From Vreelandella halophila (GTDB lineage: Bacteria > Pseudomonadota > Gammaproteobacteria > Pseudomonadales > Oleiphilaceae): 64,000 bases of DNA. The first letter of the stretch is position 1, and every line of letters begins with the position of its first letter. Location: positions 62,001 to 126,000 of the forward strand of contig NZ_JACHUZ010000011.1 of the NCBI RefSeq assembly GCF_019903425.1, given 5' to 3'. Under the pieces are notes generated by a model. It saw nothing but the letters and a program-made list of their open reading frames with translations, was not told the origin of the DNA and did no database searches. Positions 1 to 64,000 of the stretch are shown piece after piece. The position numbers and the translations under genes are program-made.

Positions 1-2
1 TT

Positions 3-155
3 CCGGAGGAACGCTGGAAGCAGCACCTGGACTGGATGCAGGTTACCGGTAGCACCCTGGATGAACACCTGAAGGAGCAGAGCACCGGTGAGCTCTGGAA
101 ACAGTTCCAGCGTCGCTCCATGACCCGGCGCCGCAGCGACGACACCGGGTCCTGA
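3..155 (+). CDS. C-terminal fragment of an unidentified protein
   Basis: An open frame enters from the left edge and ends at TGA 153-155, giving the last 50 residues of a protein. The visible part is hydrophilic, with WKQHLDWMQVTG near the edge and an Arg-rich tail RRSMTRRRSDD before the stop. I do not recognise the family. It converges on pfp with only six bases between the two stop codons. That it is coding is inferred from the tight fit against pfp and the uninterrupted frame. Confidence 0.5.
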   Translation, partial: PEERWKQHLDWMQVTGSTLDEHLKEQSTGELWKQFQRRSMTRRRSDDTGS

Positions 156-161
156 CCCGCC

Positions 162-1424
162 TCAGAGCTTGAAGTCGGCCTTGAGCTTCTTCTCCACGGG
201 CCGGTTCTCAAGCTTGGCCACCTTGGGCAGGCCATTCTCGAACGGCGGGAAGGCTTCGCCCTGGATCAGTGGCTCCAGGTATTCGCGGCAGTCCGCCGTG
301 ATGCCGAAGCCTTCATCCGTGGTGTAGTGGATCGGCATCTTCTTCTCCTGGTTGGCCACCTCGTTCAGCGGCGCCTCGCTGATGTGCCAGCGATAGGGGT
401 TGGAAGACTCGCGCTTGATGATGGGCATGATGCCGTTACGGCCTTCGAGGGCGTAGTTGACGGCCGCCTCACCCACGGCATAAGCCTGCTCCACATCCGT
501 CTGTGAGGCGATGTGGCGCGCCGAGCGCTGGAGATAGTCCGCCACCGCCCAGTGGTACTTGTGCCCCAGTGACTGTTTCACCATGTTGGCCAGCGTGGGT
601 GCCACACCGCCCAGCTGGGTATGGCCGAAGGCGTCCTTCTGGCCGGCTTCCGCGAGGAAACGGCCGTCCTCGTACTGGGCACCCTCGGAGGCCACCACCA
701 CACAGAACCCGTGATCCTTCACGCACTGGTCGACCTTGTTCAGGAACGCCTCACGCTCGAAGGGGTGCTCCGGGAAGACGATGATATGCGGCGCGTCGCC
801 CGGGTTCTTTCCGGCCAGCCCGCCGGCGGCGGCAATCCAGCCCGCGTGGCGGCCCATGACCTCCAGGATGAAGACCTTGGTGGAGGTGTCGCACATGGAC
901 TGGATGTCCAGGCTCGCCTCCAGCGTGGAGGTGGCCACGTACTTGGCCACGGAGCCGAAGCCGGGGCAGCAGTCCGTGAAGGGCAGGTCGTTGTCGACCG
1001 TCTTGGGAATGCCGATGCAGTTGAGCGGGTAGCCCATGCGCTCGGCCATCTGGGACACCTTGAAGGCGGTGTCCTGGGAGTCGCCGCCGCCGTTGTAGAA
1101 GAAATAGCCGATGTCGTGGGCACGGAAAACCTCGATCAGGCGTTCGTACTCGTGCCGGTTCTCATCGATGTTGCGCAGCTTGTGGCGGCAGGAGCCGAAA
1201 GCGCCACCGGGCGTGTGGATCAGGGCACGGATCTCGTCATCGGTCTCATGGCTGGTGTCGATCAGCTCCTCCTTGAGGGCGCCAGTAATACCGTTGCGGC
1301 CGGCGAATACCTTGCCGATACGGTCGCCGTGTTTGCGCGCGGTTTCGATCACCCCCGCGGCGCTGGCATTGATAACCGCGGTCACGCCTCCGGACTGGGC
1401 ATAGAAAGCGTTCTTGGGCGCCAT
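162..1424 (-). CDS. pfp: Pyrophosphate-dependent 6-phosphofructokinase
   Basis: Interconverts fructose 6-phosphate and fructose 1,6-bisphosphate with PPi/Pi, a reversible step of glycolysis/gluconeogenesis in the cytosol. The 420-residue protein starting MAPKNAFYAQSGG has the expected length. The phosphate-donor site reads GGGDSQDTA where ATP enzymes have GGDGS, and the catalytic loop is PKTVDNDLPFTD, whose Lys is typical of PPi enzymes (ATP enzymes have PGTIDND). MGRHAGWIAA is the sugar-phosphate binding motif. I chose the ATG at 1424 because AGGAG lies about 9 bases upstream; the frame stays open for 78 more codons, but that stretch has no family resemblance and crosses the likely promoter. 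Divergent from mpl. Confidence 0.93.
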   Translation of the reverse strand: MAPKNAFYAQSGGVTAVINASAAGVIETARKHGDRIGKVFAGRNGITGALKEELIDTSHETDDEIRALIHTPGGAFGSCRHKLRNIDENRHEYERLIEVFRAHDIGYFFYNGGGDSQDTAFKVSQMAERMGYPLNCIGIPKTVDNDLPFTDCCPGFGSVAKYVATSTLEASLDIQSMCDTSTKVFILEVMGRHAGWIAAAGGLAGKNPGDAPHIIVFPEHPFEREAFLNKVDQCVKDHGFCVVVASEGAQYEDGRFLAEAGQKDAFGHTQLGGVAPTLANMVKQSLGHKYHWAVADYLQRSARHIASQTDVEQAYAVGEAAVNYALEGRNGIMPIIKRESSNPYRWHISEAPLNEVANQEKKMPIHYTTDEGFGITADCREYLEPLIQGEAFPPFENGLPKVAKLENRPVEKKLKADFKL

Positions 1425-1461
1425 GGTGTTGAGTCTCCTGCAATCGACTGAATGGTGACGC

Positions 1462-1490
1462 ATGATACTTGAAAGCACCGCGGTTGTGCA
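1462..1490 (-). promoter_or_regulatory. Putative sigma70 promoter of pfp
   Basis: Read on the minus strand, TGCACA (1485-1490) and TATCAT (1462-1467) are separated by exactly 17 bases. They match 4/6 and 5/6 of the -35 and -10 consensus and lie about 40 bases before the chosen pfp start. Confidence 0.45.
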
Positions 1491-1509
1491 TGATCCAGAT
1501 GACAGCGGA

Positions 1510-1538
1510 TTGGGTTTATCCGGGATTTCCAATACCAT
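1510..1538 (+). promoter_or_regulatory. Weak putative promoter of mpl
   Basis: TTGGGT (1510-1515) and TACCAT (1533-1538) have 17-base spacing in front of mpl. The match is only 3/6 and 4/6, so this is a positional suggestion. Confidence 0.3.
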
Positions 1539-1575
1539 GGCGTGATCCATGGGCAACGGGCCGGAACGGCGGACT

Positions 1576-2949
1576 ATGCACATCCATATCCTTGGCATCT
1601 GCGGTACCTTCATGGGCAGCCTGGCGCTGCTCGCGCGTGAGCTCGGGCACGAGGTCACGGGCTCGGACGAGAACGTCTACCCGCCCATGAGTACCCAGCT
1701 GGAGCAGGCGGGCATCCGGCTGCACGAGGGGTACGACCGTGAGGCCCTAAAGCCCGCCCCGGATCTGGTGGTGGTGGGCAATGCCCTGGGGCGGGGCAAT
1801 GCGGCCGTGGAATACATGCTCAACCGGAATATGCCCTATGTCTCCGGCCCGGAGTTCCTGTCCCGGGAGGTGCTGCACGGCCGCTGGGTGCTGGCCGCCG
1901 CGGGCACCCATGGCAAGACCACCACCGCCTCGATGATGCTCTGGATCCTGGAGCAGGCCGGGTTTGATCCTGGATACCTGATTGGCGGGGTGCCAAACGA
2001 CTTTGAGCACTCGGCGCGCCTGGGCAGCAGTGATTTCTTCGTGGTGGAGGCGGACGAGTACGACAGCGCCTTCTTCGACAAGCGCTCCAAGTTCGTCCAC
2101 TACCGCCCCCGGACTCTGATCCTCAACAACCTGGAGTTCGATCACGCAGACATCTTTGACAGTATCGAGGCTATTGAGCGCCAGGTGCACCATCTGGTGC
2201 GTACTGTGCCGGCCACGGGCCTGATCGTACGACCGGCGCGTGACCGTAACCTGGATTCGGCCCTGGCGCTGGGCTGCTGGACGCCTATCCAGAGCACCGC
2301 CATCGGCGGGGAATCGGACCTGGCGAGCTGGCGCGCGGAGCTGACCGCTTCGGATGGCAGTGAGTTCATGGTGGTCCACAACGAGCAGCCCGTGGCCCGG
2401 CTGCGCTGGAATCTGACCGGCCAGCACAATGTGCGCAACGCCCTGGCCGCCATTGCCGCCGCCAAGCACGTGGGCGTCACCCCGGACCACGCCATCGCTG
2501 CCCTCCAGCGCTTCGGCGGAGTCAAGCGGCGCATGGAGCTGATCGCGGACGTGGGCGGCATCCGGCTTTACGACGACTTTGCCCATCATCCAACGGCCAT
2601 CGCCACGACCTTGGACGGCCTTCGCCACCAGGTGGGCGATGAGCCGGTGGTGGCCGTGGTTGAGCCGCGCTCCAACACCATGAGGCAGGGCCATCACAGT
2701 GCCCGCCTCCTGGAGTCCACCATGCTGGCGAATCGCGTGGTATGGGTGGACTACGATGAACAGGACTGGCTCGCCGCCATGCTGGAGGGCGCGGACGGGC
2801 GCCACAGCCGGTACACCGTGATGGAAGAGCTCGTGACCGGCCTCTGCGGGGAACTGCCCCGGCCCTGCCATATCGTGCTCATGAGCAATGGCGGCATGGG
2901 TGGGTTGCGGGAACGGCTCAGGAACCAGCTGGAGACCTGTTTTGGCTGA
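1576..2949 (+). CDS. mpl: UDP-N-acetylmuramate:L-alanyl-gamma-D-glutamyl-meso-diaminopimelate ligase
   Basis: Mur-ligase family enzyme that recycles murein tripeptide by joining it to UDP-MurNAc in the cytosol. From ATG 1576 the protein is 457 residues, the length of E. coli Mpl. It opens with the Rossmann-like [16 protein letters not shown], carries the ATP loop [12 protein letters not shown] near residue 110, [21 protein letters not shown], and the Mur-ligase pair [11 protein letters not shown] and [14 protein letters not shown]. The frame opens nine codons earlier, but those codons are not family-like. The last bases carry the ribosome site of ubiX, and the two genes overlap by 8 bases. 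Confidence 0.95.
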
Positions 2950-3607
2950 ACGACCTGTGATCAATGTGGCCATGACCGGCGCATCCGGCGCGCCCTACGG
3001 TCTGCGGCTGCTGGAGCAGTTGATGGCGGCCGGCTGCGAGGTGCGCCTGATGATCTCGAAGGCGGCCCAGGTGGTGATCAGCACCGAGACGGACCTGCGC
3101 CTGCCGGGCAGCACGGATGCTGCCACACGGCTCTTAACGGAGCGCTGTGGTGGTGAGGCAGGGCAGCTGACCCTGTTCGGCCGGGAGGACTGGTTCGCGC
3201 CACCGGCCTCGGGCTCGGGTCCGAAGGCACCGCTGGTGATCTGCCCCTGCAGCACCGGCACACTTTCGGCGCTGGCCAACGGTGCCAGTGACAACCTCAT
3301 TGAGCGGGCCGGGGATGTGGCCCTCAAGGAACGGCGCCAGCTGATCCTGGTGCCGCGCGAGTCCCCCTACTCCGAGGTCCACCTGCAGAACATGCTCACG
3401 CTCACCCGCATGGGCGCCACCATCATGCCCGCGAGCCCGGGCTTCTATCACGAACCGCAGAGCGTGGGCGACCTGGTGGATTTCATCGTGGCGCGCCTCC
3501 TGGATCACCTGGGCCTTGAGCAGACCCTGGTCGGGCGTTGGGGCGAGGCACGCCTGGCCATGAAACGCGATACGGCAGGAGAAAAGAACACCGATGAGCG
3601 GGATTGA
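2942..3607 (+). CDS. ubiX: Flavin prenyltransferase UbiX
   Basis: Makes prenylated FMN, the cofactor of the UbiD decarboxylase in ubiquinone synthesis. The start [17 protein letters not shown] is the flavoprotein-fold signature; [20 protein letters not shown] and [18 protein letters not shown] are UbiX motifs for phosphate and prenyl binding. I place the start at TTG 2942, seven bases after GGAG at 2931-2934, giving 221 residues and an 8-base overlap with mpl; the frame opens further upstream inside mpl, and a GTG at 2957 is the alternative. The Asp/Lys-rich C-terminus overlaps the next gene by 14 bases, so the row is probably translationally coupled. Confidence 0.92.
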
Positions 3608-4361
3608 CTGGCAGCAGGTTCCGGCGGCCATCTGGCGCTCCCAGCGCCAGGAACTGAGAGGGGTCACCCACCCGGACCCGGTGCGCTTGGAGGATCTGCA
3701 TGGTATCGAGTCGCAGAAGGCGCAGCTGGCCCACAACACCGAACGCTTTCTCGCCGGTCAGCCGGCCAACCACGCGCTGCTCTGGGGCTCCCGGGGCACG
3801 GGTAAGTCATCCCTCGTGAAGGCCCTGCTCAATCGCTACCGGGAGCAGGGTCTGCGGGTGATTGAAGTGGACAAGGACGACCTGGTCCACCTGCACGAGA
3901 TCGTGGACCCGATCCGTGAATGCCGCGAGCGTTTCATCATCTACTGCGATGACCTCTCCTTCGGCACTGACGATCCGGGCTACAAGCCGCTCAAGAGCGT
4001 CATGGAAGGCTCCATCGAGCTGCCGCCGGAGAACGTACGGGTCTATGCCACCTCCAACCGGCGCCACCTGATGCCGGAGTACATGAAGGACAACCAGGAC
4101 ACCACCATGGTCAACGGTGAGATCCATCCCTCGGAGGCGGTGGAGGAGCAGGTCTCGCTCTCGGACCGCTTCGGGCTCTGGCTGTCGTTCTACCCCTTTG
4201 ACCAGAAGACCTACCTGGAGACCGTGGATGCGCTGTTCCCGGAGGTTCAGGACCGGGAAGCCCTGCACCGGGTCGCTCTCCAGTTCGCGCTGGCCCGCGG
4301 CGGGCGCAGCGGGCGCACGGCGGAGCAGTTCCGGCGTGCCTACAGCGGTGAATTCGAGTAG
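3594..4361 (+). CDS. DUF815-type AAA+ ATPase
   Basis: A 255-residue P-loop protein of the DUF815 family, whose biological role is not established. The Walker A segment is [18 protein letters not shown] near residue 65, the Walker B-like strand is [11 protein letters not shown], and the sensor region is [17 protein letters not shown]. The C-terminal [12 protein letters not shown] resembles an AAA+ lid helix. The start has AGGAG about 12 bases upstream and lies inside the end of ubiX. Membership of the mpl-ubiX row suggests co-transcription, not a shared pathway. Confidence 0.85.
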
Positions 4362-4461
4362 TACTTCCAGCCAACCCGATTGAACGCTTTGGTCATTGTG
4401 GCGGCCTCGGCGCATCGCGACACTGAGCGCGACTGAAACAACAATAGCGGAGTTCGCCCCG

Positions 4462-5601
4462 ATGCTTTCACGCCCGATCTACGACAGCGACGTCCACCAG
4501 TTCCGGGACACCGTCGTCCGCTTCCTCCAGAACGAGGCCGTGCCCTACCACGACCAGTGGGAAAAGGATGGCCAGGTCAGCCGCGAGCTCTGGAAAAAAG
4601 GCGCTGAACTGGGCCTGCTGTGCCCGTCGTTGCCGGAAGAGTACGGCGGTGCCGGAGTGGACTTCCGCTACAGTGCCGTGGTCATGGAAGAGGTCAGTCG
4701 GCTCGGGCTCTCGGGCATCGGGTTCTTCCTGCACTCGGACATCGTTGCCCCCTATATCCACCATTACGGCACCGAGGAACAGAAGCAGAAGTACCTGCCG
4801 AAGATGGCCCGGGGCGAGATGATCACCGCCATTGCCATGACCGAGCCCGGCGCCGGCTCCGACCTCCAGGGCATCCGGACCTCCGCCATCTGGGATGGCG
4901 AGCACTACGTGCTCAACGGCTCCAAGACCTTTATTACCAACGGCCAGATGGCAGACCTGGTGATCGTCGTGGCCAAGACCGATCCCAAGGAGGGCGCCAA
5001 GGGCACCAGCCTCTTCCTGGTCGAGGCGGACTGGCCCGGGTTCGACAAGGGCCGCAACCTGGACAAGGTGGGCATGAAGGCCCAGGACACCTCGGAGCTC
5101 TTCTTCCAGGACGTGAAGGTGCCGAAGGAGAACCTTCTGGGCAGCGCGGAAGGGCAGGGCTTCATGCAGCTGATGCAGGAGCTGCCCCAGGAACGCCTGC
5201 TGGTGGGGCTGGTGGCCCTGGCCGCCTGCGAGGGCGCCTTCGAGTGGACCCTGGATTACGTGAAAGAGCGCCAGGCCTTCGGCAAGCCGGTGATCGGCTT
5301 CCAGAACACCCGCTTCAAGCTGGCCGAGCTCAAAGCGGACATCACGGCCGGGCGTACCTTCGTGGACCGCTGCCTGGAGATGCACCTGGAGGGTAAGCTG
5401 GATGTGCCCACCGCCGCCATGCTCAAGCAGTGGACCACCGACCTGCAGTGCCGGGTGATGGACGAATGCCTGCAGCTGTTCGGCGGCTACGGCTACATGA
5501 CCGAGTACCCCATCGCCCGGGCCTGGGCGGATTCCCGCGTGCAGCGCATCTACGCGGGCACCAACGAGATCATGAAGGAGATCGTTGCCCGCTCGCTCTG
5601 A
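4462..5601 (+). CDS. Long-chain-type acyl-CoA dehydrogenase (ACADL-like)
   Basis: FAD enzyme for the first oxidation of acyl-CoA in beta-oxidation. The 379-residue protein has the FAD motif IAMTEPGAGSDLQGI, the helix segment MQELPQERLLVGLVAL, and ends RVQRIYAGTNEIMKEI. As in mammalian LCAD and isovaleryl-CoA dehydrogenase, the catalytic base should be the Glu in QERL (Glu244), because the usual C-terminal Glu position (IYEGT) is IYAGT here. Start ATG 4462 has GGAG at 4449; the frame is open 22 codons further upstream without family similarity. It appears monocistronic and is separate from the dehydrogenase pair at 33.6-36.1 kb. Confidence 0.9.
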   Translation: MLSRPIYDSDVHQFRDTVVRFLQNEAVPYHDQWEKDGQVSRELWKKGAELGLLCPSLPEEYGGAGVDFRYSAVVMEEVSRLGLSGIGFFLHSDIVAPYIHHYGTEEQKQKYLPKMARGEMITAIAMTEPGAGSDLQGIRTSAIWDGEHYVLNGSKTFITNGQMADLVIVVAKTDPKEGAKGTSLFLVEADWPGFDKGRNLDKVGMKAQDTSELFFQDVKVPKENLLGSAEGQGFMQLMQELPQERLLVGLVALAACEGAFEWTLDYVKERQAFGKPVIGFQNTRFKLAELKADITAGRTFVDRCLEMHLEGKLDVPTAAMLKQWTTDLQCRVMDECLQLFGGYGYMTEYPIARAWADSRVQRIYAGTNEIMKEIVARSL

Positions 5602-5703
5602 TCCGGCCTCCATATTTGCCAAGCGCATCAAGGTACAGGCTGCGCCCATCCGTTAGAGTCGCGTCAGGACAATGGCGCAATGCGGACAGCGGGTGGCGCA
5701 TCC

Positions 5704-7809
5704 ATGATCAGAATCATACTCCGGGCCGGTTTCGCCCTTATGGTGGCTACAGCCCTTGCCGGCTGCCTCGGGGACAGTGACTCCGACGAATACGGTGAGG
5801 ACATCACGCGCTACGAGAGCAATCCCGAGGCGGGCGATCCCGATACCTATCCGGTGCAGGCCCGCAACGGCAGACTGGAACGGGCGCTGGTCTGGCTTGA
5901 TATGGATGGTGACCAGGCTCTTTCCGTTTACGACGACCAGGATTATGAGGCCGACGTCCTGGCCGATGCCGACGACGAGACAAAGGCGAGACGGGACGTT
6001 GGTGACGATTTCGAGCTGACGGAACCCTGGGGCATCACGGACGCCGATGGCAATCTGGACCTCGATGTGAGCGCGCTGGATCTTCCGGAAAGCGTTGCCG
6101 CTGATCTGGATCCTTCCGATTACTCCCTGATGGTCGTCGCAGTACCCAATGAGACACACAACGACGGTGAGCTGGTAGATCGGGCTTTCTTTCTCAGTGC
6201 ACCGCCCGGTATCAGCACTGTCTCGCCGTTCACTACACTCACAGAAACCATCCGCTGGCTTCGCGGCGGCAGCCTTGATGCGGCCTCTGCGGCGAGCCGT
6301 CTACAGCAGCAGAACCTCCTGGACGCCCAGGAGCCGGTCAGCATCTACCAGGATTATCTGAACGCGCAGGGAACTACCCGAACTCCCCATTATGCGACGG
6401 CGTTACGGCGACTGCAGCAGAAGCAGGTTACCGGGGAGCGCAGTGAGGCGGTTGCGCAGGCTGCCGGGAACCTGGACAGCCTGTCTCCTGGAGAGGGTGA
6501 CATCACATTCTTTCAGCCGGAGGATCTGCAGGTCCTCGGGTCCGTGGTGCTGGATCAGGCATCAAACGTCATCAGGGATGTGGACGCTGACATTGAAGCC
6601 AGGGGACTTGATGGCTACGCCCTGCCAGCGGACGGGCAGTTGGACAGTATCCGGGACTTTGAGCCGAATCTCGCAAACCCGCTGGTTCCCGTGGAACAGC
6701 GTTATTTCACGCCCCTGGACAACCCGGAGAATGAAGAGAACTTTGCTCCGGGCGCCCTGGAAATCGTGGAGGGGGGTGATGGTGAGCAAGTCCGCATGGG
6801 GCGTCTGACAGCTGAGGACGCTGAACTCAACGCGCAGGTCTTTTTTGATTACGGTCCGGGGGGCAGGATCAGCCGTATCAGCGTGCGGGGTCAGACCCGT
6901 CCGTCCATGAGTGCTTTCCGCTTCCTCACCAGTGGTGGCAGCGCCGCTGGGAACCCAGTGGATCTTGGGTATGCTCCCTATCTGGATATGGAGACGGGGC
7001 CAGTCCTGAGTCAGGCGGTGGAGCGGGATGCACTTTCATCCGAGGTCTTGGATGAACGTTTTGGCAACGGGAATGGTGCCATTGACTGGGCCACTCCGAG
7101 CATCGGTCTGGATTCCGGGCGCTTCGGGAATGACAGCACAGAGACGTATCCGGATGGCACCCTGGAGCGGGTGTATGTGAAAGCTGGGGATGGTTCAGGA
7201 CTGGTGCGCAGGCCTCCGGGAACCAGTGGTCAGGATATTGTGGATGCGGCGATAACGGTACCTTCGGAGGGGGTGCCTGAGGGGGCTGTGGGTTTGCCGG
7301 TTACACGTGATCCGCTGGAGGGTGCCAGCCGTCTGGAGGTCCAGTACGGAACGACCCAGGAGGTGACGGGCTGCAGCACGACTTCGACAATTCAGCATGT
7401 CACCCATCAACAGACTGTGACGGTCAGTGATACGGACCCTGAAACTGGAATCAAATTCCAGATCACGCGTTATGGCCATCTGCGCAACGAGGGCGAAGAG
7501 AACGCCACACTCAGGGTCCTTGCTGAGAGCTATCCGCAGGCTGCGGATGGAACCGGCGTTACCGTGCGCGAATATGAGTACCCGACAGACGGTGTTGAGG
7601 AGCCGTGGAAGATTGATCAACCGGATCGGCTGCTTTCCATGCGGGTGTTTACGCTGGATTCGCTTGAGGCTGGCAACAGATTCTGTGGAAGTAATGGCGA
7701 GGAAGCGTTCTCTGTCGCCGGAAGTCCCGCGAATCTCCAGTATTACATCGGCTACGAATACATGCGCTTCGCTGACTACCTGGAATCCATAGGCACCCGG
7801 AGCCAGTAG
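5704..7809 (+). CDS. Large secreted lipoprotein of unknown function
   Basis: From ATG 5704 the protein has 701 residues and a clear lipoprotein signal ending ATALAGC, Cys21 being the lipidated residue. Leu follows the Cys, so outer-membrane sorting is expected. An acidic linker (GDSDSDEYGED) follows, then LVWLDMDGDQALSVYDD and GITDADGNLDLDV, a pattern like the calcium-linked beta-sandwich modules of surface proteins. The rest is acidic and without a family I recognise; a Cys pair (residues about 557 and 660) could form a disulfide. An upstream in-frame ATG at 5680 is less likely. Base composition looks a little less GC-rich than its neighbours, so acquisition by transfer is possible. The gene stands alone. 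Confidence 0.75.
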   Translation: MIRIILRAGFALMVATALAGCLGDSDSDEYGEDITRYESNPEAGDPDTYPVQARNGRLERALVWLDMDGDQALSVYDDQDYEADVLADADDETKARRDVGDDFELTEPWGITDADGNLDLDVSALDLPESVAADLDPSDYSLMVVAVPNETHNDGELVDRAFFLSAPPGISTVSPFTTLTETIRWLRGGSLDAASAASRLQQQNLLDAQEPVSIYQDYLNAQGTTRTPHYATALRRLQQKQVTGERSEAVAQAAGNLDSLSPGEGDITFFQPEDLQVLGSVVLDQASNVIRDVDADIEARGLDGYALPADGQLDSIRDFEPNLANPLVPVEQRYFTPLDNPENEENFAPGALEIVEGGDGEQVRMGRLTAEDAELNAQVFFDYGPGGRISRISVRGQTRPSMSAFRFLTSGGSAAGNPVDLGYAPYLDMETGPVLSQAVERDALSSEVLDERFGNGNGAIDWATPSIGLDSGRFGNDSTETYPDGTLERVYVKAGDGSGLVRRPPGTSGQDIVDAAITVPSEGVPEGAVGLPVTRDPLEGASRLEVQYGTTQEVTGCSTTSTIQHVTHQQTVTVSDTDPETGIKFQITRYGHLRNEGEENATLRVLAESYPQAADGTGVTVREYEYPTDGVEEPWKIDQPDRLLSMRVFTLDSLEAGNRFCGSNGEEAFSVAGSPANLQYYIGYEYMRFADYLESIGTRSQ

Positions 7810-7828
7810 CCTGGAATCCAAAAAATGT

Positions 7829-7857
7829 TTGACAGCCCCGCGAGCGCCCATTAAAGT
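7829..7857 (+). promoter_or_regulatory. Promoter of tRNA-Leu (and probably rnr)
   Basis: A perfect TTGACA (7829-7834) and TAAAGT (7852-7857) are spaced by 17 bases, 45 bases before the tRNA. No terminator is visible between the tRNA and rnr, so this promoter may also serve rnr-rlmB. Confidence 0.7.
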
Positions 7858-7867
7858 ACGCATCACA

Positions 7868-7884
7868 TTCGGGCAGTGCCCGAA
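7868..7884. repeat. Perfect 17-base inverted repeat in the tRNA-Leu leader
   Basis: TTCGGGCA-G-TGCCCGAA lies between the -10 box and the mature tRNA, so it is in the transcribed 5' leader or at the start site. It could be a short hairpin (7 bp, AGT loop) or a DNA-binding site. Confidence 0.6.
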
Positions 7885-7902
7885 CACAATCAGATGCCTC
7901 GT

Positions 7903-7989
7903 GCCGAGGTGGCGGAAATGGTAGACGCGCTAGCTTCAGGTGCTAGTGTCCGTAAGGACGTGGTGGTTCAAGTCCACTCCTCGGCACCA
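7903..7989 (+). tRNA. tRNA-Leu (anticodon CAG)
   Basis: An 87-base class II tRNA. The acceptor arms GCCGAGG (7903-7909) and CCTCGGC (7979-7985) pair fully, followed by A and an encoded CCA (7987-7989). The anticodon loop is TTCAGGT inside the stem CTAGC/GCTAG, giving CAG and reading CUG. A long variable arm (GTCCGTAAGGAC) and the T arm GTGG-TTCAAGT-CCAC fit leucine identity. A tRNA-Leu directly before rnr is a common gammaproteobacterial arrangement. Confidence 0.95.
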
Positions 7990-8060
7990 CTCTTTTATCC
8001 TCCCCTTCTCTCCTGTCTCATTAATTGAGATCCAAGAACAAACAGTCACAGGCGGAATCA

Positions 8061-10556
8061 ATGGCCTCAGGAACCCCTCAGGACGACCCAAGCGCGGATC
8101 GTGAATCCCAGAAATATGAAAAACCAGTCCACGGCCGGGAAACCATCCTGGAACACCTGAAAAAGCGCGGTGCTCCGGCGACCCACCAGAAACTCTGTGA
8201 AGAGTTCGACCTGGACGACGAGGACCGCATTGAGGGGCTGCGTCGGCGCTTGATCGCCATGGCGCGGGATGGCCAGCTTATCTGCAACCGCCGTGGCGCC
8301 TATCTGCCCATTTCCGAGGCGGATCTCACCCGGGGGCATGTTCAGGGCCACCGGGATGGTTTCGGTTTTGTGGTTCCTGAAGGCGGTGGTGATGACCTTT
8401 TTCTGAATGCCCGCCAGATGCGGCAGGTCTTCCACGGCGACCGGGTACTGGTGCGCGAGGATCAGAGGGACGCCCGGGGCAAGCGCGAAGCGGTCATCGT
8501 GGAGGTGCTGGAACGCAACACGGCCCAGGTTGTGGGTCGCATGCAGCGCGAGGACGGTGTTTCCATGGTGATTCCGGAGAACAGCCGGATCAACCAGGAG
8601 ATTCTGGTCCCGGAGGAGGCCTGCCAGGGGGCGGGCCATGGCCAGTACGTCACCGTTACCATCGAGAAGCAGCCCACAGTGCGCAACAAGCCGGTCGGGC
8701 GCGTGGTCGAGATTCTGGGCGACCATATGGCGCCGGGCATGGAGATTACCGTGGCCATCCGTTCCTATGGCCTCCCGGATCAGTGGCCGCCGGCGGTCAC
8801 GGAGCAGGCACGCAGCATTCCGGACGAGGTCTCTGAACAAGCCAAGCAGGGCCGGGTGGATCTGCGCGATCTGCCCCTGGTCACCATCGACGATGAAAGC
8901 GCCCGTGACTTTGACGACGCGGTCTACGCGGAGAAGCGCAGGGGCGGCGGCTACCGGCTGATTGTGGCCATCGCGGACGTGGCCTGGTACGTGCGGCCGG
9001 AGACGCCTCTGGACCTGGAAGCCCAGAACCGGGGCAATTCGGTCTACTTCCCGGACCACGTGGTCCCCATGCTGCCGGAGAAACTCTCCAATGGCCTCTG
9101 TTCGCTGAACCCCGGCGTTGATCGTCTGTGCATGGTTGCGGACATGAATCTGAGCCGGGAAGGCAAGATCACCCAGTACTGCTTCTACGAAGCGGTTATG
9201 CACTCCCATGCGCGCCTGACCTACAACAAGGTCAGCTCCATTCTGGAGCACCCGGAGTCGGATGATGGCCAGAAGCTGCGCGGTGAGTACAGCAAGGTGG
9301 TGCCCCATCTGGAAACGCTCTACAGCTGTTACCAGATGCTGCGCGAGGCGCGTGAGCGGCGTGGTGCCATCGACTTTGAGACCACGGATACCCAGATCCG
9401 GTTTGATCGTGACCGCAAGATCAGCGAGATCGTGCCGGTGGAGCGCAACGCCGCGCACAAGCTGATTGAGGAGTGCATGCTGTGCGCCAATGTGGCCACG
9501 GCACGCTTCCTGAAACAGCACAAGATCCCGACGCTCTTCCGCGTGCACGACTCACCCTCGCCGGAACGGCTGGCGGACGTGCGCCAGTTCCTGAGCGGGC
9601 TGGGCCTGGATCTTCCGGGCGGGGATGACCCGGAACCCCAGGATTATCAGCAGGTACTCAGCCAGGTGCAGAACCGCCCGGACGCGCACATCATCCAGAC
9701 GGTGATGCTGCGCTCCATGAAGCAGGCGGTCTATACCTCCGAGCAGCGGGGCCACTTCGGTCTCGGGTTTGAGGAGTACACGCACTTCACGTCGCCCATC
9801 CGCCGCTATCCGGACCTGCTGATCCACCGGGGCATCAAGTCGGTGATCCATCGCAAGGCCAGAGGCGGTGCCATGGCCGGAATCAAGGCTCTGTTCGGCA
9901 GTCAGAAGAAGGCGAAGACCATAGTGCCGGCGGAGAAGCCGGACCCGGAACTCGCCCAGTACGGCTATACCCAGGAACGCGTCCAGCAGCTGGGCGAACA
10001 CTGCTCCATGACGGAGCGCCGGGCCGACGATGCCACCCGTGATGTGGAGGCCTGGCTCAAATGTGAGTTCCTGCAGGGCAACGTGGGCGAGGTATTTGAT
10101 GGTGTGATCGCCTCGGTCACCGGCTTCGGGCTGTTCGTGCAGCTGGGCGGCGTCTACACCGAGGGCCTGGTGCACATCTCGGCACTGGGTGGCGACTTCT
10201 TCCACTTCGACCGTATCCGCCACACACTGATCGGCGAGCATACCGGGCGGACCTTCCGTCTGGGGGATCAGGTGCGGGTGCGCGTTGTCCGGGTGGACCT
10301 GGATGACCGCAAGATTGACCTGGAGCTGGAAGAGTCCCTTCCGGACGCCAAGAAGGGCGGCGGCAAGGGTTCGGGCAACCGCAGGAAAGGCGGTGGCAAG
10401 GGCCAGCAGGGTGGCCGCAAACAACAGGGCGGTGACCAGCAGAAGCAGGCGAAAGAATCCGAGTCGGGCGACGAGGCGGCACCGAAGAAGAAATCCGGTG
10501 GGCGTCGCCGTCGGCGTGGCGGCCGTGGTGGTGGCGGCAACAAGAGCGAAGGCTGA
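8061..10556 (+). CDS. rnr: Ribonuclease R
   Basis: Processive 3'-5' exoribonuclease that degrades structured RNA and takes part in tmRNA quality control. Domains in order: an N-terminal helix-turn-helix (HGRETILEHLKKRGAP), two cold-shock domains (GHRDGFGFVVPEGG), the RNB catalytic domain with TIDDESARDFDDAVYAE supplying the metal-binding Asp residues, an S1 domain (GNVGEVFDGVIASVTGFGLF) and a Lys/Gly/Arg-rich tail of about 80 residues typical of RNase R rather than RNase II. I chose ATG 8061 (831 residues) because GGCGGA precedes it; TTG 8025 would add 12 residues without a ribosome site. rlmB follows within 15 bases. Confidence 0.95.
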   Translation: MASGTPQDDPSADRESQKYEKPVHGRETILEHLKKRGAPATHQKLCEEFDLDDEDRIEGLRRRLIAMARDGQLICNRRGAYLPISEADLTRGHVQGHRDGFGFVVPEGGGDDLFLNARQMRQVFHGDRVLVREDQRDARGKREAVIVEVLERNTAQVVGRMQREDGVSMVIPENSRINQEILVPEEACQGAGHGQYVTVTIEKQPTVRNKPVGRVVEILGDHMAPGMEITVAIRSYGLPDQWPPAVTEQARSIPDEVSEQAKQGRVDLRDLPLVTIDDESARDFDDAVYAEKRRGGGYRLIVAIADVAWYVRPETPLDLEAQNRGNSVYFPDHVVPMLPEKLSNGLCSLNPGVDRLCMVADMNLSREGKITQYCFYEAVMHSHARLTYNKVSSILEHPESDDGQKLRGEYSKVVPHLETLYSCYQMLREARERRGAIDFETTDTQIRFDRDRKISEIVPVERNAAHKLIEECMLCANVATARFLKQHKIPTLFRVHDSPSPERLADVRQFLSGLGLDLPGGDDPEPQDYQQVLSQVQNRPDAHIIQTVMLRSMKQAVYTSEQRGHFGLGFEEYTHFTSPIRRYPDLLIHRGIKSVIHRKARGGAMAGIKALFGSQKKAKTIVPAEKPDPELAQYGYTQERVQQLGEHCSMTERRADDATRDVEAWLKCEFLQGNVGEVFDGVIASVTGFGLFVQLGGVYTEGLVHISALGGDFFHFDRIRHTLIGEHTGRTFRLGDQVRVRVVRVDLDDRKIDLELEESLPDAKKGGGKGSGNRRKGGGKGQQGGRKQQGGDQQKQAKESESGDEAAPKKKSGGRRRRRGGRGGGGNKSEG

Positions 10557-10571
10557 TCCGGGGACGGCTTG

Positions 10572-11333
10572 ATGGCGCAACATACCCTCTTTGGCTGGCA
10601 CGCAGTCACCACACTGTTGGAGCGGCATCCGGAACGGGTGCGCAGCCTCAAGCTGCAGCAGGGCCGTGAGGACGGCCGCCAGAAGCGGGTGCGCCAGCTG
10701 GCCGATGATTTCGGGGTTGCCGTGGAGCAGTGCCAGCGCCGGGTTCTGGATGAGGCCAGCGACGGCGGCAACCACCAGGGGGTGGTGGCCGTCATCAAGC
10801 CTCCGGTTGCCCTGGGCGAAGACGAGCTCCTGGAGCGCCTGGAAACACCGGACCACCCGCCCTTCATTCTCCTTCTGGATGGCGTCACGGATCCACACAA
10901 TCTGGGTGCCTGCCTGCGCACGGCCGATGCGGCCGGCGTGGATGCGGTGGTGGTTCCCAAGGACCATTCGGCCCCGCTCAACGGTGTCGCCATGAAGGTC
11001 GCCAGCGGTGCGGCGGAGTCCGTGCCGCTGGTACGGGTCACCAACCTGGCGCGTTTCATGCGCCGGTGCCAGGAGCAGGGCATCTGGTTCACCGGCACCT
11101 CGGATGCCGCCGAGGCGGGCATCCACGACCTGGATCTAACCGGCCCCATGGCTCTGGTCATGGGTGCCGAGGGCAAGGGCATGCGCCGCCTCACCCGCGA
11201 GCACTGTGATCAGCTGGGCCATCTCCCCATGGCCGGACTGGTCAGCTCACTCAATGTCTCCGTGGCCGCTGGCGTCTGCCTTTTTGAGGCCCGTCGCCAG
11301 CGTACGATTGCATCAGCCGCACACGGGGCATAA
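10572..11333 (+). CDS. rlmB: 23S rRNA (guanosine-2'-O)-methyltransferase RlmB
   Basis: SpoU-family methyltransferase that modifies G2251 in the ribosomal peptidyl-transferase loop. The 253-residue protein starts AQHTLFGWHAVTTLLERHPE (substrate-binding domain) and has the knotted SPOUT motifs LLLDGVTDPHNLGACLRTAD, LVMGAEGKGMRRLTREHCD and LPMAGLVSSLNVSVAAGV. TTG 10569 directly before the ATG is an alternative start. The rnr-rlmB order is conserved in related bacteria. Its stop codon is part of the -10 box of the downstream ribosomal-protein promoter. Confidence 0.95.
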   Translation: MAQHTLFGWHAVTTLLERHPERVRSLKLQQGREDGRQKRVRQLADDFGVAVEQCQRRVLDEASDGGNHQGVVAVIKPPVALGEDELLERLETPDHPPFILLLDGVTDPHNLGACLRTADAAGVDAVVVPKDHSAPLNGVAMKVASGAAESVPLVRVTNLARFMRRCQEQGIWFTGTSDAAEAGIHDLDLTGPMALVMGAEGKGMRRLTREHCDQLGHLPMAGLVSSLNVSVAAGVCLFEARRQRTIASAAHGA

Positions 11334-11336
11334 AAT
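11308..11336 (+). promoter_or_regulatory. Promoter of the rpsF operon
   Basis: TTGCAT (11308-11313) and TAAAAT (11331-11336) have 17-base spacing and lie across the last codons of rlmB. Initiation near 11343 would produce a leader of about 75 bases before rpsF. Confidence 0.6.
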
Positions 11337-11340
11337 GTGC

Positions 11341-11395
11341 GATCCCGTTTTGCGGGGTCAATACCACTCCTTGCTTCCGGCAATGGATCGGAAGC
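11341..11395 (+). promoter_or_regulatory. Structured leader of rpsF, candidate S6:S18 autoregulatory site
   Basis: Two hairpins follow each other: GATCCCG (11341-11347) with CGGGGTC (11353-11359), 7 pairs including one G-T, loop TTTTG; and GCTTCCG (11373-11379) with CGGAAGC (11389-11395), 7 perfect pairs with a 9-base loop. rpsF leaders of many bacteria bind the S6:S18 complex to repress the operon. Position and CCG-containing hairpin suit that role; the assignment is inference. Confidence 0.45.
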
Positions 11396-11418
11396 TGCCC
11401 AAACCGTAAGGAGCGATA

Positions 11419-11856
11419 ATGCGTCATTACGAAATCGTGACACTGGTTCATCCTGACCAGAGCGAACAGGTGCCCGCCATGATCGAGCGCTACTCCAAGC
11501 TCGTCACCGACGATGGCGGTACAGTCCACCGGGTCGAGGACTGGGGGCGGCGTCAGCTGGCCTATCCGATCAACAAGATCCACAAGGCCCACTATATCCT
11601 CATGAACATCGAGTGCACCCAGGAGGCGCTGGGTGAACTGCAGCACAACTTCCGGTTCAATGACGCGGTCATCCGCGATCTGATCGTGCGCAAGGATGAG
11701 GCGGTGACTGAACCCTCGCCCATGAAGGCAGCCGAGAACCGTGAGGAACGCGGCGACGACAAACCGCGCCGGCAGACAACCTCCGGTGGCTCCGGGGATA
11801 CGGAATCAGAGGGTTCCGACTCCGAGACCGAAGAAGCCGGCGAAAGCGCCGAATAA
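11419..11856 (+). CDS. rpsF: 30S ribosomal protein S6
   Basis: Binds S18 in the platform of the small ribosomal subunit. The start [20 protein letters not shown] and the segment [21 protein letters not shown] are S6 signatures. At 145 residues it is about 10-15 longer than E. coli S6 because of a strongly acidic Ser/Glu tail after residue 95 ([14 protein letters not shown]). E. coli S6 is glutamylated at its C-terminus by RimK; this tail may mimic that state or reflect a salt-adapted proteome. A strong site, AAGGAG, precedes the ATG. First gene of rpsF-rpsR-DUF2232-rplI. Confidence 0.96.
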
Positions 11857-11886
11857 CACGCATCAGAGAACTGAGGATACCGATTC

Positions 11887-12117
11887 ATGGCTCGTTTTTT
11901 CAGACGTCGTAAGTTCTGCCGTTTCACCGCGGAAGGGGTCAAGGAGATCGACTACAAGGATCTCGACACCCTGCGCGGCTACATCACTGAAACCGGTAAG
12001 ATTGTACCCAGCCGGATCACCGGTACACGTGCCCGCTATCAGCGGCAGCTGGCAAGCGCCGTGAAGCGCGCCCGTTATCTGGCTCTGCTGCCCTACGCCG
12101 ACAGCCACGACCAGTAA
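11887..12117 (+). CDS. rpsR: 30S ribosomal protein S18
   Basis: Small-subunit platform protein that pairs with S6. The 76-residue sequence starts [17 protein letters not shown] and contains [35 protein letters not shown] and the ending [13 protein letters not shown], all diagnostic. One Cys, in RRRKFCRF, is kept. It lies 30 bases after rpsF, in the same operon. Confidence 0.97.
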
Positions 12118-12136
12118 CGGCCATCGGGTTCAGCTG

Positions 12137-12988
12137 ATGCAGCGTCTGGCCGAGTTCATACTGCGGGGCCCCATGCCTGCGGCCGCTGTGGCGGTCGGGG
12201 GCATGGTCCTGCCGTTCCTGTTCTGGCTGGGTGCTGCGGCGGTCGGGCTCGTGACGCTCAGGCTGGGGCCCCAGAGAGGGCTGATTACCGGGCTCTGGGC
12301 AATGCTTCCGGGCGCGGCCTGGCTCTGGGTCGGGATGGATCCGGCACCATTGGTGGTGCTGCTGATCACAATGGTCATCTGCACTGTGCTGCAGATGACC
12401 ATTTCCTGGGAAAAGGCCCTGATGGCCGGGGCCGCGCTTGCAATAGGGATTGCCCAGGCCCTGCCGGTGGTGGCACCGGCATTTTTTGATCAGCTGATCA
12501 CAACGGCCCAGCAGGTGTACGGCGAGATGAACGCCGGCATGATGGAGAACCTGCCCGAGGATGTGGATCCGGAAAATGTGATCCGCACCATGATGATCGC
12601 GGTGCTGGGGGTTCTCAACTACGCACTGGCCATTGCGGCGTCCCTGCTTGCCAGGGGCTGGCAGGCCCGGCTCTTCAATCCGGGTGGGCTGCAGTCGGAG
12701 TTCCATGAATTCCGGCTCTCGGCACCAACGGCGCTGGGGCTGCTGGTGCTCATGGCGGTCGGGGAGTTCGTGGGGATCAATGGAACCCTGCTCCTGCTTG
12801 TGCTGGGTCTTCCGTTGCTGCTTGCGGGGCTCGCCCTGGTGCACGGCACGCTCGCAAAGCGTGGGCTCGGCACCGGCTGGCTTGTGGGCTTTTACATTGC
12901 GCTGGCGGTGCTGGTTCCATGGTTGTTCCTGGTGCTGGTTTTCGCGGCCGTCATCGACAGCTGGCTTGATATCAGACAGCGACTTTAG
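12137..12988 (+). CDS. DUF2232-family integral membrane protein
   Basis: A 283-residue, very hydrophobic protein with about eight membrane segments, for example VAVGGMVLPFLFWLGAAAVG, ALGLLVLMAVGEFVGI and LLLVLGLPLLLAGLALVHG. Its place between rpsR and rplI is where a DUF2232 (YybS-like) membrane protein is found in many gammaproteobacteria; its function there is unknown. An acidic loop (ENLPEDVDPENV) sits near residue 140. Translation probably follows rpsR, 19 bases upstream. Confidence 0.85.
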   Translation: MQRLAEFILRGPMPAAAVAVGGMVLPFLFWLGAAAVGLVTLRLGPQRGLITGLWAMLPGAAWLWVGMDPAPLVVLLITMVICTVLQMTISWEKALMAGAALAIGIAQALPVVAPAFFDQLITTAQQVYGEMNAGMMENLPEDVDPENVIRTMMIAVLGVLNYALAIAASLLARGWQARLFNPGGLQSEFHEFRLSAPTALGLLVLMAVGEFVGINGTLLLLVLGLPLLLAGLALVHGTLAKRGLGTGWLVGFYIALAVLVPWLFLVLVFAAVIDSWLDIRQRL

Positions 12989-13003
12989 ACAGAGGTTATT
13001 GGG

Positions 13004-13450
13004 ATGAACGTTATACTGCTCGAAAAAATGCACAAGCTCGGTGATCTGGGTGACCAGGTGAAGGTCAAGCCGGGCTTCGGGCGTAATTACCTTGTTCCCT
13101 ACGGCAAGGCGGTTCCCGCCACCGAGGCGAACATCAAGGCATTTGAGGAACGCCGTGCGGAGCTTGAGAAGGCTGCTGCTGAACGCCTGAAGGCCGCTCA
13201 GACCCGTGGCGAGAAACTTGATGGCAGCTCCGTCACCATCGAAGCCAAGGCCGGTGAGGAAGGCAAGCTGTTCGGCTCCATCGGCGTCCGCGATATTGCG
13301 GAAGCGGTATCCGCCAACGGCACCGCTGTCGAAAAGAGCGAAGTGCTGCTGCCGGAAGGCCCCATCCGCATGACCGGCGAGTACGGGATCACGCTGCAGC
13401 TGCACACCGATGTGCAGGCAACGATCCAGCTGAACATCGTCAAGGGCTGA
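13004..13450 (+). CDS. rplI: 50S ribosomal protein L9
   Basis: Large-subunit protein at the base of the L1 stalk. MNVILLEKMHKLGDLGDQVK and VKPGFGRNYLVPYGKAVPAT form the N-terminal rRNA-binding domain; a long helix rich in Glu/Ala (ERRAELEKAAAERLKA) links it to the C-terminal domain with GKLFGSIGVRDIAEA. The 148 residues equal the usual length. It lies 15 bases after the membrane protein and precedes dnaB, the classical order. Confidence 0.97.
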   Translation: MNVILLEKMHKLGDLGDQVKVKPGFGRNYLVPYGKAVPATEANIKAFEERRAELEKAAAERLKAAQTRGEKLDGSSVTIEAKAGEEGKLFGSIGVRDIAEAVSANGTAVEKSEVLLPEGPIRMTGEYGITLQLHTDVQATIQLNIVKG

Positions 13451-13481
13451 ATCCGGCCCGGAGCAGGGGAGTGCCCGGCTG

Positions 13482-14876
13482 ATGGCGCAGGAACCGGAAG
13501 CTGACGAGCGCACCAGCCGCGTCAAGGTGCCCCCGCATTCGATCGAAGCGGAACAGGCCGTGCTTGGCGGCCTGATGCTCGATAATGCGGGGTGGGAGCT
13601 TGTGGAAGGGCTCATCACCTCCGGGGACTTCTACCGCTCCGAACACCGCCTGATATTCCACGCCAGCGAGCGGCTCATCGCCAACGACAAGCCGCTTGAT
13701 ATGGTCACGGTGGGCGAATGGCTTGAACAGGCCGGGGATCTTGATGCCTGTGGCGGGCTTGAGTACCTGGGCCGTCTGGTCGAACAGACCCCCGGTGCGG
13801 CCAACCTCCGAAGTTACGCCGAGATCGTCAAGGAACGGTCTGTTTTCCGGCAACTGATCGAGGTGTCCGGCCACATTGCCGATTCCGCTTTCAATCCCCA
13901 GGGGCGCTCCAGCGCCGAGATTTTGGATGCCGCCGAAAGCCAGGTGTTCCAGATTGCCGAGCACCAGGTCCAGCAGGGTGGCGGCCCGCGTGAGATCAAT
14001 CCCATCCTCAGGGAAACCCTGGAGCGGATCGAGTCGCTGTTCGAGACCGAGGGTGGGCTTACAGGCCTGACGTCCGGCTTCAAGGATCTGGACGACATCA
14101 CCTCCGGCTGGCAGCCCTCGGATCTGGTGATCGTGGCGGCGCGTCCCTCCATGGGCAAGACCGCGTTTGCCATGAACCTGGTCGAGAACATGCTGATGGC
14201 GACTGATAAGGGCTGTCTGGTGTTCAGCATGGAGATGCCGGCGGATGCCATCGTGATGCGGATGCTCTCATCCATTGGCCGGATTGATCAGACCCGGATC
14301 CGCAACGGCAGCCTGGAGCAGGATGACTGGCCGCGTCTCACCTCAGCAATCAGTCTGCTCAAGGACAAGCCACTCTATATCGATGACACGCCGGCACTGA
14401 GCCCAACTGATATGCGTTCGCGGGCGCGGCGTATTGCCCGGGAGATGGACAGCCAGGGCAAGGAACTCGGCATGATTATGGTGGACTACCTGCAGCTGAT
14501 GCGGGCACCGGGCAACAATGAGGGCCGTACCGCCGAGATCTCCGAGATCTCGCGGGCTCTCAAGGGGCTTGCGAAGGAGCTCAACTGCCCCGTGATCGCG
14601 CTGTCCCAGCTCAACCGGAGCCTGGAGCAGCGGCCTAACAAGCGTCCGGTCAATTCGGACCTGCGGGAATCCGGCGCGATCGAACAGGACGCTGATGTGA
14701 TCGCCTTCATCTACCGCGATGAGGTCTATAATGAGGACAGCACCGACAAGGGCATCGCTGAGATCATCATCGGCAAGCAGCGTAATGGCCCTGTCGGGAG
14801 TGTCCGGCTGGCATTCCTCGGTCAGTACACCAAGTTCGAGGATCTGGCTTACGGGGATTATGGAGGCGACTATTAA
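13482..14876 (+). CDS. dnaB: Replicative DNA helicase
   Basis: Hexameric 5'-3' helicase of the replication fork. The N-terminal domain begins at PPHSIEAEQAVLGGLMLDN; after a linker the RecA-type motor has Walker A RPSMGKTAFAMNLVEN (about residue 225), Walker B LGMIMVDYLQLM, LSQLNRSLEQRPNKRPVNSD and DADVIAFIYRDEVYN. Its 464 residues equal the family length and no intein interrupts it. The stop TAA shares its last base with the ATG of alr. Confidence 0.96.
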   Translation: MAQEPEADERTSRVKVPPHSIEAEQAVLGGLMLDNAGWELVEGLITSGDFYRSEHRLIFHASERLIANDKPLDMVTVGEWLEQAGDLDACGGLEYLGRLVEQTPGAANLRSYAEIVKERSVFRQLIEVSGHIADSAFNPQGRSSAEILDAAESQVFQIAEHQVQQGGGPREINPILRETLERIESLFETEGGLTGLTSGFKDLDDITSGWQPSDLVIVAARPSMGKTAFAMNLVENMLMATDKGCLVFSMEMPADAIVMRMLSSIGRIDQTRIRNGSLEQDDWPRLTSAISLLKDKPLYIDDTPALSPTDMRSRARRIAREMDSQGKELGMIMVDYLQLMRAPGNNEGRTAEISEISRALKGLAKELNCPVIALSQLNRSLEQRPNKRPVNSDLRESGAIEQDADVIAFIYRDEVYNEDSTDKGIAEIIIGKQRNGPVGSVRLAFLGQYTKFEDLAYGDYGGDY

Positions 14877-15958
14877 TGCCGCGGCACACCCGGGCCCGTA
14901 TCGATCTGGACGCGCTCAGAAGCAACTTCCGTAGGGCCCGGGAACTTGCCCCCCATTCGGCCTCGATGGCCGTGGTCAAGGCGGACGGTTACGGTCACGG
15001 TCTTGAGCCGGTGGCACGGGTTCTGGCCGGGGAGACCGATTGCCTGACCGTTGCCACCATCGGGGAGGCAAAGAGGCTGCGTGATGGCGGCATCGAATCC
15101 GCCATTGTTCTGCTGGAAGGGGTGCATGAGGCGGCGGACTGGTCGGCTGTTTCGGAGCTGGGGTTGCACCCGGTCCTGCACAGCCCTCACCAGCTGGCGG
15201 GCTCCGAGGCCCTGGACGCGGAGGTGCCGGTCTGGATCAAATGCAACACCGGCATGAACCGGTTGGGCGTGGAACCGCGGGACGTGGCGGCTTTCCGGCA
15301 ACGGCTGGCGTTCCGGCCCGGTCTGCGGGTCGTCGGTCTTCTCTCTCACTACGCCTGCGCGGATGACCTCAGGGATCCGATGACCCGCCGACAGAAGGAG
15401 TGCCTTCAACGCATCCGGCGTGATCACCCGGATCTGCAGGTCAGCCTCGCCAACTCCGCGGCCCACTTCCATGATCCGGCCCCAGACTGTGACTGGACGC
15501 GGCCTGGCATCATGCTCTATGGCGGAACCCCCCTGATCGGAACCACCGGCCCGGCGCTCGGCCTGAAGCCGGTCATGAGCCTGGAGTCCCGGATTATCGC
15601 CGTGCGTGATCTGGGGGCGGGCGAGTCAGTGGGCTATGGCGCAACCTGGGTCGCGGAAGCCCCCTGCCGTATGGGGATTGTGGAGATCGGCTACGGCGAC
15701 GGTTACCCCAGGCATGCTCCCAGTGGGACTCCAGTGGCTGTGGCCGGGCAGCGGTGTAAACTGATCGGGCGGGTGTCCATGGATATGATCGCCGTGGACC
15801 TGAGCCAGTGTCCGGGCGCAGAGGTCGGCGCGCCGGTTGAGCTCTGGGGCCACCATGTGGGTATTGATGAGGTGGCCGGCATGGCCGGCACCATCAGTTA
15901 TGAACTGCTGACCGGGGTTTCCCCGCGCGTCCCCCGGGTCCATGAGGGCGACCGCTGA
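14876..15958 (+). CDS. alr: Alanine racemase
   Basis: PLP enzyme making D-alanine for peptidoglycan. The cofactor lysine lies in SMAVVKADGYGHGLEPVARV near residue 36; the second catalytic residue is the Tyr in SVGYGATWVAE. CNTGMNRLGVEP, GRVSMDMIAVDLS and the ending LTGVSPRVPRVH are also typical. Length 360 is normal. Its start overlaps the dnaB stop by one base, indicating coupling. The stop codon abuts, without a gap, the stop of the convergent gene on the other strand. Confidence 0.96.
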   Translation: MPRHTRARIDLDALRSNFRRARELAPHSASMAVVKADGYGHGLEPVARVLAGETDCLTVATIGEAKRLRDGGIESAIVLLEGVHEAADWSAVSELGLHPVLHSPHQLAGSEALDAEVPVWIKCNTGMNRLGVEPRDVAAFRQRLAFRPGLRVVGLLSHYACADDLRDPMTRRQKECLQRIRRDHPDLQVSLANSAAHFHDPAPDCDWTRPGIMLYGGTPLIGTTGPALGLKPVMSLESRIIAVRDLGAGESVGYGATWVAEAPCRMGIVEIGYGDGYPRHAPSGTPVAVAGQRCKLIGRVSMDMIAVDLSQCPGAEVGAPVELWGHHVGIDEVAGMAGTISYELLTGVSPRVPRVHEGDR

Positions 15959-16315
15959 TCAGGCGTCGCTCTCGGGTTCGAACAGAACCTCTTCCAGGAA
16001 GACCAGAATCCCCTCAATGTGCTCATCGTCCGCCTTCTTGAGTACGTTGTGGATGACCATCCGGGTGCCCTTGAGCATGCTGCTGATGCCCATCTTGGCC
16101 ATTTTCTGAAGCATGGCACCCGCGTTCATGCGCCGCAGTGGCTCGAGGAAGAAGAAATCCGTACCCGTTTCCGTGAGTTCCATGATCAGGTTGTAGAGGT
16201 CATCGCGCCGTTCCTTGGTGACACCGTTGGTCCGGATATCGCTGATCACCTGGTGGGCTCTCTGGTACTGGGGTTCGGGCAGGGGGGCCACCAGATGGTG
16301 CTGATGTTTTGGCAT
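15959..16315 (-). CDS. Conserved-looking small protein of unknown function
   Basis: A 118-residue soluble protein that I cannot assign. It begins with His-rich MPKHQHHLVAPLPEPQ, has a charged helical middle (GVTKERRDDLYNLIMELTE), a Met-rich segment MLQKMAKMGISSMLKG, and an acidic end. A good ribosome site, AAAGGAG, precedes the ATG by 8 bases. The stop lies directly against the alr stop. The ribosome site and clean tail-to-tail fit support a real gene; no enzymatic motif is visible. Confidence 0.65.
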   Translation of the reverse strand: MPKHQHHLVAPLPEPQYQRAHQVISDIRTNGVTKERRDDLYNLIMELTETGTDFFFLEPLRRMNAGAMLQKMAKMGISSMLKGTRMVIHNVLKKADDEHIEGILVFLEEVLFEPESDA

Positions 16316-16455
16316 TGGTCATACTCCTTTGTGTACAGATGTTTTCTGGGTTCGTCATTACACGCATTGCATCAATCTTGGGCATTGGCTGAAATGGCGG
16401 TTATGCTGTCGTATCGTGCAACCCGTCACATTCCGGACCTGCAAGCGACCCTGTT

Positions 16456-17283
16456 TTGAAGATACTGGTGGTTTACGAACCGGGCGAACTCGGTGAAGCA
16501 CTGCTGTCACGGCTCGCGGGGGCTGGCTTGGAGCCCACGCCGCTGCTGCTCAGCCGTCCCTCGGATGTGGCCCTGGATCAGCTTCAGTCCTGGGTTGAGC
16601 CCTGTTTCGACCTGGTCATCAATGCCATTACTGGTGTGGATCCGGAACAGGCTGAGCAGGTACCGGGCGAGACGCGGCGTCGTCTGCATGACCTGCCGGT
16701 AGCACTGGCGGAACGGGCCGCGTTTCACGCCATTGCGATGATGAATCTCTCCAGCAGCCAGGTCTTTGACGGACGCAAGCAGCAGCCCTATATCGCCAGT
16801 AACCCGGGCAACCCGCTGTCGGTTCTGGGCCAGTGCCAGTGGGACTGTGAGCAGTCACTGCGCAGCCGGCTGCCGCGGCACCTGATCCTACGTATCGGCT
16901 GGTCGCTGGAACGGTTCCTGGAGCGTGTTCGCGGCCACAATCCGAGCGAACCGCTGTATCTGAGCAGTCGTTATCGGGGGCAACCCACTACCTGGTCGGA
17001 CTGTGCCCGGGTCATGACCGCCGTTGTCCAGCAGTTGGACTGTGGCGCGGAGGCCTGGGGAACCTACCAGTACGCTAGCAGTGACACCGTTTCCCTCTAC
17101 GATCTGGGGCTCGAGCTTCTGGAGCAGCTGTCAGAAGCGCAGCGCCCGCACCTGATTGACGAGGAGGACGCCTGGATGCGACTGGAGCCGGCCAATGCCG
17201 TGCTCAACTGCAAGAAGATCCGCCATACCTTCGGCATCCAGCAGTTGTCCTGGCGCCACTCCCGCGCGGCAACGAAGGCATGA
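16456..17283 (+). CDS. RmlD-like NAD(P)-dependent sugar-nucleotide reductase family protein
   Basis: A 275-residue member of the extended short-chain dehydrogenase family resembling RmlD (dTDP-4-dehydrorhamnose reductase). The N-terminal strand KILVVYEPGELGEALLSRL is a modified nucleotide loop; FDLVINAI and MMNLSSSQVFDG recall the RmlD region that reads STDYVFDG in true enzymes. The catalytic YxxxK is not evident after it (PLSVLGQCQWDCE), so activity is doubtful. TTG 16456 is the first possible start after the in-frame stop at 16390 and lacks a clear ribosome site. Neighbours do not include sugar-nucleotide genes. Confidence 0.65.
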   Translation: MKILVVYEPGELGEALLSRLAGAGLEPTPLLLSRPSDVALDQLQSWVEPCFDLVINAITGVDPEQAEQVPGETRRRLHDLPVALAERAAFHAIAMMNLSSSQVFDGRKQQPYIASNPGNPLSVLGQCQWDCEQSLRSRLPRHLILRIGWSLERFLERVRGHNPSEPLYLSSRYRGQPTTWSDCARVMTAVVQQLDCGAEAWGTYQYASSDTVSLYDLGLELLEQLSEAQRPHLIDEEDAWMRLEPANAVLNCKKIRHTFGIQQLSWRHSRAATKA

Positions 17284-17365
17284 CGAGTCTGTAACGGAAG
17301 GGTAGACTAAGCGTACTTTTTGCGGGCGCAGTGGTCGCCCTACATCAACGGGTCAGGATGACGTT

Positions 17366-18502
17366 ATGTCTACTACAAGCCGATTCATCGTCGTCACCAT
17401 CGGGCTGGTGATCGTTTTTGGCGGAATCTTTGGCTGGAAAGCTTTTGAATTCCGGATGATGCAGCAGCACCTCAATCAGGAAGATCCGCCCGCCGTCATC
17501 GACGCTGCCCGGGCCGAGACGCGCGAGTGGGTGCCGTCCCTGCACTCCGTTGGCAGCATCCGGGCCGTCAATGGTATCCGTGTCGCCAATGAACTTCCCG
17601 GGGTGGTTGAGACCATCCGCTTTGAATCCGGAGACATGGTCGAGAAGGGCGATGTGCTGGTGGAGCTGGATGTGGAATCCGACAAAGCCGCACTGGAAAC
17701 CCGGCGGGCGGAAGCCGAGAGTGCCCGTCGGACCTTTGAGCGGGTGTCGAACCTGGTTGATCGGAATGCGGTGTCCCAGGCCGAATTCGATGAAGCCGAG
17801 GCGGCCTACGACGCGGCCCGGGCAAGGGTAAGGGAGCAGGAAGCGCTTGTGCGCAAGAAGATCCTGCGCGCCCCTTTCGATGGCAAGACCGGCCTGCGCC
17901 TGGTGGATCAGGGCGAGTACATGCCCACCGGGACTCCCGCTGTGGAGATCAACATGGTGGATCCCATCTACGCGGAGTATTCGATTGCCGAAAAGCACCT
18001 CAGCAGCGTTGAGGTGGGCGATGACGTAACCGTATCGGTGGCGGCCTACCCGGATCGCCTGTTCGAGGGTGAGATCAGCGCCATCAACAGCTCCGTCAGT
18101 ACCGAGAACCGCACGGTCCGTGTCCGTGCCACCCTTGCAAACGACGACGGCGCGCTGCAGCCGGGCATGTTCGCGGATGTGCGCACACTGGAATCCGAGC
18201 CTCGGAAAGCGGTGGTGGTGCCGCGTACGGCGGTCTCCTTCAACACCTACGGAGACTTCGTGTACGTGCTCAATGAGAATGATAAGGGTGAGCTGGTCAC
18301 CGAGCGTCGCAGCATCCAGACCGGACCGGAACGCGATGGGGTTGTCGAGGTCGAGTCCGGCCTTGAGGCCGGTGAGCGGATTGTTGCCACCGGACTGCTG
18401 CGTCTGCGGGCGGGGCAGCGTGTGCAGATCGCCGACGAGGATGACGAGCCGGGCGCCACTGTTGAGGATGACGGCAGCGGTGCAGAGCAGGGAGACGGCT
18501 GA
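17366..18502 (+). CDS. RND efflux periplasmic adaptor subunit
   Basis: Membrane-fusion protein linking an RND pump to an outer-membrane channel. Residues about 7-24 form an N-terminal membrane anchor (FIVVTIGLVIVFGGIF). The lipoyl-type halves are GVVETIRFESGDMVEKGDVL and KKILRAPFDGKTGLRLVDQG, separated by a coiled-coil hairpin with repeated Glu/Ala. The beta-barrel and membrane-proximal parts follow (RLFEGEISAINSSV, VVPRTAVSFNTYGDFVYVL). 378 residues is normal; the tail is acidic. The stop overlaps the pump ATG by one base. No outer-membrane channel gene or regulator is adjacent. Confidence 0.9.
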   Translation: MSTTSRFIVVTIGLVIVFGGIFGWKAFEFRMMQQHLNQEDPPAVIDAARAETREWVPSLHSVGSIRAVNGIRVANELPGVVETIRFESGDMVEKGDVLVELDVESDKAALETRRAEAESARRTFERVSNLVDRNAVSQAEFDEAEAAYDAARARVREQEALVRKKILRAPFDGKTGLRLVDQGEYMPTGTPAVEINMVDPIYAEYSIAEKHLSSVEVGDDVTVSVAAYPDRLFEGEISAINSSVSTENRTVRVRATLANDDGALQPGMFADVRTLESEPRKAVVVPRTAVSFNTYGDFVYVLNENDKGELVTERRSIQTGPERDGVVEVESGLEAGERIVATGLLRLRAGQRVQIADEDDEPGATVEDDGSGAEQGDG

Positions 18503-21500
18503 TGCGATTCACCGATATTTTCGTCCACCGGCCGGTGCTGGCCACGGTGGTCAGCCTGCTGATCCTGCTGCTGGGCGTGCGCTCGGCCATGGAAATGGAG
18601 ATCCGGCAGTACCCCGAGCTCGAAAGCACCACTGTCACCGTCACCACCGCCTATCCGGGCGCGAGCTCCGATCTGGTTCAGGGCTTCGTAACCACGCCCC
18701 TGCAGCAGGCGATTGCGGAAGCGGATGGTATTGACTACCTGACGGCGACCAGCCGCCAGGGCAGTTCCATCATCGAAGCCAAGATGGATCTCAACTACGA
18801 CGCCAATGACGCGCTCTCCGAGATCCAGGCGAAAGTGGCCAGCCAGCGCAACGAGCTGCCGGACGCCTCCCGGGACCCGGTGATCGAGTCCGAGACCGGG
18901 GACTCCACGGCGCTGATGTACATCGCCTTCCACAGCGAGTCGCTGCCGGTGTCCCAGATCACCGATTACCTGACACGGGTCGTGCAGCCCCAGCTCCAGG
19001 CGCTCAGTGGCGTCGGCAAGGCGGACCTGCTCGGGCGCACCTATGCCATGCGCGTATGGCTGGACCCCACCCGCCTGGCCAGCCTCGACATCACACCCCG
19101 TGAGGTGGCCGATGTACTGCGGGCGAACAACTACCAGGCGGCGGTGGGGTCCATTGAGAGTGACCTGATCCGCGTGGACCTGGATGCGGAAACGGACATC
19201 GCGGATCCGGAGCAGTTCCGTAATCTCGTGGTCCGGGAGGTGGATGGCAGTCTCATCCGGCTCGAGGACATCGCGGATGTGGAGCTGGGTGCCGAGAACA
19301 ATGACCAGATCTCCTATTACGCGGGCAGCCCGGCTACCTATCTCGCCATTGAGCTGGCCCCCGGCGCCAACCCGCTGGATGTGGCCGAAAGGGTGCGTAA
19401 CGAACTCCCTGGCATCGAGGCCCAGCTGCCTGCGGGCCTGAAGGTTGACCTGCCCTATGACGCCTCGGAATTCATCGAGGATTCCATCAATGAGGTGATC
19501 TACACGCTGGTCGAGGCGCTGATCATCGTTCTGGTGGTGATTTTCCTGAGTCTCGGCAGCATCAGGGCCGCTGTGGTGCCCTCCGTGGCCGTGCCCCTTT
19601 CCATGATCGGTGGCGCCTTCCTGATGCTGTTCATGGGCTTTTCCGTGAACCTCCTGACGTTGCTGGCCATGGTGCTGGCCATCGGCCTGGTGGTGGATGA
19701 TGCCATCATCATGGTGGAAAACGTGCACCGGCACGTGGAGCGTGGCGAGAAACGGTTTGATGCCGCCATTAACGGGGCACGGGAAATGGCGGTGCCCATC
19801 ATCGCCATGACCACCACCCTGGTCGCGGTGTTTGCCCCTATCGGCTTCATGGGCGGCCTGGTGGGGGCGCTGTTCACGGAATTCGCCTTCACCCTGGCGG
19901 CTACAGTGGTTATCTCCGGGGTGGTGGCGCTGACCCTGTCACCGGTGCTCTCCGCCAATGTGCTCAAGCCCGCCGGCGAAGCGGGGCGCTTCGAGCGCAT
20001 GGCGGAAAACTTCTTCGAGAAGCTGTCCAATGGTTACCGCCGGGCGCTGACCAGCGTGGTCAGCAGTCTGTCTGTGATTGCCTATTTCGGTGTGGCCATA
20101 CTGGTGGCGATCTACTTCATGGTGACCTTCAGCCAGAGCGAGCTGGCCCCGGATGAGGACCAGGGGATCGTGTTCTACCAGGGCACGGGCCCGCAGACGG
20201 CAAACCTGGACTATCTGGAGCGCTATGGCGCCGAGATGCAGGAACGGTTCGAGGCGCTGCCGGGGTACGAGGAATCCTTCATGCTGATGGGCGTTACGGC
20301 GCCCAACGAAGTATTTGGTGGCTTCAAGCTCAAGCCCAGCAGTGAACGTGAGATCTCACAGTTCGAGGTCCAGCCCATGCTTCAGGAGGAGATGGACCGG
20401 GTGACCGGGCTGCGCGTGGCCACTTTCCCACGGCCACCACTGCCGGCCTCTGGCGGTGGGCTGCCGTTCCAGTTGGTGCTGACCACGGGCAGCGATTTCG
20501 AGCAGCTCAACGAGGTGGCCGATGAGATGCTGCAGAAAGCTAATGAGAGCGGCAACTTCATCGTCCTGGAAAAGAGCATCGACTATGACCGTCCGGTAAC
20601 CGGCATCAGCGTGGACCGCGAGCGCGTGGCGGACCTGGGGCTGTCCATGGCAGAAGTTGGGGAGACGCTGTCCACCATGCTGGGCGAGGGCTTCGTGAAT
20701 CGGTTCAACATGGACGGGCGGGCCTACGATGTCATTCCGCAGGTGGCGCGGCCCTTCCGCAGCGACCAGGAGAAACTGAGGGATTACTATGTTCGGGCAG
20801 CCTCAGGCCAGCTGGTCTCCCTGGACCAGGTGATCGACTTTGAGCAGCGGGTGGAGCCTTCAAGCCGGACCCAGTTCAATCAGCTCAACTCCATTACCCT
20901 GCAGGGTGTGCCTATGCCTGGGGTTGCCATGGGGGATGCCATGGACTATATGGAAGGGTTGGCCGGTTCGACCCTGCCCCAGGGCTTCGGCACGGACTAC
21001 AAGGGCCAGTCGCGCCAGTTGGCGCAGCAGGGCAGTGCGCTCATGGTAACCTTCTTCCTGTCGCTTCTGGTGATCTACCTGGTGCTGGCGGCGCAGTTCG
21101 AGAGCTGGCGGGATCCCGTCATCATTCTGGTATCGGTGCCGCTGTCCGTTGCCGGGGCGATGATCTTCATCGTGCTGGGTGCGGCCTCCATGAACATCTA
21201 CACCCAGGTGGGTCTGATCACCCTGATCGGGGTTGTGGCCAAGAACGGCATCCTGATCGTGGAGTTCGCGAACCTGTTGCAGAAGGATCGTGGCATGGGC
21301 GTCCGTGAGGCGGCCATTGAGGCGTCCGCGATCCGTCTGCGTCCGATCATCATGACGTCCCTGGCATTGATCGTGGCCATGGTGCCGCTGTTGCTGGCTT
21401 CGGGGCCGGGTGCCGTGAGCCGTTTCGCCATCGGCCTGACCGTGGCCACCGGCCTGGGCTTCGGCACCTTCTTTACGCTCTTCGTGCTGCCCGGGTTCTA

Positions 21501-21555
21501 CATCATGCTGGCCCGGGACCATAATGCGCCGACGCGCGCTGAAGCGGCGAGCTGA
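18502..21555 (+). CDS. RND efflux inner-membrane pump (HAE1 type)
   Basis: Proton-driven drug or solute exporter of 1017 residues. It has the N-terminal RFTDIFVHRPVLATVVSLL helix, two large periplasmic loops and twelve predicted membrane helices. Proton-relay aspartates are in TM4 (LAIGLVVDDAIIMVENVHRH) and the conserved GVVAKNGILIVEFAN segment is in the second half. This fits the hydrophobe/amphiphile efflux group rather than the heavy-metal group, which has other TM4 charges. The substrate cannot be read from sequence. It forms an operon with the adaptor and perhaps the amidase 23 bases downstream. Confidence 0.92.
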   Translation: MRFTDIFVHRPVLATVVSLLILLLGVRSAMEMEIRQYPELESTTVTVTTAYPGASSDLVQGFVTTPLQQAIAEADGIDYLTATSRQGSSIIEAKMDLNYDANDALSEIQAKVASQRNELPDASRDPVIESETGDSTALMYIAFHSESLPVSQITDYLTRVVQPQLQALSGVGKADLLGRTYAMRVWLDPTRLASLDITPREVADVLRANNYQAAVGSIESDLIRVDLDAETDIADPEQFRNLVVREVDGSLIRLEDIADVELGAENNDQISYYAGSPATYLAIELAPGANPLDVAERVRNELPGIEAQLPAGLKVDLPYDASEFIEDSINEVIYTLVEALIIVLVVIFLSLGSIRAAVVPSVAVPLSMIGGAFLMLFMGFSVNLLTLLAMVLAIGLVVDDAIIMVENVHRHVERGEKRFDAAINGAREMAVPIIAMTTTLVAVFAPIGFMGGLVGALFTEFAFTLAATVVISGVVALTLSPVLSANVLKPAGEAGRFERMAENFFEKLSNGYRRALTSVVSSLSVIAYFGVAILVAIYFMVTFSQSELAPDEDQGIVFYQGTGPQTANLDYLERYGAEMQERFEALPGYEESFMLMGVTAPNEVFGGFKLKPSSEREISQFEVQPMLQEEMDRVTGLRVATFPRPPLPASGGGLPFQLVLTTGSDFEQLNEVADEMLQKANESGNFIVLEKSIDYDRPVTGISVDRERVADLGLSMAEVGETLSTMLGEGFVNRFNMDGRAYDVIPQVARPFRSDQEKLRDYYVRAASGQLVSLDQVIDFEQRVEPSSRTQFNQLNSITLQGVPMPGVAMGDAMDYMEGLAGSTLPQGFGTDYKGQSRQLAQQGSALMVTFFLSLLVIYLVLAAQFESWRDPVIILVSVPLSVAGAMIFIVLGAASMNIYTQVGLITLIGVVAKNGILIVEFANLLQKDRGMGVREAAIEASAIRLRPIIMTSLALIVAMVPLLLASGPGAVSRFAIGLTVATGLGFGTFFTLFVLPGFYIMLARDHNAPTRAEAAS

Positions 21556-21578
21556 TAACAATAAACGGAGGACCGGTT

Positions 21579-23066
21579 ATGCAACCGGAGGAATACACCA
21601 GGGAGGATGCCACCGGGCTGGCGAGCCTGATCCGCAAGGGCCAGGTTCAGCTGGGTGAGGTGGTGGATGCGGCCATCAACCGCGCCGAAAAGCTTAACCC
21701 GGCGCTCAACGCCATCTGCCAGCCGCGTTTCGAAAAAATCCGGCACGAAAAGCCCGAAGCCGACGGTGCTTTTGCCGGAGTTCCCTTTCTCGCTAAGGAC
21801 CTGGCTCAGGAAATGGCGGGGATGCCCAGTACCATGGGCAGCAGGGCGCTGTTGGGGTACGTCCCGGAGCAGGATTCCGAGTACATCCGGCGGGCCCGCA
21901 AGGCCGGTCTGCTGATGATGGGGCGCACAGCCACGCCGGAGCTTGGGCTCAAGGCCATCACCGAGTCCCGTCTCTGGGGGCCGACCCGCAACCCCTGGGC
22001 TAATGAACGCACACCCGGTGGCTCCAGTGGCGGCTCCGGTGCGGCCGTGGCGGCTGGAGTCGTGCCCATGGCGGGCGCCAATGACGGCGGTGGATCGATC
22101 CGTATTCCAGCGGCCTACAATGGGCTTTTTGGCCTCAAGCCCTCGCGTGGGCGTGTGTCACCCGGCCCCTATCTGGGCGAGGCCTGGACGGGAGCAAGCG
22201 TGGATCACGTGGTCAGCCGCAGCGTGCGCGACAGCGCGGCGATGCTGGACGCGATTGCCGGTAACCCCAAGGGTGACCCCTTTACCATACCGGCGCCCGA
22301 GCAACCCTGGCTGGAAGCCATCCAGTCATCGCCCCGGCCTCTGCGCATCGGTTTCTTCACCGAGTCTCCCTATGGTTCCGAGGTGGATGCCGAGTGCGTG
22401 GAAGCGGTGAACACAACCGCCCGCCAGCTCGAGGCTCTTGGGCATCATGTGGAACCGGCCATGCCCGCCTTTGATGGTATGGCAATGGCCCGCGCCTACC
22501 TGACGCTGTATTTCGGGGAGGTCTCGACCATTATGGAAGAGGCCAGGGCGAAGACCGGAGCCAGCGACAGCGATTTCGAGATCGAGACCCGTCTGCTTGG
22601 GGCGCTTGGCCGCAGCATGCGGGCTGTCGACTACGTGCGCACCCGTCGCGGCTGGAACGATTTTGCCCGTGCCCTGGGGCGATTCTTCGGTGATTACGAC
22701 CTGTACCTGTCACCCACCACAGGGCAGCCACCGGCGCGGATCGGGGAACTGGAAACGCCGGCGCACCTCAAGTTCGCGGCGCGGATGCTGGTGGGGCTGC
22801 GCGCGGGCAGCCTGGCGCTGAAGAGTGGCATGGTTGAGGAGCTGGCACAGGAGAGCCTGGCGCGCACGCCCTTCACCCAGCTTGCCAACCTCACCGGCAC
22901 GCCGGCGATGTCGGTGCCGTTGCACTGGTCGCAGGAGGGGCTGCCGATCGGCGTCCAGTTCGGCGCGCCCCACGGGGATGAGAGCACGCTCTTCCAGCTG
23001 GCCGCCCAGCTGGAAGCCGCCCATGCCTGGTGGCCACGCTACCAGTCCCTGTGGCAGCGTCTGTAG
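21579..23066 (+). CDS. Amidase signature family enzyme
   Basis: A 495-residue amidase with the complete Ser-cisSer-Lys triad: Lys in GVPFLAKDLAQEMAG, the Gly/Ser-rich core TPGGSSGGSGAAVAAG and the nucleophile region NDGGGSIRIPAAYNGLFGLK. The C-terminal PAMSVPLHWSQEGLPIGVQF is typical. It is longer than GatA homologues and has no GatC or GatB neighbours, so it is more likely a catabolic amide hydrolase than a tRNA amidotransferase subunit. A good site (CGGAGGA) precedes the ATG. Convergent with alkB. Confidence 0.9.
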   Translation: MQPEEYTREDATGLASLIRKGQVQLGEVVDAAINRAEKLNPALNAICQPRFEKIRHEKPEADGAFAGVPFLAKDLAQEMAGMPSTMGSRALLGYVPEQDSEYIRRARKAGLLMMGRTATPELGLKAITESRLWGPTRNPWANERTPGGSSGGSGAAVAAGVVPMAGANDGGGSIRIPAAYNGLFGLKPSRGRVSPGPYLGEAWTGASVDHVVSRSVRDSAAMLDAIAGNPKGDPFTIPAPEQPWLEAIQSSPRPLRIGFFTESPYGSEVDAECVEAVNTTARQLEALGHHVEPAMPAFDGMAMARAYLTLYFGEVSTIMEEARAKTGASDSDFEIETRLLGALGRSMRAVDYVRTRRGWNDFARALGRFFGDYDLYLSPTTGQPPARIGELETPAHLKFAARMLVGLRAGSLALKSGMVEELAQESLARTPFTQLANLTGTPAMSVPLHWSQEGLPIGVQFGAPHGDESTLFQLAAQLEAAHAWWPRYQSLWQRL

Positions 23067-23072
23067 AGCGGA

Positions 23073-24215
23073 TCAGGCCTTGCTGTAGGGCTTCTGTTCC
23101 CGGAACAGCTGATCCAGCTCGCCCTCGTAGTAGGCCTCCACCCGCGGGTTCATCACCTTTTTCCACAGCGGCGGCACCAGCGCCAGGACAAACATGGCCG
23201 CGTAGCCGCCGGGCAGCTGCGGGCTTTCATCGTAGTGGCGCAGCACCTGGTAGCGCCGGCGCGGGAAGGCGTGATGATCCGAGTGGCGCTGCAGGTGGAA
23301 CAGGAAGAGGTTGGTCAGCAGGTAGTTGCTGTTCCAGCTGTGAGCCGGTGTGACCCGCTCAAAACGGCCGTTCTCCTGAACCCGGCGATGCAGCCCGTAG
23401 TGTTCGATGTAGTTGATTACCTCAAGTGTGGCGGCGGCGAAGAAGCTCTGCGCCAGGAAGAACACCAGCCCGGCCCAGCCCAGGGCCATCGTGAACGCGA
23501 CCGCGAACAGGGCTGAAATCGCATACCACCAGATCAGTTCATTGGCCGGTCCCCAGGGGGTCTTGCCCTTGCGGCGCAGTTTCCTGGCCTCCAGCCTCCA
23601 GGCGTTCATGAAGTTACGCGGGAAGGCTTGCAGCAGGAAGGCGTAAACCCCCTGATTGTAGCGTGAGGAGCTGGCGTCCTCCGGCGTGGACACGTGCACA
23701 TGGTGACCCATGATGTGTTCCACCTTGAATCCCGCATAGGTCACGCTGGCAAGGGCAAGCCCGCCGGTCCAGGTCTCGATCTTTGTGTCCTTGTGGATCA
23801 GTTCGTGGCCGATGTTGATGGCCATGATGCCACCGACCACCCCGATTGAGATGACCCAGCCGATCTGTGCCGCCAGTCCCATTTCCACCGTTGCAAAGGC
23901 CCAGCCGGCATAGACCAGAACGGCCAGGTGGATGGGCACGCACACCAGGGTCAGGGCCCGGTAGTACCAGTCCTTCGTCATGTCCGGTACCTCGGAATCC
24001 TCATCCGGATTGGCCGGGTCCTTGCCGACGATGTAGTCGAGTATCGGGATGAATCCGAAGATGAAGAGAGCCGGGAACCAGGCCCAGAACAGCGTGTTCC
24101 CGCCCAGTGTCAGTCGCCAGGTTACCCAGGCGCCGATGGCCGGGACCACCAGTACCAGCAGGTAGGCGTAGCGCTTGATGCGCACCATGATTTCCGGGGG
24201 CACTCGGGAAAGCAT
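23073..24215 (-). CDS. alkB: Alkane 1-monooxygenase (AlkB family)
   Basis: Membrane diiron enzyme hydroxylating the terminal carbon of medium/long alkanes. All His motifs are present: NIGHELIHK, EHIMGHHVHVSTPEDASS and LQRHSDHHAFPRRRYQ, plus the AlkB hallmark NYIEHYGL. Hydrophobic stretches near the start (YLLVLVVPAIGAWVTW) and middle give about six membrane helices. 380 residues is in the normal range. AGGAGG precedes the ATG. Electron donors (rubredoxin, rubredoxin reductase) are not encoded nearby. Transcribed away from a GntR-type regulator. Confidence 0.94.
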   Translation of the reverse strand: MLSRVPPEIMVRIKRYAYLLVLVVPAIGAWVTWRLTLGGNTLFWAWFPALFIFGFIPILDYIVGKDPANPDEDSEVPDMTKDWYYRALTLVCVPIHLAVLVYAGWAFATVEMGLAAQIGWVISIGVVGGIMAINIGHELIHKDTKIETWTGGLALASVTYAGFKVEHIMGHHVHVSTPEDASSSRYNQGVYAFLLQAFPRNFMNAWRLEARKLRRKGKTPWGPANELIWWYAISALFAVAFTMALGWAGLVFFLAQSFFAAATLEVINYIEHYGLHRRVQENGRFERVTPAHSWNSNYLLTNLFLFHLQRHSDHHAFPRRRYQVLRHYDESPQLPGGYAAMFVLALVPPLWKKVMNPRVEAYYEGELDQLFREQKPYSKA

Positions 24216-24265
24216 CGGGGCATCCTCCTGTCGTTGTTGTAAGCGGTTTGTGTGATTGTGCTTTT

Positions 24266-24295
24266 AGACTAATTCTTGATTTAGTGAATTGTCAA
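24266..24295 (-). promoter_or_regulatory. Putative alkB promoter in an AT-rich divergent region
   Basis: On the minus strand a perfect TTGACA (24290-24295) is followed 18 bases later by TAGTCT (24266-24271). The surrounding 24250-24320 is markedly AT-rich against the GC-rich background, and TTGT-CAA-ACAA (24289-24299) overlaps the -35 box as a small inverted repeat that could be an operator. On the plus strand TATAAA (24306-24311) could serve the regulator. Confidence 0.45.
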
Positions 24296-24366
24296 ACAAC
24301 TCATGTATAAAAAAGCGATGCTTTCCTGTAGAATGCCGGTATCCGCATCAGAAGGACGCACGCAGA

Positions 24367-25032
24367 ATGGCCCTACCGCAGCAGCTCAGTCTCAGCGAGC
24401 GAATTGCCCATCATCTGTCGCTGGAGATCATACGGGGCAGGCGCCAGCCTCTGGAGCGCTTACCGGAGACAGAACTGGCCGGCGAGCTTGAGGTCAGCAC
24501 CAATTCCCTGCGGGAAGCGTTCCGGCTTCTACAGGGGTGGCACCTGGTGGAAATCCAGCCCCGACGTGGGGCCCGAGTGTGTGACGTGGGAGAGGCGGAT
24601 GTACGTGATCTCTATGATTTTCTGTTCCTGCTTCTGGGGCGTCTGGCCAGCGACGTCGCCCACAACTGGCAGCCCGGGCAGTTGGAGCCCTTCCTGGCTA
24701 TCAGCAGGGAGTTTGAGGTACAGGCGCAACACCAGGACCGTGAGCGGGTCCACGAACTGGCGTTCGAGCTTGCCCGTGAAGGGTTGAAACTGACCACCAA
24801 CCGGTATCTGACGGATGCCATCGAGGATCTGCTGCCACTTCTGCAGCGTTACTCCTTCATGGCACTGCGTGAGGAAACCACGGAGCTGACCCAGTCCGTT
24901 GACTGCATGCGCGAAACCATCGAGGCGGTGCTGGCGAGGGATGCGGCACGGGCCGCGCAGTGCCTGAAAACCTATGGGGAGAACCAGTGCCAGGTGGTGC
25001 TCAGGGCGCTGGCCAAGAGGCAGGCCGCCTAG
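24367..25032 (+). CDS. GntR-family (FCD) transcriptional regulator
   Basis: The N-terminal winged helix-turn-helix has HHLSLEIIRGRRQPLERLPE, then ETELAGELEVSTNSLREAF (recognition helix) and the wing LVEIQPRRGARVCDV. The all-helical C-terminal domain with EPFLAISREFEVQAQHQDRE is of the FadR/VanR ligand-binding type. ATG 24367 gives 221 residues with AGGA ten bases before; the frame opens 26 codons earlier. Divergence from alkB suggests it controls alkane oxidation in response to an acyl or alkane-derived ligand (inference). Its stop codon overlaps the stop of the convergent next gene. Confidence 0.85.
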   Translation: MALPQQLSLSERIAHHLSLEIIRGRRQPLERLPETELAGELEVSTNSLREAFRLLQGWHLVEIQPRRGARVCDVGEADVRDLYDFLFLLLGRLASDVAHNWQPGQLEPFLAISREFEVQAQHQDRERVHELAFELAREGLKLTTNRYLTDAIEDLLPLLQRYSFMALREETTELTQSVDCMRETIEAVLARDAARAAQCLKTYGENQCQVVLRALAKRQAA

Positions 25033-27587
25033 TATCCCAGTACGGTTGGGTATCCCCAGAAGTAGCCCTGGCCCTTAAGGCCCTTGAACTGTCTGAGCCA
25101 CTGTACCGTCTGCTCATTCTCCACGCCCTCAATAACCGTACGCAGGTTCAGCGACTGGGCCAGCTCCACCGTCGCCCGGAATACTTTCTGGCGCTCCTCA
25201 TCCCAGAGTATCCGGGTCAGGAAACTGCGGTCGATCTTCACCTCATCCAGCGGAAACTCAGTCAGGGCCGAAAGGGAGGAGGTGCCGGTACCGAAGTCGT
25301 CCAGCGCAATACCGAAACCGCAGCGCCGGAGCTGGCCCAGGCGCTCGATGGTGAGGGCCAGGTTCCGGATGACGCTGGTCTCGGTTATTTCCAGGATGAA
25401 ATCCTCCGGTGTGTAGCCGCGGTGCCGGACGATCCGCTCCAGGTCCTCCGCGAGTTCCGGGATCGCAAGATCCCGGGAAGAGATGTTGATGGCCGTGCGG
25501 GTCTGCTGCCCGTAGTGCGCCCGGATCTGTGCAAGGTCTGCCGCCGCGCGGTCCAGTACCCAGCGTGTCACACGGGTGATGCTTCCGAGTTCCTCGACAA
25601 GCGGAATCCAGTCACCCGGTGGGATCATCCGGAACTCGGGGTGGTACCAGCGCACCAGGGCTTCCACGGATTCGATTCGCCCCGAACCGATGTCCACCTT
25701 GGGCTGATAGGCAAGCTGGATCTGGTCTGATCGGAAGGCATCTTCCAGATCCAGCATCAGAAGCTGCTGGTGTTTCTGGTGTTCATGAACCGTGTTGTCA
25801 TAGAAGTTGATGGGCTCCTTCTGGAGACTGGCATAGCCAGCCGCGGAAAGAACCTCCTGGATACTGTCCCCGTGATGGGGCAGGCTGGCGACCCCGATGG
25901 AGCATCGCCAGTTGAACGTGTACCCCTGATAGCGGCAGTCCGGGGCTGCAAAGTCAACAAGCTGCTGCCAGAACGGATCCTGCCTGTCGATCGCCCTGGC
26001 AAGAACGAATGCCGCATCCATGGTGTTGATTGAGACGACAGGCGCATTGTCGATGTGAAGGATGGTATCCGGACCGACATGCCGGAGGTGTTCTTCCAGG
26101 CTGGTCAGGTAATCCCGCACGAAGCCTTCGGCAATCTGATGGCCAACGACATGCTCAATCTCGTGAAACCGGTTGAGTCTCAGAACCACGATCTGGAGCT
26201 TTCCGGAAGGCCGATCGGTGAGGCAGGCTTCCAGGGCGGAACGATTGGGTCTTCCGGTGACCTTGTGTCTCCGGAGGCTGTCTTCCAGGCGGTTCTGAAT
26301 GGCCAGGCGGCGTTCCTGTTCCGCAGCCCTGTCGCTGGCGGCGACCCGCCTCAGCCATTGTTCGCGCCAGAAGAAATGGACGGCAGCGGCGAGAAGAACA
26401 ACAGCCGAGAGGATGGTCCCCAGTGAGAAGGCCGAGTCCGAGAGCACGTTAACCGGCACAACCCCCACGGTCCGCAGAGTGCTCACAATAATGCCGGCTG
26501 TCAGGATCAGTACTGCCGCCGTGAAATACCGTGCATAGAGCGAGTGCCGGAAACAGCTGACCGCAATGACCAGGGACAGCCCACAACCGGCAATACCCAG
26601 AACAATGGTGAGTGCCTGTATCGGAAGCTCGGCTCGGGCGAACTCGAGAAGAATGAGCATGAGCGCGGCGAGTGAGAGGCCGTTAAGCAGATGCCTGTAA
26701 AGGCGCGGTGGCTGCAGGGCCGCCAGGGTATGCTGAGCGAATGCGATCAGGGTGGTCAGCATGGATGTGGTGATGACTGCATCGAGCGCGGGTACCCCAC
26801 GCCAGAAGATCCATGCTCCGAAACCATTGAGAACCAGCTGGATGTGCATGACGGAAACCGTGAGGACCGTCAGCCAGGCCAGCATGAGCGTGCGGAACCT
26901 CAGGGTCAGGAACAGGTTGATAGCCAGCAGGAACAGGGATAGACCCAGGAGTGTACCGTTGACCGTTGCCCGTGTAACGCTGCTGTGCACCAGGTCGTCA
27001 TCCCCCTGCACCGACACCGGAAAGACGGTGGGGCCTGCATCGGACACCTCAAAAAACAGGGTGATGGTGTCATTGGCAGGGATGATCACCGGCCAATGGA
27101 AGGAAGGCAGGGAGATCAGACGGCTGGAGAATGGCCAAAGACTGCCCTGGGTTCGCATGGGCAGGAGCGGTTCGGTGGTTGCGTTCAGGCGCGCTGCGCG
27201 AATCCGGTCAATGTAGGGGGCTGGCACAGAGACCCACAGCTGAAGCGGGCGCCTGGATGTGTTGCTCAGTTTCAGCCGGAACGTGATTGGCTGAGAGGCG
27301 AAGCCGACCGCGGCATGGGAGGGGCTGGTGGCACGCCATCCGTTATCGGAACGCAACAGACCTTTCTGATGGAGTTCCGCAATGGAGCCTGTCCTGTGGC
27401 TCAGAGCGAACGAATCGGTATGCTGGTCTGTAGTGGTATGCTGCGGGAGAGACGGCGAATACTCCGCATGCTGGATCAGGGTTGCCGCAGCCATGACTGC
27501 GATCAGGAGCAGTATGGGAACAAATGGGTGATCTGCAAATGGCAGGCTGGCTATGCCGCTGGGTACATCATATTGCCCATTGGGCAT
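25029..27587 (-). CDS. 7TM-sensor protein with degenerate GGDEF and intact EAL domain
   Basis: An 852-residue membrane protein probably hydrolysing cyclic di-GMP. A membrane segment (VPILLLIAVMAAATLI) is followed by an extracytoplasmic domain of the 7TMR-DISM type, about seven helices, then a GGDEF-like fold in which the signature is replaced by HIDNAP, so cyclase activity is not expected. The EAL domain keeps its key residues: VEALVRWYHPEF, NISSRDLA, FILEITETS, ALDDFGTGTSSLSAL, VKIDRSFL, VIEGVENEQT and GQGYFWGYP. The start at 27587 has AAGGA 11 bases upstream. Stands alone. Confidence 0.88.
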   Translation of the reverse strand: MPNGQYDVPSGIASLPFADHPFVPILLLIAVMAAATLIQHAEYSPSLPQHTTTDQHTDSFALSHRTGSIAELHQKGLLRSDNGWRATSPSHAAVGFASQPITFRLKLSNTSRRPLQLWVSVPAPYIDRIRAARLNATTEPLLPMRTQGSLWPFSSRLISLPSFHWPVIIPANDTITLFFEVSDAGPTVFPVSVQGDDDLVHSSVTRATVNGTLLGLSLFLLAINLFLTLRFRTLMLAWLTVLTVSVMHIQLVLNGFGAWIFWRGVPALDAVITTSMLTTLIAFAQHTLAALQPPRLYRHLLNGLSLAALMLILLEFARAELPIQALTIVLGIAGCGLSLVIAVSCFRHSLYARYFTAAVLILTAGIIVSTLRTVGVVPVNVLSDSAFSLGTILSAVVLLAAAVHFFWREQWLRRVAASDRAAEQERRLAIQNRLEDSLRRHKVTGRPNRSALEACLTDRPSGKLQIVVLRLNRFHEIEHVVGHQIAEGFVRDYLTSLEEHLRHVGPDTILHIDNAPVVSINTMDAAFVLARAIDRQDPFWQQLVDFAAPDCRYQGYTFNWRCSIGVASLPHHGDSIQEVLSAAGYASLQKEPINFYDNTVHEHQKHQQLLMLDLEDAFRSDQIQLAYQPKVDIGSGRIESVEALVRWYHPEFRMIPPGDWIPLVEELGSITRVTRWVLDRAAADLAQIRAHYGQQTRTAINISSRDLAIPELAEDLERIVRHRGYTPEDFILEITETSVIRNLALTIERLGQLRRCGFGIALDDFGTGTSSLSALTEFPLDEVKIDRSFLTRILWDEERQKVFRATVELAQSLNLRTVIEGVENEQTVQWLRQFKGLKGQGYFWGYPTVLGY

Positions 27588-27651
27588 GATCAGAGCTGTC
27601 CTTGCTGGTGGATGGGGCGCTCTGATTAAAGTTCAAAGTGTCAATTTATGC

Positions 27652-27685
27652 AAAAATCCGGCACCCGCTGGGCAATGGGTGCCGG
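27652..27685 (-). terminator. Rho-independent terminator of ectC
   Basis: On the minus strand a 9-bp perfect stem, CCGGCACCC with GGGTGCCGG, has a 10-base loop and is followed by ATTTTTG. It starts 15 bases after the ectC stop. Confidence 0.8.
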
Positions 27686-27699
27686 GATGAAATCCGGTG

Positions 27700-28089
27700 T
27701 CAGGAATCGTCAGGCAGGTAGGCGCCGTCCTTGTCGTGCACTTCGCGGCCGGTAACCGGCGGGTTGAAGGAGCAGATCAGGCGCATGTCCTCGGTGCCAC
27801 CGCGCAGGATGTGGCGGTCGTTGTTGTTCAGGGCGTACATGACGCCATCGTAGATCTGGTGGGTCTCGCCGGTCGCCAGATCCTCAATGCTGCCGTTACC
27901 GGCAACGCAGTAGACCGCTTCCAGGTGGTACTTGTACCACAGGTGGAGTTCGGCACCGGCGGGAATGATGGTCTCGTGGAAGGAGAAGCCCATGCCATCC
28001 TTCTTGAGCAGCATCCGGCGGCTAACCCAGCCCGGTCCCTCAACCTCTCGCTCGGTTCCGATGATGTCCTTGATGTCCCGTACAATCAT
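27700..28089 (-). CDS. ectC: L-ectoine synthase (solitary)
   Basis: Cupin enzyme that cyclises N-gamma-acetyl-diaminobutyrate to the osmolyte ectoine. From ATG 28089 the protein is 129 residues, as in the family. Typical stretches are [36 protein letters not shown] and [18 protein letters not shown]. Glu57, Tyr85 and His93 fall exactly where known ectoine synthases bind the catalytic iron. ectA and ectB are not in this window: upstream lies rsuA on the other strand. The gene has its own terminator, so it is transcribed alone. It may complete a pathway encoded elsewhere or act on an imported or hydrolysed precursor. Confidence 0.92.
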
Positions 28090-28196
28090 AGTCTGTCCCA
28101 CCTGTTGAATCTGTGATCGGTAAAGGCCGCTGTATTGGGGCCTGCCGTCTGAGTGTAGCGCGTGCGGGCGCCGGTACAATAGCGTAAAACCCCTAG

Positions 28197-28221
28197 CTGA
28201 CCGTATTTCAAATACTGTCAG
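28197..28221. repeat. 25-bp palindrome between ectC and rsuA
   Basis: The arms are CTGAC (28197-28201) with GTCAG (28217-28221), and GTATTT (28203-28208) with AAATAC (28210-28215), centred on C28209. Only the pair 28202/28216 mismatches. Reading the minus strand, a TATTGT -10-like box for ectC (28176-28181) begins 15 bases beyond it, so a protein bound here would cover the -35 region. An operator is the simplest reading; a hairpin is possible. Confidence 0.6.
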
Positions 28222-28304
28222 AACCCTCATCGGGGGCGGGGCATTCATGTAGAATGGGGCTTTCACGCCAGTAATCATGCATCAACCCAGAAGGCAGCGT
28301 TGCC

Positions 28305-29054
28305 ATGACGGAGCCTGAGAAACGCCGGCGCCGCAGGCTCGATTTTCTGATTGCACGGCTGACCGGCATTACCCGCAAAGAAGCCAAGCAGCTGATCAAG
28401 GCGGATCGGATCGAGGTCGACGGTCACGAAAACGGGGGGCTGAAGCCACAGTCCCGGATCGGGGTTGAGGAAGCGATCCTCCTGGACGGTCAGCAGCTTG
28501 AGAGGGAATCCGGCGAGCGGTACCTGATGCTGAACAAGCCAACCGGCGTGGTCAGCGCCACGAAAGACGACTACGATCCCACGGTGCTCGACCTGCTGGA
28601 ACCGGAACTGCGCCGTGGTCTGCATCCGGTGGGGCGCCTCGACAAGGACACCACTGGCCTGCTGCTGCTCACCACTGACGGCGAGTGGAGTCATCGCATC
28701 ACCTCGCCGCGCCACGGATTCCCCAAGACCTACCGGGTCTGGGTTGCCGATCCCATTGATGATGAAACCCTCGCGAGCCTGGAAGAAGGCATCATGCTCA
28801 GGGGAGAGGACACCGCCGCCGTGGCCCACGACATCGAGCGTCTCGGCAGGGCTGAACTGCGGCTCACCCTGACCCAGGGGCGTTACCACCAGATCAAGCG
28901 CATGATGGGGGCGGTTGGTAACCGCGTGGTCCGGCTCCACCGTGAGCGGGTCGGCCCCATTGATCTGGATCCGGACCTGGAGCCGGGGAGGTATCGCGAG
29001 CTGACCGAGGCGGAGGTCAACACCTTTCTGCCGGCAGATGATCCGCCACAATGA
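28305..29054 (+). CDS. rsuA: 16S rRNA pseudouridine synthase RsuA
   Basis: Makes pseudouridine 516 in 16S rRNA. The S4-like RNA-binding domain is LDFLIARLTGITRKEAKQLI; the catalytic domain has YLMLNKPTGVVSATKDD, the active-site motif HPVGRLDKDTTGLLLLTTDG with its Asp, and RYHQIKRMMGAVGNRVVRLH near the end. 249 residues is slightly longer than E. coli RsuA (231) because of a basic start (EPEKRRRRRLD) and an extended tail. RluB/RluE-type specificity cannot be fully excluded. The last 38 bases overlap the convergent diguanylate cyclase gene. Confidence 0.9.
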   Translation: MTEPEKRRRRRLDFLIARLTGITRKEAKQLIKADRIEVDGHENGGLKPQSRIGVEEAILLDGQQLERESGERYLMLNKPTGVVSATKDDYDPTVLDLLEPELRRGLHPVGRLDKDTTGLLLLTTDGEWSHRITSPRHGFPKTYRVWVADPIDDETLASLEEGIMLRGEDTAAVAHDIERLGRAELRLTLTQGRYHQIKRMMGAVGNRVVRLHRERVGPIDLDPDLEPGRYRELTEAEVNTFLPADDPPQ

Positions 29055-30051
29055 TGGTGTCACGGCCGTTGGTCTTGGCCTCGTAGACGGCATTGTCCGC
29101 CCGGTGCAGCCAGCTCTCCCAGTCATCGTGGGGAGCGGCGAGGGCGGCTCCAATTGAGCATGTTACGGAATGGGCGTGAATGCTGAGCCGGTCCCTTATG
29201 GTCTGCTGGATATGGCGTGCCGCCAGGATCATGCTTTCTGCCCGGACGCTATTGAGCAGCAGCACGAACTCCTCGCCCCCGAATCGGAACAGTCGGTCCT
29301 CGTGTCGTGAATGGGTGCGCACAAGCTCAGCGAATTGCTTGAGCACTTCATCGCCGTTGGCGTGGCCGTAACGGTCGTTGATCTCCTTGAAGTGGTCCAG
29401 ATCCAGCATCAGGAGACCGGCACCTGCCTCGCCCCGCTGGACCCTGGCAATGGCGATGCACAGCTCCTCCTCCAGGGCCCGCCGGTTGCCGGCGCCGGTC
29501 AACGGGTCACGGATGGCCTGTTCCTCCAACAGGCGGGCCTGGGCGCGCGATCGGCGAGCGAAGGAGAAGGCGAAGATCGAAACCACGAACACCGTGGTTG
29601 CGAATGAGATCAGCGCCAGCGGATCCAGCCCGTTGGCGGCTCCCAGGGCGACACTGGCAACCACCATGAGCAGGGCCTTGGGGATGGCAAAGGCGGGCGG
29701 TGACAGGAAAAAAGTGGCAATGATGTCCACGTAGGCCCAGAAAAGCCCTACAAGTCCCACCAGGTAGAGCACAGTGAGAACACCGATGCCGGTACAGATC
29801 ACCAGCAGGATGCCAGCGACCACCGTATTGCCGGTAATCCAGACAAAACCGGAGATGCTGATCAGCACCGCTACCAGCAGGGCGTCCACCAGGGTCATCA
29901 CCCAGTCTCCCTGCAGGAAGCGATAGACGCCAAAACCACCAATGGCGGTTGCCGCGGGAATGCAGAACATCATGATAATGGACAGGCGGAAGTCATTCGC
30001 CAGCCTCATACGGATGGTGTCGTATTGATTTCCAAGTTTTTTCAGCATCAT
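29017..30051 (-). CDS. Membrane diguanylate cyclase (GGDEF)
   Basis: Synthesises cyclic di-GMP. After a short cytoplasmic start there are about six membrane helices (LALISFATTVFVVSIFAFSF is the last), then a GGDEF domain with DPLTGAGNRRALEEEL, LLMLDLDHFKEINDRYGHA and the active motif FRFGGEEFVLLL. RHED five residues before GGEEF matches the RxxD product-inhibition site. I take the Met pair at 30051 as start (344 residues); the frame opens 36 codons earlier across the divergent gene. Its end overlaps rsuA by 38 bases. Confidence 0.9.
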   Translation of the reverse strand: MMLKKLGNQYDTIRMRLANDFRLSIIMMFCIPAATAIGGFGVYRFLQGDWVMTLVDALLVAVLISISGFVWITGNTVVAGILLVICTGIGVLTVLYLVGLVGLFWAYVDIIATFFLSPPAFAIPKALLMVVASVALGAANGLDPLALISFATTVFVVSIFAFSFARRSRAQARLLEEQAIRDPLTGAGNRRALEEELCIAIARVQRGEAGAGLLMLDLDHFKEINDRYGHANGDEVLKQFAELVRTHSRHEDRLFRFGGEEFVLLLNSVRAESMILAARHIQQTIRDRLSIHAHSVTCSIGAALAAPHDDWESWLHRADNAVYEAKTNGRDTIIVADHLPAERC

Positions 30052-30113
30052 GCGGCCACAATAGCCGGTGACCGGGTAAAATGCATCTACTAACGACCCG
30101 TAATGGCCCTGGA

Positions 30114-31043
30114 ATGCGAACGGAAACAGACGCACTGATGCTTTCGGCCGGGATGGCACTCTTCCTCGGGGTGACCGGCCTGGTCCTGTCGGTGATCACG
30201 GGATCCCAGGTGATTCTGCTCGATGGGCTCTTCAATCTCATCTACAGCGTCATGGCTTTTCTGAGTGTGCGGGTCGCCCGCCTGCTGGCCATGCCGGACA
30301 ATGAGAAATACCCATTCGGCCACGCCTACTTCGAGTCCCTGGTCAATGCCGCCAAGGGGCTGCTGATTCTGGGAATCTCACTGCTGGCCCTTGGGGATTC
30401 CGTGCTTGTGCTCCTGTCCGGGGGCCGCGAGATTGCTGCCGGGCTGGCCATCCTGTATTCGGTGATTGCCACCGCCAGCAGTGCCACCACCTTCATGCTG
30501 CTACGCCGGGCCCGGCGTCATACCACCAGTCCCCTGGTGGAGGCGGACTTCGCCAACTGGTGGATCAACACGGTGATCTCCGCCTCAGTGCTGCTGGCCT
30601 TCTGTCTGATTCCGGTGGCGGATGCGGTGGGTTTTTCGCCGATCACCCCCTATGTGGATCCACTGATGGTGGCTGCGGTAGTAGTGCTGTTCTGCCTGAG
30701 CACGCCTTTCCGAATGGCTTCGGATGCCATCAAGGAGCTGCTTAACCGGGCGCCACCGAAGCGTGTGCGTCAGCCGGTACATGATGTGGTTGAGAATGTG
30801 GCGGCTGAGTGGGGAGCGCGGGATTTTTCCCTGCGGATGGTGCGGCCGGGCCGGACCCTCTATCTGCTGGTGCACGTGGTGCTGCCGGAGGGGAGTGATC
30901 ATGAAGCCTTGGGCCAGCAGGATCGTATCCGCACCGATCTGGACAGGCGCCTGCGTCGTATTGTCCCATCACTGGTGCTGGATGTGGTGTTCACAGCCGA
31001 CCCTCGATGGGCAGCCCCAACGAATGGTTATGAACCTGTCTGA
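30114..31043 (+). CDS. Atypical cation diffusion facilitator (CDF) family transporter
   Basis: A 309-residue protein with six membrane helices and a cytoplasmic C-terminal domain (VHDVVENVAAEWGARDFSLR, HVVLPEGSDHEALGQQD) as in CDF metal/proton antiporters. The metal site is changed: TM2 has LLDGLFNLIYS (Asp37, Asn41) and TM5 has EADFANWWINTVIS (Asn148, Asn152), whereas Zn/Fe/Mn transporters use Asp/His-x3-Asp and His/Asp-x3-Asp. The substrate may differ from the usual divalent metals. The start is uncertain: ATG 30114 or ATG 30081, neither with a good ribosome site. Divergent from the cyclase gene. Confidence 0.8.
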   Translation: MRTETDALMLSAGMALFLGVTGLVLSVITGSQVILLDGLFNLIYSVMAFLSVRVARLLAMPDNEKYPFGHAYFESLVNAAKGLLILGISLLALGDSVLVLLSGGREIAAGLAILYSVIATASSATTFMLLRRARRHTTSPLVEADFANWWINTVISASVLLAFCLIPVADAVGFSPITPYVDPLMVAAVVVLFCLSTPFRMASDAIKELLNRAPPKRVRQPVHDVVENVAAEWGARDFSLRMVRPGRTLYLLVHVVLPEGSDHEALGQQDRIRTDLDRRLRRIVPSLVLDVVFTADPRWAAPTNGYEPV

Positions 31044-31104
31044 AGGGCCAGTGCCGGTACGGGTGTGATACCCTTTGCAGCGCTGCCAGCAATTGAGGTG
31101 ACCC

Positions 31105-32024
<920 letters not shown>

Positions 32025-32028
<4 letters not shown>

Positions 32029-32786
32029 ACCTGCGCGGCATGTACGCCATCTATCATTTTGAACTGGCCCGGGCCCTGCGCACCTGGCTGCAGTCAATCA
32101 TCTCGCCCGTTGTGACCACGTCGCTCTATTTCGTGGTCTTCGGGGCAGCTATCGGCTCGCGGGTGGAACAGGTGGATGGGGTTCCCTACGGGGCCTTCAT
32201 CGTACCCGGCCTGATCATGCTCATGCTGCTGACCCAGAGTGTGACCAACGCCTCCTTCGGCATCTTCTTTCCGCGCTTCACGGGCACCATCTACGAGCTG
32301 CTGTCCGCACCGGTCTCCTACCTTGAGGTGGTGGTGGGCTATGTAGGCGCGGCCGCGACCAAGTCACTGGTGCTGGGGCTGATCATCCTGTTCACCGCCC
32401 AGCTGTTCGTGGACGTGCCCATAGCGCATCCATTCCTGATGGCGACCTTCCTGGTGCTGACTTCCTTCACCTTCAGCCTGTTCGGCTTCATTGTGGGCAT
32501 CTGGGCCGAGGACTTTGAGCAGCTCCAGATCGTGCCCCTGCTGCTGGTGATTCCGCTGACCTTCCTCGGGGGCACCTTCTACTCCATCGATGTGCTGCCG
32601 GAATTCTGGCAAACCGTCTCGCTGTTCAACCCGGTGGTCTACCTGGTCAGCGGCTTCCGCTGGAGCTTCTACGAGGTCTCGGATGTGCCACTGCTGGTCA
32701 GCCTGGGCATGACGTTTTTCTTCATGCTGCTCTGCCTGACGCTCATCTGGTGGATCTTCCGCACGGGGTACCGCCTCAAGTCCTGA
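32025..32786 (+). CDS. ABC-2 type permease (YadH-like)
   Basis: Membrane partner of the preceding ATPase: 253 residues, six membrane helices, ABC-2 membrane signature ([76 protein letters not shown]). Overlap of the two reading frames by four bases implies coupled translation. Exporters of this kind move small hydrophobic compounds, polysaccharide or lipid; which one cannot be seen. Convergent with a small outer-membrane protein gene 16 bases away. Confidence 0.92.
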
Positions 32787-32802
32787 GCCATCAACAGTGG
32801 CC

Positions 32803-33357
32803 TCAGAAATAGAGCTGCGCGCCCACGGAAAAACCATTCAGGCGATGACCGCTTTTTTCCATGAAGCGGTTGTACTCAAGGTTGAGCCCGACCTGTCGGC
32901 TCAGATTGATCTGATAACCGGCCCCATAGGAGCCGGAGAACTCGGTTTCATTCAGCTGACGGTCCGGCCGCTCGAAGCGGGACTTGAATTCACTGAACCC
33001 ACCGAAGATGTAGAAAGAGGAGCGCCTGCCGAGCGGTACATGGCCGGTAACGTAGGCACTGCCGAAATGCTGCACGCTGGCCCGGACCAGTTCCCCGTCC
33101 CTGGCCATGGCCTGGTCGCTCTCAACGCCTGTCCCGTACCGGGCTTCGACCGCAATATTGTCGAGCAGGAACGCGCCGCCGCGCAGCATCACCATGGAAG
33201 GTGTTGCCGAGGTGACGAGTCTGTCCGAAGAGAACGTCAGCCGGGAATACTGGGCGCCCAGGTAAGTGGTTCCCTGTGTTACGGGCCGTTGAGGGCCGGC
33301 CATGGCCAGTGGGTGGATGGCCAGCAAGAGCAGGGTCAGGGCGACAATACGTTTCAT
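32803..33357 (-). CDS. Small outer-membrane beta-barrel protein
   Basis: A 184-residue protein with a signal peptide (MKRIVALTLLLLAIHPLAMA) and an OmpA/OmpX-like eight-stranded barrel pattern: TTYLGAQYSRLTF, NIAVEARYGTGVE, SAYVTGHVPLGRRSSFYIFG, SGSYGAGYQINLSRQVGLN and the C-terminal GFSVGAQLYF ending in Phe, the signal for outer-membrane assembly. Function unknown; related barrels serve adhesion, membrane stability or small-molecule passage. Confidence 0.85.
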   Translation of the reverse strand: MKRIVALTLLLLAIHPLAMAGPQRPVTQGTTYLGAQYSRLTFSSDRLVTSATPSMVMLRGGAFLLDNIAVEARYGTGVESDQAMARDGELVRASVQHFGSAYVTGHVPLGRRSSFYIFGGFSEFKSRFERPDRQLNETEFSGSYGAGYQINLSRQVGLNLEYNRFMEKSGHRLNGFSVGAQLYF

Positions 33358-33371
33358 GGGAAGGGTCCGTG

Positions 33372-33596
33372 TCAGTGGCTGAAGCTCCTTTGCTCCGGAA
33401 TCATGCCAGCCCAGGCTTCCCGGTCAATGCTGAAGCCGTACTGTCGCTCATAATTGACGACGACGCCACATATTGCAGGGGGGGTGACCGGGGCAGCAGG
33501 CGGCAGCGGCATCCGGGTCAATGGCAGCGCCGGCAGTTGCGGCATAATCGGATTGTCAGCCACAGTCCGAGGAGGCCGCCATGGCGCGCGATGCAA
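33372..33596 (-). CDS. Doubtful small open reading frame
   Basis: A 74-codon frame ends 14 bases before the beta-barrel gene. Its N-terminal half is Pro-rich and low in complexity; the second half (GVVVNYERQYGFSIDREAWA) looks more protein-like. It overlaps the start and ribosome site of the acyl-CoA dehydrogenase on the other strand and has no good ribosome site itself. If not coding, the 33358-33580 stretch is an untranslated divergent region. Confidence 0.2.
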   Translation of the reverse strand: MHRAPWRPPRTVADNPIMPQLPALPLTRMPLPPAAPVTPPAICGVVVNYERQYGFSIDREAWAGMIPEQRSFSH

Positions 33597-34888
33597 TGGG
33601 ATACGCCCTGAGCGCCCTCAACCACCTTGCCGGTTCCGGGGTGCTTGATCACCTGGGAATGAGGCGTACTGCCGAGAACATCAGCTATTACCTGAGCCGT
33701 TCCAGCTTCAGTGCCATCAGCACCAGCGCCCGCCAGTTCCGCAACCTCAACCCCCTCAGGCGCCCTCAGAGGCTGCATGCCCCTGGCAGGACCCAGGATC
33801 TTTTTGATCTGAACATCACCGATGAACAGCGCATGATCCGCGAGAGTGTCCAGGACTTTGCGCGTGAGATTCTGCGGGAGACAGCTGAAAGCGCGGATGC
33901 CGGGCGCGCCACGGCCTCTGGCACCCTCGAGCAGGCCGCAGAGCTCGGGCTGACTCTGTTCTCCGTGCCCGAGGCTCTGGGCGGCGCGGCAACGGAACGT
34001 TCGCCCGTGACCTCCATGCTGCTGGCGGAGGATCTGGCCTACGGTGACATGGGGCAGGCCGCCGCGATCCTGGCGCCCATGTCCGTGGCCAATGCCCTGA
34101 CGCAGTGGGGCAATGCCCATCAGCAGGGGACCTACCTGGTGGCGTTTGCCGGGGACAATCCACCCCAGGCCAGCATCGCGGTGGCCGAGCCCACACCGCT
34201 GTTCGATCCGCTGCAGCCGGCATGCACCGCGACCCGCCAGGGCGATCACTATGTTCTCAACGGCACCAAGACCCTGGTTCCCCTCGCCGCGCAGGCGGAA
34301 CTCTTTCTGGTGGCGGCCATGACCGGGGATGGCCCCGGCGTCTTCATTGTGGAGGGTGGCAGCGCGGGATTACGCGTCGGAGAGGACCGGCCCATGGGCA
34401 TCCGTGCCAGTGGCCAGGGGCGGGTGCATCTGGACGGCGTAAAGGTTCCCGCAGGTAACCGCCTGAGTGCCGGGGACTTCGACTACCGCGCCTTTGTCGA
34501 CCTGGGAACCCTGGCCTGGTGCAGCCTCGCCATCGGAACCTGCCAGGCGGTCCTGGACTACGTCATTCCCTATGCCAACGAACGCACTGCCTTTGGCGAA
34601 CCCATCAGCCACAGGCAGGGGGTTGCTTTCCTGATCTCGGACATGGCCATCGAACTGGACGCCATGCGCATGCTCACATGGCGGGCGGTCTGCCGGGCCG
34701 AGCAGGGCCTTTCCTTCCGGCGCGAGGCGCACCTGGCGCGCACCCTGGTCAAGGACAAGGCCATGGGTATTGGAACCAATGGCGTACAGGTCCTGGGTGG
34801 CCACGGCTACACCCACGAGTACCCGGTGGAGCGCTGGTACCGGGACCTGCGGGCCACTGGTATCGCCTTCGGCGGGCTGCACCTGTAA
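33581..34888 (+). CDS. Acyl-CoA dehydrogenase-like subunit without catalytic glutamate
   Basis: A 435-residue protein of acyl-CoA dehydrogenase fold after a 75-residue N-terminal extension; the ACAD N-domain starts near LNITDEQRMIRESVQDFARE. ATG 33581 has AGGAGG five bases upstream. Key residues are changed: the FAD loop, normally TEPGxGSD, reads VAEPTPLFDP; the C-terminal catalytic position (IYEGT in MCAD) reads IAFGG with Phe430; the alternative Glu of LCAD/IVD is replaced in DLGTLAWC (Gly309). The protein stops soon after, losing the last helix. GGHGYTHEYPVERWYRD confirms the family. Most likely the non-catalytic partner of the next gene. Confidence 0.85.
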   Translation: MARDAMGYALSALNHLAGSGVLDHLGMRRTAENISYYLSRSSFSAISTSARQFRNLNPLRRPQRLHAPGRTQDLFDLNITDEQRMIRESVQDFAREILRETAESADAGRATASGTLEQAAELGLTLFSVPEALGGAATERSPVTSMLLAEDLAYGDMGQAAAILAPMSVANALTQWGNAHQQGTYLVAFAGDNPPQASIAVAEPTPLFDPLQPACTATRQGDHYVLNGTKTLVPLAAQAELFLVAAMTGDGPGVFIVEGGSAGLRVGEDRPMGIRASGQGRVHLDGVKVPAGNRLSAGDFDYRAFVDLGTLAWCSLAIGTCQAVLDYVIPYANERTAFGEPISHRQGVAFLISDMAIELDAMRMLTWRAVCRAEQGLSFRREAHLARTLVKDKAMGIGTNGVQVLGGHGYTHEYPVERWYRDLRATGIAFGGLHL

Positions 34889-34897
34889 GGAGGGGCC

Positions 34898-36103
34898 ATG
34901 AACCTGGAGATACCCAAAAAGTTCCGTTCCCTGATCAACAATGCCCACCAGGTGGCCGTGGGCACCTTCCGGCCCATTTCGCGCTATTACGACCGGCACG
35001 AGCATGAGCGCCCGAAAGAGCTCGATATGCTGGCCTCCATCCTGGATGGGTTCAACGAGGGTGATCCCTCGAATTCCGCCGGGGCCGCCACCACTGGCGC
35101 CAGTGGTGGAGCCGGCTCCGGGGATGTGCGCAATGGCTCGAACATGGCCGTCTGCCTGGGAACCATGGAGCTGTGCTACGGCGACGTGGCGCTGATGCTC
35201 TCGCTGCCGCGCCAGGGCCTGGGCAACGCGGCCATCTCCGCCGTTGCCACGGACGAACAGAAGCAGCGCTTTGAAGGCAAGTGGGCGGCCATGGCCATTA
35301 CCGAACCCGGCTGTGGTTCGGACTCCGGCGCCATCCGCACCACGGCCCGCCGCGAGGGTGATGAGTACGTGCTCAACGGCGAGAAGATCTACGTCACTGC
35401 CGGTGAACGGGCGGACTGCGTGGTGGTCTGGGCAACGCTGGATCCATCCATGGGCAAGGCCGCCATCAAGTCCTTCGTGGTGGAGTGGGGCACGCCGGGA
35501 ATGGAGCTGGCACGGCTGGAGAAAAAACTGGGTATCCGCGCCTCGGACACCGCCGCCATCCACTTCCAGAATTGCCGTGTGCCGGCGGAGAACCTGCTCG
35601 GTACTCCGGAGATCGACACCGCCAAGGGCTTTGCCGGGGCCATGCAGACCTTCGACAACACCCGCCCGCTGGTGGCCGCCATGGCAGTGGGCTGTGGCCG
35701 CGCGGCACTGGAACGCCTGAAGGAACTACTGGCGGATCAGGTGAATCTGGACTACGACCGCCCGGTGGATAATGCGTCCGCTGTCGAGGCCGAGATCTAC
35801 CGCATGGAGGCGGAGTGGGAATCTGCGTACTGGCTGACGGTGCGCGCCGCCTGGATGGCCGACAACCACCAGCCCAATTCGGTCCAGGCCTCCATGTGCA
35901 AGGCCAAGGCCGGACGTGTGGGCAACAGCATCACCCTGCGCTGCGCGGAACTGGCGGGGACCCTGGGTTACAGCGAGGAGGAACTGCTGGAGAAATGGGC
36001 CCGGGATTCCAAGATCCTGGACATCTTCGAAGGCACCCAGCAGATCCAGAACCTGATCATTGCCCGGAGGCTGTTGGGCCTCAGCTCGAGTGAGTTGCGG
36101 TGA
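34898..36103 (+). CDS. Acyl-CoA dehydrogenase, probable catalytic partner
   Basis: A 401-residue dehydrogenase nine bases after the previous one, with AAGGAGG before its ATG. The FAD loop AITEPGCGSDSGAIRTTA is intact and the catalytic base is Glu378 in ILDIFEGTQQIQNLII, as in medium-chain enzymes. A Gly/Ala/Ser-rich loop (AGAATTGASGGAGSGD) at residues about 64-80 and an extended N-terminus (IPKKFRSLINNAHQVAVG) are unusual. The tandem arrangement, with one complete and one defective active site, suggests an alpha2beta2 complex. Acyl substrate unknown. Confidence 0.9.
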   Translation: MNLEIPKKFRSLINNAHQVAVGTFRPISRYYDRHEHERPKELDMLASILDGFNEGDPSNSAGAATTGASGGAGSGDVRNGSNMAVCLGTMELCYGDVALMLSLPRQGLGNAAISAVATDEQKQRFEGKWAAMAITEPGCGSDSGAIRTTARREGDEYVLNGEKIYVTAGERADCVVVWATLDPSMGKAAIKSFVVEWGTPGMELARLEKKLGIRASDTAAIHFQNCRVPAENLLGTPEIDTAKGFAGAMQTFDNTRPLVAAMAVGCGRAALERLKELLADQVNLDYDRPVDNASAVEAEIYRMEAEWESAYWLTVRAAWMADNHQPNSVQASMCKAKAGRVGNSITLRCAELAGTLGYSEEELLEKWARDSKILDIFEGTQQIQNLIIARRLLGLSSSELR

Positions 36104-36129
36104 CCGGCTGATTGCCTCAACAGGGGCCA

Positions 36130-36156
36130 GCGGTGACAATAACGGACTGTCATCGC
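36130..36156 (+). repeat. Hairpin upstream of the hydroxyacid dehydrogenase gene
   Basis: GCGGTGACA (36130-36138) pairs with TGTCATCGC (36148-36156), 9 pairs with one G-T, around a 9-base loop. No T-run follows, so it may be an attenuator-like structure or an operator rather than a terminator. Confidence 0.4.
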
Positions 36157-36183
36157 TGTGCCTGATCAGGAGGAAACATCACC

Positions 36184-37143
36184 GTGAAAGCTGTTTTCCT
36201 GGACGCCGATACCCTTGGCTCGGACGTGGACCTTGGCCCGATGCAGGCCGCCGCGGATCTCACCCTCTACGGAACCACAACGCCGGCCCAGGTGGCCGAA
36301 CGCATCGCGGATGTCGAGGCGGTGGTTACCAACAAGGTGGTTCTCGGCGAGGCGCACTTTGCAGCAGCGCCGAAGCTCCGGGTGGTGGTTGTGACCGCGA
36401 CGGGCGTGAACAACATTGATCTGGAGGCTGCAGCGGCCAGGGGCATCCGGGTGGTCAATGCCATCCGGTATGCCCGGCCGGTCCTCGTGCAGCATACCTT
36501 CTCCCTGATCCTCGCCCTGGCTAACCGGCTGGTGGATTACGTCCAGGACGTACGTGCCGGGTGGTGGCAGCAGAGCCCCATGTTCTGCCGTATGGATCAC
36601 CCCATCATCGAGCTGGAGGGCAGAACCCTGGTGGTGCTTGGGTATGGTGATCTGGGGCAGGGCGTGGCCCGGCTGGGCCAGGCCTTCGGGATGGATGTAC
36701 GGGTTGCGGCCAGACCCGGGCAGCCGGAAGGGGAAGTGGATGGCTTCCCGCGGCAGTCGCTGGAGACGCTGCTCCCTGTTGCGGATGTGCTGTCCGTGCA
36801 CTGCCTTCTGAGCGACGAGACCCGGGATCTGATCGATGCGCAGGCCCTGAGGACGATGAAGGATTCCGCGCTGCTGGTGAACACCTCCCGGGGTGGCATT
36901 GTGAACGAGCAGGCGCTGGCGGATGCGCTGCGCCAGGGTGATATTGCCGGCGCCGGCGTGGACGTCCTGACACAGGAGCCGCCGGTGGACGGCAACCCAC
37001 TGCTTGCCGACGATATTCCCAACCTGCTGGTGACCCCGCACTGCGCCTGGGCAAGCCAGGAGGCCCGGCAACGCATGGTGCAGCAGAGCGCCGACAATCT
37101 GCGGGCCTTCGCCGCCGGCACCCTGGAACGGTGGGTGGTGTGA
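36184..37143 (+). CDS. D-2-hydroxyacid dehydrogenase (glycerate dehydrogenase / hydroxypyruvate reductase-like)
   Basis: NAD(P)-dependent enzyme reducing 2-keto acids to D-2-hydroxy acids. The nucleotide loop is VVLGYGDLGQGVARLGQAFG; catalytic Arg lies in LLVNTSRGGIVNEQALADAL, Glu in DVLTQEPPVDGNP and His in TPHCAWASQEARQRM, all present. GTG 36184 has AGGAGG nine bases upstream; 319 residues. Length and motifs fit glycerate dehydrogenase (HprA) best, but substrate range in this family is broad. The methyltransferase gene overlaps its end. Confidence 0.88.
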   Translation: MKAVFLDADTLGSDVDLGPMQAAADLTLYGTTTPAQVAERIADVEAVVTNKVVLGEAHFAAAPKLRVVVVTATGVNNIDLEAAAARGIRVVNAIRYARPVLVQHTFSLILALANRLVDYVQDVRAGWWQQSPMFCRMDHPIIELEGRTLVVLGYGDLGQGVARLGQAFGMDVRVAARPGQPEGEVDGFPRQSLETLLPVADVLSVHCLLSDETRDLIDAQALRTMKDSALLVNTSRGGIVNEQALADALRQGDIAGAGVDVLTQEPPVDGNPLLADDIPNLLVTPHCAWASQEARQRMVQQSADNLRAFAAGTLERWVV

Positions 37144-37688
37144 GGCTGACCCACCAGGCCCATGAAGCCGTTGCCGGGGTGCTGGGCGAGGGTGGCCTGG
37201 CGCTGGACGCTACGGCGGGAAATGGCCATGACACGCGTTTCCTGGCGGAGCAGGTGGGCGCCAGTGGCCATGTATGGGCACTGGATGTACAGCCCGCCGC
37301 CATTGAGACCACCCGCAACCGGCTTGTCGAAGCCGGGCTCGGTGAACGCGTAACCCTGCTGTGTGAAAGCCATGCCCATATCCGGGATCAGGTGACGCCG
37401 CCGGGGGAGCGGAAACTGGACGCCGTTATGTTCAATCTGGGCTATCTCCCCGGCAGTGACCGCACCCGTACCACAGGGGCGGTCACCACAATCCCCGCCC
37501 TGGAGCAGTCGATGGAAATGCTGACCTCCGGCGGCTGTCTGTCGCTGATGGTATACCGTGGGCATGACGGTGGTGACGCCGAATGGAACGCCATCCGCGA
37601 GTGGCTGACTGGGAGCGGTCATGAGTGGCGTATTCCGGTTGACCCGTCCGACCACAAGGGCCCGGTCCTGGTGCTGCTTACACGTTGA
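37131..37688 (+). CDS. MnmM/YtqB-type SAM-dependent methyltransferase
   Basis: A 185-residue Rossmann methyltransferase of the family containing B. subtilis YtqB/MnmM, which methylates the wobble uridine of tRNA. SAM-binding motif I is LDATAGNGHDTRFLAEQVG; GHVWALDVQPAAIETTRNRL is motif II; LDAVMFNLGYLPGSDRTRTT is the family hallmark. Starts at GTG 37131 or GTG 37140; both overlap the preceding stop. In gammaproteobacteria the in vivo substrate is not certain, so no symbol is given. Confidence 0.8.
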   Translation: MGGVRLTHQAHEAVAGVLGEGGLALDATAGNGHDTRFLAEQVGASGHVWALDVQPAAIETTRNRLVEAGLGERVTLLCESHAHIRDQVTPPGERKLDAVMFNLGYLPGSDRTRTTGAVTTIPALEQSMEMLTSGGCLSLMVYRGHDGGDAEWNAIREWLTGSGHEWRIPVDPSDHKGPVLVLLTR

Positions 37689-37784
37689 AGCACCATTTCG
37701 GTGGACAGCTGTACCGGGTATTGCCACCCTGTCGGTGCGGGGTGTTTTACTGGAATTCCGGCAGCGCCGCTGGAGGAGGGCATC

Positions 37785-38594
37785 ATGGTATGGCTGAGAA
37801 CGGTGCTCCTGGCACTGACTATGATGGTGCCAGCGTTAGCGCTCGCCGGGGAGACAACTGAGGACCGCACGGTGAGCATCACCAATGGCGAGTGGCCGCC
37901 CTATCTGGGCAGGGAAGAGCCCGGTTACGGCATCGCCTCCCGGATTGTGAGCCGAGCGTTCGAGCGTGCCGGCTATCAGGTCGAGTATGAATTCCACCCC
38001 TGGGCCCGCTCCCTCTACCTGGCCCGTCGGGGCGAGCGTGACGGCACGGCGGTCTGGGTGCCCTCCAGTGAGCGCCGTGAGGACTTCTTCATCAGTCGGC
38101 CCGTGATCGTCACCGAATACGTCTTCTTTCATAGGGCGGACATGCCGTTCGACTGGGAAACCACCACCGATCTTGCCGACTACCGCATTGGGCTGACCCG
38201 TGGCTACGACTATGGTGAAGTGCTGGACCGGGTGAGGACCCTGGGGGTTGCCACCACTGAAACCGTGTCATCGGATGAGCTGAATTTCCATAAACTCCTG
38301 GCGGGCCGCATTGATCTGTTTCCATTGGATCGGGTTGTCGGCCAGCGGATGATCAGTGAGCTTTTCAGTGAGGAAGAGGCGAAGGCGCTGACCTGGCATC
38401 CCGAACCGGTCCGTGAGGACCGGCTCCATCTGCTTCTTTCCCGTGAGGTGGAGGGCAATGCCAAGCGCATCGAGGACTTCAATCGGGCGCTCAAGGCCAT
38501 GCGCCGGGAAGGAGGGATCGAGAAGATCCTGGTGGAGGCGCTGGGTAATGAAATGCCCGCCGTGGACCGGCTCACCCCCGCTCAGGCGGACTGA
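37785..38594 (+). CDS. Periplasmic solute-binding protein, family 3 type
   Basis: A 269-residue secreted protein: ATG 37785 follows GGAGGAGGG, and MVWLRTVLLALTMMVPALA is a signal peptide. The mature part begins with TVSITNGEWPPYLGREEPGY, the typical opening of SBP_bac_3 proteins, and FHPWARSLYLARRGERDGTA matches the amino-acid-binding fold. No transporter permease is adjacent; stand-alone members often serve sensing or are orphan binding proteins. The end overlaps the convergent cheB gene by 13 bases. Confidence 0.85.
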   Translation: MVWLRTVLLALTMMVPALALAGETTEDRTVSITNGEWPPYLGREEPGYGIASRIVSRAFERAGYQVEYEFHPWARSLYLARRGERDGTAVWVPSSERREDFFISRPVIVTEYVFFHRADMPFDWETTTDLADYRIGLTRGYDYGEVLDRVRTLGVATTETVSSDELNFHKLLAGRIDLFPLDRVVGQRMISELFSEEEAKALTWHPEPVREDRLHLLLSREVEGNAKRIEDFNRALKAMRREGGIEKILVEALGNEMPAVDRLTPAQAD

Positions 38595-39637
38595 CGCGCC
38601 CGGGTCAGCAGGGCCCCGGCGATCCGGTCCAGTGCCAGGGTGTCGCTGACCGCCTCCATCTCCACCGCCGTTCCAGGCATACCCCAGACCACACTGGTGT
38701 CCTCGTTCTGGGCCACGGTGTAGGCGCCCAGGTCGTGCAACTCCTTCATGCCCCGGGCGCCGTCATCGCCCATGCCGGTGAGCAGGGCGGCCACGGCGTT
38801 TTTTCCGGCCTCATTGGCGACACTGCGGAACAGCACATCCACAGAGGGCCTGTGTCGGTTCACGGGGTCACCGTCATGGAGCTGGCAGGTATAGCGGGCG
38901 CCATCACGCTTGACGGTCAGGTGGCGGTTGCCGGGGGCTACATAGACGTGGCCGGGAATGATTCGCTGGCCATGCTGGGCTTCGGTGACCGTCACTGCAC
39001 AGGTGCCATCCATGCGGTTGGCGAATGCCCGGCTGAACTCCTGGGGAATGTGCTGGGTGATGACCACCCCCGGGCTGTCCGGGGGCAGCTGTTCCAGAAC
39101 GTGGCGCAGGGCCTCGGTGCCGCCGGTGGAGGCCCCCAGGGCGATCAGTCGTTCGGTGCTCTTGAGGTCACCGGGGCGGCGTTTGGGCAGCACTGCGCCG
39201 GCACTGTGCTTTTCGCCCGCCGGCCGTGAGCCGCCCTTTACCCGGGCGGAGGCGGCCATGCGGATCTTGTCCTGGATCTCGCGGGCGTAATCCTGGAACT
39301 CACTGGCCAGGTTGACCTGGGGTTTGGCCACATAGTCCACGGCGCCGATATCCAGTGCCTCCAGGGTGACCTCAGCGCCATCCTGGGTCAGCGATGACAC
39401 CATGATCACCGGCATGGGCCGCAGCCGCATGATGTTGCGCAGGAAGGTGATGCCGTCCATCTTCGGCATCTCCACGTCCAGCGTGATCACATCCGGGTTG
39501 TGGGCCTTGATCTTCTCGCGCGCGTCATAGGGATCATGCGCGGTGTCCACCACTTCAATGTCCGGGGCATCGTTGAGCATCTCCGTCAGCATCTGGCGGA
39601 TAAGCGCCGAATCATCGACCACAATGGTGCGGATCAT
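38582..39637 (-). CDS. cheB: Chemotaxis response regulator methylesterase CheB
   Basis: Removes methyl groups from (and deamidates) chemoreceptors when phosphorylated by CheA. The receiver domain starts MIRTIVVDDSALIRQMLTEM with phospho-acceptor Asp54 in ITLDVEMPKMDG; the esterase domain has catalytic Ser in IALGASTGGTEALRHVL, His in VVITQHIPQEFSRAF and Asp in LTGMGDDGARGMKE. 351 residues. Last gene of the minus-strand che operon, 20 bases after cheD. Confidence 0.96.
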   Translation of the reverse strand: MIRTIVVDDSALIRQMLTEMLNDAPDIEVVDTAHDPYDAREKIKAHNPDVITLDVEMPKMDGITFLRNIMRLRPMPVIMVSSLTQDGAEVTLEALDIGAVDYVAKPQVNLASEFQDYAREIQDKIRMAASARVKGGSRPAGEKHSAGAVLPKRRPGDLKSTERLIALGASTGGTEALRHVLEQLPPDSPGVVITQHIPQEFSRAFANRMDGTCAVTVTEAQHGQRIIPGHVYVAPGNRHLTVKRDGARYTCQLHDGDPVNRHRPSVDVLFRSVANEAGKNAVAALLTGMGDDGARGMKELHDLGAYTVAQNEDTSVVWGMPGTAVEMEAVSDTLALDRIAGALLTRARQSA

Positions 39638-39657
39638 CTGGTACTCCCAGTCTTCTG

Positions 39658-40314
39658 TTATTCGAAAAGGTCCACATCGCCACCGGACACGGGCTCTTCC
39701 TCGAGCTCGTGGAGGTAGTGCTCTTCGCGTTCGATGAGGGTCTGGTTGCGCGTGCGGTAGAGTTTCTTGCTGAAGGCGCGCCCGGTATCCGGGAAGAACT
39801 GCACCTTGCGCGGGTAGGCCCCTCCGAGGTCCCGGCTGATCAGTCTCAGGGATTCGGTTGCGCAGTATTCCATGGCGAACTCGATGTTGCGTTTACCAAT
39901 GTCCGTGGTGACGCCTTTGAGAACGCGTCCGCCGCCAAAAAGCTTGATTTCGAGATCCTCGCGGCGGGCGCCGAGTTTCAGGATGCGGTTGATCAGCTGC
40001 TCCATGGCATTGTTGCCGTAGCGGGTCGCCAGGTTGACCGGATCGTCCACCCAGCTCTCCGGGTCGCCGCCACGGGTTGGCAGCATAAAGTGGTTCATGC
40101 CGCCAACCCCACGCCTTGGATCCCGGATACACGCTGCCACACAGGAGCCGAGGGTGGTGACGATCATCTCGTCACCCCGGTTCACGTAGAACTCGCCGGG
40201 AAGCAGCTTGGCCGCCCAGACCCGGTGTGCCGGGTCCCAGTAGCGCCGGATCCGCTCAAAGCCGGGCAGGGCGCGGGGCTGTCGCGATTGGGTCGTGATC
40301 GTTGCTTCCGCCAT
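39658..40314 (-). CDS. cheD: Chemoreceptor glutamine deamidase CheD
   Basis: Deamidates receptor glutamines to make methylation sites. The active-site Cys is in MIVTTLGSCVAACIRDP and the His in GVGGMNHFMLPTRG, both within the CheD core; KLFGGGRVLKGVTTDIGKRN follows. At 218 residues it is longer than the 160-residue minimum, with an N-terminal extension of about 45 residues and a charged tail (HYLHELEEEPVSGGDVDLFE). It abuts cheR with a 2-base gap. No cheC is present in the operon. Confidence 0.95.
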   Translation of the reverse strand: MAEATITTQSRQPRALPGFERIRRYWDPAHRVWAAKLLPGEFYVNRGDEMIVTTLGSCVAACIRDPRRGVGGMNHFMLPTRGGDPESWVDDPVNLATRYGNNAMEQLINRILKLGARREDLEIKLFGGGRVLKGVTTDIGKRNIEFAMEYCATESLRLISRDLGGAYPRKVQFFPDTGRAFSKKLYRTRNQTLIEREEHYLHELEEEPVSGGDVDLFE

Positions 40315-40316
40315 GG

Positions 40317-41135
<819 letters not shown>

Positions 41136-41151
41136 TAAGGCCTACTCCCGC

Positions 41152-43092
41152 TCAGAACTCTTCCCATTCACCGTCATCCCCGGAGGCTTCCGCCTGGCCG
41201 GCGGCACTGCCTGCTGGCGCGCCTGAGGCGTTATTGCCCCTGCTGGCCGCAGCTCCCTGAGCGGGCCTTGCACCTGAACCCGCGCCGTTGTTGCCGCGCT
41301 GGGCAAGTGTGGAGCGCTGGTTCTGGGTTCCGGCGCCGGCATTCTGCTGCCGCTGACCGCCGGTGCTCCGGTTGCCACTGGACGCCTGCTGGTTGCTGGC
41401 GCCGCTGTCACCGAAGAAGCTCATCAGGTCCACCAGGGACGTGGTCTGCTCATCCAGGGATTCAGAGGCCGCCGCCGCTTCCTCCACCAGTGCCGCGTTC
41501 TGCTGGGTGACCTCATCCAGCTGCGAGACGGCCTTGTTGATCTCGTCGATGCCCGAGGACTGCTGGTTGCTGGCTGCCGCAATCTCGGCAATCTTGTCGG
41601 TGACCGTCTGAACCGAATTGATGATCTCGTTCAGGGTCTCGGTGGACTCGTCCACCAACTTGGTACCGTGCTCGACCTTCTCGCTGGAATCCTTGATCAG
41701 CTTCTTGATGTCCTTGGCGGCGGAAGCGCTGCGCTGGGCCAGGTTGCGGACCTCGGCAGCCACCACCCCGAAGCCGCGCCCGTGCTCACCGGCACGCGCC
41801 GCCTCGACGGCGGCGTTCAGGGCCAGAAGGTTGGTCTGGAAGGCGATCTCGTCGATGACGGTAATGATGTCGTTGATCTCGCTGGACGAGCTCTTGATCT
41901 CGCCCATGGCGTCCACCACCTGACGGGCGATCTCGCCGCCACGCTCGGCTTTTTCACGGGCCGCCGTGGCCAGCTGGTTGGACTCCTGGGCGTTGTCCGC
42001 GTTCTGCTTCACGGTGGAGGTGATCTCCTCCATGGATGAGGCAGTCTCTTCCAGTGAGCTGGCCTGTTCCTCGGTGCGCTGGGACAGATCCTGGTTGCCC
42101 TGGGCGATCTCCTTGGCCGCCGAATTGATGTTGCCGGTGGCGTCGGTGATCTGCTCGACCGTATTGCGCAGCACGTCCACGGTTTCGTTGACGGCTTCCT
42201 GTAGGCGGCCGAAATCGCCCTCGAACTCGCCCTGCATCTTGTCGTGCAGGTTGCCGTCCGCCAGGTTCTTCATGACGCGGATGACTTCCTGGGTGGGCCG
42301 CTGGGCGGCATCCACCACGTTGTTCACGTCCGCGCTCAGGTCCTTCACGAAGCCTTCGCTCATGGCGTCGGTATCCACCCGCTCGTCCAGCCGGCCCTCA
42401 CGGACCTGGCTGATCATGTCCTTGAGCTCCGAGCGGACCCGCTCCTCATTCTCTTCGCGTTCGCGGTCCTCGGTCTGGTCGAACCATTCAATGGTGTTGC
42501 CGAGGAACTCGCCCTGTTCGTTTTCTTCGCCGGTGATGGCGATGGCAAGGCGTACCCGGCCAATGTCCACCGTGTCGTGTATGGCGTCATTGCGAACCTT
42601 GTTCATCTGGCGGGCAATCGAGCGCAGCTGGGGGAAGGTATCCACCAGATCCTCGCCTTCCAGACCCCTGGCGCGGAAGCCCCGATTATCCTCGGCGATG
42701 TCGCGCTCGTAGTCGCGCAGCAGGTCCTGCATGCGCTCATTGAGGTAGTCGATACGGCCTTCTGAGTCCGTCGTCATCATCGCCGTGGTCGCGGTATGCA
42801 GGGCCAGCTTCATGCGCTGGAGGGCCTCGTATTCCGCCGGGTCAATGGTGACCTGGTTAGTCTGGTTGTTGCTGGCCATGGTCTTGCTCTCCCGTGACTC
42901 GGTCTGCTGTTTGTCTTGCGGTTCGGATGTCAGTGTTGATTCAGGTTCCGTCTCCGACGGTGTTCCACTGCTGTCGGAGGTATTACCGCCGCCTTCCATC
43001 CATGCCAGCGGATCGTTGCCCAGTTTCTGCCGCCGGCCTCCGCCGCGGCGCCCGGAGCCGCCGTTGCGGTTACTGCGGTTGTTTTCGGCCAT
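41152..43092 (-). CDS. Soluble methyl-accepting chemotaxis protein with basic N-terminus and EWEEF tether
   Basis: A 646-residue receptor without membrane helices. Residues 1-23 are Arg/Lys/Gly rich, then [10 protein letters not shown]; an acidic linker follows to about 75. A PAS-like domain ([19 protein letters not shown]) spans about 90-215, then HAMP-like helices ([28 protein letters not shown]). The signalling hairpin is complete, with tip [20 protein letters not shown]. After it a 90-residue Gly/Asn/Gln/Ala linker ends EWEEF, a CheR/CheB docking pentapeptide like NWETF. ATG overlaps the stop of the ParA gene by one base. Confidence 0.93.
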
Positions 43093-43859
43093 CAGCGCAC
43101 TCTCCCCAATCTCAGATCCTCCACCAGGGCCGCGTAGTCGACGGCGCCGTTACTGGTGGCCTGGTACTCAAAAACCGTTCTGCCGAAGCCTGGCGCTTCC
43201 GCCAGGGCCGCGTTCTCCCGGATCGGCGTCTCCAGCAGCTGCCCGGGGAAATGGTTCACCAGGGTCTCCTGCACCTCGCGCGACAGTCGCCGCCGGGTCT
43301 GGAAGCGGGTCAGGACCAGCCACTTGCGGCTGGCCGCCTGCATCCGTTCCTCTACTTTCGCCAGGGTCTGCATCAGCGTGGACAGCCCCTGTAGTGACAG
43401 GAAATCGCAGGCCACTGGTATCACCAGGTCATCGGCGGCCAGCAGGGCGTTCATCACCAGCAGGCCGGATGACGGCGGGCAGTCCATGACCACCCACTCG
43501 GGTGCTTCCGCCGCGCTTTCCGTTTCCAGTTCGTACAGCGCCTCGTTCAGCCACCAGCCGCGTTCCGGGCCGCCCTCGTCCAGGGTCTCGAAGCTGCGCA
43601 GGCCGGGGCCGGCGCAGACCACGTCCAGGTGTTCGCGAACGTTCTGGCGGTGATCAACCAGCCGTTCCTCGTTGAGCAGCACCTGGTCCAGCCCGGCCCG
43701 GCGGTTGTCCGCGCCCAGGCTGGTGCCCATGTGCCCCTGCGGGTCCATGTCGATACCCAGGACCCGTTCACCCAGCCGCGCCATACCGTGGGCGAGGTGA
43801 ACGCTGGTGGTGGTCTTACCCACGCCACCCTTCTGATTCAGGACTGCGACGGCGCGCAT
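43092..43859 (-). CDS. ParA/MinD-family ATPase of the chemotaxis operon (PpfA/ParC-like)
   Basis: A 255-residue deviant-Walker ATPase: [20 protein letters not shown] includes the signature Lys, then [40 protein letters not shown] and [14 protein letters not shown]. Such ATPases use nucleoid binding to place plasmids, carboxysomes or chemosensory arrays. Sitting between cheW and a membrane-free receptor, it most likely positions or partitions a cytoplasmic receptor cluster as PpfA does in Rhodobacter sphaeroides. No parB gene is present. No polar-anchor partner (ParP) was seen. Confidence 0.9.
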
Positions 43860-43862
43860 GGG

Positions 43863-44399
43863 TCAGTCACTGGCCCCGCCCACCCCGGCGTCCTCGCCGA
43901 GCAGGCTGTCCACGTCCAGAACGATCACCATCTTGTCTTCCATGGTGGCCAGACCGCGGATGAAGTCCGTGCGGATCACGGTGCCGAACTCGGGCGGTGG
44001 CCGGAGCTGGTCCTCGTTGATGCCGTAGACCTCGGAAAGCGCATCCACGATCAGGCCCATGATCCGCTCGCGGTCGCCATGGATGACCTTGACCAGAACC
44101 ACCACGGTGAACTGTGTGTACTCCAGCGTCTCCATGCCAAAGCGTTCGCGCAGGTCCACCACCGGCACGATGGTGCCGCGCATGTTGATGACCCCCTTCA
44201 CGTAGGGCGGGGTGTTGGGAATGGGCGTGGCGGTATCCCAGGCCCGGATTTCCTGGACCCGGAGGATGTCCACGCCGTATTCCTCATCTCCCAGTGTGAA
44301 GGTGAGGTATTGGTCGCCGTCGCCAACAGTGCCCTGGAGTGCAGCATCCTGCTGTGTCGTGGCGGTGCTGTTGGTCTTGTCGCTTGCGGATTCGCTCAT
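43863..44399 (-). CDS. cheW: Chemotaxis coupling protein CheW
   Basis: Links receptors to CheA. The CheW fold covers residues about 30-165: YLTFTLGDEEYGVDILRVQE, TPIPNTPPYVKGVINMRGTI, VPVVDLRERFGME and the end MEDKMVIVLDVDSLL. The N-terminal 28 residues are Ser/Thr/Gln-rich and disordered. 178 residues. Start overlaps the cheA stop by one base, and the ParA gene follows three bases after its stop. Confidence 0.96.
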   Translation of the reverse strand: MSESASDKTNSTATTQQDAALQGTVGDGDQYLTFTLGDEEYGVDILRVQEIRAWDTATPIPNTPPYVKGVINMRGTIVPVVDLRERFGMETLEYTQFTVVVLVKVIHGDRERIMGLIVDALSEVYGINEDQLRPPPEFGTVIRTDFIRGLATMEDKMVIVLDVDSLLGEDAGVGGASD

Positions 44400-46468
44400 C
44401 AGTTATTGGCTCCGTTCGTGAGCACTTCGTCGCGCGCCTGGGCCAGCTCCAGGAGTCCGGCAATGTCGAGGATCAGGGCCACAGTGCCATTGCCGAGGAT
44501 GGTTGCGCCGGCAAAGCCGGTCACTGGCCGGTAGTTGCTCTTGAGGCTCTTGATGACCACCTGCTGCTGGCCGAGGAGTTCGTCCACGTGCAGCCCGACG
44601 TAGCGGTCGTCCTCCTCGACCACCACCATCAGTTCATTCTCCAGGTCGCCACCCCCGGCCTCGTTGAACAGTTCCCGCAGGCGGATGATGGGGATGTAGT
44701 CGTCACGCCATTCGTAGAGTTCCGAGGTGCCGGCCATGCGCTTGATCTTGCCGCCCTGCATCTGCAGCGACTCCATGATCGAGATCAGCGGCACTACATA
44801 GACCTGGTCACCAACCCGGAACAGCTGCCCGTCAAGGATGGACAGGGTCAGCGGCAGGTGGATGGCGAAGCGCGTCCCCTTACCCGGGGTGGAGTTCACC
44901 GTGATGTTGCCGCCCAGCGCCTTGATGTTGCGCTTGACCACGTCCATGCCCACGCCACGGCCGGAAACATCGGTGGCCTCATCATGGGTGGACAGGCCGG
45001 GGTGGAAGATGAAATCGAACACCTGCTCGTCGGAGAGCTCCGCGCCGTTTTCCACCAGCCCCGCGTCGCGGGCCTTGTTGAGCAGCCTGTCGCGGCTTAT
45101 GCCGCCGCCGTCATCGTTGATCTCGATCACGATGTAGCCGCCCTTGTGGTAGGCGTTCATCTCCAGGGTGCCGGTCTCCGGCTTGCCCAGTTCGACGCGT
45201 TTTTCCGGCGGCTCGATGCCGTGGTCCATGGCGTTGCGGACCAGGTGAACAAGCGGGTCAATGATCTTCTCCATCACCGTCTTGTCCAGCTCCGTCTCTT
45301 CGCCATTGAGCTGCAGATCTACCTTCTTGCCCAGCTGGCGCATCAAGTCATGGACCATGCGCGGCAGGCGTGAGTAGGCGAAGCTGATCGGCACCATGCG
45401 GATGCGCATGACGTTTTCCTGCAGCTCGCGGGTGTTGCGCTCGAGCTGGGCGAGGCCGTCCTGGAGCTTCTCCAGCCTGTCCATGGTGAAGTTCTCGCCC
45501 AGTTCGTTAAGCATGGACTGGGTGATGACCAGCTCACCGACCATGTCGATGAGGTTGTCGATCTTGCCGGTATCCACCCGGATGGAGCTGCTGGTGCTGG
45601 CATTGCCGCCACCGCCACTCTGCTGGGCTGGTTTCTGTTGCTGGGTCTCATCCGCCACTTCCCCGGCGCCGGCCGCCTGGGATTCAGGTGCTGTTTCCAG
45701 CTCCGTGGCAGCGGTATTCCCGCTAACAGGCTCCAGGGGGGCGATGGTCAGGGAACAGTCATCCTCGACCCACTCGAAAACTTCTTCAATGGCCTCCCGC
45801 TGGACATCCCCATAAAGCTCAATGGTCCAGCTCAGGACACACTGTTCTGGATCCAGGTCGGGCAGGGCGGGGAGGCTGCTGCTGTCGCAACGCACCTGGA
45901 TCTCCCCGAGTTCGCTCAGTTCCTCGAGCAGCCGCAACGGGTCGTTGCCGGTCATGAACAGATGGGGCTCAGGTGTGAAGCTGATTCGCCAGCCACCGCC
46001 GGGGCCGCTGCCGCCACCGCCGTTGCCTTCGTCAGCGCTGCCTGCGTCCTCGTGGGCACCAGCACTGTCGTCGCCATTGTCACCATCGACCATGGCGGCC
46101 AGCCGGGTGGTGATGTCGGCGGCCTGCTCGGGGTCCGCCTCGCTGCCGTCACGCTCGGCCTGAAGCAGAGACCGAAGGCAGTCCACGGACTCCAGAAGAA
46201 GGTTGATCCCGTCGGTGGTAACCTCGCTTTCGCCTTCACGCAGGCGGTCAAGCAGTGTTTCGAGCTTGTGGGTCAGGTCGGTTACAGACGTCAGGCCGAA
46301 GGTCCCGGCGCCGCCTTTGATTGAGTGGGCGGCCCGGAAGATGTCGTTGAGCTGTTCCACGTCCGGCTCGCCGGCCGTCATGTTGAGCAGGCCGTTTTCC
46401 ATGTCGTCCAGTCCCTCGAAGCTTTCTTCGAAGAAGGTCTGCAGGAACTGGTTCATGTCGATGCTCAT
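44399..46468 (-). CDS. cheA: Chemotaxis histidine kinase CheA
   Basis: Central kinase passing phosphate to CheY and CheB. Domains: P1 HPt with His48 in IFRAAHSIKGGAGTFG; a P2-like region flanked by acidic Gly-rich linkers; P3 dimerisation (SIRVDTGKIDNLIDMVGELV); P4 ATPase with N box HLVRNAMDHGIEPPEKR, G1 EINDDGGGISRDRLLNKA, G2 DVSGRGVGMDVVKRNIKALG; and P5 regulatory domain (GDQVYVVPLISIMESLQM). ATG 46468 has GGAG five bases upstream; GTG 46474 is an alternative. 689 residues. Confidence 0.96.
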   Translation of the reverse strand: MSIDMNQFLQTFFEESFEGLDDMENGLLNMTAGEPDVEQLNDIFRAAHSIKGGAGTFGLTSVTDLTHKLETLLDRLREGESEVTTDGINLLLESVDCLRSLLQAERDGSEADPEQAADITTRLAAMVDGDNGDDSAGAHEDAGSADEGNGGGGSGPGGGWRISFTPEPHLFMTGNDPLRLLEELSELGEIQVRCDSSSLPALPDLDPEQCVLSWTIELYGDVQREAIEEVFEWVEDDCSLTIAPLEPVSGNTAATELETAPESQAAGAGEVADETQQQKPAQQSGGGGNASTSSSIRVDTGKIDNLIDMVGELVITQSMLNELGENFTMDRLEKLQDGLAQLERNTRELQENVMRIRMVPISFAYSRLPRMVHDLMRQLGKKVDLQLNGEETELDKTVMEKIIDPLVHLVRNAMDHGIEPPEKRVELGKPETGTLEMNAYHKGGYIVIEINDDGGGISRDRLLNKARDAGLVENGAELSDEQVFDFIFHPGLSTHDEATDVSGRGVGMDVVKRNIKALGGNITVNSTPGKGTRFAIHLPLTLSILDGQLFRVGDQVYVVPLISIMESLQMQGGKIKRMAGTSELYEWRDDYIPIIRLRELFNEAGGGDLENELMVVVEEDDRYVGLHVDELLGQQQVVIKSLKSNYRPVTGFAGATILGNGTVALILDIAGLLELAQARDEVLTNGANN

Positions 46469-46504
46469 AGCCACTCCGGCCTGTGATTCCGGTGAATTCG
46501 GTGT

Positions 46505-46867
46505 TTACCGTACAACCTTGCGGACAGCGCCCATCAGTTTTTCCGGGTCAAAGGGTTTGACCAGCCAGCCGGTGGCACCGGCGGCCTTGCCTTCCTGCTT
46601 CTTTTCCGGAGCCGATTCCGTGGTCAGGAGCAGAAGTGGCGTGAACTTGTAGTTGGGCAGCTTTCGCAGTTCCTTGATCAGCGTGATGCCGTCCATATTG
46701 GGCATGTTCACGTCCGTGATCACCGCATCGAACTTCTGCTGTTTGGCTTTGTCCAGTGCGGCCTTGCCATCCGGTGCATCCACCACGCTGTGGCCGTTCT
46801 GCTTGAGCGTGTGGGAAACCATCTGCCGCATCGAGGCGGAATCATCCACCGCGAGAATGTTTGCCAT
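46505..46867 (-). CDS. cheY: Chemotaxis response regulator CheY
   Basis: Single receiver domain of 120 residues: NILAVDDSASMRQMVSHTLK with the acidic pair Asp8/Asp9, phospho-acceptor Asp52 in DAVITDVNMPNMDGITLI, Thr in LLLLTTES and Lys in WLVKPFDPEKL. ATG 46867 follows AAGGAG by six bases. Whether it binds a flagellar motor or another output cannot be said; no flagellar genes are in the window and no cheZ is present. Confidence 0.95.
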   Translation of the reverse strand: MANILAVDDSASMRQMVSHTLKQNGHSVVDAPDGKAALDKAKQQKFDAVITDVNMPNMDGITLIKELRKLPNYKFTPLLLLTTESAPEKKQEGKAAGATGWLVKPFDPEKLMGAVRKVVR

Positions 46868-46903
46868 CGTCAACTCCTTGCCGCTTTCGGCGTTTCAAAA
46901 AGG

Positions 46904-47176
46904 TCAGGCAGTTTCTATGCCAAGAAGGGATTCCGCTTCGGCCAGGCACGCAGGGCGGTTGCGCCACTGCCATTCACGGCCCTGCATCTCCGCCTGTCGG
47001 CGGAACGCCAGCAGGAGCTGGACGCCCGCAGTGTCGATCCGTTGGGTGTCGGTGCCGTCCAGGATGGGGGGGGCGTCCGCATCGAGGGCGCTGGAAAGCT
47101 GCTGGTACAGCATGCCTGCCATGGAAATGTCCACTTGGCTTCCCAAGGCGACCGTATTGGCGGACTCTTCGTTCAT
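46904..47176 (-). CDS. STAS-domain protein heading the chemotaxis operon
   Basis: A 90-residue single STAS domain: VALGSQVDISMAGMLYQQL, PILDGTDTQRIDTAGVQLLL and a short end. In anti-sigma antagonists a Ser in the motif D-S-x-G is phosphorylated; here it is DTAG, so Thr is the candidate. GGAGG precedes the ATG. It is the first gene of the operon STAS-cheY-cheA-cheW-parA-MCP-cheR-cheD-cheB. STAS genes at the head of such clusters are known in marine gammaproteobacteria; their role is not settled. Confidence 0.82.
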   Translation of the reverse strand: MNEESANTVALGSQVDISMAGMLYQQLSSALDADAPPILDGTDTQRIDTAGVQLLLAFRRQAEMQGREWQWRNRPACLAEAESLLGIETA

Positions 47177-47239
47177 CCGGGTTTACCTCCGGTTTAAATG
47201 TTTATTGTAGCTACGGCACGTTACATCAGCGGGTTCAGC

Positions 47240-47253
47240 GTGAATCCGTTCAC
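47240..47253. repeat. Inverted repeat upstream of the che operon
   Basis: GTGAA-TCCG-TTCAC, extended by AG/CT pairs outside one mismatch, lies 64 bases before the STAS start in the 300-base gap 47177-47476. On the minus strand TACAAT (47204-47209) could be the -10 box, placing the repeat at about -40. Otherwise the gap holds only the upstream region of wrbA; no sigma28 (TAAA-N15-GCCGATAA) site was found. Confidence 0.4.
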
Positions 47254-47476
47254 ACTCCGCGTTATGACATCGTTTAACGGCCGGGCGCGCCAGAGCTTGA
47301 GCTGATCACCCATATCCGACTTTTGGAAGATTAGCAGGCGCATGCAATTCCTGCCCCTGTTGATGCATCAGTCATTTTGAACAGGGCGCTCGAAATGTTC
47401 CGCTTTGATGGGGACGGGCCGCGCGCTAGTCTGCTCAGCAGTAACAGATCACACGCAACACCACAGGAGATGGAAA

Positions 47477-48076
47477 ATGGCGAAAGTACTGGTACTTTAC
47501 TATTCGATGTACGGCCACATGGAAGACTTCGCGAACACCGTGGCCGAGGGGGCCGGCAGCGTTGATGGCGCCGAAGTGACGGTCAAGCGGGTTCCTGAGA
47601 CCATAGACTCCGACGCCTTCGCGAACGCTGGCGGCAAGGCTGACCAGCAGGCGTCGGTGGCAACCCCGAACGAGCTGGCGGATTATGACGCCATCCTTTT
47701 CGGCACGCCCACCCGCTTCGGCAACATGGCCGGTCAGATGCGGACCTTCATGGACCAGACCGGCGGGCTCTGGGCCAAGGGTGCGCTGTTCGGCAAGCTC
47801 GCCAGCGTGTTCGGTTCAACCGGTACCGGTGGCGGTGAGGAACAGACCCTGACCACCTTCTGGGTCACGCTGGCCCACCATGGCATGACCATTGTGCCGA
47901 TCGGCTATGGTACTGGAGAGCTGTTCGATATCTCCCAGCCCGGCGGCGGCACGCCCTATGGCGCCACCATGCTCGCCGGCGGTGACGGTTCCCGGCAGGC
48001 GGATGAGCGCGAGAAGGCCATTGCCCGGTTCCAGGGCAAGCATGTGGCGGAGCAGGCGGTGAAGCTGTTCGGCTGA
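47477..48076 (+). CDS. wrbA: NAD(P)H:quinone oxidoreductase WrbA
   Basis: Flavodoxin-like FMN protein reducing quinones by two electrons, protecting against redox cycling. The FMN phosphate loop is [20 protein letters not shown]; later [20 protein letters not shown] and [19 protein letters not shown] are diagnostic. 199 residues from ATG 47477, which has AGGAGA seven bases upstream; the frame opens 24 codons earlier. wrbA near DUF2069 is a conserved neighbourhood in related genomes, here split by a GspE-type gene. Confidence 0.94.
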
Positions 48077-48084
48077 TTCAGGAA

Positions 48085-48123
48085 GGCCCCGGCAGAGCCG
48101 GGGCCAGTGCGCGCTCGGCGCGC
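48085..48123. terminator. Two GC-rich hairpins between convergent wrbA and the GspE-like gene
   Basis: GGCCCCGGC-AGA-GCCGGGGCC (48085-48105) is a perfect 9-bp hairpin; GCGCGC-TCG-GCGCGC (48109-48123) follows. They fill the 49-base gap between the two stop codons. There is no T-run on either side, so termination would not be of the classic intrinsic type. Confidence 0.5.
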
Positions 48124-48125
48124 CC

Positions 48126-49892
48126 CTACCTCTGGCTTTCCGGAGTGACCCGCATCACTTCTTCAACAGTGGTCAGCCCTGCGGCCACTTTCTGGGCGCC
48201 GGACAGGCGCAGTGACATCATCCCCTGCCTGTAGGCTTCCCGTCGCAACTGGTTCACGTCGCAGTCAGCAGTGATCAGATCCTCGACCGCGCCCTCCACG
48301 GGCATGATCTCGTAGACTCCGGAACGGCCCAGGTAACCGGTATTGCGGCACTGCAGGCAGCCCACCGGCTCGCAGGGGTGTTCCGGAGTGGGCGCCTTCC
48401 AAGGTTTGGTGAGGGTTCGCCAGGCCTCGGTGTCGATGCTGCCTTCCGTCTTGCACCCGGTACACAGTGTCCGCACCAAGCGCTGGGCCATGACCCCGAT
48501 CACGGTGGCACGGATCAGGTAGCTGGGCAGGCCCAGCTCAAGCAGCCGGGTGATGGCGCTGGGCGCATCGTTGGTGTGCAGGGTGGAGAGCACCAGGTGG
48601 CCGGTCAGCGCGCCCTGGACCGCCATGTCCGCGGTTTCCTGGTCGCGGATCTCGCCGATCATGATGATGTCCGGGTCCTGGCGCAGCAGCGCGCGCACGC
48701 CGTGGGCGAAGGTCAGGTCGATGCCGTGCTGCACCTGCATCTGGTTGAACGCCGGCTCCACCATCTCGATGGGGTCCTCGATGGTGCAGATGTTCACGTC
48801 GTCCGAGGCCATCTGGCGCAGCGTGGAATAGAGGGTGGTGGTCTTGCCGGAGCCGGTAGGGCCCGTGACCAGGATGATGCCATAGGGATTGTCGGTAATG
48901 CGCTGCCAGCGCTCACGATCATCCCGGGAGAAGCCCATCTGCTCAAAGGGCTTGAGCAGAACATCCGGGTCAAAGATCCGGAGAACCATCTTTTCGCCGA
49001 ACGCGGTGGGCATGGTCGCGATGCGCAGCTCCACCTCGCTTTCGTCCTGTTTACGGGTCTTGATGCGGCCGTCCTGGGGGCGGCGCTTTTCGGCCACGTT
49101 CAGCCGGCCCAGGATCTTGAGGCGGCTGAGTACCGCAATGCCCACGTTGATCGGGAATTCGTAGACGGTGTGCAGGACGCCGTCGATGCGGAAGCGCACC
49201 TGGGACATTTCCCGGCGCGGCTCGATGTGGATGTCGCTGGCGCGCTGCTCAAAGGCATAGTGGAGCAACCAGTCCACGATGCTGACCACGTGCTGGTCGT
49301 TGGCGTCCGCCTTGCCATCGCTCAGGTCGAGCAGCTGCTCGAAGCTCTGGACGTGCTTGCTCGCATCCTCACCACCGGCTTTGCTGACGGAGTTGGCGAG
49401 CTGGTAGAACTCCACCGTGAAGCGGCGGATGGCGGCCGGATTGGCGACCACCGGTGTCACTGTCCGCCGGGTGATGTGTTCCAGGTTGCTGATCCACTCG
49501 CGCTGGAAGGGCTGGGTCGTGGCAACCTGGACCTCGTCGCGCGTGACCTTCACCGCCAGGATGCCGTTGCGCTGGGCGTAGGCGTAGGACATCACGTCCG
49601 CCACCGAGGGCACGTCCACCTTGAGCGGGTCGATGTGCACGTAGTCCAGCCCTGACCAGTGGGCCAGCCACTCCGTGAGGGTATCCAGGTACAGGAGCTT
49701 TCCGGTGGTGGCGTCCTGCAACTGGGCATCGGCCAGCATTTCCAGGGGATGCTTCTGGCCATCCGAGCCCAGGTTGGCGTTACGGACGTCGCGGGCCTCC
49801 TCCTCGGTGATGCGCTCGTCCTGTACCAGGGCGTCGCAGACCTGGTGAAGGCTCAGTGGCTGGTCACGGCCGGGTTTCGGTGCCTTCGCCAT
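48126..49892 (-). CDS. Orphan GspE/PilB-type secretion ATPase
   Basis: A 588-residue type II secretion / type IV pilus assembly ATPase. The N-terminal 170 residues form a GspE N-domain; the motor has Walker A LVTGPTGSGKTTTLYSTL, Asp box TIEDPIEMVEPAFNQMQVQ, Walker B ALLRQDPDIIMIGEIRDQET and His box HLVLSTLHTNDAPSAITRL. A zinc-finger-like set LCTGC and VGCLQC follows. No other pilus or secretion genes are near, so its machine is elsewhere or it acts alone. Six bases separate it from DUF2069, in the same direction. Confidence 0.9.
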   Translation of the reverse strand: MAKAPKPGRDQPLSLHQVCDALVQDERITEEEARDVRNANLGSDGQKHPLEMLADAQLQDATTGKLLYLDTLTEWLAHWSGLDYVHIDPLKVDVPSVADVMSYAYAQRNGILAVKVTRDEVQVATTQPFQREWISNLEHITRRTVTPVVANPAAIRRFTVEFYQLANSVSKAGGEDASKHVQSFEQLLDLSDGKADANDQHVVSIVDWLLHYAFEQRASDIHIEPRREMSQVRFRIDGVLHTVYEFPINVGIAVLSRLKILGRLNVAEKRRPQDGRIKTRKQDESEVELRIATMPTAFGEKMVLRIFDPDVLLKPFEQMGFSRDDRERWQRITDNPYGIILVTGPTGSGKTTTLYSTLRQMASDDVNICTIEDPIEMVEPAFNQMQVQHGIDLTFAHGVRALLRQDPDIIMIGEIRDQETADMAVQGALTGHLVLSTLHTNDAPSAITRLLELGLPSYLIRATVIGVMAQRLVRTLCTGCKTEGSIDTEAWRTLTKPWKAPTPEHPCEPVGCLQCRNTGYLGRSGVYEIMPVEGAVEDLITADCDVNQLRREAYRQGMMSLRLSGAQKVAAGLTTVEEVMRVTPESQR

Positions 49893-49898
49893 ACAGGA

Positions 49899-50279
49899 TC
49901 AACCCGTGCTGATGCCGGGGTTCCGTGGATCATGGCGCAGCTTGAACAGCGCTGCCACGAAGAACACCAGTGTCAGCACCATCGGAATAACACTGGTCAG
50001 GGGCCACCCGTAAAGGTAGGAGCTGACCGACAGGGGCGCGAAGTAGATCATCATCATGAAGCAGGCCCAGATGTAGGTCAGATTGCGGCCCCGGAGCAGC
50101 CCGGGCACAAAGATAAGCAGCGGCGCCAGCTTGATGATCAGGACAGCGGTCTTCGAGGCTTCAACCGGTTCCGGCCAGAAGGTGGTCAGGGCCAGGATGC
50201 CCATCAGGGCGAAGAAACTGGCGAGGCCGATCCAGTGGGCCAGGGGAAGGTCGGAGTAGCGGCGCGCGGTTTCGGTCAT
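49899..50279 (-). CDS. DUF2069 membrane protein
   Basis: A 126-residue protein with four predicted membrane segments: HWIGLASFFALMGILALTTF, VLIIKLAPLLIFVPGLL, YIWACFMMMIYFAPLSV and SVIPMVLTLVFFVAALFKLR. Length, helix pattern and closeness to wrbA match the DUF2069 family, whose function is unknown. ATG 50279 has AGGTGA upstream; the much longer frame upstream runs through the divergent gene and is not real. Divergent from the TlpA-like lipoprotein. Confidence 0.85.
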   Translation of the reverse strand: MTETARRYSDLPLAHWIGLASFFALMGILALTTFWPEPVEASKTAVLIIKLAPLLIFVPGLLRGRNLTYIWACFMMMIYFAPLSVSSYLYGWPLTSVIPMVLTLVFFVAALFKLRHDPRNPGISTG

Positions 50280-50378
50280 TACGGGCGGTTCACCTGAGCG
50301 GGCATGGATTACGGAGGCCGGTTTTGCCGTTACAATGTTTGATCCGGCTTTGCCCGTTACTCTATCAGGAGGTTGGCG

Positions 50379-50840
50379 GTGATTCATCTCATACGCGCGA
50401 CAGTGGTCGTGCTGATCCTTGCGCTCGCGGGTTGTGACGGCATGCCCGGCGGCCTGGGTGGCAGTACCGAGTTTGCGTCCGCGGAGGGCGAACCGGTGGG
50501 CACCGCCGATCTGCAGGGGCAGTGGGTCTTCGTCAACTACTGGGCCGAGTGGTGCAAGCCCTGCTATGAAGAGATCCCGGAGCTGAACGCGCTGGACCAG
50601 CGTGACGGCGTGCGCGTCCTCGGCGTCAACTTTGACGAGGTTGAGGGTGACGCGTTGCGCACGCTCATGGACGACATGGGCATTGATTTCACCGTCGTTA
50701 CCGATGACCCCCAGGCCCACTACGGCTGGGAGCACCCGGTCTCGCTTCCTGCTACCTTTGTGATCAACCCTGAGGGTGATGTGGTGGAGGCCCGCTTCGG
50801 GGAGCAGACCGAGGAGGAACTGGTCGAGGTTATGGAGTAG
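50379..50840 (+). CDS. TlpA-family thioredoxin-like lipoprotein
   Basis: A periplasmic membrane-anchored thiol-disulfide protein of 153 residues. The lipobox is LALAGC; the active site is YWAEWCKPCYEEIPELN with CxxC, and the cis-Pro region is VSLPATFVINPEGDVVEARF. GTG 50379 is chosen because AGGAGG ends six bases before it; TTG 50373 would abut the ribosome site. A TACAAT -10-like box lies at 50331. Its last codons carry the ribosome site of dnaE, four bases after the stop. Confidence 0.88.
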   Translation: MIHLIRATVVVLILALAGCDGMPGGLGGSTEFASAEGEPVGTADLQGQWVFVNYWAEWCKPCYEEIPELNALDQRDGVRVLGVNFDEVEGDALRTLMDDMGIDFTVVTDDPQAHYGWEHPVSLPATFVINPEGDVVEARFGEQTEEELVEVME

Positions 50841-50844
50841 CCCT

Positions 50845-53800
50845 GTGTCGCGCACATTCGTTCATCTTCGCGTCCATTCGGAGTATTCCCTGGTCGATGG
50901 CCTGATCCGGATCAAGCCACTGATCGAACGTGCGGCGGAAATGGGCATGCCCGCCATCGGGCTGACCGAACAGTCCAACATGTGCTCGCTGGTGAAGTTC
51001 TACGAGGGCACCACCAGCGCCGGCATCAAGCCGGTCATCGGCGCGGACCTCTGGTTGCGCAACACCGAGGACCCGAACAAGCCCTTCCGCATCACCCTGC
51101 TGGCGCGTAACCAGACCGGCTTCGGCAACCTCACCGAGATCATTTCCCTGGGCTACACCGATGGTCTGGCCACCGGTATTCCAGTCGTGGAGCGGGAGTG
51201 GATCGAGCAGCGGGCGGAAGGGCTGCTCATGCTCTCCGGTGCCCGGGAAGGGGATATCGGCCGTGCGATCCTGGCCGGGAAAGAAGGGCTGGCCGAGGAG
51301 CGGGCGCGCTACTGGGCCGGCCTTTTCCCCGGCGCTTTCTATTTTGAGCTCCAGCGCACCGGTCGCCCCTATGACGAGGACTGTGTGCACGGGCAGGTGG
51401 CCCTGGCCCAAACGCTGGAGCTGCCGGTGGTGGCCACCAACGACGTTCACTTCCTGGAGGCCGACGACTTCGAGGCCCACGAGGCCCGGGTCTGTATCGG
51501 CGAGAGCAAGACTCTGGACGATCCCCGCCGGGAACGGCGCTTCAGCGACCAGCAGTACCTCCGTTCCCAGGAGGAGATGATCGAGCTGTTCGAGGACATC
51601 CCGGAGGCGATCGACAACACCATTGAGATTGCACGCCGGTGCACGGTCCCGGTCAAGCTGGGCGAGATCTCGCTGCCCCAGTACCCCATCCCGGACGGGA
51701 TGACAATGGATGAGTACTTCCGCAAGGTCTCGGAAGAGGGGCTTGAGAAGCGCCTTGAGCGCATCCTGGACCGCACGGACCCCAACTATGAGGAGAAGCG
51801 GGCGCGCTATTACGAACGCCTGGATTTCGAGCTCAACATCGTCAACCAGATGGGCTTCCCGGGCTACTTCCTGATCGTGATGGATTTCATCCAGTGGGCC
51901 AAGGACAACGGCGTGCCCGTGGGGCCGGGGCGTGGTTCCGGCGCCGGCTCGCTGGTGGCCTATGCGCTGCTGATCACCAACATCGACCCGATGCAGTACG
52001 ACCTGCTGTTTGAGCGCTTCCTCAATCCGGAACGGGTCTCGATGCCTGACTTTGACGTGGACTTCTGCATGGAAGGCCGCGACCGGGTCATCCACTATGT
52101 GGCCGAACGCTACGGTAAGAACGCCGTTTCCCAGATCATTACCTTCGGCACCATGGCGGCCAAGGCCGTGGTACGCGACGTCGCCCGGGTCCAGGGCAAG
52201 TCCTACGGGCTGGCGGACCGCATGTCCAAGCTCATTCCCTTCGATCCGGGAATGACCCTGGAACGGGCCCATGAGGAAGAAGAGCCGCTGCGCGAGTTCC
52301 TGGAGCAGGATGAGGAAGCCCAGGAAATCTGGGAGATGGCGAAGAAGCTCGAGGGCATCTGCCGTAACGCAGGCAAGCACGCCGGCGGCGTGGTGATCGC
52401 GCCCACCAAGCTGACCGATTTCGCCCCGCTGTACTGTGAAGAAGACGGCGGCAGTGTCGTCACCCAGTTCGACAAGAACGACGTGGAGGAGGCCGGACTG
52501 GTCAAGTTCGACTTCCTCGGCCTGCGGACCCTGACCATCATCGACTGGGCCCTAGCCATGGTGAATCGCCGCCGGCGCGAGCGCGGCGAGTCGGACATCG
52601 ACATCGACGAGATCCCGCTGGACGACCAACCCTCCTTCGAGCTGCTCAAGAAGGCCGAGACCACCGCCGTGTTCCAGCTGGAATCCCGGGGCATGAAGGA
52701 CCTGATCCGGCGACTGGAACCGGCCAGCCTGGAGGACATGATCGCGCTGGTGGCGCTGTTCCGCCCGGGCCCTCTGCAGTCCGGCATGGTGGACGACTTC
52801 ATCGACCGCAAGCACGGCCGCCAGCCCGAGGCCTACCCGCATCCGGATTTCCAGTACGACGGTCTCAAGCCGGTGCTCAAGCCCACTCACGGCATCATCC
52901 TCTATCAGGAGCAGGTGATGCAGATCGCGCAGGTCATGGCGGGCTTCTCCCTCGGCCAGGCGGACCTGCTGCGCCGGGCTATGGGCAAGAAGAAAGCCTC
53001 CGAGATGGAGAAGCAGAAGAAGGCGTTCCTGGAGGGCTGCGAGAACAACGGCATCAGCAAGGAACTGGCGGACAACATCTTCGATCTGGTGGAAAAATTC
53101 GCCGGTTACGGCTTCAACAAGTCGCACTCGGCGGCCTACGCGCTGGTGTCCTATCAGACGCTCTGGCTCAAGGCCCACTACCCGGCCGAATTCATGGCGG
53201 CGGTGCTGACCGCAGACATGCAGAACACCGACAAGGTGGTGACACTGGTCGAGGAATGCCGCCGCATGGGGCTGGACCTGGTCCTGCCGGATGTGAACAC
53301 CAGTGAGTTCAGCTTCACCGTCAATGACGACGGCCAGGTGGTCTACGGTCTTGGCGCGATCAAGGGCCTGGGTGAAGGGCCCATTGAAAGCATCACGGCG
53401 GCGCGCCAGGAAGACGGTGCCTTCCGCGACATGTTCGATTTCTGCGCACGCGTGGAGATGCGCAAGGTCAACAAGCGCGCCATCGAGGCACTGATCCGCG
53501 CCGGCGCCCTGGATAACCTGGGCCCGAGCCGGGCGAAGATGATGGCCAGTATCGACAAGGCCATCCAGCAGGCCGGCCAGCTCAGCCGCAATGCCAATGC
53601 CGGCATGGGCGACCTGTTCGGTGAGGATCTGGTCTCCACCGGGGATGAAAATCCCTTCGCGGATGTGGCCCACCTGCGCGAGTGGAGCGACAAGCAGCGC
53701 CTCCAGGCGGAGAAGGAAACCCTGGGGCTCTACCTGACGGGTCATCCCTTCGATGCCTACGAGAGCGAGGTCCGCCATTTCGTGCCTACGCCCATCGCCA

Positions 53801-54330
53801 ACCTGCAGCAGGGCAAAGGCACCCAGCGGATTGCCGGCCTGGTGGTGGCGGTGCGCACCATGAAGAACCGCCGTGGCCAGCCCATGGCGTTCGTCACTCT
53901 GGACGATCGCAGCGCCCGCATTGAGGCGACCCTTTTCACGGACGCCTTCATGGAGTACAAGGATCTTCTGCAGGCGGACAATGTGCTGATCCTGGAAGGG
54001 CGCATCAGCTACGATGACTACAGCGGATCGCTCAAGATGACTGCGGACGGTGTGATGGACATCAATGCTGCCCGCCGCCAGTACAGCCACGGCATCCGCC
54101 TTGCGGTGGACCGCCCCCAGTGCGCCAACGGCTTTCTGGATCACCTGGAGGAAGTGCTGCGGCCCTATCGCGGCAACGGCTGCCCGGTTAATCTAGCCTA
54201 TTACAGCCCGGAGGCGAGCACGCTTATCCGCCTGGGTGAGGACTGGCAGGTGCAGCCGGACGACGAATTGCTGTTGAGCCTGCGCCACCTGCTGGGCGAC
54301 GATCGCGTGACTTTGGTATACGATGAATAA
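50845..54330 (+). CDS. dnaE: DNA polymerase III alpha subunit
   Basis: Replicative polymerase. From GTG 50845 (GGAG seven bases before) the protein has 1161 residues, matching E. coli (1160). The PHP domain opens FVHLRVHSEYSLVDGLIRIK. Polymerase residues: GRGSGAGSLVAYAL, the catalytic pair in MPDFDVDFCMEGRDRVIHYV, and the third Asp in VKFDFLGLRTLTIID. HhH and finger elements follow (GYGFNKSHSAAYALVSYQ), then a clamp-binding motif resembling MGDLF and the OB fold (RIAGLVVAVRTMKNRRGQPM). No intein. accA follows after 30 bases, as in E. coli. Confidence 0.97.
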   Translation: MSRTFVHLRVHSEYSLVDGLIRIKPLIERAAEMGMPAIGLTEQSNMCSLVKFYEGTTSAGIKPVIGADLWLRNTEDPNKPFRITLLARNQTGFGNLTEIISLGYTDGLATGIPVVEREWIEQRAEGLLMLSGAREGDIGRAILAGKEGLAEERARYWAGLFPGAFYFELQRTGRPYDEDCVHGQVALAQTLELPVVATNDVHFLEADDFEAHEARVCIGESKTLDDPRRERRFSDQQYLRSQEEMIELFEDIPEAIDNTIEIARRCTVPVKLGEISLPQYPIPDGMTMDEYFRKVSEEGLEKRLERILDRTDPNYEEKRARYYERLDFELNIVNQMGFPGYFLIVMDFIQWAKDNGVPVGPGRGSGAGSLVAYALLITNIDPMQYDLLFERFLNPERVSMPDFDVDFCMEGRDRVIHYVAERYGKNAVSQIITFGTMAAKAVVRDVARVQGKSYGLADRMSKLIPFDPGMTLERAHEEEEPLREFLEQDEEAQEIWEMAKKLEGICRNAGKHAGGVVIAPTKLTDFAPLYCEEDGGSVVTQFDKNDVEEAGLVKFDFLGLRTLTIIDWALAMVNRRRRERGESDIDIDEIPLDDQPSFELLKKAETTAVFQLESRGMKDLIRRLEPASLEDMIALVALFRPGPLQSGMVDDFIDRKHGRQPEAYPHPDFQYDGLKPVLKPTHGIILYQEQVMQIAQVMAGFSLGQADLLRRAMGKKKASEMEKQKKAFLEGCENNGISKELADNIFDLVEKFAGYGFNKSHSAAYALVSYQTLWLKAHYPAEFMAAVLTADMQNTDKVVTLVEECRRMGLDLVLPDVNTSEFSFTVNDDGQVVYGLGAIKGLGEGPIESITAARQEDGAFRDMFDFCARVEMRKVNKRAIEALIRAGALDNLGPSRAKMMASIDKAIQQAGQLSRNANAGMGDLFGEDLVSTGDENPFADVAHLREWSDKQRLQAEKETLGLYLTGHPFDAYESEVRHFVPTPIANLQQGKGTQRIAGLVVAVRTMKNRRGQPMAFVTLDDRSARIEATLFTDAFMEYKDLLQADNVLILEGRISYDDYSGSLKMTADGVMDINAARRQYSHGIRLAVDRPQCANGFLDHLEEVLRPYRGNGCPVNLAYYSPEASTLIRLGEDWQVQPDDELLLSLRHLLGDDRVTLVYDE

Positions 54331-54360
54331 ACGGTTGCAAGAAACAACAGATGGAGCGCC

Positions 54361-55317
54361 ATGAACCCCCAATACCTGGATTTCGAACAGCCCATCGCCG
54401 AACTCGAGGACAAGATCGAGGAACTCCGTCTGGTCGGCAATGATGCCGACGTCAACATCTCGGAGGAGATCAACAGGCTCCGCAACAAGAGCATCAGCCT
54501 GACCGAGAGCATATTCGGCGACCTCAAGGCATGGGACATCGCGCGGCTGGCGCGCCATCCCCAACGTCCCTACACTCTCGACTACATCGATGAAGTGTTC
54601 ACGGATTTCGATGAACTCCACGGTGATCGCAGCTTTGCGGATGACCCGGCCATTGTGGGTGGCCTGGCACGGCTTGATGGCCGGCCCGTGATGGTCATCG
54701 GTCACCAGAAGGGGCGTGAGATCAAGGACAAGGTCTACCGCAATTTCGGCATGCCCAAGCCCGAGGGCTACCGCAAGGCGGCACGGCTCATGCGTATGGC
54801 TGAGCGGTTCCAGCTGCCACTGATAACACTGATCGACACACCCGGTGCCTATCCGGGTATCGGTGCCGAGGAACGTGGCCAGAGCGAAGCGATCGCCAGC
54901 AACCTCGCGCTGATGTCCCGGTTGCAGACGCCCATCATCTGCACCGTCATCGGTGAGGGCGGCTCCGGGGGTGCGCTGGCCATCGGCGTCGGTGATCGGC
55001 TCTGCATGCTCCAGTATTCCACCTACGCGGTTATCTCGCCCGAGGGCTGTGCCTCAATACTGTGGAAGAGCGCCGACCACGCGGCCGACGCAGCCGCTGC
55101 CATGGGGGTGACGGCGGACCGGCTCAAGTCCCTGGGTGTCTCCGACCGCATCATCCCGGAGCCGCTGGGTGGAGCCCATCGCGACCAGTCCACCGTGGGG
55201 GCGAGCCTGCGGCAGGCCCTGGTTGAGGAGCTGGAAGCACTGGAGCAGCTCTCCATTCCGGATCTTCTGGAACAGCGTTACGAGCGTCTGACCTACTACA
55301 ATGCCAGCAAGCAGTGA
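54361..55317 (+). CDS. accA: Acetyl-CoA carboxylase carboxyltransferase subunit alpha
   Basis: With AccD transfers carboxyl from biotin to acetyl-CoA for fatty-acid synthesis. [20 protein letters not shown], the helical region, and the crotonase-type core ([60 protein letters not shown]) are all typical. 318 residues against 319 in E. coli. It overlaps tilS by 17 bases, so the two may be translationally linked. Confidence 0.97.
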
Positions 55318-56659
55318 CCAGCTGGCACTGGAGAACTGGCCGCCGGATCTGACGGCAGCCTTCAAGGATCTTCCCGAAAGCCGCCGCTGGTGGATTGCCC
55401 TCAGCGGCGGCTGTGACTCCCTCTTTCTTCTGCACTGTCTGGCAACACTAGCGCCGCGTCACGGCGTCACCCTCCATGCGATTCACCTTCACCATGGGCT
55501 GAACGCCGAGGCGGATCAGTGGCAGCAGCACTGTGAGCAGGTCTGTGAGGGGCTGGCTGTGCCGCTGGTGAGCGAGCGCCTGGCACTGGATCCGGACCAG
55601 CCGGATCTGGAAGCCCGGGCCAGAGAGGCACGGTACGAATGCTTTGAATCCCTGCTGGAACCCGGGGATCTGCTGTTCATGGCCCACCATGGGGACGACC
55701 AGGCCGAAACCGTGCTGCTGCGACTGCTGCGCGGCAGTGGTGTGCGCGGTCTGGCCGGGATGCCGGCGGAAAGGGAACTGGGCAACGGCCGTCTGGTGCG
55801 GCCCCTGTTGGGTCTGGAACGGCGGCGCATCGAGGCCCTGGCCCGTGACTGGATGCTGGACTGGTGCGAAGACGGCTCCAACCGGGACACCCGATTTGAC
55901 CGCAACTACCTGCGCCACGAGATCATGCCGCGCCTGGAAGCGCGCTGGCCCCGAAGCGGCCGGCGCATGGGCCGCAGCGCTGAGCACTGCCGGGAAGCGG
56001 AGCAGCTGCTTTCGGAGCTGGCCGATATGGATGCCCGGAGCACTGCCAGCGGGCAGGGCATCAGCGTACAGGCACTGGCGCAGCTGAGCGGGCCCCGGCG
56101 CCAACAGCTTCTGCGCCACCTGCTGATTGGCCATGGCTGCCAGCCCCCGGGTGAACGGCGCCTGGCGTCCGGGCTGGAAGCACTGCTGTACGCACCAGAT
56201 GACGGTCAACCGGAACTGCGAGGGGAGGATTGGCGGGTCTGTCGCTTCCGGGACCAACTCTGGCTGGTTCCGGATCTTCCGGTAGTCCGCATGGATGCAG
56301 ACGCCGAGTGGTCGGTGAACGGCAGTCTGGAGTGGTTTGGAACCCTGCTTACCTCCGCGCGGCGTGAGGGAAGCGGTCTGGCCATTGAGGCGGGAGAGCG
56401 GTTGCGTATCCAGGCCCGCAGGGGTGGTGAGCGCTTCCGCCCCGGTCCCGGCCAGCCCCATCGCCCGTTGAGCAAGTGGCTGCAGGAACAACGGATTCCG
56501 CCCTGGGAAAGGGCCCATCTCCCCCTGGTTTTCAGTGACGGGGAATTGGTTGCGATTGCGGATCTGTGGCTCGCGCCGGAGTGGCGCGCTGGGGAAGGCC
56601 AGACCGGCTGGATGCCGGTCTGGTGCCGCCCCTGGCAGTTGCTGAAGGCGGCGCCGTAA
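55301..56659 (+). CDS. tilS: tRNA(Ile)-lysidine synthetase
   Basis: Converts the wobble cytidine of tRNA-Ile(CAU) to lysidine. The PP-loop is [20 protein letters not shown], with Cys at the variable position; [40 protein letters not shown] and [20 protein letters not shown] follow. The central substrate domain and the C-terminal domain ([20 protein letters not shown]) are complete. 452 residues, near E. coli (432). Start overlaps accA. The order dnaE-accA-tilS is conserved. Confidence 0.95.
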
Positions 56660-56665
56660 TCCGGA

Positions 56666-57424
56666 TTACTTGCGGCGCTTGAGCACCCAGATTTCCAGCA
56701 TGACCCATTCCTCGCCCGGGTAGTTGGAGCGTTCCAGCTCGGACATCAGGCGGTGACGCGACGCCATGCTGCCAACGAACTCAAAGCGTTCCAGCAGGAT
56801 GCGCTTGGTGGCGTCCGCCGCTTCCAGCGCGAAGGGGTTGAGGAAGTTCACCAGCATATAGCCTTCGTCATCCCCGGCGGCGAACTCATCCATCAGCCGC
56901 TCTACCGCATCCGGCTGCAGGTAGACCAGCGCTGCCGTGGAGATCAGGATGTTGGCGTTCTTCATGGTGCGTTCGAGTTCCGCCTGGGTCGCGGCATCCG
57001 GCGTGTTCAGGTCCGCCTGGATGGTGTTGTCGTAGATGCCGGCGGACTGGCCGTAGGCCAGGGCGTTGGCGGAGATGTCGATGCCGGTGACGTTGGCGTT
57101 GAAGCGCCTCGGCTGGGCCACCTTCTTACAGGTTTCCGCGTTCTTCCAGTTCTCGCGGATGCCGTCATAGTCCATGCCGTTGATGGTCGCCATGGTGGTG
57201 TTGCCGAAGCAGCCGGCGAGGTCAACAACATTGAGGGCACCGCTGGCGGCCTTCTTCTCGGCCCAGGGCTTGATCAGGCGATCGAAGGTCAGGCGGTTGA
57301 AGTTGTCCGAGACGTATTGCAGGTCGTCGAGGATGCGTTCCTTGAAGGGGACGGGCGTTTCCGCCACGTAGATATCGTCAAAGTGCTGTTTTTTCTCGTC
57401 GGTTTGTACGCCTGAATCACTCAT
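56666..57424 (-). CDS. Class I SAM-dependent methyltransferase of unknown substrate
   Basis: A 252-residue protein with Rossmann features: LNVVDLAGCFGNTTMATING (motif I, altered from the usual ExGxG), NANVTGIDISANALAYGQSA (motif II with acidic Asp) and ANILISTAALVYLQPDAVER (motif IV/V region). ERSNYPGEEWVMLEIWVLKR closes the fold. ATG 57424 is preferred; GTG 57454 adds ten residues. It lies six bases from the convergent tilS stop and near a histidine kinase in the same direction, with about 60 bases between. No substrate clue. Confidence 0.7.
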   Translation of the reverse strand: MSDSGVQTDEKKQHFDDIYVAETPVPFKERILDDLQYVSDNFNRLTFDRLIKPWAEKKAASGALNVVDLAGCFGNTTMATINGMDYDGIRENWKNAETCKKVAQPRRFNANVTGIDISANALAYGQSAGIYDNTIQADLNTPDAATQAELERTMKNANILISTAALVYLQPDAVERLMDEFAAGDDEGYMLVNFLNPFALEAADATKRILLERFEFVGSMASRHRLMSELERSNYPGEEWVMLEIWVLKRRK

Positions 57425-57482
57425 GCGCTCATTTCCATATTGCGAAAGGGGCACTTATGATCGTTGGGGGTGGGGTACCGGG

Positions 57483-58739
57483 TCAAGTCGGCCAGGTGAT
57501 GACGGCCTGCACCATGCCTTCCTGTAGCCGCCGGAATTCGAACCGGGCATCGAACCGTTCCGTGACCGCTCGCACAATGGTCAGCCCGAGACCTTCGCTG
57601 CGCTCGGGGTCTCCCGTGGCGTCCTCCCCGGCTGGATTGGTTACCGTCATCACAAGGTCGGCACCGCTGCGCTGGAACCGCAGCTCGACGGTTTCACCGC
57701 CGGTGCCGTGGCGCAGTGCGTTCTCCAGCAGGTTGCGCAGTGCTGTTGCGGCCAGTGGCGCGGGCAGCGGCAGATCCGGCAGTGATGGCTCCGACTCGAC
57801 CCGGATGCGGTCGCGCTCCGGCAGGTCCGCAATGGCCTGGTGGATCACGGTTTCCACAGCTGCCCTCTCATCGCTGTGTATGCCCGAGCGTTCCACCCGG
57901 GCGAGCATCAGCAGCTGTTCAATGATGCGCTGCATGCGCTGGATGCCGGCCTCCGCCTGGTCCAAGGCCCGGGTGGCGCCGGGTGCCTGGCGTGTTGCCA
58001 CCTGCAGGTTTGTCTTGATGGCGGTCAGTGGCGTGCGCAGCTCATGGGCCGCCTGGCTGGCGAAGCGTTGCTCGCGCCGTATCGCCTCGTCCACCCGTGT
58101 CAGGAGATCGTTCAGGGTTGAGACCACGGGCTGGAGTTCCGCCGGGGCCGAGCCGATATCCACGGGCGTGAGCATGGAGGGGCTGCGCCGGGAGACCTCA
58201 CGGCTGAGTCGCTCAAGTGGGGCCAGGCCACGGCTGATGCCGAACCAGACCACGCCAGTGCCGCCGGCAAGGGCCAGCGCGAAGGGCGCCACCAGTACCA
58301 GCAGGATGCCCTCACGCAGTTCGCCGCGTTCCGCCATGCGGTCCGCCGTGGTGATGTGCAGCCCGTTGTGCTCAAGGGTATAGAGCCGCCAGCGCTCCCC
58401 GTTGATCGCCGTGTTCCGGTAGCCTGGCTCGCGGGCGCTCAGGGCCTGGCTGTCGGCGCCTTCGGTGCGCACCAGCACCTCGCCACTGGCTGCCTGGATC
58501 TGGCAGGCCACGCCCTCGGATTCCGGCTGCACCAGCTCCGTATCACTCCGGGAGCCTTCCAGGAGGCCGGGCTGGCGGGCGACCAGGCCCGCGACCATCC
58601 GGGCGGAGGCAGCCAGGCGTTCATCCAGGGTATCGGAGACCTGGCTGCGCAGATCCACGAACAGCAGGGCGGCGGCGGAGGCCCACAGAATCCCCAGGGC
58701 CAGCCCCACGCCCAGAACCAGTCGCCGCTTCAGGGTCAT
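57483..58739 (-). CDS. dsbS: Sensor histidine kinase, DsbS-like
   Basis: A 418-residue inner-membrane kinase. A first membrane helix (LVLGVGLALGILWASAAALL), a periplasmic sensor of about 120 residues holding a single Cys79 in EGVACQIQAA, a second helix (LVLVAPFALALAGGTGVVW), HAMP, the phospho-acceptor His in ASQAAHELRTPLTAIKTNLQ and the ATPase (LRNLLENALRHG; GLGLTIVRAVTERFDARFEF). Overlaps the regulator by ATGA. The pair next to dsbD-dsbE-dsbG matches the DsbRS system of Pseudomonas aeruginosa, reported to sense copper; the name rests on context. Confidence 0.85.
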   Translation of the reverse strand: MTLKRRLVLGVGLALGILWASAAALLFVDLRSQVSDTLDERLAASARMVAGLVARQPGLLEGSRSDTELVQPESEGVACQIQAASGEVLVRTEGADSQALSAREPGYRNTAINGERWRLYTLEHNGLHITTADRMAERGELREGILLVLVAPFALALAGGTGVVWFGISRGLAPLERLSREVSRRSPSMLTPVDIGSAPAELQPVVSTLNDLLTRVDEAIRREQRFASQAAHELRTPLTAIKTNLQVATRQAPGATRALDQAEAGIQRMQRIIEQLLMLARVERSGIHSDERAAVETVIHQAIADLPERDRIRVESEPSLPDLPLPAPLAATALRNLLENALRHGTGGETVELRFQRSGADLVMTVTNPAGEDATGDPERSEGLGLTIVRAVTERFDARFEFRRLQEGMVQAVITWPT

Positions 58740-59422
58740 GGGGCTTCCCCGCCGTCATCGCCGGGCGGCGGGCCCAGCCGGTACCCCATGCCACGGACCG
58801 TCTGGATCAGATCCCGGCCCAGTTTCTGGCGCAGGTGGTGGATGTGGACATTGAGGGCATTACTGCCGATTTCCGTTTCCATACCGTAGAGGGCGTCCTT
58901 CAGCTGGTCCTCCGTCAGCAGGCTGTCGCCGGAGCGCAGGAACTTCTCCAGAAGCAGGAGTTCCCGGCGCGAGAGGCTGATGGGCACCCCGTTCAGTGTT
59001 ACTTCGCCGCGTTCCGGCAGAAAGCGCAGGCTGCCATGTTCGAATACGGGCGAGGCCTGCCCCGAGGCGCGGCGCAGAAGGGCCCGGAGGCGGGCGCTGA
59101 GCTCGTCCAGGTCAAACGGTTTGAGCACGTAGTCGTCCGCTCCGGATTCCAGCCCGGTTACACGGTCATCCATGGCATCCCTCGCCGTCAGAACCAGTAC
59201 CGGTACGCTCAGTCCGCGTGCCCGCCACTGGCGCAGCAGTTCCAGGCCGTCCCTGTCTGGAAGGCCCAGGTCCAGGATCACGATGTCGGTATTCACCGTC
59301 GCCATGGCGTGCTCCGCGCCCCTGGCGCTGGTCACCCGGTCGACCACGAAGGGCTCCATCTCCAGGCCGCTGATTAGGCCGGAGGCCACCAGATCGTCGT
59401 CTTCAATCAGCAACACATGCAT
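58736..59422 (-). CDS. dsbR: OmpR-family response regulator, DsbR-like
   Basis: A 228-residue regulator: MHVLLIEDDDLVASGLISGL with acidic pocket, phospho-acceptor Asp in IVILDLGLPDRDGLELLRQW, Lys in DDYVLKPFDLDELSARL, and the winged helix with ISLSRRELLLLEKFLRSGD and GSNALNVHIHHLRQKLGRDL. It is of the QseB/PmrA subclass. ATG 59422 is chosen; a GTG four codons earlier is inside the direct-repeat site. Divergent from dsbD across 65 bases, so it probably controls both units. Confidence 0.87.
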   Translation of the reverse strand: MHVLLIEDDDLVASGLISGLEMEPFVVDRVTSARGAEHAMATVNTDIVILDLGLPDRDGLELLRQWRARGLSVPVLVLTARDAMDDRVTGLESGADDYVLKPFDLDELSARLRALLRRASGQASPVFEHGSLRFLPERGEVTLNGVPISLSRRELLLLEKFLRSGDSLLTEDQLKDALYGMETEIGSNALNVHIHHLRQKLGRDLIQTVRGMGYRLGPPPGDDGGEAP

Positions 59423-59439
59423 CTTAATGCCCACTTAAT
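59423..59439 (+). promoter_or_regulatory. Direct repeat CTTAAT-N5-CTTAAT, likely response-regulator box
   Basis: CTTAAT occurs at 59423-59428 and 59434-59439, one helical turn apart, exactly the form of the PmrA-type box. CACAAT (59450-59455), ten bases downstream, suits as -10 box of dsbD, putting the second half-site at -35 as for OmpR-class activators. The site directly touches the regulator start codon on the other strand, so it may also act in autoregulation. Confidence 0.65.
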
Positions 59440-59487
59440 CGGTGCCCTGCACAATCCCGCGAGTTGTACGAACAGCAGGGAGATGGA

Positions 59488-61302
59488 ATGAGACACACCC
59501 GGTCTGCAGTGACCCTCATGGCAGCCCTGTTCCTCATGCTTGCCGGCATGATACCGGTTCAGGCCACCATTGATCAGTCGGATTTCCTGTCGCCGGAGGA
59601 GGCGTTCCAGTACGAGCTGGTTCCGGACGGTGACCAGTATCGTCTGGAATGGGAGATCGCGGACGATTACTACCTTTACCGCAAGCGCATGACGGTAACC
59701 GGCCAGGACGCGGATCCCGCGGATGTGAGCTACCCGGAAGGCGAGATCATCACGGACGAATATTTCGGGGAGTCCGAAGTCTATTACGGTCAGGCCGAGG
59801 TGATGATCGACCCGGGGGAGGTCCAGACCCTGGAGCTCAGCTGGCAGGGTTGCGCTGACGAGGGGCTGTGCTATCCGCCCCAGAATGCAACTGTGACGCT
59901 GGACGGTGAACCGGCCAGTGCGAATGGCAGTGATGGCGGGGATCCAGATGCCGCGCAGAGCGTAGACCCGTCACCCCAGGCGGAGGATGAATACCTGGCC
60001 GGTAGCCTCGCGGACAGCAGCCTGGCCTGGAACCTGGCCCTGTTCTTCGGGCTAGGCCTGCTCCTGGTCTTCACGCCCTGTGTACTGCCCATGGTGCCCA
60101 TCCTGTCCGCGGTCATCGTGGGCAGCCAGGCCGGGCGCGGGCGTGCCTTCCAACTGTCGCTGGCCTTTGTGGTCACCATGGCCGCCACCTATGCCGTCCT
60201 TGGCGCAGTGGCGGGGCTGATCGGCGCCAATCTGCAGGCCGCGTTCCAGGTGCCGCTGTTCATCGGTGGCCTCGCGGTGATCTTTGTGCTGCTGGCGCTG
60301 TCGATGTTCGGTGTTTACGAGCTGCAGCTGCCGGCCTTTATCCGGGAGCGCCTTGAGGCGATGAACAGCCGCCAGACCGGGGGCCATCTGGGCGGCGCCG
60401 CCCTGATGGGCTTCTTCTCGGCCCTGCTGGCCAGCCCCTGCATGACCGCGCCGCTGGCCGGGGCCCTCCTGTACATCGCCGAGTCCGGAGACGCGTTCAA
60501 CGGCGGTTTGGGCCTGTTCGCCCTGGGACTGGGCATGGGCGCGCCGCTGGTGGCCTTCGGAACCCTGGGAGCCAGTTTCCTCCCGAACCCCGGCACCTGG
60601 ATGAACGGCGTCAAGGCGGTGTTCGGTGTCATTCTTCTGGGTACCGCCGTGTGGTTCCTGGAGCGTATCCTTCCCGCTCACGTCATCATGGCCCTCTGGG
60701 GCGTTCTGGCGGCCATTGCCTCGGCCTTGGTGCTGAATGCAGTGCGTCATGCCGCCCTGGCCGAGCCGGCGCGGGCGCTGGCAGCGGCACTGGCCCTGGT
60801 GGTGGGGCTCTGGGGCGGTCTGATGCTGGTGGGTGCAGCTGGCGGCGGCGGTGCTCCGTACTCTCCCCTGAAGCCCTTTGTGGGCGGGGGAGAGCCTGCA
60901 GGCACCGCCGGGGTTGCGGAGGAAGGGATGGCCGGTTTCGAGGTCATCAAGTCACCCCGGGATCTGGATCAGGCGCTGGCCAGTGCCGGGGAGCAAAGCC
61001 GATGGACGCTGCTGGAGTTCTACGCGGACTGGTGCATCAGCTGCGAGGTGATTGAGGAAGAGGTCTTCGGTGATCCTGAGGTCCAGAAGGCGCTGGCGGA
61101 CGTGCAGCTGCTGCAGGCGGATGTCACCGCCAATGACAGCACCGACCAGGCACTGATGGATGAGCTGAAGGTGGTGGGCCCGCCCACCATCATGCTGATC
61201 GGCCCGGATGGGCAGGAGCGCCGTGGCTATCGTGTCACCGGTGAGATCAGCAGCGAGGCCTTTCTGGAAAGGCTTTCCGCTACTGGCGCGTCGTCACTCT
61301 GA
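59488..61302 (+). CDS. dsbD: Thiol:disulfide interchange protein DsbD
   Basis: Carries electrons from cytosolic thioredoxin to periplasmic thiol proteins. A signal peptide (LMAALFLMLAGMIPVQA) precedes the alpha domain with Cys pair CADEGLCYPP; eight membrane helices follow with FTPCVLPMVPILSAVIVG and LASPCMTAPLAGALL; the C-terminal thioredoxin domain has EFYADWCISCEVIEEEV. All six redox cysteines are present. ATG 59488 has GGGAGA upstream; 604 residues. First gene of dsbD-dsbE-dsbG. Confidence 0.95.
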   Translation: MRHTRSAVTLMAALFLMLAGMIPVQATIDQSDFLSPEEAFQYELVPDGDQYRLEWEIADDYYLYRKRMTVTGQDADPADVSYPEGEIITDEYFGESEVYYGQAEVMIDPGEVQTLELSWQGCADEGLCYPPQNATVTLDGEPASANGSDGGDPDAAQSVDPSPQAEDEYLAGSLADSSLAWNLALFFGLGLLLVFTPCVLPMVPILSAVIVGSQAGRGRAFQLSLAFVVTMAATYAVLGAVAGLIGANLQAAFQVPLFIGGLAVIFVLLALSMFGVYELQLPAFIRERLEAMNSRQTGGHLGGAALMGFFSALLASPCMTAPLAGALLYIAESGDAFNGGLGLFALGLGMGAPLVAFGTLGASFLPNPGTWMNGVKAVFGVILLGTAVWFLERILPAHVIMALWGVLAAIASALVLNAVRHAALAEPARALAAALALVVGLWGGLMLVGAAGGGGAPYSPLKPFVGGGEPAGTAGVAEEGMAGFEVIKSPRDLDQALASAGEQSRWTLLEFYADWCISCEVIEEEVFGDPEVQKALADVQLLQADVTANDSTDQALMDELKVVGPPTIMLIGPDGQERRGYRVTGEISSEAFLERLSATGASSL

Positions 61303-61313
61303 AGGAGGTATGA

Positions 61314-62144
61314 ATGTCATCAATCGCCGTGGGGCCGCTGAGTCTTCCGGTTGCCCAGGTCCTGATGATCGTGGCCTTTGCCGTGGCGCTGTTTGCCGGG
61401 GCCGTGGCAGGGCGCCGTGAGCAGGTGAGCGTGGGTGGGCCGCTGACGGATATTCTGTTCTGGTCGCTGGTCTGTGCGCGGATTGGGTTTGTAGTGCTCT
61501 ACTTCGATCACTACCGGGATGACCTGCTGGGCATGATCGATATCCGCGACGGCGGCTTCCATCTGATTTCCGGCCTGATTGGCTGTGTAGCGGCAACCGC
61601 CTGGCAGCTCTGGCGTCATCCGGCGCTGCGCCAGGCGCTTGGGATTGCGGTGACCGTCGGTGTGCTGGTCTGGGTGCTTCCGTTTGGCCTGATCAAGCTG
61701 ATGCAGGTCCAAGGGCAGGGTATTCCGGATGTGGCAGTGGAATCACGCGAAGGCAGTGATCAGCCACTGGAGGCGCTGGCGGACGGCCGCCCCATGGTGG
61801 TCAACCTCTGGGCCTCCTGGTGTCCTCCCTGTGTGCGTGAGATGCCGGTGCTGGAAGAGGCCCAGGAAACCCACGGGGATATCGCCTTTGTGTTCGTCAA
61901 TCAGGGCGAAGGCACGCCGACCATCAACAGCTTCCTGGATGAGCATGACCTGACCCTGCGCAACGTGGTTCTGGACCGCAAACGCGAGGTCGCTTCCAAT
62001 ACCGGCAGCCAGGGGCTGCCCACGACGCTTTTCTACGACGCATCAGGGCAGCTGGCAACCGTCCATCACGGTGAGCTCTCCAGCGCGACCCTCACGGATA
62101 ACCTTTCCGAATTCGAAACCAACAAAGGAGATAACAACCGATGA
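61314..62144 (+). CDS. dsbE: Membrane-anchored TlpA/DsbE-type thioredoxin fusion
   Basis: 276 residues. The first half has about four membrane helices (VAQVLMIVAFAVALFAGAVA; LFWSLVCARIGFVVLYFDHY; GLIGCVAATAWQLW; LGIAVTVGVLVWVLPFGLI) with the CARIGFVVLYF pattern seen in Lgt-like membrane domains. The periplasmic second half is a TlpA thioredoxin with NLWASWCPPCVREMPVLEEA and cis-Pro in GSQGLPTTLFYDA. AAGGAGG precedes the ATG 12 bases after dsbD. It overlaps dsbG by ATGA. Likely receives electrons from DsbD. Confidence 0.87.
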   Translation: MSSIAVGPLSLPVAQVLMIVAFAVALFAGAVAGRREQVSVGGPLTDILFWSLVCARIGFVVLYFDHYRDDLLGMIDIRDGGFHLISGLIGCVAATAWQLWRHPALRQALGIAVTVGVLVWVLPFGLIKLMQVQGQGIPDVAVESREGSDQPLEALADGRPMVVNLWASWCPPCVREMPVLEEAQETHGDIAFVFVNQGEGTPTINSFLDEHDLTLRNVVLDRKREVASNTGSQGLPTTLFYDASGQLATVHHGELSSATLTDNLSEFETNKGDNNR

Positions 62145-62716
62145 CCCCCAACCATACAGGAGCCCTCCAGCTTGCCGCCGGCCTCCTGCTGATCCTGGCC
62201 CTGGCTCTGCCGGCCCACGCCCAGCAGCAGACCATGGATGGCGAAGCCATCTGGCAGACCCTGGAGGACAGCAATTGGGTGAAGGATGGAGCCGATGATG
62301 CGGAAAGGATCATCTACACCTTTACCGATCCCAACTGCCCCTACTGCGACCAGTTCCGGGAACAGGCCGCGCCCTGGATCGAAGCGGGCCGGGTCCAGCT
62401 GCGCCACATCATGGTCGGGATCATCAAGAAAAGCAGCACGCCCAAGGCGGCCACGATTCTCGGTAGCGAGAACCCTGAAGCGAAACTGGCGGTAAACCGT
62501 AAGGCCTATGAAAGCGGGGGGATCGAGCCCGAGGAGGCGATCGTGAAGGAAACCGAAGGTCAGGTCAGAGAGAATAACTTCCTGATGCGCGATCTGGGGG
62601 CCAGGGCCACGCCCACCACCATCTACTGGGATGGGAATGACGAGCTTGCGGCGAAGCAGGGTGCACCCCGGCCCCGGGAGATGCCCGATATCATGGGCAG
62701 CCCGAAGCCGGAGTGA
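62141..62716 (+). CDS. dsbG: DsbG/DsbC-like thiol:disulfide isomerase, short form
   Basis: A 191-residue periplasmic protein with signal peptide (LLLILALALPAHAQQQ), active site YTFTDPNCPYCDQFREQAAP and cis-Pro in LGARATPTTIYWDG. The catalytic domain is complete, but the N-terminal dimerisation domain of DsbC/DsbG (about 60 residues) is missing, as in the third gene of the P. aeruginosa dsbDEG operon. A monomer might act as reductase rather than isomerase. Ends six bases before the convergent reductase gene. Confidence 0.87.
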   Translation: MTPNHTGALQLAAGLLLILALALPAHAQQQTMDGEAIWQTLEDSNWVKDGADDAERIIYTFTDPNCPYCDQFREQAAPWIEAGRVQLRHIMVGIIKKSSTPKAATILGSENPEAKLAVNRKAYESGGIEPEEAIVKETEGQVRENNFLMRDLGARATPTTIYWDGNDELAAKQGAPRPREMPDIMGSPKPE

Positions 62717-62722
62717 CACGCG

Positions 62723-63709
62723 TCAGTGCTTTGGCACAACCAGGATCTTGCCGTCGCGCTCACCCGAGGCGGCGGCCGCCACGGCCTGTTTGATGTCGCT
62801 GACATCGTATTCGCCCGCGATCGGTGCCTTCAGGGCGCCGCTGGCGATCTGGCGGGTTATTTCGCTGTAGATCGCCATCTGCTGGTCCCTGGTAGCCTGG
62901 CTGAACCAGCGTGACAGCCAGAAACCGCGCAGCGAGATGTCGCGGAAGACCACGTTCGCCGGGGACATCTGGCAGGGCTGGCCGCTCATCATGCCGTAGT
63001 TGACCACCGGGGAACCGGCCGCCAGGCAGTTGGCGAGGTGATCGGTGGCATCACCGCCCACAGCGTCGATGCCCAGACGGATCTCGGCGCCGCCCGTGGC
63101 TTCCTTCACGCGTTTGTGGAGGTCCGGGCCGTCCACCAGGGTGACATCGCCGCCCTGGGCCTCAACACCGGCAACTGCGGATTCTCGCCGCACAACATTG
63201 ACGGTGTGCAGCCCACGCTGGGCCGCCAGCCGGATCAGGTAACCGCCCACGCCCGAGTTGGCGGCGTTCTGGATGACCCAGTCGCCTTCCTTCAGATCCA
63301 CGAACTCCTGCAGCATGAGCAGGGCGGTGGGCGGGTTGATGGTCATCATGCTGAGCTGCTTCGGGTCTGCGTCATTGGGCAGCGGCACCAGGTCCTTCGC
63401 CTCTGCCAGCACGTGGCTGGACCAGGTGCCCGAGCCCACTGGCAGAAGCACCGTCTGGCCCTGGTCGAGACCGGAGACGCCATCACCGGTTTCGGCAACG
63501 CGACCAACCCCTTCATTGCCGCCCACGGCCGGCAGCGGGGGCAGGATGCCGTACTCGCCGGTCAGGGTCAGGACATCGGAGGGGTTGATAGGGGCAGCCA
63601 GTACCTCGAGCAGTACCTGGCCACTGCCGGGCTTCGGGGTGTCTTCGGAAACGGCTTCGATCACGTCCTGGGGGACGGGGCCGCGACTGTTGTATTGCGC
63701 CTTGAGCAT
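62723..63709 (-). CDS. Zinc-independent MDR-family reductase (quinone / trans-2-enoyl-CoA reductase-like)
   Basis: A 328-residue medium-chain reductase. The N-terminal domain has VLLEVLAAPINPSDVLTLTG and LPAVGGNEGVGRVAETGDGV; INPSD is the signature of the MECR/Etr1 enoyl reductases. The nucleotide loop is NAANSGVGGYLIRLAAQRGL. Zinc-ligand Cys/His sets are absent. ATG 63709 has GGGAG upstream; the frame opens 31 codons earlier. Probable cytosolic NADPH-dependent reductase of quinones or 2-enoyl thioesters; no neighbour narrows it. Confidence 0.85.
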   Translation of the reverse strand: MLKAQYNSRGPVPQDVIEAVSEDTPKPGSGQVLLEVLAAPINPSDVLTLTGEYGILPPLPAVGGNEGVGRVAETGDGVSGLDQGQTVLLPVGSGTWSSHVLAEAKDLVPLPNDADPKQLSMMTINPPTALLMLQEFVDLKEGDWVIQNAANSGVGGYLIRLAAQRGLHTVNVVRRESAVAGVEAQGGDVTLVDGPDLHKRVKEATGGAEIRLGIDAVGGDATDHLANCLAAGSPVVNYGMMSGQPCQMSPANVVFRDISLRGFWLSRWFSQATRDQQMAIYSEITRQIASGALKAPIAGEYDVSDIKQAVAAAASGERDGKILVVPKH

Positions 63710-63841
63710 GGGAAGCTCCCTGCTGGTGTGTGTCTGTTCAGCGTATTCCGTTGTACTCTCGTAGGGAACGGATGGATTTCCGGCCGGGGCGACGAGTGGC
63801 ATCTTCGACCAAGGTCGGACGCATTATGAGGCCGGAGCGCG

Positions 63842-63886
63842 TATAATGGGGCACCGGAAACCGGAGCGAAACCGGGTCTTTCGGTG
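63842..63886 (+). promoter_or_regulatory. TATAAT box and structured leader before the right-edge gene
   Basis: A perfect TATAAT (63842-63847) lacks a clear -35 box. Just downstream CACCG (63852-63856) pairs with CGGTG (63882-63886), extended by AAA/TTT past one bulge, enclosing CCGG (61-64) with CCGG (72-75). AAACCGG is also directly repeated at 63858 and 63869. The 267-base gap 63710-63976 holds nothing else that I recognise. Confidence 0.35.
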
Positions 63887-63976
63887 ATCCGCAAAGGCAG
63901 ATTCGCCGGACGTCTATTATGATGAGGGCTGAGTAAGTTCCGATCCGAGCACCGAACACTGCCAAAGGAGTCCGCC

Positions 63977-64000
63977 GTGAAAGCATTCTTCCATCCCGCG
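63977..64000 (+). CDS. Start of a probable histone-deacetylase-family gene (cut by the window edge)
   Basis: GTG 63977 follows AAGGAG by seven bases, and the eight codons read MKAFFHPA (with initiator Met). This opening is typical of bacterial histone deacetylase / acetylpolyamine amidohydrolase family proteins (MKxFFHP...). Only eight residues are visible, so the family is a guess, whereas the start itself is well supported by the ribosome site. Confidence 0.5.

Follow-up and report, generated by a model that had tools for sequence, protein, structure and literature searches.

The window analysed here, 64,000 nucleotides of the Vreelandella halophila genome, carries at positions 33581-36103 on the + strand two tandem genes for acyl-CoA dehydrogenase (ACAD) homologues, which we call A and B and which lie where the initial annotation placed them. 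The genes share a reading frame across a gap of 9 nt, and each is preceded by a good Shine-Dalgarno sequence, AGGAGG at 33570-33575 for A and TAAGGAGG, overlapping the stop codon of A, for B. Translational coupling of the two genes at this overlap is likely. A promoter-like block (GGTCAATG...CATAATCG, window positions 33516-33551) recurs upstream of A at loci L009-L012, L016, L020 and L022. In Alcanivorax loci the promoter-like block carries the palindrome GTCACA-N8-TGTGAC, in this or a closely similar form, which may be an operator. Elsewhere in the window, at 4396-5601, lies a canonical single-gene ACAD with all three ACAD domains present. The features of the locus are as follows.

33516..33548, + strand: promoter-like block preceding A, GGTCAATG ... 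CATAAT, conserved at other loci, with a pattern-scan match at 33521-33548
33581..34888, + strand: gene A, ACAD homologue of 435 aa (Pfam Acyl-CoA_dh_N/M/1); from its half-site pattern the putative non-catalytic subunit with a beta role of ChsE5/Tcur3481 type, and probable FadE24 counterpart
33581..33802, + strand: residues 1-74 of A, an N-terminal extension modelled as helices of low confidence (pLDDT mostly <65)
34184..34210, + strand: A residues 202-210, AEPTPLFDP, a ruined TEPGxGSD flavin loop by alignment
34583..34618, + strand: A residues 335-346, RTAFGEPISHRQ, ADP-binding arm preserved, with R335, F338, G339 and Q346 invariant in 41/41 A proteins
34787..34810, + strand: A residues 403-410, ADP-binding arm preserved as QVLGGHGY; Q403, G406, G407 and G409 invariant in 41/41
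34868..34870, + strand: A Phe430, aligned at the MCAD Glu376 position
34886..34900, + strand: stop codon of A overlapping the Shine-Dalgarno sequence and start of B, TAAGGAGGGGCCATG
34898..36103, + strand: gene B, ACAD of 401 aa (Pfam Acyl-CoA_dh_M/1); from its half-site pattern the putative catalytic subunit, and probable FadE23 counterpart
35300..35323, + strand: B residues 135-142, flavin loop preserved as TEPGCGSD, with T, G and S the same in all 35 B proteins
35735..35779, + strand: B residues 280-294, degenerate ADP arm with no R-x-x-F-G and no Gln; R281 and Q292 lost in 35/35
35948..35971, + strand: B residues 351-358, ELAGTLGY, degenerate QxLGGxG arm; Q349 missing from 34 of 35 B proteins and G353 from 33
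36029..36031, + strand: B Glu378, the presumed catalytic base; 31 of 35 B proteins have Glu here

Alignment with MCAD and other ACADs places Phe430 of A at the position of MCAD Glu376 and Gly309 at that of the IVD/LCAD-type Glu. Both substitutions had been read from the sequence in the initial annotation, together with the AEPTPLFDP loop and a truncated last helix, and all four are borne out: only 5 residues follow the Glu position in A compared with 23 in B, so that the last helix is missing. The features claimed for B likewise hold, as Glu378 aligns with MCAD Glu376 at an offset of only 2 residues in numbering and the TEPGCGSD loop is intact. The overall pattern of the pair is seen again in every homologue examined and is more than chance.

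The division between the two proteins becomes clear when the residues that contact FAD are scored separately for the two ends of the cofactor. The contact positions, and their partition into a flavin half (MCAD positions 136, 141, 142, 166, 168, 377 and 378) and an ADP half (281, 284, 285, 292, 349, 352, 353 and 355), are taken from the established MCAD structure. Across a set of 41 non-redundant A proteins, 35 B proteins and 29 other ACADs, the ADP half is complete in 41/41 A proteins (score 1.00) and averages 0.22 in B, where it is lost, while the flavin half is complete in 35/35 B proteins (score 1.00) and averages 0.17 in A, where most of it is gone; both halves are largely retained in the 29 other ACADs (means 0.93 each). 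In ACAD dimers the FAD of one subunit is served by the ADP arm of the other, so A and B have each lost exactly what the partner keeps, and this complementary loss leaves a working flavin/acyl site in one subunit only, with the ADP arm coming from its partner. Within A, in MCAD numbering, T136 is absent from 37 of the 41 homologues and G141 and S142 each from 40. A Glu at the Phe430 position is kept in nine of the 41, actinobacterial A proteins among them; its loss is therefore not a family trait, and the base was not the first thing to go. Judged from these alignments, the defining trait of A is a dead flavin pocket, not a missing Glu.

Since A and B are in frame, reading through the window yields a fused protein in which the two can be folded together. 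AlphaFold2 gave this fusion a mean pLDDT of 82.4 and a pTM of 0.84, and both halves match full ACADs in structure comparison; the pTM is only suggestive of a physical alpha2beta2 assembly with two FADs, as the 4-residue linker may itself force contact between the halves, and the structure-match ranges span both of them (75-739), which makes their rmsd values hard to read. Block-mean pLDDT for A residues 61-80 is 69 and 76 in the presence of B compared with 38 and 60 for A alone. Modelled by itself, A has its best Z score with MCAD and its lowest rmsd among the matches listed, 2.0 Å, with Tcur3481; against a chain of ChsE4-ChsE5 the value is 2.2 Å. The sequences of Tcur3481 and ChsE5 also lack the flavin loop and keep the ADP arm. 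The initial annotation had ascribed N-terminal extensions to both proteins and suggested that these form the interface. A does have one, but B does not, a Gly/Ala-rich stretch replacing part of its N-terminal domain, and about eight A homologues lack the extension as well, so it is not an essential interface.

Taken together, A and B very probably form one heteromeric ACAD, most likely an alpha2beta2 assembly with two FADs whose site is shared between the subunits, the flavin held in B and the ADP end gripped by A. In such an enzyme B, the alpha subunit, would hold the flavin ring and the acyl-CoA, and Glu378 would take the alpha proton as the hydride passes to the shared FAD. A, the beta subunit with the dead flavin pocket, would lend its arm (R335, F338, Q346, Q403 and G406-G407) to the ADP end of the FAD held by B, and electrons would pass to ETF as usual. 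Because each subunit is without half of the FAD site, poor FAD binding and no activity would be expected of either alone. Complementary residue loss, co-occurrence, adjacency, selection and the ACAD fold of both halves were each computed; it is the assembly, stoichiometry and activity that we infer.

The same division of labour is known from steroid-degrading actinobacteria. In ChsE4-ChsE5 and ChsE1-ChsE2 the flavin site, the Glu and the substrate site belong to the alpha subunit, and the ADP part of the FAD site comes from beta (PMC11153573); A-B resembles ChsE4-ChsE5 (FadE26-FadE27), ChsE1-ChsE2 and Tcur3481-Tcur3483 in this respect. As most known heteromeric ACADs act on steroids, the A-B complex could be a dehydrogenase of steroid or polycyclic acyl-CoA like ChsE1-ChsE2, but the remaining evidence makes this improbable. 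Unlike in the steroid enzymes, the non-catalytic gene leads in A-B. In the free tree A and B fall into clades of their own among straight-chain ACADs, apart from the steroid alpha and beta subunits (99/97), and the AU test rejects grouping B with steroid alpha (p-AU 0.031); grouping A with steroid beta (p 0.18) and placing A and B as sisters (p 0.42) are not rejected. The nearest solved relatives of both by sequence are homomeric SCAD, butyryl-CoA dehydrogenase and MCAD, not steroid enzymes. B carries its predicted catalytic Glu where MCAD does; in ChsE4 that place is taken by Gly, and an NHER motif is found at the IVD position. Unlike the ChsE and Tcur enzymes, the pair has no steroid context: IpdE2 gave no match at E <= 1e-40 in the genome of the window, and no steroid genes were seen among the window proteins scanned, in agreement with the earlier observation that the pair lies outside any visible steroid cluster. 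The comparison with ChsE1-ChsE2 made in the initial annotation is thus apt for the architecture but needs correction for the family: the nearest counterpart by gene order is FadE24-FadE23, and in the free tree the pair falls outside the steroid clades. An origin of the A-B pair independent of the steroid enzymes is favoured by the phylogeny.

Tandem ACAD genes are common, and both A and B retain the overall fold, which they share with the MCAD and SCAD homotetramers that are the nearest solved sequences of both subunits. They could therefore be two separate homomeric enzymes that merely share an operon. Those homotetramers carry both halves of the FAD site on one chain, whereas every A lacks nearly all flavin contacts and every B nearly all ADP-arm residues. 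Neither gene occurs without its partner. A check of co-occurrence across genomes, proposed in the initial annotation, finds A and B in the identical 8 of 369 gammaproteobacterial genomes, and 58 nearer relatives are concordant: B is present in every genome that bears A, counting the divergent pair of G412, an apparent exception in which a more divergent B lies directly behind A. B directly follows A on the same strand at all loci where the contig continues, and does so in 30/30 further loci; the two ACAD genes are thus both adjacent and co-occurring. Two independent homomers are accordingly very unlikely, and the half-site loss, co-occurrence and adjacency read from the sequences lend strong support to the proposal that the pair is obligately heteromeric, with one of its subunits non-catalytic. 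At one locus (L129, G010:C22:13218-16853) A is followed by two tandem B copies, A-B-B', where one FAD-sharing A partner apparently serves two catalytic genes.

We give equally little credence to a role for A like that of human ACAD9, in which it would regulate B or aid its assembly and contribute nothing to the FAD site. This would fit a non-catalytic A, and the FadE23-FadE24 complex has been suggested to do something besides dehydrogenation (PMC11980559), but what A conserves is precisely the ADP arm missing from B. That A is a functionless, decaying duplicate of B, to which its roughly twofold faster evolution (dN 0.067 compared with 0.025 for B, both measured against L009) might point, is barely credible given a dN/dS of 0.08-0.20 and ADP-arm residues invariant in 41 A proteins spanning Chloroflexota, Actinomycetota and Pseudomonadota. 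A is under purifying selection, B has a dN/dS of 0.03-0.10, and the distances among A proteins correlate with those among B proteins (r = 0.81). In the tree, the A proteins form one fully supported clade and the B proteins another.

The shared-site heteromer has a likely counterpart in actinobacteria. In Tsukamurella and Rhodococcus the A-B pair lies near hisN, and because the gene order next to hisN matches impC (Rv3137)-pflA-fadE24-fadE23-fadB4 of M. tuberculosis (PMC2834668), the counterpart is most likely FadE24-FadE23 (Rv3139-Rv3140), an assignment made by gene order and not by direct alignment with Rv3139-Rv3140. In the tree, A groups in one clade with the A proteins of Nocardia, Rhodococcus and Tsukamurella, and B in another with their B proteins. 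The actinobacterial pairs at this locus show 47-52% identity to the window pair for A and 58-63% for B, with the half-site pattern in common. They differ in that actinobacterial A keeps the Glu where the window protein has Phe430, and the window lacks the hisN, pflA and fadB4 neighbours. FadE23-FadE24 has been called a complex, with citation of Voskuil 2013 and Wipperman 2013 (PMC11980559). Proteobacteria, too, have steroid ACADs of heteromeric type (PMC8399759), and a heterotetramer has been proposed for a beta-proteobacterial dicarboxylate ACAD pair (PMC12543098); the proteobacterial pairs already described or proposed include Scd1AB, ScdC1C2 and PimCD-like enzymes. With these and the FadE24-FadE23 complex already on record, this kind of enzyme is known, Proteobacteria included. 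PimCD and the dicarboxylate pair resemble A-B in being two adjacent ACAD genes with a proposed heterotetramer outside steroid breakdown, but profile matches of A-B to pimC and pimD are weak and far below the cut-off.

Four divergent pairs depart from the catalytic pattern. In the B proteins of L112, L122, L138 and L134, Gly replaces the catalytic Glu (FGGT, LGGT or YGGT) and the flavin half is complete; these pairs come, in that order, from G381, where it is the second pair, from genus g274 (G374 and G388) and from G412. Their A partners also lack the Glu, and a search for a compensating acidic residue in these B proteins or their A partners found none. We regard it as possible, but rather doubtful, that the split FAD site arose in the FadE24-FadE23 lineage independently of the steroid enzymes, and that a branch of it (the second pair of G381, g274 and G412) later lost the catalytic Glu from both subunits with the shared FAD site still complete, which would point to different chemistry.

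The substrate is probably a fatty or branched acyl-CoA from the recycling of fatty acids or the turnover of storage lipids rather than a steroid, a weak inference to which WS/DGAT genes, FabG4-like and thiolase genes near the pair and the mycobacterial phenotype are weak pointers. In M. abscessus the FadE24 orthologue MAB_3486 is reported to co-localise with lipid inclusions, and triacylglycerol falls by about half when the gene is deleted (PMC11980559). The genome of the window has three WS/DGAT genes, and a FabG4-like reductase is physically linked to the pair in about nine genomes. At L113, L116, L119, L121, L122 and L127, and in G397, G393 and G388, a FabG4-like long reductase lies about 10 kb or less from the pair, and at several of these loci a FadA-like thiolase is also within about 10 kb. 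A WS/DGAT gene lies about 3 kb downstream of the pair at L120 (G384:C84), and in the window's genome (G000:C13:1545345-1552269) a FabG4-like gene is about 5 kb from a WS/DGAT gene. A strict link to wax-ester/TAG synthesis was considered and rejected: of the relatives that have the pair 19/22 carry WS/DGAT, and of those that lack it 25/36, no clear or significant association. The co-occurrence of FabG4-like reductases (19/22 with the pair and 17/36 without) was likewise set aside, being explained by family membership.

The split-site enzyme that has been recognised in mycobacteria as FadE23-FadE24 is thus widespread and strictly paired in marine and halophilic Gammaproteobacteria and beyond, which opens its purification and study to strains that are harmless. 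For the wider ACAD family, the half-site residue pattern offers a simple sequence test for obligate heteromers, and the absence of the catalytic Glu is, as a warning, an unreliable marker of them. With the Glu-less branch, the function of such complexes becomes open to direct test.
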